Source: Candidatus Curtissbacteria bacterium RIFOXYA1_FULL_41_14
Lineage (GTDB): Bacteria > Patescibacteriota > Microgenomatia > Curtissbacterales > GWA2-41-24
DNA: 47,072 nucleotides
Direction: 5' to 3'
NCBI GenBank assembly: GCA_001775095.1
Contig: MFCA01000013.1
Span: 22,618-69,689 of the forward strand
Positions 1-47,072 of this stretch are shown here, one piece after another (position 1 is the stretch's first letter; every line of letters begins with the position of its first letter). A program made the position numbers and the translations under genes. Below the pieces are notes generated by a model. It was not told where the DNA came from. It saw nothing but the letters and a program-made list of their open reading frames with translations, and did no database searches.

Positions 1-2
1 CA

Positions 3-86
3 ATTAATGATAGTAAAGTGATTGCGGCTGCCAAAAAGCACAAGATGACGATGATTTTTACGGGAGTAAGGCATTTTAAACATTAG
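3..86 (+). CDS. purH: C-terminal end of PurH AICAR transformylase domain (truncated by window start)
   Basis: Frame 3 reads INDSKVIAAAKKHKMTMIFTGVRHFKH*, matching the conserved PurH C-terminus (..VIdAAdehgiaMvFTGmRHFrH). Confidence 0.8.
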   Translation: MNDSKVIAAAKKHKMTMIFTGVRHFKH

Positions 87-149
87 ATGCGAATTAAATG
101 CGAATTTGAATAATGCGAATGGATGCGAATGGGCGAATAGCAAAAATTT

Positions 150-764
150 ATGGATGAGATAAAGGTTGGAAACATTTTTGCTGCGGTTTTTGACAAAGCG
201 GTACTTGACCCGTTACTGGTGATTCTCGATAAAAAGTCCGTCAAATTTTGGGGAACCGAAGGAACTGTTAGGTACTTAAAGTCTAAAGGTTTCAGTGCTT
301 TCTCAGTGGTTGCGGGATTTGATTTTGGCGGTAGAGTTAAGAGTTTAGACCGGGCAATTTTTGCGAGAATTTTGGCGGATAGAACAAAAAAGAGTCATGT
401 GTTGGGGTTGGAGAAGCTTGCACGGCTCACCCCCGGGGTGAAGTCCGGGCGAAACCTTGAGAGCACCCCGGGGGTGAGCTCGGTCCCATTTGATCTGGTA
501 ATCGTTGGCCTTTATGCACCGGACAAAAACAATTTTCCCGAAAGTATGGACATCGGCGGCCAGGCCTTAATTCGCGCGGCGATTAAAAATTATCAGAATG
601 TTGCCTTAGCTTTTAATGAACAAAGTTTGAAGGATCTGGTCGGTCATTTAAAGCAAAATCAGGGCTCAACCCTGCTAAATTTCCGCAAAAAACAGGCCGC
701 CGTCGGTTCTAAATTCATTGCAGGTCGGTGTATCTTGGAATCACGACTCTTGAAAGGAGGATGA
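150..764 (+). CDS. PurH N-terminal-like MGS/IMP cyclohydrolase domain protein, stand-alone
   Basis: GTEGTVRYLKSKGF, GGRVKSLDRAIFARILA, DLVIVGLYAP, MDIGGQALIRAAIKNYQNVA resemble PurH IMPCH motifs (STGGTA, GRVKTLHPKIHGGILA, DLVVVNLYPF, IDIGGPamiRAAAKN). Confidence 0.7.
   Translation: MDEIKVGNIFAAVFDKAVLDPLLVILDKKSVKFWGTEGTVRYLKSKGFSAFSVVAGFDFGGRVKSLDRAIFARILADRTKKSHVLGLEKLARLTPGVKSGRNLESTPGVSSVPFDLVIVGLYAPDKNNFPESMDIGGQALIRAAIKNYQNVALAFNEQSLKDLVGHLKQNQGSTLLNFRKKQAAVGSKFIAGRCILESRLLKGG
425..479. repeat. In-frame palindromic element (CACCCCNGGGGTG pair) in purH-like ORF
   Basis: GCTCACCCCCGGGGTG (425-440) and its perfect reverse complement CACCCCGGGGGTGAGC (464-479). Confidence 0.9.
653..690 (+). 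repeat. Direct repeat copy 1 (GCAAAATCAGGGYTCAACCCTG..AAATTTCCGCAAAA)
   Basis: Near-identical to 1077-1113. Confidence 0.8.
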
Positions 765-1063
765 AAATGACAGAGAGAGTCCAAATAGGGAACATATATA
801 TTCCGGATGGTGAACATCGACCGTCAGCAGAAGATTTGGGACTTCTAATGGAGATAGCAGAGTCACCTGATTTTCTTCTTACTTATCCGAATCATACTGT
901 TGTTGTATTTGGTACAACAGTCATGGGTGTGATTCCAAAAGCCACCCTTGATACCTCATTGGTAGTTTTTGATGCTATAGCTGAAAGGGATAGATTAGTG
1001 AAGACTTTAGGGGCAAATGGAATAAGACCAGAAGAATGTATCTTGATCGAGACTGGTGAGTAG
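761..1063 (+). CDS. hypothetical protein
   Basis: ORF 728-1063; likely start at 761 or 767 after AAAGGAGG. Confidence 0.5.
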   Translation: MKMTERVQIGNIYIPDGEHRPSAEDLGLLMEIAESPDFLLTYPNHTVVVFGTTVMGVIPKATLDTSLVVFDAIAERDRLVKTLGANGIRPEECILIETGE

Positions 1064-1076
1064 AAAATAAGTCAAT

Positions 1077-1113
1077 GCAAAATCAGGGTTCAACCCTGTA
1101 AATTTCCGCAAAA
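1077..1113 (+). repeat. Direct repeat copy 2
   Basis: Near-identical to 653-690. Confidence 0.8.
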
Positions 1114-1129
1114 CCCATGCCACTTTTAG

Positions 1130-1851
1130 CCCTATAGCAGGGTCTCTCCCTTGACAGGTTGTTGCAATGGGCTTTATTTTATAATAATGCCATCTAGGAA
1201 TTCACTCAAGTTATATCTTGAGAATGGTTATTATCATGTCTACAATAGAGGGGCGGGTAAAAGTGAAATATTCCTCGATGATCAAGATTTCAGAGTCTTC
1301 CTCCATTATTTAGAAAAATATTTAGATCCAAGTTCAGAACACACACTTGCAAAAGAAATAAAGCTACTTGCGTACTGTCTAATGCCGAATCATTTCCACC
1401 TTTTTATTCAACAGGCTTCAAAAGATGGGCTGATTAAACTCATGCGGAGGCTCGGAACCAGTTACTCAATGTATTTTAACAATAGGTATGAAAGATCTGG
1501 AACGTTATTTCAAGGTGTTTACAAAGCGGCGATTGTTGAATCAGAAGCTTACTTTTTGCACCTTTCCCGCTATATTCATTTGAATCCAACTGAATTGACA
1601 GAGGATTGGAAAAGATATCCATACTCGAGCTACAGAGTTTATTTGGGAGATATTAAGTTTTATTGGATTGACCCCGCGCCAATTTTAGAATTTTTCAAAA
1701 CAGCAAGGAGTAGTAATAACACACTCACAAAATATTTTTCGTATCAATCATTTGTCGAAGACTATCCAACAAATCCAAAAGAAGATCTAGAAGCTTTGAC
1801 TATAGATTAACCCATAGAAAGGAGAGACCCTTTAAGGGTTGTTGTAATTGG
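1130..1851 (+). mobile_element. IS200-like/RAYT element region with flanking inverted repeats
   Basis: AGGGTCTCTCCC (1139-1150) versus GGAGAGACCCT (1821-1831), plus related CTTGACAGGTTGTTGCAATGGG / CTTTAAGGGTTGTTGTAATTGG on both sides of a Y1 transposase ORF. Confidence 0.65.
1187..1810 (+). CDS. REP-associated tyrosine transposase (Y1_Tnp/RAYT family)
   Basis: YYHVYNRGAGKSEIF, YCLMPNHFHLFIQ, GTLFQGVYKAAIV, YLHLSRYIHLNPT motifs. Confidence 0.9.
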   Translation: MPSRNSLKLYLENGYYHVYNRGAGKSEIFLDDQDFRVFLHYLEKYLDPSSEHTLAKEIKLLAYCLMPNHFHLFIQQASKDGLIKLMRRLGTSYSMYFNNRYERSGTLFQGVYKAAIVESEAYFLHLSRYIHLNPTELTEDWKRYPYSSYRVYLGDIKFYWIDPAPILEFFKTARSSNNTLTKYFSYQSFVEDYPTNPKEDLEALTID

Positions 1852-1857
1852 ATATAT

Positions 1858-2940
1858 ATGAATAAGGAGTTAGCTTATTGGGTGGTGGTGAGTGCGATAC
1901 CGGGAGTTGGGTCGGCGACTTTCAATTATTTACTTCGATATTTCAAGCAGTTGCGTAAATTTTGGGAAGCGCCGGATGAGAAAATCCGGGGATTAAAAAT
2001 CGATGCCAAAACGCGCGAGTCAATTATCAACTTTCGCCAAAAGGTAGACCCAAAAATTTATATTGATACGGTTTACGAAAGAGGTATCAAAGTAGTTTCG
2101 CTTCCTGATCGCGGATATCCGGCTAATCTTCGCCAGATTTCCGACGCTCCGCCGGTACTTTACTATAAAGGAAGTTTGTTGCCGGAAGATGATTTGGCTA
2201 TTGCAGTTGTTGGAGCAAGAAACGCGACAGTTTATGGAAGACAAGTTACTGAGAAGTTAGCTGGCGAGTTGGTGATGAGCAATTTAGTGATTGTCAGTGG
2301 TTTGGCCAGAGGAATAGACAGTATTGCCCACCGATCAGCTTTGGATGCTGGCGGCAGAACAATTGCGGTTTTGGGCTGCGGTGTTGATTTAATTTATCCG
2401 CCGGAGAATAAATCGTTGGCAGATCGAATCGTCCAAAATGGGGCAGTTGTTTCTGAATTCCCCTTAGGATTTCCATCAGTTCCTTCGAACTTTCCGGCAA
2501 GAAATAGAATCATCTCCGGTTTATCACTTGGGGTTTTAGTAACAGAAGCGGCAGTTGATTCCGGTTCTTTAATTACAGCAGGTTGTGCCGCCGAACAGGC
2601 AAGGGAAGTTTTTGCAGTGCCGGGTCCTATCACAAGCAAGATGAGCGCCGGCACTAATAATCTAATAAAGGAAGGGGTTCATCCGGCAACGGGGGCGGAG
2701 GATATTTTGGAGGTTTTGGATATTAGGAAAGAGGATAAGAGGATAAGAGTGATGAGTCAGGAAAAACCAAAGGATAAAACTCAAGCAAAGATTTTAGCGG
2801 TACTGGATAATCAAACAAAACATATTGATGTGATTGCGCGAGAAGTTGGACTGCCGATTGAAAAAGTCTCGTCAGCGCTTTCAATGATGGAACTTGCGGG
2901 ATGTGTTAAAAATTACGGATCAGGCATTTGGGGAAGGTAG
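1858..2940 (+). CDS. dprA: DNA-processing protein DprA
   Basis: VVGARNATVYGRQV, SGLARGIDSIAHRSAL, AVLGCGVDLIYPPEN, VVSEFPLG motifs. Confidence 0.93.
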   Translation: MNKELAYWVVVSAIPGVGSATFNYLLRYFKQLRKFWEAPDEKIRGLKIDAKTRESIINFRQKVDPKIYIDTVYERGIKVVSLPDRGYPANLRQISDAPPVLYYKGSLLPEDDLAIAVVGARNATVYGRQVTEKLAGELVMSNLVIVSGLARGIDSIAHRSALDAGGRTIAVLGCGVDLIYPPENKSLADRIVQNGAVVSEFPLGFPSVPSNFPARNRIISGLSLGVLVTEAAVDSGSLITAGCAAEQAREVFAVPGPITSKMSAGTNNLIKEGVHPATGAEDILEVLDIRKEDKRIRVMSQEKPKDKTQAKILAVLDNQTKHIDVIAREVGLPIEKVSSALSMMELAGCVKNYGSGIWGR

Positions 2941-2989
2941 AATAAGTTGAGAGTTGAAAATTGAAAGTTGAAAAATTGAAGAAATAGGA

Positions 2990-3664
2990 TTATTTCTCGT
3001 AATTAATTTTATTGATTATAGGTATCAGTTCTTCTAGATTTCCAATTAAATAATTTGGCTTTGCAGCCTTTAGGCGGCGAGTTGAGCAGTTACCGTGGGT
3101 GATTGAGCAAACAGTGGCGCCGAGATCGCGGGCGATTTGAATTTCTTCGATAGTATCGCCAACAATTAAAACTTCTGCCCCTTTGAGTTTTTTTGTATGC
3201 AGGTAGTCTTTCAATTTATCTCCCTTATGTCTTTGAATAAGAGCGTGGTGTCTTTCGGAGTTTGCGAAAACTGCGTCAAGGTATTTTTCAAGATCTAATC
3301 TTTCCAATTGTTTAGAAACACCAACTTGGGTGTGATTCGTAAAGACAATTCTTTCCATCCCTTTCTCTTCTAAGAACTTAAGTACTTTGCGGGTATTTGC
3401 TCTTGTTCTGATTCTGGAGACTCTGTCTTCATAGAACTTATGAAAAATTTGAGAGGTTTTTTGGTGGCCGTCTTCTACCAGATCAAGATCAAGGCCGTGA
3501 TTTTTGTAAGCGATTGATACGGGGATGTCAAAATCCTCTAAAAACTGCTTGTGGCTGACTGGCTTTATATCAAAAGCCTCAAGAACTTTGTTTACTCCTT
3601 CCCAAATGGGCCGGGTGTCGGCAACAAGAGTGCCATTATAGTCAAAGGCAACCAGTTTGATCAT
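2990..3664 (-). CDS. HAD family hydrolase
   Basis: MIKLVAFDYNGTLVADT and VLIVGDTIEEIQIARDLGA. The ORF extension upstream of 3664 is repeat sequence. Confidence 0.85.
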   Translation of the reverse strand: MIKLVAFDYNGTLVADTRPIWEGVNKVLEAFDIKPVSHKQFLEDFDIPVSIAYKNHGLDLDLVEDGHQKTSQIFHKFYEDRVSRIRTRANTRKVLKFLEEKGMERIVFTNHTQVGVSKQLERLDLEKYLDAVFANSERHHALIQRHKGDKLKDYLHTKKLKGAEVLIVGDTIEEIQIARDLGATVCSITHGNCSTRRLKAAKPNYLIGNLEELIPIINKINYEK

Positions 3665-3682
3665 TTTTTTTGATAAAAACGC

Positions 3683-3740
3683 TATTATTCTTCGAACGAA
3701 GTGAGAAGTCTGATAGTTCTCGCTACGCTCGAACAATATC
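3683..3740. repeat. Intergenic palindromic repeat (TTCGAAC-AAGTGAGAAGT..GTTCTCGCTACGCTCGAAC)
   Basis: ATTATTCTTCGAACGAAGTGAGAAGTCTGATAGTTCTCGCTACGCTCGAACAATA; short form without inner palindrome. Confidence 0.85.
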
Positions 3741-3753
3741 TAGTCATTATTTT

Positions 3754-4035
3754 CTAGATACTTCGCCGAGTATGACTCGGCTCAGGATGACGTCGTGGGG
3801 AATTCTGGAGATATTTTTGTACAGCCAGAGTTGCCCAAGCGGTGGTCATGGCGATGGAAGTTAATGTTGCAAATCGCAGTTTTAAAGAAAAATAAGTGAA
3901 TGCGAAAATGGCCAGGATTATGCTGGTTATGACGCTTGTTGTAATTGCCGGTTTATCTTTACCACGAATTGTTGGAATTAGCGCGACTAGAAAGATTATT
4001 TGGCCAACGGAAAATACCCAATCTTGCCATTGCAT
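3754..4035 (-). CDS. small membrane protein, hypothetical
   Basis: Hydrophobic segments FLVALIPTI and TTSVITSIILAIFAFTYFSL. Confidence 0.6.
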   Translation of the reverse strand: MQWQDWVFSVGQIIFLVALIPTIRGKDKPAITTSVITSIILAIFAFTYFSLKLRFATLTSIAMTTAWATLAVQKYLQNSPRRHPEPSHTRRSI

Positions 4036-4332
4036 TTTTAAAGGATATCATTTTTTGGAATTTTCTGCTTCTCTTTATAAGAAGGGTCTTGACTCCGTTA
4101 GAAATCTGGTCAGAAAAAATATGAAATTTTTTCTCACAATTATGAAACTTTGTAAACTGGTTTAACAAATCTATTTAAAGATAATTTGTGCTTAAAATAG
4201 TAAGGGCGATTTTTAACGGGGTTGACATCAATGATACAAAAGAAGGAAAGTAGAGGACAGTAAGTAACAAGGATGAAGGATGAAGTGACAAGTCACAAGT
4301 CATAAGTCATAAGTCATACGGAGGAAGATTAG

Positions 4333-6537
4333 TTGAAAAATTTAGTTATTGTTGAGTCACCTACAAAGGCCAGGACCTTAAGTCAGTTCTTGGGATCTGA
4401 CTATCAGATCACGGCGTCGATGGGGCATGTGCGGGATTTGCCGCGAGGAGAATTCGGAGTTGATGTTGAAAATGGTTTTACCCCTAAATACGTCATCCCC
4501 AAGGAAAAAATTAAGTCTGTTAATAGTTTAGTTAAGGAGGCAGCCAATATTGATCACTTATGGCTGGCGACTGATCCGGATAGGGAGGGCGAAGCAATAG
4601 CTTGGAACTTATTGGAAGTTATAAATCAGAAGTCAACCCGTCCCCGGCCAAGTCGAGGCGAGGTCAGGAAAGCCAAAAGTCCTAAGTATGACAGGGTTGT
4701 TTTCCATGAGATTACTCGCGATGCAGTGATTGACGCTTTTGGTCATCCTCGCAAAATCGATATGGATCTGGTGGAAGCCCAGCAAGCGAGACGAGTTTTA
4801 GACAGACTTGTCGGCTATAAACTTTCGCCGCTTTTATGGAAGAAAGTCAAAAGCGGTCTTTCTGCCGGAAGGGTTCAGTCAGTGGCGCTGCGTTTGGTCG
4901 TTGATCGAGAAAGAGAAATCGAAGCATTTAAATCTGAGGAGTATTGGGAGGTTTTGATAGAAGTGTCGAAGGTAACAAAAGTAACAAAGGAATCAAAGGG
5001 GGGAGAGAAGTTTGTTGTAAAGCTTATTCAAATAAATGGAGAAAAGGCGGAAATTGGCAATAAGGATCAGGCGGAAAAAATTGTTGCTGATCTTGAAAAA
5101 TCCCAGTATAAAGTTACCGACGTAAGAACAAAAGATGTTAAAAAATATCCAAGTCCTCCATTTACAACTTCAACTTTGCAACAAGTGGCCTCTACGAAAT
5201 TTGGTTTCACGCCCAAAAGGACAATGAGAATAGCCCAGGATCTTTACGAACACGGATTGATTACTTACATGCGTACTGATTCGGTTAACTTGGCGCCGCA
5301 GGCGATTGAGGCTGCTCGAAGGTATATCGAAAAAACTTTTGGTAAAAAATATTTACCGAATGTGGCACGTAAGTATAAAGTTAAATCAAAGCTTGCCCAA
5401 GAAGCTCACGAAGCTATACGTCCGACGAATATAACAGTTGACAGTTCACAATTGACAGTTGACAGCAGTGACCACAAGAAACTTTATGATTTGATCTGGA
5501 GGCGGATGGTTTCTTGTCAGACGGCAGAGGCAGTGGTGGCCGAGACGCAGGTTGACGTGGAAGCTGTACTTGTTCGGGGTCCTGTCAGTCGTTTCCTTCC
5601 CGCCAGTGCTCGCTCGGACCAGAAATCGATTGGTGATCAAAAAGACAATGTCGAGCTGCGCGCTGTCGGGAACCCTTCCATGACTGCCACCCCTCGCAAG
5701 TACCTTTTACGTGCGAGCGGGCAGCAAATTAAGTTTAATGGCTGGTACAGGGTTTATGAAAAACCGCCGATTAAAGAACAGGAACTTCCGGACCTTTCAG
5801 TTGAGGAGGAGCTTAAAAAGGTTAAAGTCGAAAGTGAGCAAAAATTTACCGAACCGCCGCCAAGATTTACAGAAGCGGCTTTGGTAAAAGAGCTGGAAAA
5901 AAATGACATCGGTAGACCTTCAACCTATGCACCCACAATTTCAACTCTTTATGAACGACTTTATGTTGAAAGAGTGGATGGCAGAAAAATTGCGCCAACG
6001 CCAGTTGGAAAAGCTGCTGTTGATTTTCTGGTTGCTAATTTTGGTGAAATTATGGATTTTTCTTTTACAGCGAAGATGGAGAATGATCTTGATCAAATTG
6101 CCCAAGGTGGTCAAGAACTGGTAAAAGTTATGGGTGATTTTTGGCAGCCTTTTGAAAAACAAGTTGAAAAAGTTACCCAGGAAGCCGAAAAAGTCAAAGT
6201 AGAGGTAGAGGAAACAGAAGAAAAGTGCGAAAAATGCGGTAAGGTAATGGTGATAAGATACGGAAGGTTTGGAAAATTCCTGGCTTGCAGCGGTTTTCCG
6301 GAGTGTAAAAACACTAAGACCTTGGCCGAGCCTACCGGTTTAATCTGTCCAGAGGACGGCGGTGAAATAGTGGTCAAAAGGACAAAGAAGGGTAGAACTT
6401 TTTGGGGTTGCAGCAACTGGCCCAAATGTAAATACGCCTCTTGGCAAAAGCCGGCGACCACTGGAGATACTGAAAAAGACAAGAAAACACTGAAAAGCTC
6501 AAGTGCAATTACCAAGAACGTAGAGTCTGCTAGTTAA
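4333..6537 (+). CDS. topA: DNA topoisomerase I
   Basis: TTG start; KNLVIVESPTKARTLSQFLG, DPDREGEAIAWNL, YMRTDSVNL, C-terminal CxxC zinc ribbons. Confidence 0.95.
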   Translation: MKNLVIVESPTKARTLSQFLGSDYQITASMGHVRDLPRGEFGVDVENGFTPKYVIPKEKIKSVNSLVKEAANIDHLWLATDPDREGEAIAWNLLEVINQKSTRPRPSRGEVRKAKSPKYDRVVFHEITRDAVIDAFGHPRKIDMDLVEAQQARRVLDRLVGYKLSPLLWKKVKSGLSAGRVQSVALRLVVDREREIEAFKSEEYWEVLIEVSKVTKVTKESKGGEKFVVKLIQINGEKAEIGNKDQAEKIVADLEKSQYKVTDVRTKDVKKYPSPPFTTSTLQQVASTKFGFTPKRTMRIAQDLYEHGLITYMRTDSVNLAPQAIEAARRYIEKTFGKKYLPNVARKYKVKSKLAQEAHEAIRPTNITVDSSQLTVDSSDHKKLYDLIWRRMVSCQTAEAVVAETQVDVEAVLVRGPVSRFLPASARSDQKSIGDQKDNVELRAVGNPSMTATPRKYLLRASGQQIKFNGWYRVYEKPPIKEQELPDLSVEEELKKVKVESEQKFTEPPPRFTEAALVKELEKNDIGRPSTYAPTISTLYERLYVERVDGRKIAPTPVGKAAVDFLVANFGEIMDFSFTAKMENDLDQIAQGGQELVKVMGDFWQPFEKQVEKVTQEAEKVKVEVEETEEKCEKCGKVMVIRYGRFGKFLACSGFPECKNTKTLAEPTGLICPEDGGEIVVKRTKKGRTFWGCSNWPKCKYASWQKPATTGDTEKDKKTLKSSSAITKNVESAS
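5566..5703. repeat. Long imperfect palindrome inside topA
   Basis: GTACTTGTTCGGGGT (5566-5580) pairs with ACCCCTCGCAAGTAC (5689-5703); inner arms CCCGCCAGTGCTCGCTCGGA and TCGAGCTGCGCGCTGTCGGG are also near-complementary. Confidence 0.75.
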
Positions 6538-6561
6538 TATTTTCTGCCCGAATTAAATTCA

Positions 6562-7824
6562 ATGGCAAAAAAGCCACCAATGAAAAAAAGTGACGAGAAA
6601 GTAATGGTTGTTGCCAGAAATGATCTTTTTGGCGACGGGGTTTGGCATGGGATAAAGACGGAGAATTTAAGAAAATATATCAAATTAATAAATAGCAAAC
6701 ATAAGTTTTTGCTCCGTGCCCAAGTTGAAGAAGATGCCAAATGGCAGCAAATAATCCCTTATTTAATTTTCGAGAACGGCGGCTGTTTCTTTTTAATGAA
6801 GAGAAAGACGAACCATACAGACAGGCGGCTTTCCAATATGTATTCTTTAGGCATAGGCGGCCATATTAATGAGGAGGATATCATCAAAAGTACGAAAAGT
6901 ATACAGGGAGAGGCACAAATCATGTCGTGGGCGAAACGGGAGTTTAAGGAAGAGATCGATTATAAAGACAAATATTCAACCGGTTTTGTAGGTCTAATAA
7001 ATGATGACTCCAATGATGTTGGGCTTGTCCATCTAGGGCTGGTAATTCGTATAAGAGGCGATAGTGACAAAATTAATGTTCGTGATGAGCATAAATTAGG
7101 AAAGATGATTGATCTTGACCAGATGAGAAAATATTACAAAAATATGGAAAGTTGGAGCCAGATCGTTTATGATTTCCTGGTGAGACAAGATAGGAGAGGT
7201 ATCAAAAGTAACAAAAGTAAAGAAATGAGGCACGAGGGAAGTATCACGGGCATTTTGCCCGATTGGCTTATTGCGAAATATATAGACGACGGGGCAATTA
7301 AAATTACGCACCTTGATAAAAATTGGAAAAAACAGATTGATCAGGTTTCTATAGATTTTCACCTTGGTAATAACATTAAGCTTTTTAGAGCGGCATCGTA
7401 CAGATTTATCGATACTAAGCGCGGATTGCCGCTTGACGCGATGGAGGAGGTTAATCTTTCTAATGATGACCCTTTTATTCTGGAGCCTGGAGCTTTTGCT
7501 ATTACTTCAACACGGGAAGTATTAAGGTTGCCGAATGACATTGTCGGTAGACTAGAGGGCAAGAGTTCGCTGGCCAGACTGGGAATCCTGGTGCATTCAA
7601 CGGCTGCCCGTTTTGATCCCGGTTGGTATGGAGCACCAGTTCTGGAACTTGGCAATCTTGGACCTAAGCCGGCAATTTTATATTGCGGTATGCCAATTTG
7701 TGCTTTTACCTTTGAAAAACTGGCCAGCCCCGTGAAGATGCTTTATGAAGGCAGCCGGTCGGATCGGTATTCCGGATCGAAAAAGCCGGTCGCCTCAAGA
7801 ATTGGAAAACATGGGAAAAAATAA
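6562..7824 (+). CDS. NUDIX-like domain fused to dCTP deaminase
   Basis: N-term HGIKTENLRKYI..IIPYLIFENGG..REFKEEID (Nudix-box-like); C-term TGILPDWLIAKYI..GRLEGKSSLARLGILVHSTAARFDPGW (dCTP deaminase). Confidence 0.85.
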   Translation: MAKKPPMKKSDEKVMVVARNDLFGDGVWHGIKTENLRKYIKLINSKHKFLLRAQVEEDAKWQQIIPYLIFENGGCFFLMKRKTNHTDRRLSNMYSLGIGGHINEEDIIKSTKSIQGEAQIMSWAKREFKEEIDYKDKYSTGFVGLINDDSNDVGLVHLGLVIRIRGDSDKINVRDEHKLGKMIDLDQMRKYYKNMESWSQIVYDFLVRQDRRGIKSNKSKEMRHEGSITGILPDWLIAKYIDDGAIKITHLDKNWKKQIDQVSIDFHLGNNIKLFRAASYRFIDTKRGLPLDAMEEVNLSNDDPFILEPGAFAITSTREVLRLPNDIVGRLEGKSSLARLGILVHSTAARFDPGWYGAPVLELGNLGPKPAILYCGMPICAFTFEKLASPVKMLYEGSRSDRYSGSKKPVASRIGKHGKK

Positions 7825-7828
7825 TATT

Positions 7829-8062
7829 TTTTAAATTTCTAATTTCTAAATCCTAATCAAATTTAAATGACCAAAATACAAAATTCAAAACGGGAGGATA
7901 GCTATATTGTTCGAGCGAAGGAGAGTACCGTACGGTACTCTCCGCAGCGAGAACTCAAACTTCTCACTTTGTTCGAAGAATAACAAGGTTTTGAGACTAT
8001 CATTTTTTTGAACATTTGATTTTTGAATTTTGAAATTGTTTAGAATTTAGAGTTTGATTAGA
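7829..8062 (+). repeat. Approximately 230-bp composite repeat, copy A
   Basis: Matches the reverse complement of 33434-33690, including ATACAAAATTCAAAAC.GGAGGATA.CTATATTGTTCGAGC and GCGAGAACTCAAACTTCTCACTTTGTTCGAA. Confidence 0.8.
7920..7943. repeat. 24-bp perfect palindrome nested in the outer repeat
   Basis: GGAGAGTACCGTACGGTACTCTCC. Confidence 0.95.
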
Positions 8063-8063
8063 A

Positions 8064-8777
8064 ATGGTTGATAAACATATTGGTAAATTAATAGTTTTTG
8101 AAGGTGCTGACGGTTCCGGTAAAACTGTTCAGGCAAAACTTCTTCTAAATTTTCTAAAAAATCCGCCAGCTGGCGGAAAAATCCCCTGCACTTATATTTC
8201 TTTTCCCAGATATGAAGATTCCTTATGGGGAAAAATGGTCAGGCGATATCTAGAGGGTGATTTTGGAGAGCTTAAAAATGTTGATCCGTATCTGGCCTCG
8301 ATGCTTTATGCAGGCGATAGATTTAGCGCATCGACTCAGGTTAGGGAATGGTTGGAGTTGGGGAAGCTGGTCATTTGTAATCGTTATGTCGGATCGAATT
8401 TGGCACACATGGCAGGGAAGATGAAGGATAAAGGATTAAGGATAAAGTTTACAAAGTGGCTGGAAAAGTTGGAATATCAGGAAAATAAAATTCCCAAAGA
8501 AGATTTAGTTATTTTTCTTCATGTGCCGGTTGAGATTTCAAGGAAGCTGATTGGTGACAGAAAACTTGATATTCATGAAGCGGATCTTGGTTATCTTGAG
8601 CGAGTTGTTGATGTCTACAATGATCTTGCCATGCACCGGAAAAATTGGGTTAAAGTTGATTGTGTCAAAGGCGGCAAAATTTTAAAACCTGAGGAAATCC
8701 ACAAGAAAGTGTTGGAGGTGATAGAGAAATATAGAATATTCTTCGAACGTAGTGAGAAGTTACCTCTAAAATATTAA
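8064..8777 (+). CDS. tmk: thymidylate kinase
   Basis: LIVFEGADGSGKTVQAKLL, DRFSAS, NRYVGSNLAH. The C-terminus FFERSEKLPLKY is encoded by a palindrome arm. Confidence 0.9.
   Translation: MVDKHIGKLIVFEGADGSGKTVQAKLLLNFLKNPPAGGKIPCTYISFPRYEDSLWGKMVRRYLEGDFGELKNVDPYLASMLYAGDRFSASTQVREWLELGKLVICNRYVGSNLAHMAGKMKDKGLRIKFTKWLEKLEYQENKIPKEDLVIFLHVPVEISRKLIGDRKLDIHEADLGYLERVVDVYNDLAMHRKNWVKVDCVKGGKILKPEEIHKKVLEVIEKYRIFFERSEKLPLKY
8162..8177. repeat. 16-bp perfect palindrome inside tmk
   Basis: TCCGCCAGCTGGCGGA. Confidence 0.9.
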
Positions 8778-9045
8778 TGAGATGGAAATGATATGTTTAT
8801 ATCATTGAATGTTTAGATGGTTTTTACTACACAGGGCTTACATGGAACATAGCGATACGACTGGAACAACATGCACTAGGAAAAGGAAGTAGGTTTACTG
8901 CAAAACATGGATTCAAAAGATTATGTTACGTAGAGGAATTTTCAGATCTGACCCAGGCCAGATTTAGAGAACATCAACTGAAGGATTTTAGCAGAGTTAA
9001 AAAAGAAGCCTTGTTTAAATAGTTCTCACTGCGTTCGAACAATAA
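8736..9045. mobile_element. Candidate palindrome-bracketed GIY-YIG cassette 1
   Basis: ATATTCTTCGAACGTAGTGAGAAGT (8736-8760) and, inverted, AGTTCTCACTGCGTTCGAACAATAA (9021-9045) enclose a GIY-YIG reading frame; arms agree at about 21/25 positions. Confidence 0.65.
8792..9022 (+). pseudogene. GIY-YIG nuclease domain fragment without an in-frame start codon
   Basis: Frame reads YVYIIECLDGFYYTGLTWNIAIRLEQHALGKGSRFTAKHGFKRLCYVEEFSDLTQARFREHQLKDFSRVKKEALFK*; TGA lies immediately upstream (8789-8791). Not in the ORF track. Confidence 0.8.
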
Positions 9046-9138
9046 TTATGATTACTCTTCGAGCGGAGCGAGAAGTCGAGAGTTGTTTCTCGATAAGTCT
9101 TTCGACCATGAGCTCAAGACCGAATTACTTGAACAATA

Positions 9139-10884
9139 ATGATTGATCAACTGCAATCCCACGAAAAATTTACTAAAGAAGAGGCTTATTATATTGAGCC
9201 GTTTTTTACCAACTTAGACAAAAATGTTTTTGCCGCGAGGTATTTGCCAAGCGAGCTTTTAGGGGCATTGGCTTCCCGCTACAGCCGTTCGGCAAAAGGA
9301 GTCAGAAGACTATTTTTTGACGAGTATATCAAACCGATTTTAGAGCCTGATCTTATAGAAGTTGGGACTCGAGAGATAAGAGAAGCCGGGAGGATGAGGA
9401 AAGAACTTCTAAGTTTTGTCGATTATCTGCACAAACATGGAGGTTGGGAAGCGGTGGTCGGCAGTAAGAGGGCACGTGATTTTTTCGCCAGATGGCTTGC
9501 TGCTTATGGTGATGATTCGATCGCCCAAATGGCCGGTGCCCACATTTTCTTTGAAAATATTTCCAACGTAGCTACCAAAATTTTAGAGGATTTCAGGATC
9601 GGTTTTGCGCCTCTTGAGAAATCGACGAGGTATGTTTTATTTGATCAGAAAGTCGGCGGTAGGTATTTGTTTTTTCTTGAGCCGGACTTGGTTAAATCAA
9701 AATTCAAAGGCGAATACATACGACTCATGAATATGCTTTTCAGACGATATACTGATTCAGTAGAACCTCTTTCAAAATACTTGCGGAAGATTTTCCCTCA
9801 GGAAAAAGATCAGTCTGAGCGGGCTTACCGGGAAACAATTAAGGCCAAAACCTGTGATGTTTTGCGACCCTATCTGCCTGCGGCGACACTGACCAATGTC
9901 GGATTTTTTGGGGTAGGCCAGGCTTTCGAATATGTTTTGACCAAGTGTTATGCACATCCTTTGGAAGAGATTAGGATGCTTTCCAAAGCCGCCCAGAAAG
10001 AGCTTGAAAAAGTCATTCCTTCTCTTGTCAATAGAGCTTCAAGTCCAAGAGGCAAGATTTATCAGAGATATGTTGCCAGTACTGAAAAGACTTTGGAAAA
10101 GCTGAGTCGAAAGTTTCTTTGTTCAACCACCCCTGGGGTGGAAGAAGCTTTGCACCCCAGGGGTGCGGTCATGAAACCAGGTGTCGACCTGGTCGAATAT
10201 GATCAAGACGCCGAAGACAGGATTGTCGCCAGTCTTCTGTATAAGTATGCCCAGGTTTCTTACAAACAGGTGAAGGAAGCTGTCAGTAAATTAACACCTC
10301 AGCAGAAATCCCAAATTATCCAAAAGGCGATTGAAGGCCGTCAGGTTAGACAGCATAAACTGGTTCGGGCTTGTGAGAATACTTATTATAAATTCGATAT
10401 CGTGGCTAATCTGGGAATTTATCGGGATATACACCGCCACCGAATACTTACACAGGAGAGGCAAAGGTTTACAACAGAGCTGGGATTTGATGTACCGCCG
10501 GATTTAATTAAGGCAAAATTGGATAAGCCGTACAGAGATGCAGCAGAAAGAATAGACAGATTTCATAAAAAGATTAGGAAGCAGTATCCAGATCAATCTC
10601 AGTACGTAGTAATGCTAGGTAACAGAATTCGCTGGTATCAATGGGAAAATTTGAGGGAGGTCTGCTGGGAAACGGAACTGCGGACCGGACCTCAAGGCCA
10701 TCCTGATTACCGCAAAATCGAGCAGGAAAAAGTTAAACTGGTCCAGTCCGTGCATCCGGCGCTGGCTATGGCCTTGAAATTTGTGGACTTTAAACAGTAT
10801 GATTTGGCCCGTAGAGAAAGCGAGAATAGGATTGATAGAAAAATGGCTAAGATTGTTGCAGGAAAGTTAGGAGGTGAAAGATAA
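9139..10884 (+). CDS. thyX: FAD-dependent thymidylate synthase, long (two ThyX-like halves)
   Basis: FAARYLPSELLGALASRYSRS, SIAQMAGAHIFFENISNVATKILE, and a second half with HRHRILTQERQRF, NRIRWYQWENLREVCWETELRTG. Confidence 0.8.
   Translation: MIDQLQSHEKFTKEEAYYIEPFFTNLDKNVFAARYLPSELLGALASRYSRSAKGVRRLFFDEYIKPILEPDLIEVGTREIREAGRMRKELLSFVDYLHKHGGWEAVVGSKRARDFFARWLAAYGDDSIAQMAGAHIFFENISNVATKILEDFRIGFAPLEKSTRYVLFDQKVGGRYLFFLEPDLVKSKFKGEYIRLMNMLFRRYTDSVEPLSKYLRKIFPQEKDQSERAYRETIKAKTCDVLRPYLPAATLTNVGFFGVGQAFEYVLTKCYAHPLEEIRMLSKAAQKELEKVIPSLVNRASSPRGKIYQRYVASTEKTLEKLSRKFLCSTTPGVEEALHPRGAVMKPGVDLVEYDQDAEDRIVASLLYKYAQVSYKQVKEAVSKLTPQQKSQIIQKAIEGRQVRQHKLVRACENTYYKFDIVANLGIYRDIHRHRILTQERQRFTTELGFDVPPDLIKAKLDKPYRDAAERIDRFHKKIRKQYPDQSQYVVMLGNRIRWYQWENLREVCWETELRTGPQGHPDYRKIEQEKVKLVQSVHPALAMALKFVDFKQYDLARRESENRIDRKMAKIVAGKLGGER
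10128..10165. repeat. In-frame CACCCCNGGGGTG pair in thyX
   Basis: CACCCCTGGGGTG (10128-10140) and reverse complement CACCCCAGGGGTG (10153-10165). Confidence 0.9.
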
Positions 10885-11173
10885 GTTTATGGCAGATTCG
10901 TCAAGTGGATATGGAAAAGAAAGACCCTCGGCTTCTAAGCCTCCATGGGTAACAAAAGCAGAGCAGGATGCAAAAGACAGAAGAACTGCTTCCAGATTAA
11001 CGGCTAGTGGATTAAGTTACGGCCAGATTCGTGAAAGAGTAGTGAATGGTCTTGGTGAAGATCTAGATCCAACTAGGTATCAACAAATTATGGTAGACGT
11101 ACTTGCGGGTAGAGGACGAAAAGCGCAAAAGAAGGCTAAGGGAGGGAAGAAAAGCAGGATTAGCCCGGTGTAG
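10874..11173 (+). CDS. hypothetical protein
   Basis: ORF following thyX with small overlap. Confidence 0.5.
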   Translation: MKDKFMADSSSGYGKERPSASKPPWVTKAEQDAKDRRTASRLTASGLSYGQIRERVVNGLGEDLDPTRYQQIMVDVLAGRGRKAQKKAKGGKKSRISPV

Positions 11174-11306
11174 ATTTTGGGATAATCTTGCTTTTTATCG
11201 CTAACCAATGTTATATTTCCCCTAATCACACACGCCCTGTGCAAACTCCTTCGGAGTTTGCAGTTGACAGTTTTAAGTTCATAGTTCACAGAAGCTGCAA
11301 ATTTCG

Positions 11307-11347
11307 GTTTTCCAGGGCGGAGGGATCAGGAAAACTACTTTCTGATC
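11307..11347 (+). promoter_or_regulatory. Candidate structured rpsB leader with two mutually exclusive hairpins
   Basis: GTTTTCC (11307-11313)/GGAAAAC (11329-11335) versus GATCAGGAA (11324-11332)/TTTCTGATC (11339-11347), just upstream of the AAAGGAG ribosome binding site. Confidence 0.45.
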
Positions 11348-11363
11348 GCAAAGGAGATACTTA

Positions 11364-12122
11364 ATGCAAATTCCATCAATGCAAGAACTTTTGGAAGCGG
11401 GTGTTCATTTCGGGCACCAGGTCAGGCGCTGGAATCCGAAAATGAAGCCTTACATTTTTACGGCCAGAGCCGGAGTTCATGTGATGGATCTGGCTCAAAC
11501 TGTTGAGAAACTCGAAGAAGCCTGCGAGTTTGTCGCTAAAATCGGCGAGAGTGGCGGCACGATTATTTTTCTGGCTTCAAAAAACCAGGCAAGAAGTATA
11601 ATTGCCGAAGAAGCCAAACGATCTGGCGCCAAATATATAACAGAAAGATGGATCGGCGGGCTTCTGACAAACTGGGAAGTTGCCGGAAAGAACATTAAGA
11701 AACTTGCCGATTTAAAAGTCAAAAAAGAGGAAGGCGAATTTAAAGACAGGACAAAAAAAGAAAACTTGTTGATCGATCGGGAAATCGCCAGACTGGAAAG
11801 ATTTTACGGAGGCTTGGCGGATCTTGAAAAATTGCCGGACGCTCTTTTTGTTGTTGATGTCAGGAGAGAAGAGAATGCCTGCCGGGAAGCAAGGAAGAAA
11901 GGGGTTCCGGTGGTGGCGGTTTGCGATACCAATGCGGATCTGTCACTGGTTGATTTTCCGATTCCGGGAAATGACGATGCTATCAAAGCGATCAAAATTA
12001 TGACAAGCGCGGTCGCTAGCGCTTATCTTTTAGGGAGAGAGAAATTCGAGAAGAAGAGCGCGAAGGAGAAGGTTGAGTTGGCGGGAGAGAATAAGTCAAA
12101 AGTGATAAGTGATGAGTCATAA
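11364..12122 (+). CDS. rpsB: 30S ribosomal protein S2
   Basis: MQELLEAGVHFGHQVRRWNPKMKPYIF; RWIGGLLTNW; GNDDAIKAI. Confidence 0.97.
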   Translation: MQIPSMQELLEAGVHFGHQVRRWNPKMKPYIFTARAGVHVMDLAQTVEKLEEACEFVAKIGESGGTIIFLASKNQARSIIAEEAKRSGAKYITERWIGGLLTNWEVAGKNIKKLADLKVKKEEGEFKDRTKKENLLIDREIARLERFYGGLADLEKLPDALFVVDVRREENACREARKKGVPVVAVCDTNADLSLVDFPIPGNDDAIKAIKIMTSAVASAYLLGREKFEKKSAKEKVELAGENKSKVISDES

Positions 12123-12206
12123 GTAATATTTATTGTTCGAGCTATTGCGAGAACTAACCTTTAACTTCTCGCTATCGCTTGAAGGATAAAGACAGTCATT
12201 ATTAGT

Positions 12207-12665
12207 ATGCAAGTCACTATTGACCAAATTAAGAAGCTTAGGGCCAAGACAAAAGCGGGAATCGCGGATTGCCGTCGTGCCTTGGAAGAATCGGCTGGTG
12301 ATTTAAAGAAGGCCGAAGAGTTGTTGAAAAGTTGGGGTATGGACAAGGCCGCCAAAAAGGCCGACAGAGCAGTTGGATCCGGACTTATCGAAACTTACAT
12401 GCATGCAGGCGGCCGGATCGGGGCAATGGTCGAGGTAGCCTGTGAGACGGATTTTGTGGCCAGGACTGATGAGTTTAAAAACCTAGCCCACGAAATTGCT
12501 ATGCAGATAACGGCGATGGATCCTACTACTGTTGAAGAATTATTAAAACAGGAGTATATTCGGGACTCGGCAAAAACTATCGATGAGTTGGTAAAGGAAA
12601 CAATTGCTAAAGTCGGGGAAAATATAGTTATCAAGCGCTTTATGAGGTTTGAGTTAGGTGGATAG
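12207..12665 (+). CDS. tsf: elongation factor Ts, short form
   Basis: IKKLRAKTKAGIADCRRALEES; YMHAGGRIGAMVEVACETDFVARTDEF. Confidence 0.95.
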   Translation: MQVTIDQIKKLRAKTKAGIADCRRALEESAGDLKKAEELLKSWGMDKAAKKADRAVGSGLIETYMHAGGRIGAMVEVACETDFVARTDEFKNLAHEIAMQITAMDPTTVEELLKQEYIRDSAKTIDELVKETIAKVGENIVIKRFMRFELGG

Positions 12666-13056
12666 AGAACCACTTGTTTACGATTTTGATTTATTGGTGG
12701 ATTCTTTAAAAACTGCTAGGTTGATTAGAGATTGGGTCAGTCAGTTGGAGATTTGTTTTCCGGTCCCGGTTGGATTTGTTAAGGTTCTTTATGAAGATCG
12801 TGTCTGGAATTCTATTAACTTGGAGTCGGGTACAGATATGATACCAGTTTACCTACCTGATGGTATTTACGAAGCATACCCGACAAAATGCCACGCAAAA
12901 ACAGACGATGAAAGGCGTGCTTTTGACCTAGCAGCTGAGGCGTTTTTAGTTATTCGACTCTTAGAAAGAGGAAGTAAGGTTCCTGACGAGTGGCTTAGTG
13001 ATGTAACGAACAGGTTTAGGTTAATGCTTGATGGTGAGAGTCCTGAATTAAATTAA
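12658..13056 (+). CDS. hypothetical protein
   Basis: ORF overlapping tsf by 8 bp. Confidence 0.5.
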   Translation: MDREPLVYDFDLLVDSLKTARLIRDWVSQLEICFPVPVGFVKVLYEDRVWNSINLESGTDMIPVYLPDGIYEAYPTKCHAKTDDERRAFDLAAEAFLVIRLLERGSKVPDEWLSDVTNRFRLMLDGESPELN

Positions 13057-13070
13057 GGTGCCTTAATGGT

Positions 13071-13445
13071 GTCATCCCGACCGAGATCGAAGATCGAGTG
13101 GAGGGATCTAACAACATAAGACTTGAGAAAATCATATTATGTCTATATTCTTAGAAATCGGTCAGGTAATTTTTATATCGGTGTGACCAGTAATTTAATC
13201 AAACGAGTTTGGGAACATAAGAATAAGCTAGCAAGAGGATTTACTCAAAAGTACAATATCGATATACTTATCTACTATGAAGTTTATGATGATCCACAAA
13301 CAGCAATTACAAGGGAGAAGCAATTGAAGAATTGGAGCAGAAAGAAGAAAATTGCTTTGATTACAAAAGTCAATCCGAAGTTTGAAGAGATTGTACTCTC
13401 CATATAGTTTGGTTGAGAAAGATTCCTCGACAAGCTCGGAATGAC
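13071..13445. mobile_element. Candidate palindrome-bracketed GIY-YIG cassette 2
   Basis: GTCATCCCGA..GGAGGGATCT (13071-13109) and inverted AGATTCCTCGACAAGCTCGGAATGAC (13420-13445) flank the GIY-YIG ORF. Confidence 0.6.
13123..13407 (+). CDS. GIY-YIG nuclease family protein
   Basis: YYVYILRNRSGNFYIGVTSNLIKRVWEHKNK; TTG start. Confidence 0.9.
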   Translation: MRKSYYVYILRNRSGNFYIGVTSNLIKRVWEHKNKLARGFTQKYNIDILIYYEVYDDPQTAITREKQLKNWSRKKKIALITKVNPKFEEIVLSI

Positions 13446-13475
13446 AAAAGCGGTAGGTATTAAACGAACTTAAGA

Positions 13476-14021
13476 ATGTTAGCTGAAGTTTCTAATAAGA
13501 TGAGAGATGCGATTTCGCATCTGAAAGTCGAACTTGCCCAGATTAGGACGGGGAGGGCATCTGGCACTTTGGTTTCTGATATTCAGGTTGATGCCTACAA
13601 TTCCAAAATGATGGTTAAGGAGCTTGCCCAAATTACGACTCCGGAGCCGACCGTAATTTTAATTTCTCCTTGGGATAAATCGATAATCACCAACATCGTT
13701 GGTGGAATTGCTAAGGCAGATATCGGCCTAAACTCGGTTGTCGACGGGGATATTATCCGTATTGCGATTCCGCCGCTGACTTCCGAGAGGCGCGATCAGT
13801 TTATCAAAAATATGCACCAGATTTTGGAGAAATACCGCGTGGAAATCAGGCAAATTCGACACGAATTTGTCGAAAAATTGCGTGAAGCGGAACAAACGGG
13901 AGAGATGAGCGAGGATGAGGAGAAACGCCAGAAGGAAGAAATTCAGAAGCTTCACGATGAGTTTATCGAGGCAATAGAAGTTGCTGGAAAAGCAAAGGAG
14001 GCCGAGTTAAGGCAGGTATGA
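13476..14021 (+). CDS. frr: ribosome recycling factor
   Basis: LAQIRTGRASGTLV; IRIAIPPLTSERRDQ. Confidence 0.95.
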   Translation: MLAEVSNKMRDAISHLKVELAQIRTGRASGTLVSDIQVDAYNSKMMVKELAQITTPEPTVILISPWDKSIITNIVGGIAKADIGLNSVVDGDIIRIAIPPLTSERRDQFIKNMHQILEKYRVEIRQIRHEFVEKLREAEQTGEMSEDEEKRQKEEIQKLHDEFIEAIEVAGKAKEAELRQV

Positions 14022-14117
14022 TAAAATTTCTAATTTCTAATTTCTAATATCTAAATAATTTTCTAATTAATAAATTTCTAAATTGTTTAGGTCAATTAGA
14101 GTAATTAGGTTAATTTT

Positions 14118-15227
14118 ATGGTTACAGTTCTAATATTCTTATTAATCCTTTCCGTCCTGATTCTTGTCCATGAATTTGGTCACTTCATCATGGCCAAACG
14201 GGCGGGTATTGGTGTCGAGGAATTCGGTTTTGGTCTGCCTCCGAGAGCTTGGGGTAAGAAAATTAAAGGGACGCTTTATAGTATCAACTGGTTGCCTTTT
14301 GGCGGATTTGTGCGTTTAGTCGGAGAGGATCCGACTGACAAGCGGAAAGACCAGAAAGACAGCTTTTGGGTGAAATCCATTTGGCAGCGGACTCTGGTTA
14401 TTATTGCGGGAGTTATTGCCAACCTACTTTTGGCGGTTATAATTTTCTATATTGTCCTTTTCGCGCTTGGCTTTAAAGTCAGTCTGCCTCTTTTTTTTGA
14501 GCACCAATTTAAGTTTGTCAATCAGACCAGGCAGGTATTAGTTGCGGAGATTAATTCTGATTCCGTTGCCCAAAAAGCAGGGATAAATATTGGAGACTCG
14601 ATACTGGCGATTGACAGTCAAGGAATCTCCTCGATTGATGATCTTCAAAAAATTATCCGTTCTTCAGAAGGGAAAAACCTTACTTTGGTTTTAGAGAACC
14701 CAGTTAATAACGAGACCAGAAAAGTTCAAGTGACACCTGTTTATAGTGATCAGTTACAAGCTCCCGCATTGGGAGTAAGTCTAGGAGAATTGGCTGTTTT
14801 GAATTATACGACTATCCCGCAAAAACTCTTCTCCGGTTTCATTCATAGCTACAACACAATTGTCTATTCAGGCAAGGTTTTTGGCGAGTTGATCAGTTAT
14901 GCCATCAGTGAACGGAATATCGCGCCGGTTTCTGAGGGAGTTTCCGGTCCTATCGGTATTGCTCAGATTACATCCCAGGCGGTTGCCTTGGGGCCAATTT
15001 CAGTGTTGCAACTCGTGGGTCTTCTTTCTTTAAATCTGGCTGTTATTAACATTTTGCCGATTCCGGCACTTGACGGCGGAAGGTTTCTTTTTATAGTGAT
15101 TGAAATTGTTACCAGGCGGAGAGTCTATCCGCAAGTTGAAAGATGGGCGCACACCATCGGCTTCGCACTACTTCTAGGTCTGATTTTGCTAATCACCTAC
15201 AATGATATTCTGAAACTATTTCGGTAA
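14118..15227 (+). CDS. rseP: site-2 protease RseP/M50 with PDZ domain
   Basis: LILVHEFGHFIMAKRAGI (HExxH) and ILPIPALDGGRFLF. Confidence 0.92.
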   Translation: MVTVLIFLLILSVLILVHEFGHFIMAKRAGIGVEEFGFGLPPRAWGKKIKGTLYSINWLPFGGFVRLVGEDPTDKRKDQKDSFWVKSIWQRTLVIIAGVIANLLLAVIIFYIVLFALGFKVSLPLFFEHQFKFVNQTRQVLVAEINSDSVAQKAGINIGDSILAIDSQGISSIDDLQKIIRSSEGKNLTLVLENPVNNETRKVQVTPVYSDQLQAPALGVSLGELAVLNYTTIPQKLFSGFIHSYNTIVYSGKVFGELISYAISERNIAPVSEGVSGPIGIAQITSQAVALGPISVLQLVGLLSLNLAVINILPIPALDGGRFLFIVIEIVTRRRVYPQVERWAHTIGFALLLGLILLITYNDILKLFR

Positions 15228-15236
15228 TACATTGTT

Positions 15237-15285
15237 GTCATTGCGAGGAGTCCTTCGACTTTGCTCAGGACGACGAAGCAATCTA
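15237..15285. repeat. 49-bp direct repeat copy 1
   Basis: GTCATTGCGAGGAGTCCTTCGACTTTGCTCAGGACGACGAAGCAATCTA, identical at 15688-15736. Confidence 0.95.
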
Positions 15286-15579
15286 CCTGATGATTTCTTC
15301 ATAAAGATCCTTGAACTGCGGATTTTGTGACTTTATCAATTTTAATTTTTTTGTCCTCGACCCTGCTTTTAATTGTTTTTCTCTTCTGATTGTTGTTTCC
15401 GGGTCATTGTAAATTTCATAATAGACTAGTTTGAGAATGTTGTATTTTGAAGTAAAACTTGAGACTAATTTGTTCTTATGTTCATATATTCTCCTGATTA
15501 AATTATTGGTGATTCCAATATATAGAACTGTATTGGTGTAATTTGTTGCAATATAGACATAAAATTGTTTGTGCACCAT
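15283..15579 (-). CDS. GIY-YIG nuclease family protein
   Basis: MVHKQFYVYIATNYTNTVLYIGITNNLIRRIYEHKNK. The upstream part of the 236-aa track ORF is repeat/T-box sequence. Confidence 0.88.
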   Translation of the reverse strand: MVHKQFYVYIATNYTNTVLYIGITNNLIRRIYEHKNKLVSSFTSKYNILKLVYYEIYNDPETTIRREKQLKAGSRTKKLKLIKSQNPQFKDLYEEIIR

Positions 15580-15687
15580 AATTAAATGATAAGATTGCTG
15601 CACTTCGTTCGCAATGACACAGTGAAGAATTTTGAGGTTGGTATTGCTCACCGTCATTGCGGAGAGGGAGTCCCAGCGTAACTCATC

Positions 15688-15736
15688 GTCATTGCGAGGA
15701 GTCCTTCGACTTTGCTCAGGACGACGAAGCAATCTA
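15688..15736. repeat. 49-bp direct repeat copy 2
   Basis: Identical to 15237-15285. Confidence 0.95.
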
Positions 15737-15759
15737 TTCAATAAAGAGCTTCGGTATAC

Positions 15760-16035
15760 TTGTGTTACAAAATTAGCCGCGTTATAATAGTTTCGAAACT
15801 GTGAAGGAGTATCCCGCTCCGGAGCTGACAGGGATAAAAACCTAGTCCGTTGGCAACGTAAACGCCGCAAATGAGGTCGATGTCGAAACAAGTAAGCACC
15901 TGCTTCGCCTCGCGCTAGAGAGATTTTAGTGCTCGCTCGCAGAAGCTTGCCTTCGCCTTCGGCGAACGTAGGGTGGTACCACGAAGTTTGCACCTTCGTC
16001 CTTACACTAAGGTGTAAGAGAGGAGGTGTTTTTTA
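15760..16035 (+). promoter_or_regulatory. Promoter plus T-box-like riboswitch leader upstream of the tRNA-binding protein and proS
   Basis: TTGTGT (15760-15765), 17-bp spacer, TATAAT (15783-15788); GAAGGAGTA near the 5' end; AGGGTGGTACCACG (15970-15983) with ACGAAG..CTTCGT antiterminator stem and GTCCTT. Confidence 0.8.
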
Positions 16036-16368
16036 ATGGCGACAATTGACGATTTTGGCAAGATCGATGTTCGGGTAGGAAAAATTATCGGAGTTGAAGA
16101 TTTTCCCGAAGCACGTAAACCTTCTTATAAATTAACGATCAATTTCGGTAAAGAGATAGGAATCAAACGATCAAGCGCTCAACTTGTCGATCTCTACACA
16201 AAAGAGGAATTAGAAGGTAAACTGGTTTTAGGTGTGGTAAATCTGGCGCCAAGACAAATCGGGCCTTTTGTATCGGAAGTTCTGACTTTGGGGGTGCCAG
16301 ATGATGAACATAAATGTATTTTAGTTGTACCTGATAAAAAGGCTTCTTTAGGAGCAAAGTTATATTAA
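16036..16368 (+). CDS. tRNA-binding domain protein (CsaA/MetRS C-terminal-like)
   Basis: FGKIDVRVGKIIGVEDFPEARKPSYKLTINFG; LGVVNLAPRQIGPFVSEVL. Confidence 0.9.
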   Translation: MATIDDFGKIDVRVGKIIGVEDFPEARKPSYKLTINFGKEIGIKRSSAQLVDLYTKEELEGKLVLGVVNLAPRQIGPFVSEVLTLGVPDDEHKCILVVPDKKASLGAKLY

Positions 16369-16369
16369 T

Positions 16370-17608
16370 ATGAAATACAGTCAGCTTTTTGGGAAAACTC
16401 AAAGGCAGACACCGAAGGATGAGACCTCGGTTAATGCCAAACTATTAATCCGTGCCGGATTTATCGATAAATTAATGGCCGGGTCGTATTCACTCCTGCC
16501 CCTTGGATTTCGGGTCGTTGGGAAAATCGAGCAAATTATCCGCGAAGAGATGGATAAAGTAGGCGCGCAGGAAATTTTGATGCCGCTTTTGCATCCTAAG
16601 GCGATCTGGAACGAGACTGGCCGTTGGGAAACAGCCAAAGAGGTTATGTTTCAATTTAAAAAGGATAAAAAAGAATTTGCATTGTCTTTTACACACGAAG
16701 AGATCCTTTTGGATTTAGTCAGAAAGCATGTGCAGACCTATCACGAATTTCCTCTTAAGCTATACCATTTTTCAACCAAGTTCAGAAACGAACTTCGGGC
16801 GAAATCAGGGATACTTCGCGCTAGGGAATTTTTGATGAAGGATCTCTACAGCGTGCATACAGCCGAAAAGGATCTGGATAAATATTATTGGGAGGTTGCT
16901 GACTCTTATCTTAAAGTGTTCAAAAGGGTTGGTCTTGAGGCAAAAATTGTTGAAGCGGCCGGCGGCGTGTTTACCCGAAGTCATACTCATGAGTTTCAGG
17001 TATTGTCTGAAGCCGGTGAAGATACTATTTATTGGTGCGATTCTTGTGATTTTGCCCAAAATAAAGAGATTGCCCAGGGGAAAAGCGGCGAGGTTTGTCC
17101 GAAGTGCAAGAAAGGCAAGATTGCCGAGAGCAAATCAATTGAAGTTGGTAATATTTTTAGATTTGGGACGGTTTACAGTGAAAAAATGAATGTTACATAT
17201 ACAGATCGCGACGGCAAGAAAAAGCCTGCTTATCTAGGCAGTTATGGTATCGGAGTGACAAGATTAATGGGAACTTTGGTCGAGGTTTCTAATGATGAGA
17301 AAGGAATTATTTGGCCGGAGCAAGTGACGCCGTATCAGGTGCACTTGCTAGTGATAAGTGATAAGTCTCAAGTGATAAGTCAAGCGCAGGAAATTTATCA
17401 AAAACTGCAAAAAGCGGGTATCGAGGTATTGTTTGATGACCGAAAAGACGTCTCTGCCGGTGAAAAATTCGCGGATTGTGATTTAATTGGAATTCCAGTG
17501 AGGTTGGTTGTGTCGGACAAAACTGGCAAAGGGAAAGTTGAGTGGAAGGAAAGAGATAAAGGAAAAGTGGAAATTTTGACAATCGACGAGGTAATTAAAA
17601 GAGTTTAG
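16370..17608 (+). CDS. proS: prolyl-tRNA synthetase, short form without large editing insertion
   Basis: LMAGSYSLLPLGFRVVGKIEQIIREEMDKVGAQEILMP; TVYSEKMNVTYTDRDG; GSYGIGVTRLMGTLVE. Confidence 0.92.
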   Translation: MKYSQLFGKTQRQTPKDETSVNAKLLIRAGFIDKLMAGSYSLLPLGFRVVGKIEQIIREEMDKVGAQEILMPLLHPKAIWNETGRWETAKEVMFQFKKDKKEFALSFTHEEILLDLVRKHVQTYHEFPLKLYHFSTKFRNELRAKSGILRAREFLMKDLYSVHTAEKDLDKYYWEVADSYLKVFKRVGLEAKIVEAAGGVFTRSHTHEFQVLSEAGEDTIYWCDSCDFAQNKEIAQGKSGEVCPKCKKGKIAESKSIEVGNIFRFGTVYSEKMNVTYTDRDGKKKPAYLGSYGIGVTRLMGTLVEVSNDEKGIIWPEQVTPYQVHLLVISDKSQVISQAQEIYQKLQKAGIEVLFDDRKDVSAGEKFADCDLIGIPVRLVVSDKTGKGKVEWKERDKGKVEILTIDEVIKRV

Positions 17609-17620
17609 TCCCTGTATCTT

Positions 17621-17824
17621 CTAAACTTTAAGACCATCAGTTTTCATTGACGGTCGCGTTTTAACTACTCTGGCTCCTACTGCTTGTCCGGCTATTTTGG
17701 AGAGTTCACTTATACTTGGGGGTGTGGGTAAAACTACCCCGCCAAAGTTATCTTGGGGTTCTCTGAGATGCACGGGCTTATTTCTTCTCTTTGGACGTTT
17801 GCCTTCGTTAAATCGTTCTACCAT
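17621..17824 (-). CDS. hypothetical small protein
   Basis: ORF only. Confidence 0.3.
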   Translation of the reverse strand: MVERFNEGKRPKRRNKPVHLREPQDNFGGVVLPTPPSISELSKIAGQAVGARVVKTRPSMKTDGLKV

Positions 17825-17916
17825 CTTAAAAAAAGCAAAGCGCCGACTGCGCTTGCTTTGAATATAAGGTTAACAAAGGAACTCATGGGTTGTCAAGATT
17901 CCAAAAAGTAGATTGT

Positions 17917-18003
17917 ATATATCAGCAGGTCGCCTTGACACAGAACCATCGTCGAGCTTGACTCGACTTTGGTTCTTCATGTCAATGGCGCTCCTCTGAT
18001 ATA
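17917..18003. repeat. ATATCAGCAGGTCGCC..GGCGCTCCTCTGATAT palindromic repeat, copy 1
   Basis: Outer stem shared with 26257-26317; inner palindrome (AGAACCA..TGGTTCT) differs. Confidence 0.85.
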
Positions 18004-18041
18004 ATCTCTCGCATAGCTCGAAATTATAATTCTTGTTTAAC

Positions 18042-19232
18042 ATGCAATATTTGGTAACGCGCGGCGAAAAGGGGAAGGTTGAAGTTAAGGTCGATGTAGC
18101 CAAAGCGGGATTTATTGAAGCTTATGGTAAGGTACTTAAAAAGCTGGGGACGGAGACAAAGATTGCTGGCTTTAGACCCGGAAAAGTTCCAACTGAAATT
18201 TTGGAACAGAAGTTAGGCTCAGGCAAGCTTTTAAATGAGACAGCCGGTACGTTGGTCTCCAAACACCTTTCGGAAATTCTTTCCAAGGAAAAATTAATCC
18301 CTTTAGACTCTCCAAAGATTGCCATAGGTTCTCTGGCAAAAGCCTCACCTTTTTCATTTACCGCTACTTTTACCAACAAGCCGCAGATTAAACTTGGCGA
18401 TTGGAAAAAGATAAAAGCCCAGAAGGTTAAGGCTAAAGAAGTTACCGAGTCTGATATCGAACAGTCGATTAAGAATATATTTGAGGCATGGGTAAATCGG
18501 AAATCGGAGGTCGGAGGTCAGAAGTCAGAGAAGACTACAACCATTGGAGATACCGAAGGGGAAGCTGAAGACGATGAGGGTAAGGGAAAATTCATTTATG
18601 ATGCGCATGGAAACAAAATATATATAAAAGATGAGAAAGAGTCAAAGAGTCAAAGAGTCAAAGAGTCAAAGTTTAAAGTGAAAAGTGGAAGTCCTTCGAC
18701 TAACGCTCAGGACGAAATTGATGACAATTTCGCTAAGGTGATTGGAGCAAGAGACCTCGCGCACCTGAAAGAGCTTGTAAAGCGTGATTTGGAGACACTG
18801 ATTGCCAATCAAGTCGAGGCTAAACTTGAACAGGAAATTTTTGACAAAATTCTTGAGATCGGCAGCTGCGATGTGCCCGACATTTTGGTTGATGATGAGA
18901 TGAATCGAATTTTGGTACGCCTGAATTCAGAACTAGAACGTCAAAAAAAGAAACTTAACGATTATTTGAGCGAGCAGAATACGACTCTTGATGCCTTAAA
19001 GGCCAAATGGCGGCCCCAGGCAGAAAAAAATGTCAAAATCTCATTAATTTTGGATGAAATCGGAAAAAGTGAGAAGGTTCAAGTTTTGCCAGAAGAGGTT
19101 GGGCAAGCCTTAAAAGGTGTTAGCGAGACAAACCTTTCTGAGGAACAAAGAAAAGATCTTGAGAGATATTTGGCATTTAGTATATTCCAGGCGAAAACCC
19201 TCGATTTAGTTAAAAAAACTGTAACATCTTAA
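18042..19232 (+). CDS. tig: trigger factor with repeat-derived insertion
   Basis: VEVKVDVAKAGFIEAYGKVLKKLGTETKIAGFRPGKVPTEILEQKLG. Confidence 0.9.
   Translation: MQYLVTRGEKGKVEVKVDVAKAGFIEAYGKVLKKLGTETKIAGFRPGKVPTEILEQKLGSGKLLNETAGTLVSKHLSEILSKEKLIPLDSPKIAIGSLAKASPFSFTATFTNKPQIKLGDWKKIKAQKVKAKEVTESDIEQSIKNIFEAWVNRKSEVGGQKSEKTTTIGDTEGEAEDDEGKGKFIYDAHGNKIYIKDEKESKSQRVKESKFKVKSGSPSTNAQDEIDDNFAKVIGARDLAHLKELVKRDLETLIANQVEAKLEQEIFDKILEIGSCDVPDILVDDEMNRILVRLNSELERQKKKLNDYLSEQNTTLDALKAKWRPQAEKNVKISLILDEIGKSEKVQVLPEEVGQALKGVSETNLSEEQRKDLERYLAFSIFQAKTLDLVKKTVTS
18640..18715 (+). repeat. Tandem AGTCAAAG units plus GTCCTTCGACTAACGCTCAGGAC palindrome inside tig
   Basis: gagtcaaagagtcaaagagtcaaagagtcaaag and agtccttcgactaacgctcaggacga. 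Confidence 0.85.
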
Positions 19233-19353
19233 TATTTCTAATTTCCATCCAACACGGATCTTGTGGTGAAAAATCACAAACGTTATAATATAAAGTCGAT
19301 AATATCAACAGAAATGATGGACTCCCTCGATTTTCGGAGGGTAAAGAAAGGAT

Positions 19354-20211
19354 GTGTATGAACAATTGGCGCAAAAAATCATTGTTACCCATTATTCCCC
19401 GGATTTTGACGGAATTCCGGCTATCTGGCTTCTAAAAAAATTTCACCCAGACTTTAAAAGCGCAAAGATTGCATTTGTTCCGGCAGGTGACTCAACGTAT
19501 AACAATGAATCGGTTGATTCAAACCCCGATATCTTGCATGTTGATGTTGGCATGGGTAAATTTGACCACCATCACACAGACTCCCACACTTGTGCAGCAA
19601 AGCTTATACATGAGTGGTTGGTAAAAGAGGGCTATATTTCCCAAGATGACGAGGCAGTTACTAGACTAGTTGAGGTTATTACCCAGATTGATCATGGCTG
19701 GGATAACTACAAGTGGTGTGAGCCGGCAGACGACCGCTATGAATTTTTATTCCACAATGTTCTTTTAGGTTGGAAAATTCTTTATCCGAAACAGGATGAA
19801 AAATATATCGAGTGGACGATAAATGCACTGGAGGCGATCTACAAATTATTGCAGTTAAAAGTTATCGCCGAAAGAGAAATTCGGGAAGGCAAAAAGTTCA
19901 AAACCAGATGGGGAGAAGGGGTCGCTGTTTATACTCATAACGATCTTATTTTGGATCTGGCTATTAAGAACGGCTATGCGGTAGTCCTTAGAAAGGACCC
20001 GGATAGAGGAAATGTCAGAGTAAACGGTTCCAACACAAAAAATGTCGATTTAACAGGCGCGTACGAGTTGGTTCGTGAAAAAGATCCGGAAGCGACCTGG
20101 TTTTTGCACTCTTCAAAAGTGCTGTTGCGTAATGGTTCTTCTCGAAATCCCGTTATGAAGCCGACTAAATTGACGATTGACGAGATGGTCGAGATACTGG
20201 AAAAAGCATAG
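19354..20211 (+). CDS. DHH-like/hypothetical hydrolase
   Basis: IIVTHYSPDFDGIPAIWLLKKF, DVGMGKFDHHHTDSHTCAAKL. Confidence 0.55.
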   Translation: MYEQLAQKIIVTHYSPDFDGIPAIWLLKKFHPDFKSAKIAFVPAGDSTYNNESVDSNPDILHVDVGMGKFDHHHTDSHTCAAKLIHEWLVKEGYISQDDEAVTRLVEVITQIDHGWDNYKWCEPADDRYEFLFHNVLLGWKILYPKQDEKYIEWTINALEAIYKLLQLKVIAEREIREGKKFKTRWGEGVAVYTHNDLILDLAIKNGYAVVLRKDPDRGNVRVNGSNTKNVDLTGAYELVREKDPEATWFLHSSKVLLRNGSSRNPVMKPTKLTIDEMVEILEKA

Positions 20212-20384
20212 CAATTTTTAATTTACAATTTTCAATTTTCATTGAATTTTCAATGATTTTAATTTTTGAAATTGAAACATTAAGATTTGATTGAAAATTT
20301 CAAATTGATAATTGAAAATTTTCTAGATGGATGCTTAACAAAGCCAAATGGTTAGCAAAAGAAGCAGGTTTAAGGATTAAGTAT

Positions 20385-20723
20385 ATGACTAGTAAAGATT
20401 GTATTTTCTGTAAAATCATAAAGGGCGAGATTAAAGTCGAGCCGATAATAGAGTCCAAGCTAGTTATAGCTTTTAACGATACTAATCCAGTTGCCGCGAC
20501 TCACATATTAATCGTGCCAAAGAAGCACATCGAATCGGTAGCTACGATCGAAGATAGCGATGCGGATGAAATAATTGAGATGTTTTCGGTTGCGAATAAA
20601 ATCGTTAGAGAGCGGAAATTGAGTGCTTACCGATTGACATTTAACGGCGGAAGTTATCAGCATGTAGGACATCTTCATATGCATTTATTAGCGGGAGGTA
20701 AAATAGAATGGTCGAGATTGTGA
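20385..20723 (+). CDS. HIT family protein
   Basis: DCIFCKIIKGEI; HVGHLHMHLLAGG (HxHxH). Confidence 0.93.
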   Translation: MTSKDCIFCKIIKGEIKVEPIIESKLVIAFNDTNPVAATHILIVPKKHIESVATIEDSDADEIIEMFSVANKIVRERKLSAYRLTFNGGSYQHVGHLHMHLLAGGKIEWSRL

Positions 20724-20740
20724 GGGGGTGTTTTTTATAA

Positions 20741-20929
20741 ATGACGAAGGTTGTGGCCCAACCGGGTGAATCAGTCGAGTCTTTGATTCGTAAATTTAAC
20801 AAGAAGGTTCAAAGTGAAGGTATTATGGTGGAGATTAAAAAACGGGAATATTATTTGAAGCCATCACTCAAGAAACAGCAAAAAATTCAACTTGCTCGTA
20901 AAAAATATATCGCCAGAAAATTTAAGTAA
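20741..20929 (+). CDS. rpsU: 30S ribosomal protein S21
   Basis: VVAQPGESVESLIRKFNKKVQSEGIMVEIKKREYYLKPSLKKQ. Confidence 0.88.
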   Translation: MTKVVAQPGESVESLIRKFNKKVQSEGIMVEIKKREYYLKPSLKKQQKIQLARKKYIARKFK

Positions 20930-20930
20930 A

Positions 20931-21383
20931 ATGTCGATACTTAACGACAAGATACATAAGGAACTAACAGATGCCTTGAAACAAAAGGACGAGGTGCGGG
21001 TGTCGACACTTCGTTTTTTAATTTCCCACCTCGAAAATGCCAGAATTGCCAAAGGAGCAGATCTTGGAGATGGAGAGATCTTGGATGAGATTGCAAAAGA
21101 TGCAAAACGTCATAGAGAATCGATCGATGCCTTTAAAAAAGCGGAGCGCAGTGAACTCGTTAGCGCAGAAACAGCGCAACTTAAGGTTTTGGAGGGGTAT
21201 CTTCCCAAACAATTATCGGGAGAGGAAATTGGCAAAATCGTTGACGAGGTAATTTCCGAGCTTAGCCCGTCAAGTATAGCTGATACGGGCAAGGTGATAG
21301 GCGCTGTGATGAGTCGTGTTAAAGGACAAGCTGACGGAACGCAAGTATCTGTAATTGTCAAAGAAAAGCTCAAAGGAAAATAA
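20931..21383 (+). CDS. yqeY: GatB/YqeY domain-containing protein
   Basis: LNDKIHKELTDALKQKDEVRVSTLRFLISHLENA; LEGYLPKQLSGEEIGKIVDEVI. Confidence 0.92.
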   Translation: MSILNDKIHKELTDALKQKDEVRVSTLRFLISHLENARIAKGADLGDGEILDEIAKDAKRHRESIDAFKKAERSELVSAETAQLKVLEGYLPKQLSGEEIGKIVDEVISELSPSSIADTGKVIGAVMSRVKGQADGTQVSVIVKEKLKGK

Positions 21384-21439
21384 TTTCCAATTACCAATTC
21401 CCAAATTCCAAAGATAGGACTAAAATTGGAGTTTGGTGT

Positions 21440-21874
21440 TTGGAGTTTGTTTATTATTCTATGGTCAATGTTCTTATAAAAACTGATACTCGTTATCCGG
21501 TCAATAGAAAGATAATCAGAAAAGCGATATTGGATACTTTTAAAAGATACAAGATTGAGAAGATTGATGCGGAAGTTTCCGTAGCGGTTGTCGGTAAGCG
21601 GAAAATGGATAGTCTCTGCCGAAAATACTTGAAGGATGAAAAAAACCATCAAGTTTTGGCTTTCGCGCTTGAAGAGGTAGTTGGAAGTCAGATGGAACGA
21701 GCTCAGGCGGGTTTCGTCAATCCTCCTGATGAAATTTTGCGGCTTGGTGACGTTGTTCTGTGCTGGCCACAACTTTTAGAGGAAGCAGCAAAAGATAATA
21801 TCATGGTCGACGAGGAACTTTACAGGCTGACTTTACATGGAATGGAGCATTTATTTGGGGAACACCATGAATAA
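21440..21874 (+). CDS. ybeY: rRNA maturation RNase YbeY
   Basis: GDVVLCWPQ..ELYRLTLHGMEHLFGEHHE, YbeY metal-site-like. Confidence 0.8.
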   Translation: MEFVYYSMVNVLIKTDTRYPVNRKIIRKAILDTFKRYKIEKIDAEVSVAVVGKRKMDSLCRKYLKDEKNHQVLAFALEEVVGSQMERAQAGFVNPPDEILRLGDVVLCWPQLLEEAAKDNIMVDEELYRLTLHGMEHLFGEHHE

Positions 21875-21919
21875 GTTAATTTTCAATTTTCAATTTTCAA
21901 TTTTCAATTGTTTCTGAAT

Positions 21920-23581
21920 ATGACCGTTTTTTATCGCAAATATAGGCCACAAAAGCTTTCCGAATTGATAGGCCAGAGGCCCATTGTCGAGACACTTCTT
22001 AATCAATTGACTTTGGGTAAAATTAGTCATGGATATTTGTTTAGCGGGCCTCGCGGAACCGGCAAAACCTCGACTGCCAGAATAATGGCAAAGGCAGTAA
22101 ATTGTCAGCGTCTAGCGTCTAGTAAATTAGCGTCTAGTTCGAGACAACTAAACGCTAAACGCTATTCTCTAAACGCTAAATTTGGTGAGCCGTGTAACAA
22201 ATGTGATTCTTGTCTGGCGATTCTTAACGGTTCCTATCTTGATCTGGTTGAAATTGATGCGGCATCAAACAGAGGAATCGAAGAAATTCGGGACTTAAGG
22301 GAAAAAGTTAAATTGGCGCCTGTGTCCGGTAAATTTAAGGTTTATATCATTGACGAGGCGCATATGTTAACGCCTGACGCCTTTAATGCTTTTTTGAAAA
22401 CCTTGGAAGAACCCCCGGCTCATGCAATTTTTATATTGTGTACAACTAATCCTACAAAGCTACCGTTAACAATCATTTCAAGATTGCAAAGGTTTAATTT
22501 TTCAAGAGCAGATGATACTGGCCTGGAAAAGATAATCAAAAAAATTGCCCAGTCTGAATCAATAAAATTAGACGAAAAGGCGATTTCAACACTAGTTAAA
22601 GTGTCTGATGGTTCTTACAGGGATGCGGTCTCGGTCATTGACCAACTCTCTGTTTTCAAAAGAGAGATTAAAGAAGAAGATATATTAGGTTTAGTAGCAG
22701 TTTCCGGATGGGGTCAGCTTTTTGATTTTGTTGAAAGTATAGCCAAAAAGCAAATAAAAAAGGCAGTTTTAACGATAGAAAAAAATTCCGCAAACGGTGC
22801 AGATATGTCCCTTTTTGCCAGGGAGACAATTTTATTTTTAGAAAAACTCTTGTTTATGAAAATTGGAGTTTCCACCGAAAGTTTTGATTTAGATAAAAGT
22901 CAGCTTGAGAAGCTTGAAGGTTTGGTGAATGAATTCACAAGTAGCGAGCTTCAAAATTTAATAAAACTATTTTTAGTCGCAGAAGGGGAAATAAAGGTTT
23001 ATCCTTTAGGGCAGATTTCTCTAGTTTTAGCCGTTTGCAAATATTGCGGTGAGCCGGAGATAGAAGAAGTAGCAAAAGTATCAAATGTATTAAAAGGTTC
23101 AGAGAGTCAGAGAGTTAAAGAGTCAGAGAATACAAAAGAGTCCAGGGGCACAGAGGAGTCAAAGGAAGCAAAAGGACCGAAAGAGTCAAAGAGAGAAAGA
23201 GTCAAAGAGAGAAAGAGTAACAATAAATCATTAGTTTTGATTGAAAGACACTGGCAGGAATTTCTAAATAAGGTTAAACCCGTAAACGCCCATGTAGTTG
23301 CACTTCTTAAATCAACTAGACCAAGTGAGTTTGACGGTGTTAATCTTACTTTAGAGGTCTTTTACAGATTCCATAAAGAGAAACTGGAGGAGCCAAAGAT
23401 CATGATGATGCTAAGCCGTGTGATTGAGGAGGTAATGGGAGATAAGATTAATTTTAAGTTTGTACTTGCTGAAAGAGGAGTTAAGAAGCCGACCGTTGTC
23501 GCGGCGAGTGATGTGGTCGATACCGGCGAATACAAGCTTGAGGATGCCGTCGTGGAAATATTTTCAAAACAATCCAGATGA
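21920..23581 (+). CDS. dnaX: DNA polymerase III subunit gamma/tau
   Basis: FYRKYRPQKLSELIGQRPIVETL; FSGPRGTGKTSTARIMAKAVNC; IDEAHMLTPDAFNAFLKTLEEPP. Confidence 0.96.
   Translation: MTVFYRKYRPQKLSELIGQRPIVETLLNQLTLGKISHGYLFSGPRGTGKTSTARIMAKAVNCQRLASSKLASSSRQLNAKRYSLNAKFGEPCNKCDSCLAILNGSYLDLVEIDAASNRGIEEIRDLREKVKLAPVSGKFKVYIIDEAHMLTPDAFNAFLKTLEEPPAHAIFILCTTNPTKLPLTIISRLQRFNFSRADDTGLEKIIKKIAQSESIKLDEKAISTLVKVSDGSYRDAVSVIDQLSVFKREIKEEDILGLVAVSGWGQLFDFVESIAKKQIKKAVLTIEKNSANGADMSLFARETILFLEKLLFMKIGVSTESFDLDKSQLEKLEGLVNEFTSSELQNLIKLFLVAEGEIKVYPLGQISLVLAVCKYCGEPEIEEVAKVSNVLKGSESQRVKESENTKESRGTEESKEAKGPKESKRERVKERKSNNKSLVLIERHWQEFLNKVKPVNAHVVALLKSTRPSEFDGVNLTLEVFYRFHKEKLEEPKIMMMLSRVIEEVMGDKINFKFVLAERGVKKPTVVAASDVVDTGEYKLEDAVVEIFSKQSR
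22107..22181. repeat. In-frame repeat insertion in dnaX (GCGTCTAG x3 / CTAAACGCT x3)
   Basis: agcgtctagcgtctag..agcgtctag facing ctaaacgctaaacgct..ctaaacgct just before the GEPCNKCDSC zinc motif. Confidence 0.85.
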
Positions 23582-23988
23582 GAAAGGTTTTCTTCCTGTT
23601 TATTTTAGTTGTGCCTCTGGTATTGTCGGCCTGCGTACCCGGTGTGGCTCCCTCCGATAAGCCTGTCAACTCACAAGAATTCTTGAAAGGGGCGGTTGTT
23701 AAAGGATTTCCCCAAACTCCTTTGGTTAAAGGCGCACAGGTTTTGGAGTCTTATAGCAATGAGGGTAACTTCGGTGCTGCTTTTATTTCCGATGAGAGCC
23801 TTGCGAAAGTAGTCAATTTTTATAGCGATTCGCTGAAACAGTTGGGTTGGGAGACGACTCTTAAAAAAAGATCGGATACTAATTACATTTTCGAGATTAA
23901 AAATACTACTCAAAAAGGATCAGTAATTGTTAACACTGCGGCAGACTCTCAAAAAACGGCGATTTCCATTTTTATCTCGCCGCGCTGA
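23578..23988 (+). CDS. putative lipoprotein
   Basis: MRKVFFLFILVVPLVLSACVPG lipobox. Confidence 0.7.
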   Translation: MRKVFFLFILVVPLVLSACVPGVAPSDKPVNSQEFLKGAVVKGFPQTPLVKGAQVLESYSNEGNFGAAFISDESLAKVVNFYSDSLKQLGWETTLKKRSDTNYIFEIKNTTQKGSVIVNTAADSQKTAISIFISPR

Positions 23989-24069
23989 TAGCACACTCCT
24001 TAAGGAGTTTTCTTTAAAGGTACAATTCTAGGAATTTGACTGATAGCTGCCAAACTTGCTAATATCAAA

Positions 24070-24091
24070 ATCAGGTACCATACGGTATCTG
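24070..24091. repeat. Stand-alone palindrome related to GTACCGTACGGTAC
   Basis: TCAGGTACCATACGGTATCTGA; core shared with 7920-7943 and 31583-31606. Confidence 0.6.
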
Positions 24092-24104
24092 ATTAAAATA
24101 GTCC

Positions 24105-24731
24105 ATGAGGAAAATTTTTCTGGCGTTATTTTTTGCTTTACTTCTCTCGATTTCTACATATAGTATTGTTTTCGCTGCGCCTGTTAATTCGGCGACTGTA
24201 AATGCTCAAGAGAAGCTACAAGAACTCCGTAAGAATCGTGAAGAGTTAAAAAAACAAAATCAAGAAAGACAAGAGCAGCGGATTACCATACGTGATGACT
24301 TTACGGAGCGGGTAGCGACTAAACAAGCAGAAGTAAAGAAAAACGTTGTTGAAAAGATTAAGACGATTTTCACAAGGATTCTTAAGAGATTAAATGCGGC
24401 ACTGACAAGGCTTGATAAGATTGCGGAAAGAATCGCTTCAAGAATCGATAAGTTAAAGGGCAGGGGAGTTGATACAACTAAAGCGGAAACAGCTCTTGCA
24501 AGTGCCGAAAGTTTAGGGGCAAGGGCCGCAAGCGCAATTTCCGATGCTCAAGCTAAAATAGATGCTATTGATGCACAGTCAACATCCGTACGTGATGCAG
24601 TGCATGCATCTAAGGATGCGGTCAGAAGTGCAAGACAAGCTCTTTTCGATTATCATAAGGGATTGGTGGCAGCCATTCGTGAAGTTAAGGCAGCCCAAGC
24701 TCATAGGGAGGGAACAAACAGTGCGCAGTAA
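24105..24731 (+). CDS. secreted coiled-coil protein, hypothetical
   Basis: Signal peptide plus Lys/Glu/Ala-rich helical sequence. Confidence 0.65.
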   Translation: MRKIFLALFFALLLSISTYSIVFAAPVNSATVNAQEKLQELRKNREELKKQNQERQEQRITIRDDFTERVATKQAEVKKNVVEKIKTIFTRILKRLNAALTRLDKIAERIASRIDKLKGRGVDTTKAETALASAESLGARAASAISDAQAKIDAIDAQSTSVRDAVHASKDAVRSARQALFDYHKGLVAAIREVKAAQAHREGTNSAQ

Positions 24732-25002
24732 ACGAAGGGGATTTTTGGTATTATGGTTAATTCTTTTAGTCGTAGTGGTTGGAGTGGCTGCTCTTGTTGC
24801 TGTTGGTATTTTAGATCTTGGGAGAATTAAAAATAGTGCCCCGGGAGAATCGACGGCAATAGTCAAAGATCAACAGCTTGAGAATCTTCAGAAAGTTAGT
24901 ACCTCTGATGAGGTTGTCGATATCGAGATGGATCTTGATAATACTGATCTTAATAATCTGGATCAGGAACTTTCGGAAGTTGATCAGGCTTTAAGCCAAT
25001 GA
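24721..25002 (+). CDS. membrane-anchored hypothetical protein
   Basis: GTG start overlapping the previous stop; VRSKRRGFLVLWLILLVVVVGVAALVAVGIL. Confidence 0.55.
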   Translation: MRSKRRGFLVLWLILLVVVVGVAALVAVGILDLGRIKNSAPGESTAIVKDQQLENLQKVSTSDEVVDIEMDLDNTDLNNLDQELSEVDQALSQ

Positions 25003-25102
25003 TTTACCCCTTTTATCTATATTGACTTCTCAATACCTTTAGTAGTAAAGTTACGTCTTTTAAATTGTAATGGAATTGAAGTGAGAGATGATTTTTGCGG
25101 GG

Positions 25103-25131
25103 TTGACACAATTTTAGAAAAGTCGTATTTA
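25103..25131 (+). promoter_or_regulatory. Candidate sigma70-type promoter
   Basis: TTGACA, 17-bp spacer, TATTTA. Confidence 0.45.
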
Positions 25132-25230
25132 TAAGACGGTCTATCTCGAGTTTTGGGGAAAGTAAGTTTTAAGCCGCGATAAAACTCTCTAACTTTAGTA
25201 AATTTTAAAAACTGATCTTTAATCACTTCT

Positions 25231-25650
25231 ATGAAAGTAAAGGGAAAATTAAGTTGGCGCATTGTCTGGTACTCCGTTTTAATTTGGGGAGCGACTTTTG
25301 TTTTGGCGGGATTTGTTGTTTTGCCATGGTTTTACATAGCACTACCGCTGGTAATTTTCTGGACTACGGCCTATTTTTTTAGGAGAAGCGAAAGGACTTT
25401 TATTGCGGGACTTACTGTTAGTCTCTTTTGGTTTTCTGTCATTCTCGCCCTGAATTTCATAGAGCTCATTGGGCCATATTATGCAAATTTTCCACTTTAT
25501 TTTTCGGATTTTCGCAATTGGTTTTTGTATCCGCTTGTTCTTTTAATTCCGGTTGTTTATACTTTGATTTCAGAAAATTCCGCAACAAGAAAAAATTCAA
25601 AAACGAAACATTTAGGAACGACCGATCACCAAGTACAACAAGTGGCTTGA
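25231..25650 (+). CDS. membrane protein, hypothetical
   Basis: Several hydrophobic helices. Confidence 0.6.
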   Translation: MKVKGKLSWRIVWYSVLIWGATFVLAGFVVLPWFYIALPLVIFWTTAYFFRRSERTFIAGLTVSLFWFSVILALNFIELIGPYYANFPLYFSDFRNWFLYPLVLLIPVVYTLISENSATRKNSKTKHLGTTDHQVQQVA

Positions 25651-25682
25651 GGCTTACCAAGTATGGTAAGCTTTAGATTACA

Positions 25683-26234
25683 ATGCGCGATTTGGGACAA
25701 CAAAATTTTGGCAAGTTGCAGCATACTTCAAAAAACAAAATAATCTTTCGGGCGGTTGTTTTTTTAATAATTGTTGGTGGTGTATTCTACTTCGCAAGAT
25801 CACGTTTTAGTTTTTCAGGCGAGAGTGGTTCATCTATTATATTGCGAGAGGCACCTCGAGGACTTACCCCGGTAGAAATTGATGGTTCAATCGAAGATTT
25901 AGAAGGGATTGATTTAACTACTCAGCAGGCGACTTTTGAGGATGTTAAATACAATGGCCAAGCGACTGCCACCGCTACAAGATCTTTTGGCGGGGGTACC
26001 TATATCCTTACTGTAGATGCGACACTGCCTGATCCTGTCAATGTTTCATATCAAGTTTGGCTGGTAGGTGGAGGTAAAGCAACCCCGATTGATTACATGA
26101 GTGGTTCAAAAACGTCCTGGAGTTTGAATTTGAGAAGCTTGGACAAATATTCACAATATGACGGAATTTGGATAACACTTGAGAGAACAAAAGACAGTCT
26201 TTCCGAAGAGCATGTGATGGAAGGCTCCTTTTAA
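25683..26234 (+). CDS. anchored extracytoplasmic protein, hypothetical
   Basis: N-terminal TM IIFRAVVFLIIVGGVFYFA followed by a beta-rich domain. Confidence 0.6.
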   Translation: MRDLGQQNFGKLQHTSKNKIIFRAVVFLIIVGGVFYFARSRFSFSGESGSSIILREAPRGLTPVEIDGSIEDLEGIDLTTQQATFEDVKYNGQATATATRSFGGGTYILTVDATLPDPVNVSYQVWLVGGGKATPIDYMSGSKTSWSLNLRSLDKYSQYDGIWITLERTKDSLSEEHVMEGSF

Positions 26235-26256
26235 AATTCTACACTTCGTGAAAGTT

Positions 26257-26380
26257 ATATCAGCAGGTCGCCTTGGCACAATTCTTCGAATTCGTGCCAA
26301 TGGCGCTCCTCTGATATGTCTTCCTCTGCATTCGCAGAGCGACATATATCAGATTGTGCATAGCACAAGGCTGATATATA
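26257..26380. repeat. Tandem hairpin cluster with ATATCAG..CTGATAT outer stems
   Basis: 26257-26317 (ATATCAGCAGGTCGCCTTGGCAC..GTGCCAATGGCGCTCCTCTGATAT), 26315-26345 (ATGTC..CTCTGC..GCAGAG..GACAT), 26345-26380 (TATATCAG..TTGTGC..GCACAA..CTGATATA). Confidence 0.85.
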
Positions 26381-26392
26381 ATTTTCTTCAGT

Positions 26393-26812
26393 GTGAAGAA
26401 AATTATGGTTTTTGGGGCTTTTGATTGTTTGCACCCCGGGCATTTGGATTTTTTCAAACAGGCCAAAAAGCATGGAGATTATTTAATTGTTTCCGTGGGG
26501 ACTGACAAAAACGTCAAAAAAATAAAAGGCAGAAGGCCGCTTTTCAACGAAGAGGAGCGACTGGCACTTGTTAGAGAGTGCAAAATTGTTGATAGAGCAG
26601 TGTTGGGAAGGGAAAGTAAATTCTATGAACATATCGCCGATTATCGGCCGGATATAATTTGTTTGGGTTACGATCAGTGGGCGCAGGAAGACGATGTAAC
26701 AACTAAACTATCAAAAGTTGGCCTTGGGAAAACGAAAGTATTAAGACTTAAACCATACCAGCAGAGTAGGGCTAAATCGAAAGTTGTCAAAACAAAGTCA
26801 GTAGATTTCTAA
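26393..26812 (+). CDS. cytidylyltransferase-like nucleotidyltransferase
   Basis: MVFGAFDCLHPGHLDFFKQAKKHGDYLIVSVGTD (HxGH). Confidence 0.88.
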   Translation: MKKIMVFGAFDCLHPGHLDFFKQAKKHGDYLIVSVGTDKNVKKIKGRRPLFNEEERLALVRECKIVDRAVLGRESKFYEHIADYRPDIICLGYDQWAQEDDVTTKLSKVGLGKTKVLRLKPYQQSRAKSKVVKTKSVDF

Positions 26813-27168
26813 TGCCTTAGGCGACTTATTAATTTGTTGAATATGCCTCTCTTATGCTCTTTTGAAATATTTTTTTCCTTTGTTCTTACCAAAATTTTCT
26901 TCATCCTCTCGCAAGCTTTATCAATTGCCTTTTCAAGATCTCTTTGCGTATCGACAAGCTCCAGAATCTTTTCTGGAATATGGACGGTTAGCTCACACGA
27001 ATAATCTTTTTCTTTTCCGCGATGAGCTTCCTGGGAAAAAAGCCTGACGGTGATATTTTGAATTTTGGGGTTATATTTTAGAAGTTTATTAGTTTTTTTA
27101 TAAGCATACTTTTTAAGTTTGGGTGAAGATTCTAGGTGAAGACCGGAGAGAGTGATGTTCATTGTCAA
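26809..27168 (-). CDS. raiA: ribosome hibernation promoting factor/RaiA family
   Basis: MNITLSGLHLESSPKLKKYAYKKTNKLLKY. Confidence 0.8.
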   Translation of the reverse strand: MTMNITLSGLHLESSPKLKKYAYKKTNKLLKYNPKIQNITVRLFSQEAHRGKEKDYSCELTVHIPEKILELVDTQRDLEKAIDKACERMKKILVRTKEKNISKEHKRGIFNKLISRLRH

Positions 27169-27230
27169 GTTCTGGACTATTATACACGAGTTGCTTTTTA
27201 TGTTAAAACCATGTAATCTGATGGCCAGAC

Positions 27231-27524
27231 ATGTTTGATAAACTACAACAGCTAAAAGAGTTAAAAAAGATGCGCGATGAGGCGATGCAAATCCAGAGGA
27301 CTTTGGATAGTGAAACTCTGGAGGTAGAGAAAAGGGGAGTCAAGATTAAGTTGACTTTGGCTCAGAGGTTTATATCCATTGAGGCAAACGGTAAGAGTGA
27401 AGAAGATATTATTGAGGCGGTTAATGAAGCCGTCAAAGAAAGTCAAAAGCGAGCCGCCAAGAAAATGCAGGGAATGGTAGGATTGGAAGGTCTCAAAGGC
27501 ATGTTCGGCGGTGGAGGCAGTTAG
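27231..27524 (+). CDS. YbaB/EbfC family nucleoid-associated protein
   Basis: MFDKLQQLKELKKMRDEAMQIQRTLDSETLEVE; KKMQGMVGLEGLKGMF. Confidence 0.75.
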   Translation: MFDKLQQLKELKKMRDEAMQIQRTLDSETLEVEKRGVKIKLTLAQRFISIEANGKSEEDIIEAVNEAVKESQKRAAKKMQGMVGLEGLKGMFGGGGS

Positions 27525-27630
27525 CTATTTAATCAACTATAGGTTTTTAACTCTCAGAATTTAGCTTCAATTTTGCGTAGTATTACCCCATATTTTGACA
27601 AAGACTACTGTATAGTTTACTATTCTGTCT

Positions 27631-28158
27631 ATGTTTATTCCGCTATCAGAAGTTCCATCCAGAACTATGGGAAGTGGCGAAGAGCGTCATTATTTCTTAT
27701 TTCATGAGCGCAATCCAGAGCTCCCGGTTGAAGTAGTGATCACAAGATTGCCACCATTATTTGGCGCCGAAAAAAACTGGCATCAGCATGACTTTGTTGA
27801 AGAATTTTCTGTACCGTTAACGGGCGAGATCATCATTCGTGAGAAGAATGATGGAAAAATCCAAAAAAGAAGACATCTCTCAAAAGCTGTTCTAAAAGAC
27901 GCCGAATGGGTTGCCGGAGTTGCCTGCGAGAGTGACAGACAGGTCACTTTGTACATCGAGCATCCTGCCGGTACAAGAAGAGAGGTAAAGATCGCGTTTG
28001 ATCCAAAATATACAGAAGGCAAAGAGTTACACACAGTAGAAAATCCTACCAGCGACATGGTCACGATGGTGACGATGAAAAGAGTGCCGAAAAAGATTTT
28101 AAGAAAAGACCCGTTAATATTTAGAGTTGACCGAACTCCTTCTTTGGAGGAAAGGTAA
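27631..28158 (+). CDS. cupin-like hypothetical protein
   Basis: KNWHQHDFVEEFSVPLTGEIIIREK. Confidence 0.5.
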   Translation: MFIPLSEVPSRTMGSGEERHYFLFHERNPELPVEVVITRLPPLFGAEKNWHQHDFVEEFSVPLTGEIIIREKNDGKIQKRRHLSKAVLKDAEWVAGVACESDRQVTLYIEHPAGTRREVKIAFDPKYTEGKELHTVENPTSDMVTMVTMKRVPKKILRKDPLIFRVDRTPSLEER

Positions 28159-28226
28159 AGTCTAAATAACTTCAAAACGTTCCCTATACTTGCTATACTC
28201 CTATTAAAGTAAGGGAAAGAGTTTAA

Positions 28227-28880
28227 ATGAAAGTTCCAAAGAGTGTTGCAGATTTAATTGAGGCATTTGAGGCATTACCTGGGATTGGACCGAAAACGGC
28301 AGCAAGACTAACTTATTATCTTTTGCATGCGCCTGACAATCTTTCACAAAAGCTTTCAGAAGCACTTTCTGAACTTAAGTTAAAGACCAAAATCTGCTCG
28401 ATCTGTCAAAACATTACGGAAACTGATCCTTGCGAAATTTGCGACGATCCGCAAAGAGACCAGTCAATAATTTGCGTGGTTGAAGATCCATTGGATGTTT
28501 GGGCGATTGAGAAGAGCGCAAGTTTTGTCGGCCTTTATCATGTATTGCACGGAGTGATTGCACCTCTTGAAAACATCGGGCCGGAAGATTTGAGGATAAA
28601 TGAGCTTTTAGCACGATTGAAACCAGTGCACACCCCCGGGGTGAAGTCTGGACGCAACCTTGAGAGTGCCCTGGGGGTGAGGCAAGCGGTCAAAGAGATT
28701 ATTCTGGCTACAAATCCCTCAATGGAGGGGGAAGCGACTGCAATGTACATCCAGAGGCTAGTCAAACCGCTGGATATTAAGATAACAAGGATTGCCAGGG
28801 GCATTCCAATAGGTGCCGAACTGGAGTACGCTGATGAGATTACTGTGCGTCGGGCAGTTGAAGGAAGAAAAGAATACTAA
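28227..28880 (+). CDS. recR: recombination protein RecR
   Basis: LPGIGPKTAARLTYYLL; CSICQNITETDPCEIC; ILATNPSMEGEATAMYI. Confidence 0.96.
   Translation: MKVPKSVADLIEAFEALPGIGPKTAARLTYYLLHAPDNLSQKLSEALSELKLKTKICSICQNITETDPCEICDDPQRDQSIICVVEDPLDVWAIEKSASFVGLYHVLHGVIAPLENIGPEDLRINELLARLKPVHTPGVKSGRNLESALGVRQAVKEIILATNPSMEGEATAMYIQRLVKPLDIKITRIARGIPIGAELEYADEITVRRAVEGRKEY
28631..28680. repeat. In-frame CACCCCNGGGGTG-type element in recR
   Basis: CACCCCCGGGGTG (28631-28643) and GCCCTGGGGGTGA (28668-28680); spacer nearly identical to the purH-like copy. Confidence 0.9.
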
Positions 28881-29006
28881 ATCTTTTAAAATTTTCAATT
28901 TACAATTTTAAATTTTCAATCAATTTTAAAAATTAAATGATTAAAAATTTATTTTGCGTTAGTCTTTAGTCATTAGTCGATTTTTTCCTGTACAATTGAA
29001 TTATAG

Positions 29007-29405
29007 ATGGACGACGGTGGTTCGATTGTATCTGATGTAGCTGAGGCTGCCGCTCACGTCGGCGGCAGTTTGTTGGGCGAGATTAAAAAAATCGGCCAGA
29101 CAGCCACGTCCCAAATGACCGGTAGCCAGTCTCAGACTCCGACAGCGGACGACGTAGCAAAGCTTCAAAAAAATGAACAGGAATTCAAAAAAGACGCTAT
29201 CCCGGAAGTTCAGGCACGAATTCAGGCAATTTATGCCGAATATGCAGCAAAGAAGAAAAAAGAACAGATGATGGCAGAGCAACAAACCGAGGCGGTTGAG
29301 GAGCAGAAGCAAGAGCTTAATGAAGCGAAGAAGCAACAGATAGATCAGTCAAATCCGGCAATAGCAAAAAATCGCGCCGAGATCAAAAATTACGGAGCGG
29401 AGTAA
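29007..29405 (+). CDS. hypothetical coiled-coil protein
   Basis: ORF with charged helical composition. Confidence 0.6.
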   Translation: MDDGGSIVSDVAEAAAHVGGSLLGEIKKIGQTATSQMTGSQSQTPTADDVAKLQKNEQEFKKDAIPEVQARIQAIYAEYAAKKKKEQMMAEQQTEAVEEQKQELNEAKKQQIDQSNPAIAKNRAEIKNYGAE

Positions 29406-29430
29406 CATATTTTGACTATCGGACATAAAA

Positions 29431-29649
29431 ATGGTAAAAGATAGCAAGGTTAAAATGGATAAAGAAGCTGGAGAACGGTCAGTCCAACCTGAACAAGGGG
29501 CAGTTGAACCTGCTGATCCAGTTATTGGTTCTCAGGAAATTAGTGAAGGTAATTTATCTTTAAATTTCCGTCGCTTTATTAGGGCGTTTTTCAAGAGACG
29601 GAGAGGTGTTTTGGAAAAGTTAGAACAATCTGATAGAAATGGTGAGTGA
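29431..29649 (+). CDS. small hypothetical protein preceding doc
   Basis: 72-aa ORF overlapping the doc start by 11 bp. Confidence 0.5.
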   Translation: MVKDSKVKMDKEAGERSVQPEQGAVEPADPVIGSQEISEGNLSLNFRRFIRAFFKRRRGVLEKLEQSDRNGE

Positions 29650-30139
29650 AAATACTTCAGAGCTTGAGCATGATGTTGATCAAAGGATTGTAGAGCGTGT
29701 TTGTAATTTAACTCATCAGAGTATTTATGCTCACGCAAGGTTAATCAGGGAGATTGGTGGGACTCCAGGTTTAAGAGACGAATCGATTTTAAATTCAGCG
29801 ATTTCCGCACCTTTTGCAACCTTTTATAATGAGGATTTACATCCAACAATTTTTGATAAGGCTGGAGCTTTAATGCGTTCAATCTCACTTGACCATCCTT
29901 TCGTAGATGGGAACAAGCGAGTTAGTTTAACAATGACAGCTGCTTTTTTATTTGAACATGGTTTTGCTTTGAAAGATAGTTTAGGAGATGATGGTATTGT
30001 CGAATTTTGTTTGTCGATAGCAAGAGGTGAGAGAACAGTTGAGGAAATTGCCAATTGGCTTCGAAATAATACTGATAGAGCTTCAGCACGTTCGTTTAAA
30101 AAAATAATGGAGCAATTACATGACACCGCGAGTGCTTAA
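29639..30139 (+). CDS. doc: Fic/Doc family protein
   Basis: HPFVDGNKRVSLTMTAAFL. Confidence 0.92.
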   Translation: MVSENTSELEHDVDQRIVERVCNLTHQSIYAHARLIREIGGTPGLRDESILNSAISAPFATFYNEDLHPTIFDKAGALMRSISLDHPFVDGNKRVSLTMTAAFLFEHGFALKDSLGDDGIVEFCLSIARGERTVEEIANWLRNNTDRASARSFKKIMEQLHDTASA

Positions 30140-31526
30140 ACTTTATAATTTTCTTTCCAGGAAAGTTGAGGAGTTTAAGCCTATTAGGGAAACTGTTGGT
30201 CTTTATACCTGCGGACCTACGGTTTATGACTATGTTCATATCGGCAACTGGCGGACGTTTGTTTTTGAAGATATTTTAAAAAGAGCCTTGCTTTTCAATG
30301 GCTACAAAGTTAAGCATGTGATGAACATTACAGATATCGATGACAAGATAATTAAAGCGTCTAGGAATCAGCGTCTAGCGTTTAGGGAAATTGCTGACAA
30401 ATACGAAAAGGCTTTTTTTGACGACTTGGCAAAACTTAATATAATCAAAGCCGATATTTATCCGAGAGCGACGGAAAATATTAGTTCAATGATTCAAATC
30501 ATTGAACTGCTTATTAGTAAGGGCTTTGCTTACAAAACTGATGACGGGGTTTATTTTGCAATTGGGAAATTTAAAAATTACGGTGAACTTTCAAATTTAT
30601 CAAAAAGGAAGATCAAAACCGGAGCAAGAGTCGCTGTTGATCAGTATGATAAAGATCAGCCGGCCGACTTCGCGCTGTGGAAGTTCCCATCTGGTAACAC
30701 CCCTGGGGTGAACCAGGCTGAATCATTGCGCACCCCAGGGGTGAGTCAAGTTGATCCAAGTTGGGATGCGCCGTTTGGCAAAGGTAGGCCGGGTTGGCAT
30801 ATAGAGTGCAGCGCGATGGCTCAGAAATATTTAGGAGATATGCTCGACATACACACCGGCGGTGTTGATCTTTTATTTCCCCATCACGAAAACGAAATTG
30901 CCCAATCTGAGGCCGCAACAGATAAAAAGTTTGTCAATTTCTGGCTGGAAGGTGAGCATCTCTTAGTTGCAGGTGAGAAAATGGCAAAATCTCTTGGGAA
31001 CATTTATACACTCGAGGAGGTTATAAAAAGGGATTTTGATCCGATCTCGCTTCGCTATTTGTTTTTAACTGCTCACTATAGATCAAAATTGAATTTTACC
31101 TGGAAAAGCTTGGAAGCTGCCCAGAACACTTTAGAGAATTTGACAGAAGAGGTTTTAAATTGGGATGATCCTAAAATCGGTTGTGCAGAATTTGAAGGCA
31201 ATTTTGCCCAGGCAATAAATAACGATCTTGATATGCCAAAGGCAGTATCCGTTATGTGGGAGTTGGTTAAGAGCGATTATCCGACAAGTGCCAAACATCA
31301 GTCGATTCTGATGATGGATAAAGTGTTGGGACTAAGTCTTGATAAGATAAAACCGGAAAAGTTACCAGAAGGTGCACAAGAATTAATTCAAAAGCGAGAA
31401 GAGTCAAGAAGACAGGGGAAATTTGAAGAATCTGATGAATTGAGAATCAAACTCCAGAAGATGGGTGTTTACGTTGAGGATACGCCAGAAGGTCCGAGAT
31501 GGAAAGTAAAATCAAAGTCAAAGTGA
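30120..31526 (+). CDS. cysS: cysteinyl-tRNA synthetase
   Basis: YTCGPTVYDYVHIGNWRTFVFED; GRPGWHIECSAM; KMAKSLGN. Confidence 0.97.
   Translation: MTPRVLKLYNFLSRKVEEFKPIRETVGLYTCGPTVYDYVHIGNWRTFVFEDILKRALLFNGYKVKHVMNITDIDDKIIKASRNQRLAFREIADKYEKAFFDDLAKLNIIKADIYPRATENISSMIQIIELLISKGFAYKTDDGVYFAIGKFKNYGELSNLSKRKIKTGARVAVDQYDKDQPADFALWKFPSGNTPGVNQAESLRTPGVSQVDPSWDAPFGKGRPGWHIECSAMAQKYLGDMLDIHTGGVDLLFPHHENEIAQSEAATDKKFVNFWLEGEHLLVAGEKMAKSLGNIYTLEEVIKRDFDPISLRYLFLTAHYRSKLNFTWKSLEAAQNTLENLTEEVLNWDDPKIGCAEFEGNFAQAINNDLDMPKAVSVMWELVKSDYPTSAKHQSILMMDKVLGLSLDKIKPEKLPEGAQELIQKREESRRQGKFEESDELRIKLQKMGVYVEDTPEGPRWKVKSKSK
30698..30743. repeat. In-frame CACCCCNGGGGTG pair in cysS
   Basis: CACCCCTGGGGTG (30698-30710) and CACCCCAGGGGTG (30731-30743). 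Confidence 0.9.
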
Positions 31527-31532
31527 AAGTGA

Positions 31533-31624
31533 AAACCTTGTTATTCTTCGAACGAAGTGAGAAGTTTGATAGTTCTTGCTACGGAGAGTATCAGACGGTA
31601 CTCTCCTACGCTCGAACGATATAG
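31533..31624. repeat. Outer palindromic repeat with nested 24-bp GGAGAGTATCAGACGGTACTCTCC (31583-31606)
   Basis: AAACCTTGTTATTCTTCGAACGAAGTGAGAAGT..CTTGCTAC[24 bp]TACGCTCGAACGATATAGG; inverted relative to 7903-7990. Confidence 0.88.
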
Positions 31625-31658
31625 GTTTTCAACAAGCTCAGGGGGTTATAATAAATAC

Positions 31659-32330
31659 GTGATTCAGGTAATTAAAGTCAAGGACAGGCTTTTGGGTAAT
31701 TTTAGGGCAAATAGCCTTCTTCGGATTTTCGTTGACTCTTCCACACTTTTGGCACTTTCCGGCGGCACTTCACCAAATTACAATCAGATGATTGTAATTC
31801 CCCGCAACATTTTGCCCGGTACTGCCTGTATGGTCGACGAACGCTATGGACCATCTGATCATACGGATAGCAATGAGATGGTGCTCACGCAATCAGGTTT
31901 GATTGATTTCTTTAAATCCAAAAACGTGAATTTTGTTAAAATTTTATCGCAGCTCCCGTTTGAGGAAACTGCTTTCGATTATGACAGAAGGCTAAGAGAG
32001 CTTTTTGTCAAATATGAGAAAAAAGTAGCGGTGGTGGGTATCGGAAATGACCTGCACACGGCGGGAATCTTTGCCAATAGTTTGGCAATTACTTCGCCTA
32101 AGTTTGTTGTTTCCCAAGTTGTTAACAATGAATTCCCTAAGCGAATTACGATGACACTTAAAACTTTAAAGCGTTTTAACGCTTTTATAATACTGACCTT
32201 TGGCCAGGAGAAAAAAGAGGCTTTGGTCAGGTTACTGGCAGATAAGGATGGGGATATAAATAAATATCCAGCGCTTTTTTTCAATAAGACTGCGATTAAG
32301 TCTTTTTTAATAACGGATGTTGATCTTTAG
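31659..32330 (+). CDS. pgl: 6-phosphogluconolactonase/glucosamine-6-P isomerase family
   Basis: ALSGGTSPNYNQM; VDERYGPSDHTDSNEMV; VVGIGNDLHTAGIF. GTG start chosen; track N-term is repeat. Confidence 0.78.
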   Translation: MIQVIKVKDRLLGNFRANSLLRIFVDSSTLLALSGGTSPNYNQMIVIPRNILPGTACMVDERYGPSDHTDSNEMVLTQSGLIDFFKSKNVNFVKILSQLPFEETAFDYDRRLRELFVKYEKKVAVVGIGNDLHTAGIFANSLAITSPKFVVSQVVNNEFPKRITMTLKTLKRFNAFIILTFGQEKKEALVRLLADKDGDINKYPALFFNKTAIKSFLITDVDL

Positions 32331-32406
32331 AAATTCTAAATCCGAAGCACGAAATACGAAATTGTTTCGGATTTCGAATTTTGACATTCGAATTTAAGAT
32401 AAAGAT

Positions 32407-33432
32407 ATGAAGCTTGGTTTTGTAGGCCTCGGAAAAATGGGTTCTAGGATGGTGGTTAAGCTACTGTCTGAGGGACACGAGGTCGTAGTTTGGAATCGCT
32501 CCAAAGAGCGAATTTCAAATTTCCAATTGTTGTTAAAAAACAATTTTTCTTCGAAAAAGCAAATTTCCAATTTCAAATATAAAAATAATCTCAAAGCAGC
32601 TAAAAATCTTCAAGATCTCACCGGAAATCTAGATTCACCCCGAGTTGTCTGGTTGATGGTGCCGGCCCGTTCGACAGGTTCGACAAGCTCACTGCAAGCA
32701 AGCTCAGTGTCGGTGACTGGAGACGCGACGCAGGAAATTCTTGATCAGGTTGAGAAATTTATCGGCAAGGATGACATAGTTATCGATGGCGGCAACGCGC
32801 ATTTTGGGGATACCCAGAGACGATATGAGTATTTTAAGAAAAAAGGAATTCATTTTTTGGGAATTGGAGTTTCGGGCGGAATAATTGCAGCGGAGGAAGG
32901 ATACCCTATGATGGCGGGCGGTGCGAAAAAAGGTTATCAATACATCAGACCAATTCTGGATTCTCTGGCAAAATCGAACGGTTCTCATCAATATTTCGGT
33001 GAAGGGGGAGCCGGGCATTTTGTCAAAATGGTCCACAACGGAATTGAATACGGAATTATGCAGTCGATTGGTGAAGGCTTCGGTGTTCTTGAAAAGTCTC
33101 CATATAATCTGGATTTAGTTAAAGTGGCAAAACTTTATCAAAAGGGCACACTGGTATCCGGGTTTATGATGGAGCGGACTATTGAAGCTTTAGCAAAAGA
33201 TCCAAAACTCTCAAAACTGACTGGTTTCATTGAAGATTCTGGCGAGGGCCGCTGGACGATTGATCAGGCAAAAAAAGAAAAAGTACCAGTTGAGATTATC
33301 GAAGAGTCATTAGACTTTAGAGTTAAGAGTAGAAAAGATCCAAAAATTGCTGCAAGTTTTGCAGCCCGAATGGTGGCGGCACTTAGAAATGTCTTCGGGG
33401 GACACGAGGTGAAAAGTAAGACTAAAGACTAA
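32407..33432 (+). CDS. gnd: 6-phosphogluconate dehydrogenase (decarboxylating)
   Basis: MKLGFVGLGKMGSRMVVKLLSEGHEVVVWNR; DGGNAHFGDTQRR; GGAGHFVKMVHNGIEYG. Confidence 0.93.
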   Translation: MKLGFVGLGKMGSRMVVKLLSEGHEVVVWNRSKERISNFQLLLKNNFSSKKQISNFKYKNNLKAAKNLQDLTGNLDSPRVVWLMVPARSTGSTSSLQASSVSVTGDATQEILDQVEKFIGKDDIVIDGGNAHFGDTQRRYEYFKKKGIHFLGIGVSGGIIAAEEGYPMMAGGAKKGYQYIRPILDSLAKSNGSHQYFGEGGAGHFVKMVHNGIEYGIMQSIGEGFGVLEKSPYNLDLVKVAKLYQKGTLVSGFMMERTIEALAKDPKLSKLTGFIEDSGEGRWTIDQAKKEKVPVEIIEESLDFRVKSRKDPKIAASFAARMVAALRNVFGGHEVKSKTKD

Positions 33433-33433
33433 A

Positions 33434-33690
33434 ATTTTCTAATTGGCTCCAATTACAAATAAAATCCTAAACTCTAAATTCTAAACTCTAAACAATTTCA
33501 AAATTCAAATATTCAAATGATCAAGAAATGATAGTCTATTGGAAACCTTATCCTTCGAACAAAGTGAGAAGTTTGAGTTCTCGCCCTGAGTTTCGACGAA
33601 GGGCTCGAACAATATAGTTATCCTCCTGTTTTGAATTTTGTATTTTACCTTATCTGAATTTGTTTAGGATTTAGGATTTAGAAATTAGAA
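33434..33690 (-). repeat. Approximately 230-bp composite repeat, copy B, with different inner palindrome
   Basis: Reverse complement matches 7829-8062; inner CCCTGAGTTTCGACGAAGGG at 33584-33603 replaces GGAGAGTACC.. Confidence 0.8.
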
Positions 33691-33701
33691 ATTTGGTGGG
33701 C

Positions 33702-35162
33702 TTAAATTTTGCAAATTGTCAATAGCGGGGCGAGCCAGATACGGCCGTCTTTTTTAATTAAATCCTCCGCTTCCTTTGGTCCCCAGGAGCCAGGCTCGTA
33801 AATTGCCAATTTTGGCCTGCCGTTTGCCCAGACTTTTTCTACCGGATCGATAATCTTCCAGGAAGCTTCGACTTCTTGTTGCGAAATAAATAAACTTTGA
33901 TCGCCTAAAATTACATCCAGAAGTAGTCTCTCGTAGGCCTCTGGTTGGGGAGTATCAAAAGAAGTCTTGTAACAAAACTCCATGTCGACCGGCTCCAAAG
34001 CTGTAGTTAAACCTGGTTTTTTGGCAACAAGCCTGATGCCGATTCCTTCATTAGGCTGAATTTGAAGAGTAATATGGTTGGGCATTGGTTTTTGCCAAAA
34101 GTTTGCCAAAAGTTTATGGCTTTTCTCTTTAAACTGAATAATGATTGAGGTAACCTTGCCCATGAGTTTTTTGCCGGTGCGAAGATAAATAGGGATACCC
34201 TGCCACCTTGTGTTATTGACAAAAAGTTTGATAAGAGCGTAGGTTTCGGTTTTTGAACCTGCAGAGACATTTTCCTCTTGGGTATAGCCTTTATACTGAC
34301 CCCGTACAGTGGAGTTGATAATTTCCCCAACGCTTGGGATTTTGATGTTTTTTAAAACTTCCAGCTTTTTTTCCCTTATCCCGTTTACATCAAACGTTTC
34401 GGGCTCTTCCATCGTGGTTAAGGTTAACAGTTGAAGCAGGTGATTTTGAGTGATATCCCGCAGAGCTCCGGTTTTATCGTAGAACTGGCCGCGTTTCTCA
34501 ACTCCAATGCCCTCCGCAGTGGTAATTTGGATATGGTCGATATATCGGTTATTCCAAATTGGTTCAAAAAGATCATTCCCAAACCGGAGAACAAAAATAT
34601 TCTGGACGGTTTCTTTACCAAGATAATGATCAATTCTGTAAATTTGTTCTTCCGCGAAATAGGCGGAAAGGGTTTTTTCCAAAATTTGAGCGGTTTTTAA
34701 ATCTTTTCCGAAAGGTTTTTCAACGATTATTCGGGGTCTTGTATTGTGCAGGCGGCAGCCAAGGTGCAATTTGTTTTTGCCCAAATTCTGAACCGCATCT
34801 TTAACAATCTGCGGCGAAATAGAAAGGTAATAGATTCTTAAAATACAAGTTTGCGCCTCTTTCTCAAAACTATCAAGCTTTTTCGTAATTTCCGCTAAGT
34901 TTATGCCTTCCCCAAAGTCGGCAGGCACGTAAGAGATAACCTTGGCAAAACTTTGCCATTTTACTTCGTCTTTGAGACCAAGCATGTCTTTAACCTTTTT
35001 TCTGAATGAATTATCTGAATGAGGAGTTCTGGCTGTGGCGATAATTCGGAAAGTTGAGGGAAGAAGATTATTTTTGAAAAGCGCAAAAAGCGCCGGGAAG
35101 ATTCTTTTTCTGGCTAAATTACCGGTTGCACCGACAATAACAATAGCAGTTGGCTGTGTCAC
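33702..35162 (-). CDS. zwf: glucose-6-phosphate dehydrogenase
   Basis: VIVGATGNLARKRIFPALFAL; RIDHYLGKETVQNIFVLRFGNDLFEPIWN. Confidence 0.96.
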   Translation of the reverse strand: MTQPTAIVIVGATGNLARKRIFPALFALFKNNLLPSTFRIIATARTPHSDNSFRKKVKDMLGLKDEVKWQSFAKVISYVPADFGEGINLAEITKKLDSFEKEAQTCILRIYYLSISPQIVKDAVQNLGKNKLHLGCRLHNTRPRIIVEKPFGKDLKTAQILEKTLSAYFAEEQIYRIDHYLGKETVQNIFVLRFGNDLFEPIWNNRYIDHIQITTAEGIGVEKRGQFYDKTGALRDITQNHLLQLLTLTTMEEPETFDVNGIREKKLEVLKNIKIPSVGEIINSTVRGQYKGYTQEENVSAGSKTETYALIKLFVNNTRWQGIPIYLRTGKKLMGKVTSIIIQFKEKSHKLLANFWQKPMPNHITLQIQPNEGIGIRLVAKKPGLTTALEPVDMEFCYKTSFDTPQPEAYERLLLDVILGDQSLFISQQEVEASWKIIDPVEKVWANGRPKLAIYEPGSWGPKEAEDLIKKDGRIWLAPLLTICKI

Positions 35163-35176
35163 TTTCCTATTTTACA

Positions 35177-35695
35177 CTAAAACCTGACAGCCAAGCTTTC
35201 TAATAATTGTTCACCAGAGTCGGAGAGGCTTAGGATTTGCACAGTGCCGGTTTTATCCTGAGGTTTGGCAAAAGACATATTTATCTCGAAGCTGCAAGAC
35301 TGAGAACTGGTGCAGGTATCTGTTACACTTTGGCCTAAAATTTGGCCTTGTTCGTCCTTGACTCTGGCGGCGATGACACCTGAGGTTAAATTAGTATAGC
35401 CTGTGATTTTGACAGGTGATGAGATAAGAGTTAGAGGGTTGGGATTTGTAATAAATATTCTGATAGTATCAGTGCTAATTCCAGATTCTGGTTGGATATC
35501 TGGGATACTGGTCTGACCAAGGGTGTCCGGGCTTGGTGAGGCGGTTGGGAAACCCTCTATGGGGCTTGGTTGGGGGGAAGGTTCTGCAGCTTCTTGGGCC
35601 TGTCTTTTTACAATCTTGGAAATAGTAAATGCGCTAACCCCAATAAAGATTATTAAAACAACTGCTCCAACCAATAAACTTAAATTAACCTTCAT
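35177..35695 (-). CDS. anchored protein with Gmad2-like Ig domain
   Basis: N-terminal TM then IRIFITNPNPLTLISSPVKITGYT. Confidence 0.6.
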   Translation of the reverse strand: MKVNLSLLVGAVVLIIFIGVSAFTISKIVKRQAQEAAEPSPQPSPIEGFPTASPSPDTLGQTSIPDIQPESGISTDTIRIFITNPNPLTLISSPVKITGYTNLTSGVIAARVKDEQGQILGQSVTDTCTSSQSCSFEINMSFAKPQDKTGTVQILSLSDSGEQLLESLAVRF

Positions 35696-35796
35696 TTTAA
35701 ATAGTTTTTAGTGGGCAGTCTTAAGTGGTGTTTGAAATTATACCACCAGATGCAAGAAATGCAAGAAATGGTATAGAATTAAAAGAAACTCAAAAC

Positions 35797-36891
35797 ATGC
35801 CCAAGACGAAGATTAACGATCCAAGTATTTATCAAAAAATCCCTAAAATCTTAAGGTCGAAAAAAGTACTACTCGCACTTGCAATTGTTATAATATTTGC
35901 TTTCATCGGAACGCGAGGCGGTGCGGATATGGGCAAAATCAAAACCGCTCAAGTCGAACAAAAAAACATCGCATCAGAAATTGTCACGGCAGGGAAAATA
36001 AGCTCACAAAGCGAATCTACAATCCATCCTGCAGTTAATGGCAAAGTTGTCTGGGTACCAGTCAAAGAGGGGGATTTTGTCAAAAAGGGCCAAGCTATTG
36101 CTTCTTTAGATAAGGAAAAATATGAAATTGCCCTAAGACAAACGGAGCAAGATGTAGTAGCTCTCGATGCGGAACTTGAGAAACTTTATGACGGGCGCAG
36201 AAATAAAACTAGTATTGAAAGCTATGACGAAAAAATCGAAAGAACCGCACTGGAAGCTGCGAAAAACAAAGCATATGATGAATGGCTTGAAGCTAAAAGG
36301 AATTTAAAAGATACAGTGATTACCTCACCATTTGCCGGAACCGTAATCGAAGTCAATGTTCATCCCGGCGAAGAAATTTTTTACACCACGGCAATTGCTA
36401 AAATAGCCGATATTGAAAATCTTAATTTCACAGCCGAACTTGACGATACCGATGTTGGCCAGATTAAAGAAGGGCAGAAAACTATTGTAACTTTGGATGC
36501 TTTCCCCGATGAAGAAATTCTCTCGCAAGTTGAATCTGTTAGTTTTGTAAGTAATGTTACTTCATCAGGCTCAGATGTTTTTGAGGTTAAATTTAATCTT
36601 GAACAGGAGGAAGATTACCGGATCGGAATGAACGGCGAATCAAGAATAATTATTCAAGAAAAAGAAGACGTGCTGGCAGTATCTGTCGAAGCGATATTTG
36701 ACGAAAATTTTGTCCATGTCAAGACAAACGGTGAATTTGTAAAAAGGGAAGTTGAAAAAGGAATTGAATCTGATTCGGAGGTAGAAATAGTTTCCGGCCT
36801 ATCAAAAGATGAAACTGTTGTGATAGCAGGTTTAGAAGAGATTGGCAAAAAAACTCATTTTTTTAAAATCCTCTCAATTTTTGTTAAGTGA
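35797..36891 (+). CDS. HlyD/MacA-like membrane fusion protein
   Basis: IHPAVNGKVVWVPVKEGDFVKKGQAIASLD; VITSPFAGTVIEVNVHPGE. Confidence 0.88.
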   Translation: MPKTKINDPSIYQKIPKILRSKKVLLALAIVIIFAFIGTRGGADMGKIKTAQVEQKNIASEIVTAGKISSQSESTIHPAVNGKVVWVPVKEGDFVKKGQAIASLDKEKYEIALRQTEQDVVALDAELEKLYDGRRNKTSIESYDEKIERTALEAAKNKAYDEWLEAKRNLKDTVITSPFAGTVIEVNVHPGEEIFYTTAIAKIADIENLNFTAELDDTDVGQIKEGQKTIVTLDAFPDEEILSQVESVSFVSNVTSSGSDVFEVKFNLEQEEDYRIGMNGESRIIIQEKEDVLAVSVEAIFDENFVHVKTNGEFVKREVEKGIESDSEVEIVSGLSKDETVVIAGLEEIGKKTHFFKILSIFVK

Positions 36892-37580
36892 AACCCATAA
36901 TTCAGGCAAAAAATGTAGTTAAAATTTATGGCGAAGAACCTTCTGAAACAGTTGCACTTTCCGGTGTTTCGCTGGAAATTGGTAAGGGTGAATTTAGTGC
37001 CATTGTCGGTCCATCCGGTTGCGGTAAATCAACCCTGATGCACCTTTTAGGGCTTCTTGATAAACCTACCTCAGGAGGAATTTTAATTGATGGGCAAAAG
37101 GCTGAAAATCTTGATGAGGACGAGCAGGCTAAATTGCGAAACCAAAAAATTGGCTTTGTTTTTCAAAGCTTTAATCTTCTGGACCGAACTTCGTCTTTGA
37201 ATAATGTCATGTTACCTCTTCAATATAACAATCAAATTTCGGCGTCGGAAAGAAAAAAAATTGCCCAGGAAAGATTAGCGGATGTTGGGCTTCCCGACAG
37301 AATGGGGAACTATCCTTCTCAATTATCCGGTGGTGAGCAACAAAGAGTGGCTATTGCCCGGGCGCTGGTCTGTGATCCGGCAGTTATTCTTGCCGACGAG
37401 CCAACAGGCAACCTGGATTCAAAATCAGGGACGGCAATAATGTCACTTCTTGAGTCACTTCATAAAAAGGGTAAAACAGTAATCATCGTGACCCATGATA
37501 GGCTTCTTGCCAAAATGACCAATAGGATAATTTCAATGAGAGACGGCAAAATAATTTCCGACAAAAAGGTAAAACGATGA
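36888..37580 (+). CDS. ABC transporter ATP-binding protein (MacB/LolD-like)
   Basis: [44 protein letters not shown] start. Confidence 0.95.
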
Positions 37581-38770
37581 ATTTCAAAGAAAGCGTCAAG
37601 ATTGCCTTTGTGGCACTTGCCAGAAATAAAGTCCGGTCTTTTCTGACCATGCTTGGAATAATTATCGGCGTAATGTCGGTGGTCCTTTTAATGTCACTCG
37701 GGGCAGGACTTCAGGAGTCAATAAAGGTGCAGTTTGAAAAATTGGGAACAAACACAATTTATGTTATGCCCGGTAACCTGGAAGAAGGTTTCGGCGGCGG
37801 GCAGGGATTCCAGACAAACAAACTTAAATTTTCTGACGCTGAGGATATCAAAGACCATGTTAAATCTGTCAAAGCGGTCGCCGGCGGTGTCGAAAGTTCA
37901 GTCTCGGTTACTTATAAAGGCGAGACGAGAAAAGTTGTAAGTTTCTACGGAATTGATCCCGAGTTTACTGAAATCGGAGATTACAAGGTCGAGAAGGGTA
38001 GAACTTTTACAAAGTCGGAAAATAGTGCAGGGAAGCGAGTGGCAGTTGTAGGAAATACCATAGTTGAAGAACTTCTTAATAATGCTAATCCTCTTGGAAA
38101 AGAAATTTTGGTTAAGGATCAGAAATATAAGATAATCGGTGTGCTGGAAGAACAAGGCTCACTTCTTGGTCAAGATCAAGATAATTCAGTCTATATTCCA
38201 ATTGAGTCTGCCCGGCGCCAATTAAATTTTGACAGGCCTACCTGGATTTTGGCAGAAGTGCAAGATCCCGAAAATATCACACAAACTAAATCTGAGATAG
38301 AAAAAGTTCTTCTTGAACGGCTTTCAGACGACGATTTTTCAGTTCTTACCTCCGAAGAAACTCTTCAGGTTGTCAATGTTATTCTGGGAATTGTGACCTC
38401 AGTTTTAGCGGGTATTGCGGCTATTTCCCTTCTGGTTGGGGGAATTGGTATTTCCAATATCATGTTAGTTTCAGTAACAGAGAGGACCAGAGAAATCGGA
38501 CTTCGCAAAGCTGTTGGTGCTAGACCGAAGGATATTCTGACTCAATTTTTAATCGAAGCAATTATCTTGTCAGTCGCAGGCGGATTGATTGGACTTCTGC
38601 TGGCAAGTTTGGGAACTTTGGCCCTAAACTTTTTTATGCAAGCCACAATTACCCCGGTTGCCGTAATTCTGGCATTTGGCTTTTCCGGCTTTGTTGGCAT
38701 TATCTTTGGCGTTATTCCGGCACTTAGAGCCTCTAAATTAGAACCGATTGTAGCTTTGAGATATGAATAA
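37577..38770 (+). CDS. ABC transporter permease (MacB-like, FtsX domain)
   Basis: VRSFLTMLGIIIGVMSVVLLMSLGAG; ISNIMLVSVTERTREIGLRKAVGA. Confidence 0.94.
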   Translation: MNFKESVKIAFVALARNKVRSFLTMLGIIIGVMSVVLLMSLGAGLQESIKVQFEKLGTNTIYVMPGNLEEGFGGGQGFQTNKLKFSDAEDIKDHVKSVKAVAGGVESSVSVTYKGETRKVVSFYGIDPEFTEIGDYKVEKGRTFTKSENSAGKRVAVVGNTIVEELLNNANPLGKEILVKDQKYKIIGVLEEQGSLLGQDQDNSVYIPIESARRQLNFDRPTWILAEVQDPENITQTKSEIEKVLLERLSDDDFSVLTSEETLQVVNVILGIVTSVLAGIAAISLLVGGIGISNIMLVSVTERTREIGLRKAVGARPKDILTQFLIEAIILSVAGGLIGLLLASLGTLALNFFMQATITPVAVILAFGFSGFVGIIFGVIPALRASKLEPIVALRYE

Positions 38771-38771
38771 T

Positions 38772-39173
38772 TTAAGGAGTGGGTTCGGGGGACGATTCCT
38801 TTTCAATAATACAAGGCTCGAGGCTGGTTTTTTCCTCGTCGGCTAAAGAATCGGTGCCTTGCTCCTGGACAATTTTGGTAATCGCTTCCTCAGATAAAGA
38901 TTGCTGGACACAGGCGATATTGACCTTGCCGATGCCCGGCAGCGTGGTTTCTGTCGGCGGTTGGATCTGCTGCTGAGGTTGCTGGGGTGTAGTAAAAAGC
39001 GGGGTAAAAGCACCTTGCCTGTAGCTTAGAACAATAATTAAGGCCACGAAAATGCCAATTAAAATCCAGACAATGTAAAAAATTGTTTGGAGACTTCTTT
39101 CAATTTTTTTTAGAAATGTCCCGCCAGAGGCGAGTGATTTTGAAAGTTTGGTTTCTGTTTTTGCAACTGGCAT
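38772..39173 (-). CDS. membrane-anchored hypothetical protein
   Basis: TM segment FYIVWILIGIFVALIIVL. Confidence 0.6.
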   Translation of the reverse strand: MPVAKTETKLSKSLASGGTFLKKIERSLQTIFYIVWILIGIFVALIIVLSYRQGAFTPLFTTPQQPQQQIQPPTETTLPGIGKVNIACVQQSLSEEAITKIVQEQGTDSLADEEKTSLEPCIIEKESSPEPTP

Positions 39174-39193
39174 ATTAAAGGCTTGGGAGTAGC

Positions 39194-39466
39194 CTAACCG
39201 ATTGGCTTTGGAAAATCAAGAGTTAACTTGGACGGTTTTCTTTCTTGTGGGCAGGATTCTCTGGCACACTTAGCCATAACTCCTGCAACCTGAACTACTG
39301 TTACGTCTTGGTTAAAAGCATCCGCAAATACGATTCTTCTTCTTGATTTGGCCGGGTCAAAGTTAGCACCCATTGCAGTAGTTATTTCAGCAGCGTTTTT
39401 GTGTAGACCACACTCGTTAGGACAAATGCCATGTCCCAGTAAACATTGAGCTTCTTTTTCAGACAT
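39194..39466 (-). CDS. small cysteine-containing hypothetical protein
   Basis: MSEKEAQCLLGHGICPNECGLHKNAAEI..CARESCPQE. Confidence 0.5.
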   Translation of the reverse strand: MSEKEAQCLLGHGICPNECGLHKNAAEITTAMGANFDPAKSRRRIVFADAFNQDVTVVQVAGVMAKCARESCPQERKPSKLTLDFPKPIG

Positions 39467-39636
39467 AGTGAAGTATTATATACGAAATTCTTCATAAATT
39501 CTATGCATCTTCAGCTTGTCCTCTTCCCATAATCCGGAGTACAATTTGGTCGACATAGAAGACTGAATGGTGAGTACCGAACCATTGGTCTGAATTTTTC
39601 TACTACAACATACTAAACTCTTACCCTTCCAGCATA

Positions 39637-39666
39637 TTGACAGACTGACCATTTGGTCAGTATTAT
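39637..39666 (+). promoter_or_regulatory. Promoter with palindromic operator in the spacer, upstream of LexA-like gene
   Basis: TTGACA (39637-39642), 18-bp spacer, TATTAT (39661-39666); ACTGACCATTTGGTCAGT palindrome at 39644-39661. Confidence 0.7.
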
Positions 39667-39675
39667 GTTTGTATT

Positions 39676-40302
39676 ATGACTGCTCGAAAAGTTGAAGGAC
39701 TAACCGTTAGACAAAAGCAAACCTTAATGTTTATTTACAATTCAATCAAATATTCCGGTTTCCCTCCAACTTTATCCCAACTCCGGGAAGAATTACAAGT
39801 TTCCTCAAATCAGGCAGTTCTGGATCTTCTCAAAATTCTCGAGAACAAAAAATATATTAGAAAAGAGGAAGGAGTCGCCCGTGGTATACAGTTAACCCAA
39901 AAAGGTTTTGAAGAACTAAATGTTTCCACCTACGCTCCAATGGTTGGTGTTACAGCTGCTGGACCTTTTATGGATACCTTAGAACAATACGGAGAATGGA
40001 TGGAAATTTCACAAGATCTTTCCAAACTTTCAGAGAAAATCGCACTTTTCAAAATAAAAGGTGATTCCATGATAGGCGCGGGGCTTAAAGACGGGGATAT
40101 TGTGGTCATAAAGTACGAGGTTAATGAATTTAGAAATGGAGACATAGTACTGGCCAGAAGCGACGAAGGCACAACAATAAAAAGATTTGTAAATGTGAAT
40201 GGAAAAATCCACCTGGCACCGGAAAATCCTAAATATCCCCATATTCCTTTTACTCCGGATCTGCGTTTAATAGGAAAAGTGATCTCAAAAATCGAGGTAT
40301 GA
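39676..40302 (+). CDS. lexA: LexA-like repressor (S24 peptidase)
   Basis: LexA-type winged helix; VTAAGPF (Ala-Gly) cleavage-site-like; IKGDSMIGAGLKDGDIVVIK. Confidence 0.88.
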   Translation: MTARKVEGLTVRQKQTLMFIYNSIKYSGFPPTLSQLREELQVSSNQAVLDLLKILENKKYIRKEEGVARGIQLTQKGFEELNVSTYAPMVGVTAAGPFMDTLEQYGEWMEISQDLSKLSEKIALFKIKGDSMIGAGLKDGDIVVIKYEVNEFRNGDIVLARSDEGTTIKRFVNVNGKIHLAPENPKYPHIPFTPDLRLIGKVISKIEV

Positions 40303-42236
40303 ACACAAAACAAATCTTGGACAAAATCTTTAAAAGTCCCGATCAAACCTACGGACTGGAAGAGTTTGGTCCGCTTCATCCTGAAGATATTCTGGAAATT
40401 TTTGAAAAAGAAAAGGGAAAATACTACCTCAAGTGCTTTAAGCGCAACAGGGACTTATTGGTTTGGAACGAAGATAAACAAACTGGCGAGCCGGAGGAAA
40501 TTGTCCGCCAGCTTTGGATTCAGAAATTAATTAAAGATTACCATTATCCTCTTGATCGAATCGGGGTTGAAGTATCGGTTGATTTTGGCCGTGAAGTTCA
40601 CGAAAAAGCAGCAGATATTGTAGTTTACCAAGAAGATAAAGAAACATGTCTTATTGTTCTGGAAATGAAGAGTCCTGACGCCAAAGATGGCTTGGAACAG
40701 ATAAAAAGCTATCTCAACGCTAAAGGCAGTCCAATTGGAGTTTTAAGCGATGGGAAAGCCACTGTGATTTTATATCGTCCTTATCCCCACCAATTTGAAA
40801 ACACCCTGCGTGATATTCCAAGAATAGACCAAACTATTCAAGATGTTTTCGAATCACGTTTGGTCCTAGCAGATCTTGAGACCAACTTTGATCTGGTAAA
40901 AATAATAAAAATCTTAGAGGAATTAGTTTTAGCAGGAGCAGGTGTGGATTCATTCAATGAAATTTTTAAACTAATTTACGCCAAACTTTATGACGAAAAA
41001 TACGCCCGTGATCGCGACAACGAGCTTTTATTCAGGCAATCTTCAGACACCAGAATCACATACGACAATATCCAGCGCCTTTTTAACGATGCCAAACGCG
41101 AGTGGCCGGGAATGTTTTTGGAAGGCGAGAATATTCAACTTGCGCCAGGCCACCTGTCAGTTTGTGTGGGGGAGCTGGAAAAAATCAAACTTTATGACGC
41201 CAACTTAGAAATTATTGATCAAGCCTTTGAGTACTTACTTCCTGAAGTTGCCAAAGGCACGAAAGGGCAATACTTTACTCCCCGTCATGTCATCGATATG
41301 GCTGTTAAAATGCTAAACCCCAAAGAAACAGAATATATCATTGACCCTGCTTCCGGCTCCGGTGGCTTTTTGACCCATGCTATGCAATGGGTTTGGGATC
41401 ATGATTTGGCGGAAAAATCGCGCGAAACCAAAATAAATTATGCTTCTACCCATATTTACGGTATAGATTTTGACGATAAACCCATTAAAATCTCCCGAGC
41501 TCTCATGCTTATCGCCGGTGACGGTAAATCGCATGTTTTCAAACTAAATTCTCTCAACCCCGCTGAGTGGCAGGGTGATGAAAGCGAAAAAGAAAGAGCC
41601 AGATCAGAACTCCGAGACAGGCTGCACAAGTTTTCAAATTATACCGAAGATGAAGAAAACAAAAGGCATTTTAAATATTTTGACTTTGACGTTCTTTTGA
41701 CCAATCCTCCATTTGCCGGAGAAATAAAAGACCGCGCTCTGCTAAACGAATATTTCCTGGCAAAAAATGATAAAGGCAAACTCCGAAACAAGATGGAGCG
41801 CCACATTCTTTTCGTCGAGCGGGCACTGAATCTGATAAAGCCAGGCGGTCGGTTGGCAATCGTTCTTCCGCAAGGAGTTTTAAATAATACGAACATGGAA
41901 TATATCCGCGATTGGCTTTTTGATAAGGCGAGAATACTAGCGGTAGTTGGACTTAATGTGAATACCTTTAAGCCCCACACCGGTACGAAGACATCTGTCC
42001 TTTTCTTGCAGAAATGGCAAGAGGACGAGAAACCGTTGGGGAATTACCCAATCTTTTTGGCGGTTTCCAAAAGAAGCGGAAAAAATAATAGCGGGGATTA
42101 TATTTACAAAAAAGATGCTGATGGTGTCGTGATTAGGGACGCCAAAGGCCACAAAGCCGTAGACCATGATTTAGACCAAATCGCCGAACAATTTATCGAA
42201 TTCGGCAAGAAGGAAGGATTTAGTTTTTGGGGTTAG
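40299..42236 (+). CDS. type I RM methyltransferase with N-terminal HsdR_N-like domain
   Basis: N-term VSVDFGREVHEKAADIVVYQEDKETCLIVLEMKSPDA; methylase motifs IIDPASGSGGFLTHAM and LLTNPPFAG; ATGA overlap with lexA-like ORF. Confidence 0.9.
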   Translation: MNTKQILDKIFKSPDQTYGLEEFGPLHPEDILEIFEKEKGKYYLKCFKRNRDLLVWNEDKQTGEPEEIVRQLWIQKLIKDYHYPLDRIGVEVSVDFGREVHEKAADIVVYQEDKETCLIVLEMKSPDAKDGLEQIKSYLNAKGSPIGVLSDGKATVILYRPYPHQFENTLRDIPRIDQTIQDVFESRLVLADLETNFDLVKIIKILEELVLAGAGVDSFNEIFKLIYAKLYDEKYARDRDNELLFRQSSDTRITYDNIQRLFNDAKREWPGMFLEGENIQLAPGHLSVCVGELEKIKLYDANLEIIDQAFEYLLPEVAKGTKGQYFTPRHVIDMAVKMLNPKETEYIIDPASGSGGFLTHAMQWVWDHDLAEKSRETKINYASTHIYGIDFDDKPIKISRALMLIAGDGKSHVFKLNSLNPAEWQGDESEKERARSELRDRLHKFSNYTEDEENKRHFKYFDFDVLLTNPPFAGEIKDRALLNEYFLAKNDKGKLRNKMERHILFVERALNLIKPGGRLAIVLPQGVLNNTNMEYIRDWLFDKARILAVVGLNVNTFKPHTGTKTSVLFLQKWQEDEKPLGNYPIFLAVSKRSGKNNSGDYIYKKDADGVVIRDAKGHKAVDHDLDQIAEQFIEFGKKEGFSFWG

Positions 42237-42239
42237 ATT

Positions 42240-43808
42240 ATGGACAATAAAAAAACAAATAGAATATCTGCTTACCTTCTGAAGAAAGGATTGTTACCAA
42301 CAGAGGTTTTGAAAAGGACCAATTATGAGCAGTTAGATTTTGGAAAAGGAAATGGTTTTTACTACGACAAGTCACATGGTTACAGACCTTCATGGATCAA
42401 AGGCTTTTTTGATAATAAGTTGGATAAATTAGAAATATTTAATCAAAGTACAAGGGGAGTTTACTTTGTAAAAGCGTCAGTTAATTCAGAGGAAAGGTAT
42501 TTTGCCGTGCCTTTTGGCTACGGGCACTCGATGATCAATAAAATTTATTGCGAAGATGATTTTGGACTCAAGGTAGTTTTAAATCTTGTCGATCGAGATA
42601 GTATCAGAAAAATAGAAAAAAGAACCTTGTCATCGGAGCCCAAAAATACTGTTGAACAACTCAGCAAGATAGGTAATATTTCCGACTTTGGAATTGACAT
42701 TGAGCAAGATTTATTAGAGGAGATTACCGGAAAGCCTAATGATAGCTATTTTGGTGAGAATCTTGTTACTGGAAAAATTGCTTTTAGCGCTTCAGTAAAG
42801 TTCAATATCTCTAATATAGAAGAGTTTTTAAAAAAGTGTTACGAATATTACAAGAAGGAAGATTATAAAAAGCGTTTTTCTTTCATTGACCAAGTAAAAG
42901 AAATTAGAGACACGGAGGAGTGGGATAAAATGTTGGTTGGTGCATTAAAGAACGAAGGAGATCAAGACGTGAGAGTATGGATGGCAATTCCAGAAATTAT
43001 TGAGTGGGAAGATATAGCCGGATTTTCATATTATGGGAAAAAGGGAAACCTCGTTGACGACATCACTATACAGGATTTCACGCAGTCTTTATCCGAAGCT
43101 CAAAGAAAAGAACTGAACTTAGATTTTCTCAAAAAAAGAAAGGTGTCCTGTTTTAGAAGTTCTTCTGATGAAGAATACACCAACTGGTCATACTTCAGTT
43201 GTTTATATTGCGAGATAGCAAAGGATGACAGAAAAATTTTGTTAACTAATGGTAAGTGGTACGAAATTGCAAAAGATTTTGTTGAAGAGGTAGAAGAAAA
43301 CTACAAAAATACATTATCTGCTTCTTCGGGCATTTCTCTACTCGCCTGCGAGAAGAAACTCCACGAAGATAAATATAACGAGAACTTAGCTAAGTCAATA
43401 GGCGGTGTTTTGATGGATAGAAAAAATATTACTTACGGCGGCGGTTCTAGTTCTGTAGAGTTTTGCGATGTGTTTGATACTAAAAATAGAACATTTATAC
43501 ATGTAAAAAACTACTACGGCTCAAGTGCATTAAGCCATCTATTTGCCCAAGGAAGAGTTTCGGGTCATATGTTTCTGTCTGATCCAAAGTTTAGGAAAAA
43601 AGTCAAAGAGGAAGAACCCTCTTTGCCATTTAATGAAGGAACAAACCCTTCTCCTATCGATTACAAAATTGTCTTTGGTATTATCTCTGAGTCGCAGAAG
43701 GATTTGAATATTCCCTTTTTCAGTAAGGTTAATTTTAAAAATGAGCGAAGACTACTAAATACTTTTGGCTATAAAGATATCGCCTTAGTCAAAATTCAGC
43801 GAAAATAA
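42240..43808 (+). CDS. TIGR04141/DUF6119-like sporadically distributed protein
   Basis: FGYGHSMI.., LNLVDRDSIRKIEKRTL, DFGIDIEQDLLEEITGKP, HVKNYYGSSALSHLFAQGRVSGHMFLSDPKFR, FFSKVNFKNERRLL. Family recalled from memory. Confidence 0.7.
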   Translation: MDNKKTNRISAYLLKKGLLPTEVLKRTNYEQLDFGKGNGFYYDKSHGYRPSWIKGFFDNKLDKLEIFNQSTRGVYFVKASVNSEERYFAVPFGYGHSMINKIYCEDDFGLKVVLNLVDRDSIRKIEKRTLSSEPKNTVEQLSKIGNISDFGIDIEQDLLEEITGKPNDSYFGENLVTGKIAFSASVKFNISNIEEFLKKCYEYYKKEDYKKRFSFIDQVKEIRDTEEWDKMLVGALKNEGDQDVRVWMAIPEIIEWEDIAGFSYYGKKGNLVDDITIQDFTQSLSEAQRKELNLDFLKKRKVSCFRSSSDEEYTNWSYFSCLYCEIAKDDRKILLTNGKWYEIAKDFVEEVEENYKNTLSASSGISLLACEKKLHEDKYNENLAKSIGGVLMDRKNITYGGGSSSVEFCDVFDTKNRTFIHVKNYYGSSALSHLFAQGRVSGHMFLSDPKFRKKVKEEEPSLPFNEGTNPSPIDYKIVFGIISESQKDLNIPFFSKVNFKNERRLLNTFGYKDIALVKIQRK

Positions 43809-43810
43809 CA

Positions 43811-45205
43811 ATGCAATACTCAATAATCCAGAAATCACAGCTGGAAGGGGCAAATCGGCTGGATGCGGAATATTACCAGCCGGAATATTTACAACTGATT
43901 AATAACCTCGAGAAAACAAAGGCATATAAACCATGGTCAGAAATTGATAGTAAATTTATTACAGGTCCTTTCGGATCAGAATTCAATGTTGAGAATTACG
44001 TGGAGGATACAGATTATAGGTATGTTCGCGGTAAGGATGTGAAGGAGTTTTTTCTTTTAGATGACGACAATGTTTATATTCCTAGTGGGGATTTTGAAAG
44101 ATTAAAAAAATATTCATTACAAAAAGGCGATATCTTAATTTCAGTTGTTGGGACCTTAGGCAATACTTCGGTCGTTGATGAATCAGCCACCCCTGCTATT
44201 TTCAGTTGTAAGAGTACTGTATTTAGAACAAATACAATAGACCCTTTTTATTTAATAGCATACTTGAACTGCAAGTACGGCAAAAGCTTACTGCAGAGAA
44301 GTGTTAGAGGTCATGTCCAAACAGGTTTAAATATAGATGACTTGAAATCACTATTGATTTTTGTGCCTTCGCAACAACAGCAAGATAAAATAGCTCCTTT
44401 AGTCATAGAAGCGAGACAAAGTCTAGAAGATTCAAAGCTATTTTATTCTCAAGCCGAAAATTTGCTTTTGGAGGAGTTGGGGCTGGGGGATTTTAAGCCT
44501 GAAGAAAGTTTGTCATATGTGGTCCACTTCAGAGAAACACAAGAAGCAAACCGGGTAGACGCAGAGTATTTTGACCCTAAATATGAAAAAGTAGAGAAAA
44601 TTCTTAGTAAATTCAAACAACAAAGGCTAGAAGATTTAAGTTCTTTGATTTCTTACGGTACAGTTCCCACAAGCCCGTATGTTAAGGAGGGTGGCATAAC
44701 TTACGTTAAAGGAGAAGATATTCAAAATTGTTTTATTGATTATTCTAAATTGGTTTATTTAGAGAAAGAGTCGACGAAAAAATTACCGCAGAAAGTTTAT
44801 TTAAAAGCAAATGACATCGTCATTTCTCAAATGGGAACAGTGGGTAGAGCGGCGTTAGCCACCAAAGCAGAAGAAGGTTGGCTATTTGCTTCCTTTACGA
44901 TCCGCGCTCGTTTAACTAATGAAGCGATAAAAATTTTAGACCCTTTGTACCTTACTTTATTTATCAATAATGTAAGCCGTCCTTACTACTTGTTAAGAAG
45001 AATAGCTCAAGCAAGTGTCAGACAGAATACAGATTTACCAACAATTAGAGATTTGCGTGTCCCAATTTTGCCAAAATCAACTCAACAAAAAATCGCTGAT
45101 TTGGTTAGGAAATCTCACGAAGCGCGCAAAAAATCAAAAGCGCTCCTCAAAGAAGCAAAAAGAAAAGTTGAGGAAATGATTGAGAAAGGTGTTAAAAATG
45201 GATGA
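43811..45205 (+). CDS. hsdS: type I restriction specificity subunit HsdS
   Basis: Two target-recognition repeats (NRLDAEYYQPEYLQL.., NRVDAEYFDPKYEKV..) each with LKKGDILIS/LKANDIVIS motifs. Confidence 0.92.
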   Translation: MQYSIIQKSQLEGANRLDAEYYQPEYLQLINNLEKTKAYKPWSEIDSKFITGPFGSEFNVENYVEDTDYRYVRGKDVKEFFLLDDDNVYIPSGDFERLKKYSLQKGDILISVVGTLGNTSVVDESATPAIFSCKSTVFRTNTIDPFYLIAYLNCKYGKSLLQRSVRGHVQTGLNIDDLKSLLIFVPSQQQQDKIAPLVIEARQSLEDSKLFYSQAENLLLEELGLGDFKPEESLSYVVHFRETQEANRVDAEYFDPKYEKVEKILSKFKQQRLEDLSSLISYGTVPTSPYVKEGGITYVKGEDIQNCFIDYSKLVYLEKESTKKLPQKVYLKANDIVISQMGTVGRAALATKAEEGWLFASFTIRARLTNEAIKILDPLYLTLFINNVSRPYYLLRRIAQASVRQNTDLPTIRDLRVPILPKSTQQKIADLVRKSHEARKKSKALLKEAKRKVEEMIEKGVKNG

Positions 45206-46199
45206 CCAAGTTTATAAATGTCCTTTATGTGGTAGTGTTCTAGCCCGTGATCATTGGGTAAAGATAACTGGCCAATGGGAAGCGGAACAAAAGCATACTG
45301 AAGAAACTAGGAAGAAACTAGAAAAATTTAAGAAGGAAAAATTACTCTTAGAGAAGAAACATCAGTCGGATTTAAGAAGAGCCGCAAAAGCAGCTGAAGT
45401 AATTGGTATTGAAAAGGGAGTTAAAAAAGAAAAAGGTGAACGCGAGAGAATGGCAAAAATGATTGCGAAACAAGCAAAAGATCAAGCTGCTGCTCAAAAG
45501 AAAATTCAAGAATTAGAAAAACAGCTTAAACAAGGATTTACACCACAAACCGCTGGCTTTGATTACGAAAAAGAAGTTGCTCGGATGTTATCCGAGAATT
45601 TTCCCGACGATGAAATAAAACCTACTGGAAAGTTGGGAGATAATATTCAAACAGTAAGACATAAAGGCCAAGAAGCTGGAAGTATTCTGTATGAGTGTAA
45701 AAAGACTTCAAAGTATGATAACTCGTTTGTCTTGGAAGCAAAAAGACATCAAGAAACAGCCGGTTGTAATTACGCTGTTGTAGTAACACATGCTATTAAA
45801 AGCGGTAAGTCTAAATTTTTTATTGACGGTGAAGTAATAGTAATTGACCCTTTAGGCCTTTTGGATTTGGCTTTTCTTTTACGTTCCGCTATCGTTGAGA
45901 TGCATTTATTAAAACTAACAAAAGAGGAAATAAATGAGAAAAGCAAAGAGATTTTGAGATATATGCAGACAGGGATTTTTAAAAACAGAATGGCGCTGGC
46001 AATGCAGAAATCAGAGGACGCTTACTATTTATTGATTGAAGAAATGAGAGGGCATAAAAAATTGTGGCAGCAAAGGTATGAGATATATTCAACGATTCAT
46101 GCCAATGTGCAGATGGTTAGATTAGAAATTGGAAAGATTATTACAGGTAATCCGAAATTATTAGAGGATTTAAAACAACTTCCTCAACCTTCAATCTAG
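45198..46199 (+). CDS. DUF2130-like protein, putative PD-(D/E)XK nuclease
   Basis: N-term CPLCG, coiled coil, then FDYEKEVARMLSENFPDDEIKPTGKLGDNIQTVRHKGQEAGSILYECKKT. Confidence 0.75.
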   Translation: MDDQVYKCPLCGSVLARDHWVKITGQWEAEQKHTEETRKKLEKFKKEKLLLEKKHQSDLRRAAKAAEVIGIEKGVKKEKGERERMAKMIAKQAKDQAAAQKKIQELEKQLKQGFTPQTAGFDYEKEVARMLSENFPDDEIKPTGKLGDNIQTVRHKGQEAGSILYECKKTSKYDNSFVLEAKRHQETAGCNYAVVVTHAIKSGKSKFFIDGEVIVIDPLGLLDLAFLLRSAIVEMHLLKLTKEEINEKSKEILRYMQTGIFKNRMALAMQKSEDAYYLLIEEMRGHKKLWQQRYEIYSTIHANVQMVRLEIGKIITGNPKLLEDLKQLPQPSI

Positions 46200-46253
46200 G
46201 GTAATTGGTTTAAGTTTATCCAGAAGTTGAAAAGGACTTTTGATTTTTCCCAA

Positions 46254-46358
46254 ATGAGAATTTTTGTTATAGACAAGCCAAACGCCAAAATAGAAATTTG
46301 CCCTCCAGATCCTCATGATCTAGATCGGGACGGTGACGGCATCGGCTGCGAGAAGTAA
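46254..46358 (+). pseudogene. Excalibur-type calcium-binding motif fragment
   Basis: MRIFVIDKPNAKIEICPPDPHDLDRDGDGIGCEK*; DxDxDGxxCE. Confidence 0.45.
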
Positions 46359-46421
46359 AGAATAAATTTTTCTCACCCCATAGTTGGCAAATTCAGTCTC
46401 AAAAATAGTATAATTCGCCAA

Positions 46422-46949
46422 ATGGTTGAATCTGTGACTAGCGAACGTCTTGCTCAAAAAGAAAAACTTATGGTAGTTCTCAGAGAAGCTGTCGAGAAAG
46501 CCCATCAACTTGAACCTGGCGCTTTAGGTGTAATTTTGTTTGGTAGTAGAACTCATTCTGGACCAATCAGGCCTGATAGTGACGTTGACCTTCTTCATGT
46601 CCAAAGACAAGTTGGGATAAAAGCAGCTTTTGCCCTCCAAAACTCCATAGAGGAAGGACTTAAATCCCTTGGTTGGCAGAGCGATTATAAAGGTACAATT
46701 TATCTTGATTGGATTGATCGGGTACAAAAGTCCCAGACAAGAGATGGAATGGCAGAACAGATTTATTCAAGATGCCAATGGATCGATAAGGATAGCGCGT
46801 TTGTCCTTGTTGATCCGGAGGCAGAAAGGAAGATCAGAGAATTTGCTAGACCTGAAGAAAAAGAATGGTCTCGCACTGAAGCTATTCGTCAAATTGAAGG
46901 TTTCTTTCAGAGAAATGGTATAACTGGGCCAATATTTAGACTAAAGTAG
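46422..46949 (+). CDS. nucleotidyltransferase-domain protein (MNT-like)
   Basis: GVILFGSRTHSGPIRPDSDVDLLHV. Confidence 0.85.
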   Translation: MVESVTSERLAQKEKLMVVLREAVEKAHQLEPGALGVILFGSRTHSGPIRPDSDVDLLHVQRQVGIKAAFALQNSIEEGLKSLGWQSDYKGTIYLDWIDRVQKSQTRDGMAEQIYSRCQWIDKDSAFVLVDPEAERKIREFARPEEKEWSRTEAIRQIEGFFQRNGITGPIFRLK

Positions 46950-46981
46950 CTTTTGTTCGGCTTTTAAAGACGCAAAGATTG

Positions 46982-47067
46982 GGCCTACCTAATTGTCTAG
47001 GCCGCGATACATTCCGTACAGTTGATGTATCTTGAAAGGCCGTTACAATGGCTCGTATATGCGAGCC
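46982..47067. repeat. Three consecutive hairpins at window end with REP-like core
   Basis: GGCCTA..TAGGCC (46982-47003), GATACAT..ATGTATC (47006-47031), GGCTCG..CGAGCC (47050-47067); CTTGAAAGGCCGTTACAATGGC (47031-47052) resembles RAYT flanks. Confidence 0.7.
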
Positions 47068-47072
47068 TACAA

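Follow-up and report, generated by a model that had tools for sequence, protein, structure and literature searches.

Three small GIY-YIG units lie in the window, i.e. the whole 47,072-nt stretch of Candidatus Curtissbacteria DNA under analysis, and re-examination confirmed the coordinates and sequences that a first-pass annotation had given for them, with inverted palindromic arms bracketing all three (3/3) at the places it had indicated. Cassette 2 consists of a left CGTC-class REP (TGTCATCCCG..GGGATCT; 13071–13109, plus strand), an intact GIY-YIG ORF of 94 aa with a TTG start and a PF01541 match (13123–13407, plus strand) and an inverted CGTC-class REP on the right (13420–13445, minus strand). 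Cassette 3 consists of a low-coordinate CGTC-class REP (15237–15284, plus strand), an intact 97-aa GIY-YIG ORF with a GTG start, the stop codon of which overlaps the flanking REP (15283–15576, minus strand), and a second, inverted CGTC-class REP (15592–15618, minus strand); an extra REP of this class beside it (15688–15735, plus strand) is an exact copy of 15237–15284. The arms of both cassettes read GTC, a stem beginning and ending with AT, and CT, and they match the CGTC-tagged REPs in tag (CGTC or TGTC), in the AT that opens the stem, in the short tail, in having numerous copies and in forming inverted dimers.

These repeats, represented by dRS3 in Neisseria and RPE-4/6 in Rickettsia, were reported in a 2013 survey from five phyla, apparently without a dedicated transposase (PMC3733652). 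The present ones share with them the (C/T)GTC tag, the AT pairs that start the stem, the short CC/CT tail and the inverted dimers, but differ in being associated with a GIY-YIG gene and in occurring in many more phyla, including Patescibacteria. The cassette 2 and cassette 3 proteins fall into one clade, hereafter subfamily A. The proposal that each cassette has arms of a different family was thus rejected on repeat comparison and protein clade: there are two repeat families and not three.

The second family belongs to cassette 1 and is separate from the CGTC class. Here, a left family-1 arm (8737–8762, plus strand), shared with solo copies and with genome G002 (L106/L252), precedes a degenerate, pseudogene-like GIY-YIG ORF with an in-frame TGA at codon 5 (8777–9022, plus strand) and an inverted right arm (9021–9045, minus strand). 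Solo family-1 elements were found at 3685–3738 (two arms and a 6-bp loop without an ORF; z −2.98), at 7904–7982 (one arm interrupted by another palindrome), at 31541–31600 (right arm interrupted) and, in diverged form, at 33549–33614 and 12130–12186. Among the genomes compared, cassette 1 is common to its own genome and G002 only, the latter holding an intact orthologue of the ORF at the matching site, and the pairing of this GIY-YIG clade with its repeat family is kept in two genera. Cassette 1 probably follows the plan of cassettes 2 and 3 with a different repeat family and a different GIY-YIG clade; given the in-frame stop, it has probably lost its activity in this genome. This genome contains 17 GIY-YIG matches, one of which is UvrC; four have CGTC-class arms, one has family-1 arms and eight lie at tRNA genes.

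The PF01541 match and the conserved Y, Y, R, H, E and N place the proteins in the GIY-YIG superfamily; in subfamily A these active-site residues are conserved together with a G, ORFs are mostly intact, and all members tested (9/9) match PF01541 while none (0/9) matches Y1. Structure prediction gave a confident GIY-YIG-like model (pLDDT 92.5) with weak matches to UPF0213, Slx1 and UvrC. Of the solved structures, the small UPF0213 GIY-YIG proteins (PDB 1zg2, 1ywl) come closest in both sequence and fold, but their sequences are only distantly similar, and no link to repeats was found for them in the literature searched. A group I intron endonuclease was rejected, with no Rfam match in the window and TIGR01453 far below its cut-off. 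Other small GIY-YIG genes lie at tRNA and tmRNA genes, to which 51 of 51 are co-oriented; a duplicated tRNA end on the far side (score of at least 12) accompanies 45% of the tRNA-linked GIY-YIG genes vs 2.7% of controls. Co-orientation and frequent duplication of the tRNA end would correspond to a homing-like pattern.

Background REP density was measured on 447 kb of stretches of the own genome, which contain about 57 CGTC hairpins (~0.13 per kb). All 13 opposed hairpin pairs less than 60 bp apart were tail to tail, with 0–14 bp between them and none arranged the opposite way, and two inverted REPs thus make up one long hairpin unit, as in a REPIN; about half of the REPs in this sample were outside close pairs. 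Since gene-less solo copies are often inverted pairs 0–14 bp apart, a cassette corresponds to one of these pairs whose loop contains a gene. A location of the GIY-YIG gene inside the loop of a palindromic element, as the first-pass annotation suggested, is well supported by the solo two-arm copies with their 0–14 bp spacer and by cassette-less sites in relatives. Folded as DNA, single REPs of the window were no more stable than shuffles, and in several copies loops were longer or imperfect; among four REP dimers (z −4.9, −3.9, −4.4 and −1.6), three were more stable than shuffles. A rhizobial REP also folded better than its shuffles as DNA.

To a sample of 80 relatives of the cassette 2/3 protein from many phyla we applied a strict definition of the bracket, namely CGTC hairpins on both sides, pointing outward, scored in 79 GIY-YIG genes and in 535 other genes of the same loci. 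The outward bracket was present at 35/79 GIY-YIG genes vs 0/535 control genes (p = 2e-35); it was missing at 44/79 subfamily A genes, reflecting either decay or an overly strict motif. In the 80 related loci, the 150-bp flanks contained 5.6 CGTC hairpins per kb vs 0.19 per kb elsewhere, and the left and right stem 5-mers were identical in 71% of cases vs 26% when permuted (permutation maximum 49%). Moreover, inverted flank matches scoring at least 11 were found at 20.5% of small GIY-YIG loci vs 1.9% of mismatched pairs. Arms are thus enriched at other GIY-YIG copies, and repeats are not so dense that bracketing should be expected, the two points on which the first-pass annotation had considered its reading vulnerable.

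In same-family genomes, cassettes 2 and 3 are missing at syntenic sites and so are their arms. Azospirillum lipoferum carries REPs, a GIY-YIG gene and further REPs between sufB and sufC, and four congeners have none of it; the empty alleles at frr, rseP and sufB-sufC likewise lack REPs. In Planktothrix, the gene lies inside a REP array that in another strain is without it. The gene is thus missing at homologous sites in relatives, as expected of homing endonucleases, and in the cassettes it is surrounded by inverted ends, as in insertion sequences. The Azospirillum and frr/rseP empty sites are too diverged to define a target-site duplication of the REP cassettes, and the empty-site search for the copy of Rhizobium CIAT894 gave no usable junction.

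REP number followed the presence of the gene. Among genomes of the class, with kinship ignored, the median REP count was 28.5 in those with subfamily A (n = 34) vs 2 in those without (n = 103; p = 2e-11); exceptions were 12 genomes with at least 20 REPs and no subfamily A gene, and four with the gene and fewer than 6 REPs. Y1 transposases were present in 96/137 class genomes, and one is encoded in the window; in genomes without subfamily A, their presence did not predict REP number (p = 0.35), leaving Y1/RAYT unsupported as the driver of CGTC REPs.

The layout, the outward orientation, the left-right stem match, the solo dimers, the empty sites, the co-occurrence and the conserved active-site residues are all observed, and they lead us to favour, by a modest degree of confidence, cassettes 2 and 3 as mobile REP-GIY-YIG-REP units whose nuclease spreads both them and gene-less pairs, with cassette 1 alike. 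Each would be a mobile element of ~375 bp, an inverted pair of CGTC-class REPs (a REPIN-like dimer) with in its loop a single gene for a minimal GIY-YIG nuclease of subfamily A. The nuclease would recognise the hairpins that flank its gene, probably in single-stranded or extruded form, and nick at them, and nicking would spread the gene-carrying unit and, in trans, gene-less hairpin pairs. Since no DNA-joining activity is obvious in the nuclease, host repair or replication would have to complete any insertion. The layout would be that of RAYT/REPIN systems (PMC3116915, PMC3733652), in which REPs also flank a gene and gene-less inverted REP pairs are numerous, with a GIY-YIG nuclease (PF01541) replacing the HUH/Y1 transposase and repeats of the CGTC and not the GTAG class; a REPtron proper, with a Y1 (HUH) tyrosine transposase between REPs, it is not, the gene being a GIY-YIG one. 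The first-pass notion of a repeat-mobilising nuclease fits the genome-level co-occurrence; overall, the first-pass reading is partly supported, its three separate repeat families being wrong. What we infer from the pattern is that the nuclease recognises hairpins, cleaves them and mobilises elements in cis as well as in trans.

A competing account, unlikely in our estimation but deserving attention, is that a free-standing homing endonuclease cuts gene-less REPINs that spread otherwise, and that repair copies the gene in. GIY-YIG is a homing-endonuclease fold, the sister genes sit with the bias described above in structured targets that are not mobile (tRNA, tmRNA), and the gene-less Planktothrix array fits insertion into pre-existing repeats. 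The free-standing GIY-YIG endonucleases of T4 are also stand-alone genes missing in relatives, and SegB, located between tRNA genes (PMC2988022), offers a GIY-YIG precedent at such a locus, a home shared by the tRNA-linked sister genes only. In contrast to the T4 enzymes, the present proteins have ~95 aa, with a short C-terminal helix only and no separate DNA-binding domain recognised, and cassettes 1–3 are chromosomal and embedded in hairpin repeats. Against the homing account, a mere passenger would not predict that REP number tracks the gene, and the empty alleles at frr, rseP and sufB-sufC lack the REPs too.

Still less probable is a domesticated function, in which the nuclease would cut repeats in single-stranded DNA and so control DNA uptake or recombination, flanking REPs being dense targets. 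The conserved active site and mostly intact ORFs would agree with this, as would a relative in N. gonorrhoeae that adjoins dRS3-type CGTC repeats; Ssn, a meningococcal single-strand-specific GIY-YIG enzyme, reportedly cuts single-stranded DNA at a sequence repeated in the genome and affects transformation, and would be similar in its small size and in having a genomic repeat as its reported target. This function, however, leaves unexplained why the arms preferentially point outward around the gene, as well as the empty sites and the several copies per genome. That a Y1/RAYT transposase mobilises the REPs and that GIY-YIG genes were caught between two of them is very improbable: such transposases are common in the class, but their presence does not predict REP number in genomes without subfamily A, neither the pairing of clade with repeat nor the spread over many phyla would be expected of passengers, and no transposase was noted beside CGTC REPs (PMC3733652). 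Chance bracketing by dense intergenic repeats has a negligible probability; although REPs are frequent in the own genome, it is rejected by the contrast between GIY-YIG and control genes and by that in inverted flank matches.

With mobile REP-GIY-YIG-REP units as the preferred reading, the data suggest that GIY-YIG nucleases are the best candidate mobilisers of CGTC REPs, beside which they lie in many phyla, and the question left by the 2013 survey becomes accessible to a simple cleavage assay. We give about even weight to the broader proposal that this is a second independent nuclease-REPIN system in bacteria, that the same radiation homes into tRNA and tmRNA genes, and that its clade-specific targets may rest on hairpin-forming DNA. 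If so, selfish systems of the REPIN type would have arisen on at least two occasions, with nucleases unrelated to each other, and a role would be found for the large and mostly unexplained group of GIY-YIG proteins of ~95 aa. Searches of open papers, with most subscription papers outside their reach, returned nothing relevant that links GIY-YIG to REPs, REPINs, CGTC repeats or dRS3, or to tRNA insertion in candidate phyla; neither the REP-bracketed nor the tRNA-linked arrangement was found described there. Several of the ~95-aa proteins are annotated merely as "GIY-YIG nuclease family protein".

The first-pass annotation had placed three GIY-YIG units in the window, at coordinates that agreed with its sequence: cassette 1 (arms at 8737-8762 and 9021-9045) carries a GIY-YIG frame that contains a single in-frame TGA, cassette 2 (13071-13445) an intact gene of 94 aa, and cassette 3 (15237-15618) an intact gene of 97 aa on the minus strand. 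It had also assigned their flanks to three different repeat families; we found two, cassettes 2 and 3 sharing one class and cassette 1 differing from them in both repeat (family 1) and protein clade. In cassettes 2 and 3 the arm sequence is TGTC-AT..stem..AT-CT, which places it in the CGTC-tagged REP class of a 2013 survey (tag CGTC, often TGTC or CCTC; AT pairs beginning the stem; short tail; PMC3733652). The genome contained 17 GIY-YIG matches, UvrC being one of them; flanks of the same kind bordered its GIY-YIG genes L012 and L013, whose proteins formed a single clade with those of cassettes 2 and 3 (subfamily A, SH-aLRT 97%). The cassette 1 orthologue in a relative genome shared its site, its two neighbour genes and its arms, and its frame was intact.

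Using the clade alignment of subfamily A, 80 loci were drawn from a species-level genome collection; the lineages covered included Patescibacteria, Alpha-, Beta- and Gammaproteobacteria, Nitrospirae, Cyanobacteria, Planctomycetes, Chloroflexi and Omnitrophota. Hairpins matching a strict motif (GTC and ATnnn, the complement at most 90 bp away, then C and C/T) reached 5.6 per kb in the 150-bp flanks vs 0.19 per kb elsewhere, and their layout was directional: 61% had a forward hairpin upstream of the gene and 61% a reverse one downstream, the corresponding values for the opposite sense being 20% and 27%. Both arms lay in the outward sense at 35 of 79 GIY-YIG genes vs 0 of the 535 other genes in these loci (p 2e-35 by Fisher's test), which rules out chance and confirms, across many phyla, that the palindromic bracketing noticed in the window is not a local feature. 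The arms also co-varied, the stem 5-mer being identical left and right in 71% of two-armed loci (26% after permutation). Clean inverted REPs flanked the Rhizobium CIAT894 and Sinorhizobium meliloti genes, with stems differing between the two; the Novosphingobium gene had an inverted pair with CGTC tag and GC stem, and that of Neisseria gonorrhoeae adjoined a dRS3-type repeat.

Gene and repeat co-occurred among 137 genomes of the class, with a median of 28.5 REP matches per genome with subfamily A (n=34) vs 2 without (n=103; p 2e-11, uncorrected for phylogeny); a reversed-pattern control was near zero, and twelve genomes had many REPs and no subfamily A gene. Y1 transposases did not account for the difference. 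The window holds a Y1 (RAYT-like) transposase gene at 1184-1810, flanked on each side by a different repeat of its own (..GAGACCCTTTAAGGGTTGTTGTAAT..).

Empty sites in relatives suggest that the cassettes moved in the course of evolution. Every same-family relative examined lacked both cassette and arms at the frr and rseP sites, and cassette 1 was missing from six relatives that have the neighbouring genes. In Azospirillum lipoferum 4B a GIY-YIG gene with REP pairs on either side lies between sufB and sufC, a site with neither gene nor REPs in four congeners (flanks 91-97% identical). The Planktothrix agardhii gene sits within a REP array adjoining drmA, and another strain has a REP array without the gene; this subfamily A gene and its array, on plasmid p1, lie between a methylase/restriction gene and drmA, in a DISARM defence locus.

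Since solo copies include the same paired arms without a gene, a cassette is an inverted dimer of this kind with a gene in its loop. In 447 kb of the genome we counted 57 CGTC hairpins, about half in close pairs; all 13 opposed pairs less than 60 bp apart were tail to tail (spacer 0-14 bp) and none head to head. Family-1 solo copies, such as 3685-3738, consist of left arm, 6 bp and right arm. Folded as DNA, four dimers gave z of -4.9, -3.9, -4.4 and -1.6; single window arms did not stand out. The relation of cassette gene to solo dimers is much that of the RAYT transposase gene to REPINs, pairs of inverted REPs (PMC3116915). In the family-1 repeats at 7904-7982 and 31541-31600, one arm is split by another palindrome of GGAGAGTACCGTACGGTACTCTCC type, which suggests that a third palindrome family has inserted within these repeats.

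The nuclease has conserved active-site residues and a confident structure model. Most likely, the cassettes work through arm nicking and copying: the nuclease would recognise and nick its own hairpin arms, repair or replication would then copy the arm-bounded unit, and gene-less dimers would be mobilised in trans by the same nuclease. The main competing explanation is that the nuclease homes into REPINs which spread by other means; it differs from nicking and copying in whether REPIN movement requires the nuclease.

A second arrangement involved tRNA genes. Among small GIY-YIG loci of this genome and its relatives, 51 of 88 lay at most 250 bp from a gene for tRNA or tmRNA and ran, without exception, in its direction; a piece of the tRNA 5' or 3' end was repeated on the far side (score at least 12) in 45% vs 2.7% of controls. 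Such a footprint would be expected if insertion were site-specific and restored its target, as it does in homing. On a poorly resolved tree, target labels changed 28 times, vs 46 (at least 42) after shuffling; for tRNA targets alone the figures were 26 and 37. Linked loci in this genome are L001, L002, L003, L005, L008, L010, L011 and L015, and examples in relatives are L073, L083, L098 and L101; co-orientation was invariable and duplication of a tRNA end frequent. The nearest documented precedent is the free-standing GIY-YIG enzyme SegB of T4, encoded at tRNA genes (PMC2988022). In the open-access literature searched, we found neither REP-linked GIY-YIG genes nor such tRNA insertions. The meningococcal GIY-YIG enzyme Ssn reportedly acts on single-stranded DNA, where it cuts a repeated sequence; should Ssn belong to subfamily A and dRS3 be its target, the biochemistry would be partly known already and would support the mechanism.

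A T-box leader-like sequence (AGGGTGGTACCACG) at about 15785-16030 in the window, 5' of a 110-aa tRNA-binding-domain-like ORF, had no Rfam match at gathering score. L083 and L101 show two insertions, one after the other, at a single tRNA locus. At L005 and L008 the GIY-YIG frame continues into the neighbouring tRNA gene (GSSNGRTTDFGSVYLGSNPSLAA, GYSSTGRAIAS), the ORF end overlapping the tRNA. The GIY-YIG genes L004 and L097 lie between other inverted repeats (CCCCGTTAGAGACT / AGTCTCTAACGGGG and ACCCTGTTAAATAA / TTATTTAACAGGGT) and are possibly further nuclease-repeat pairs.
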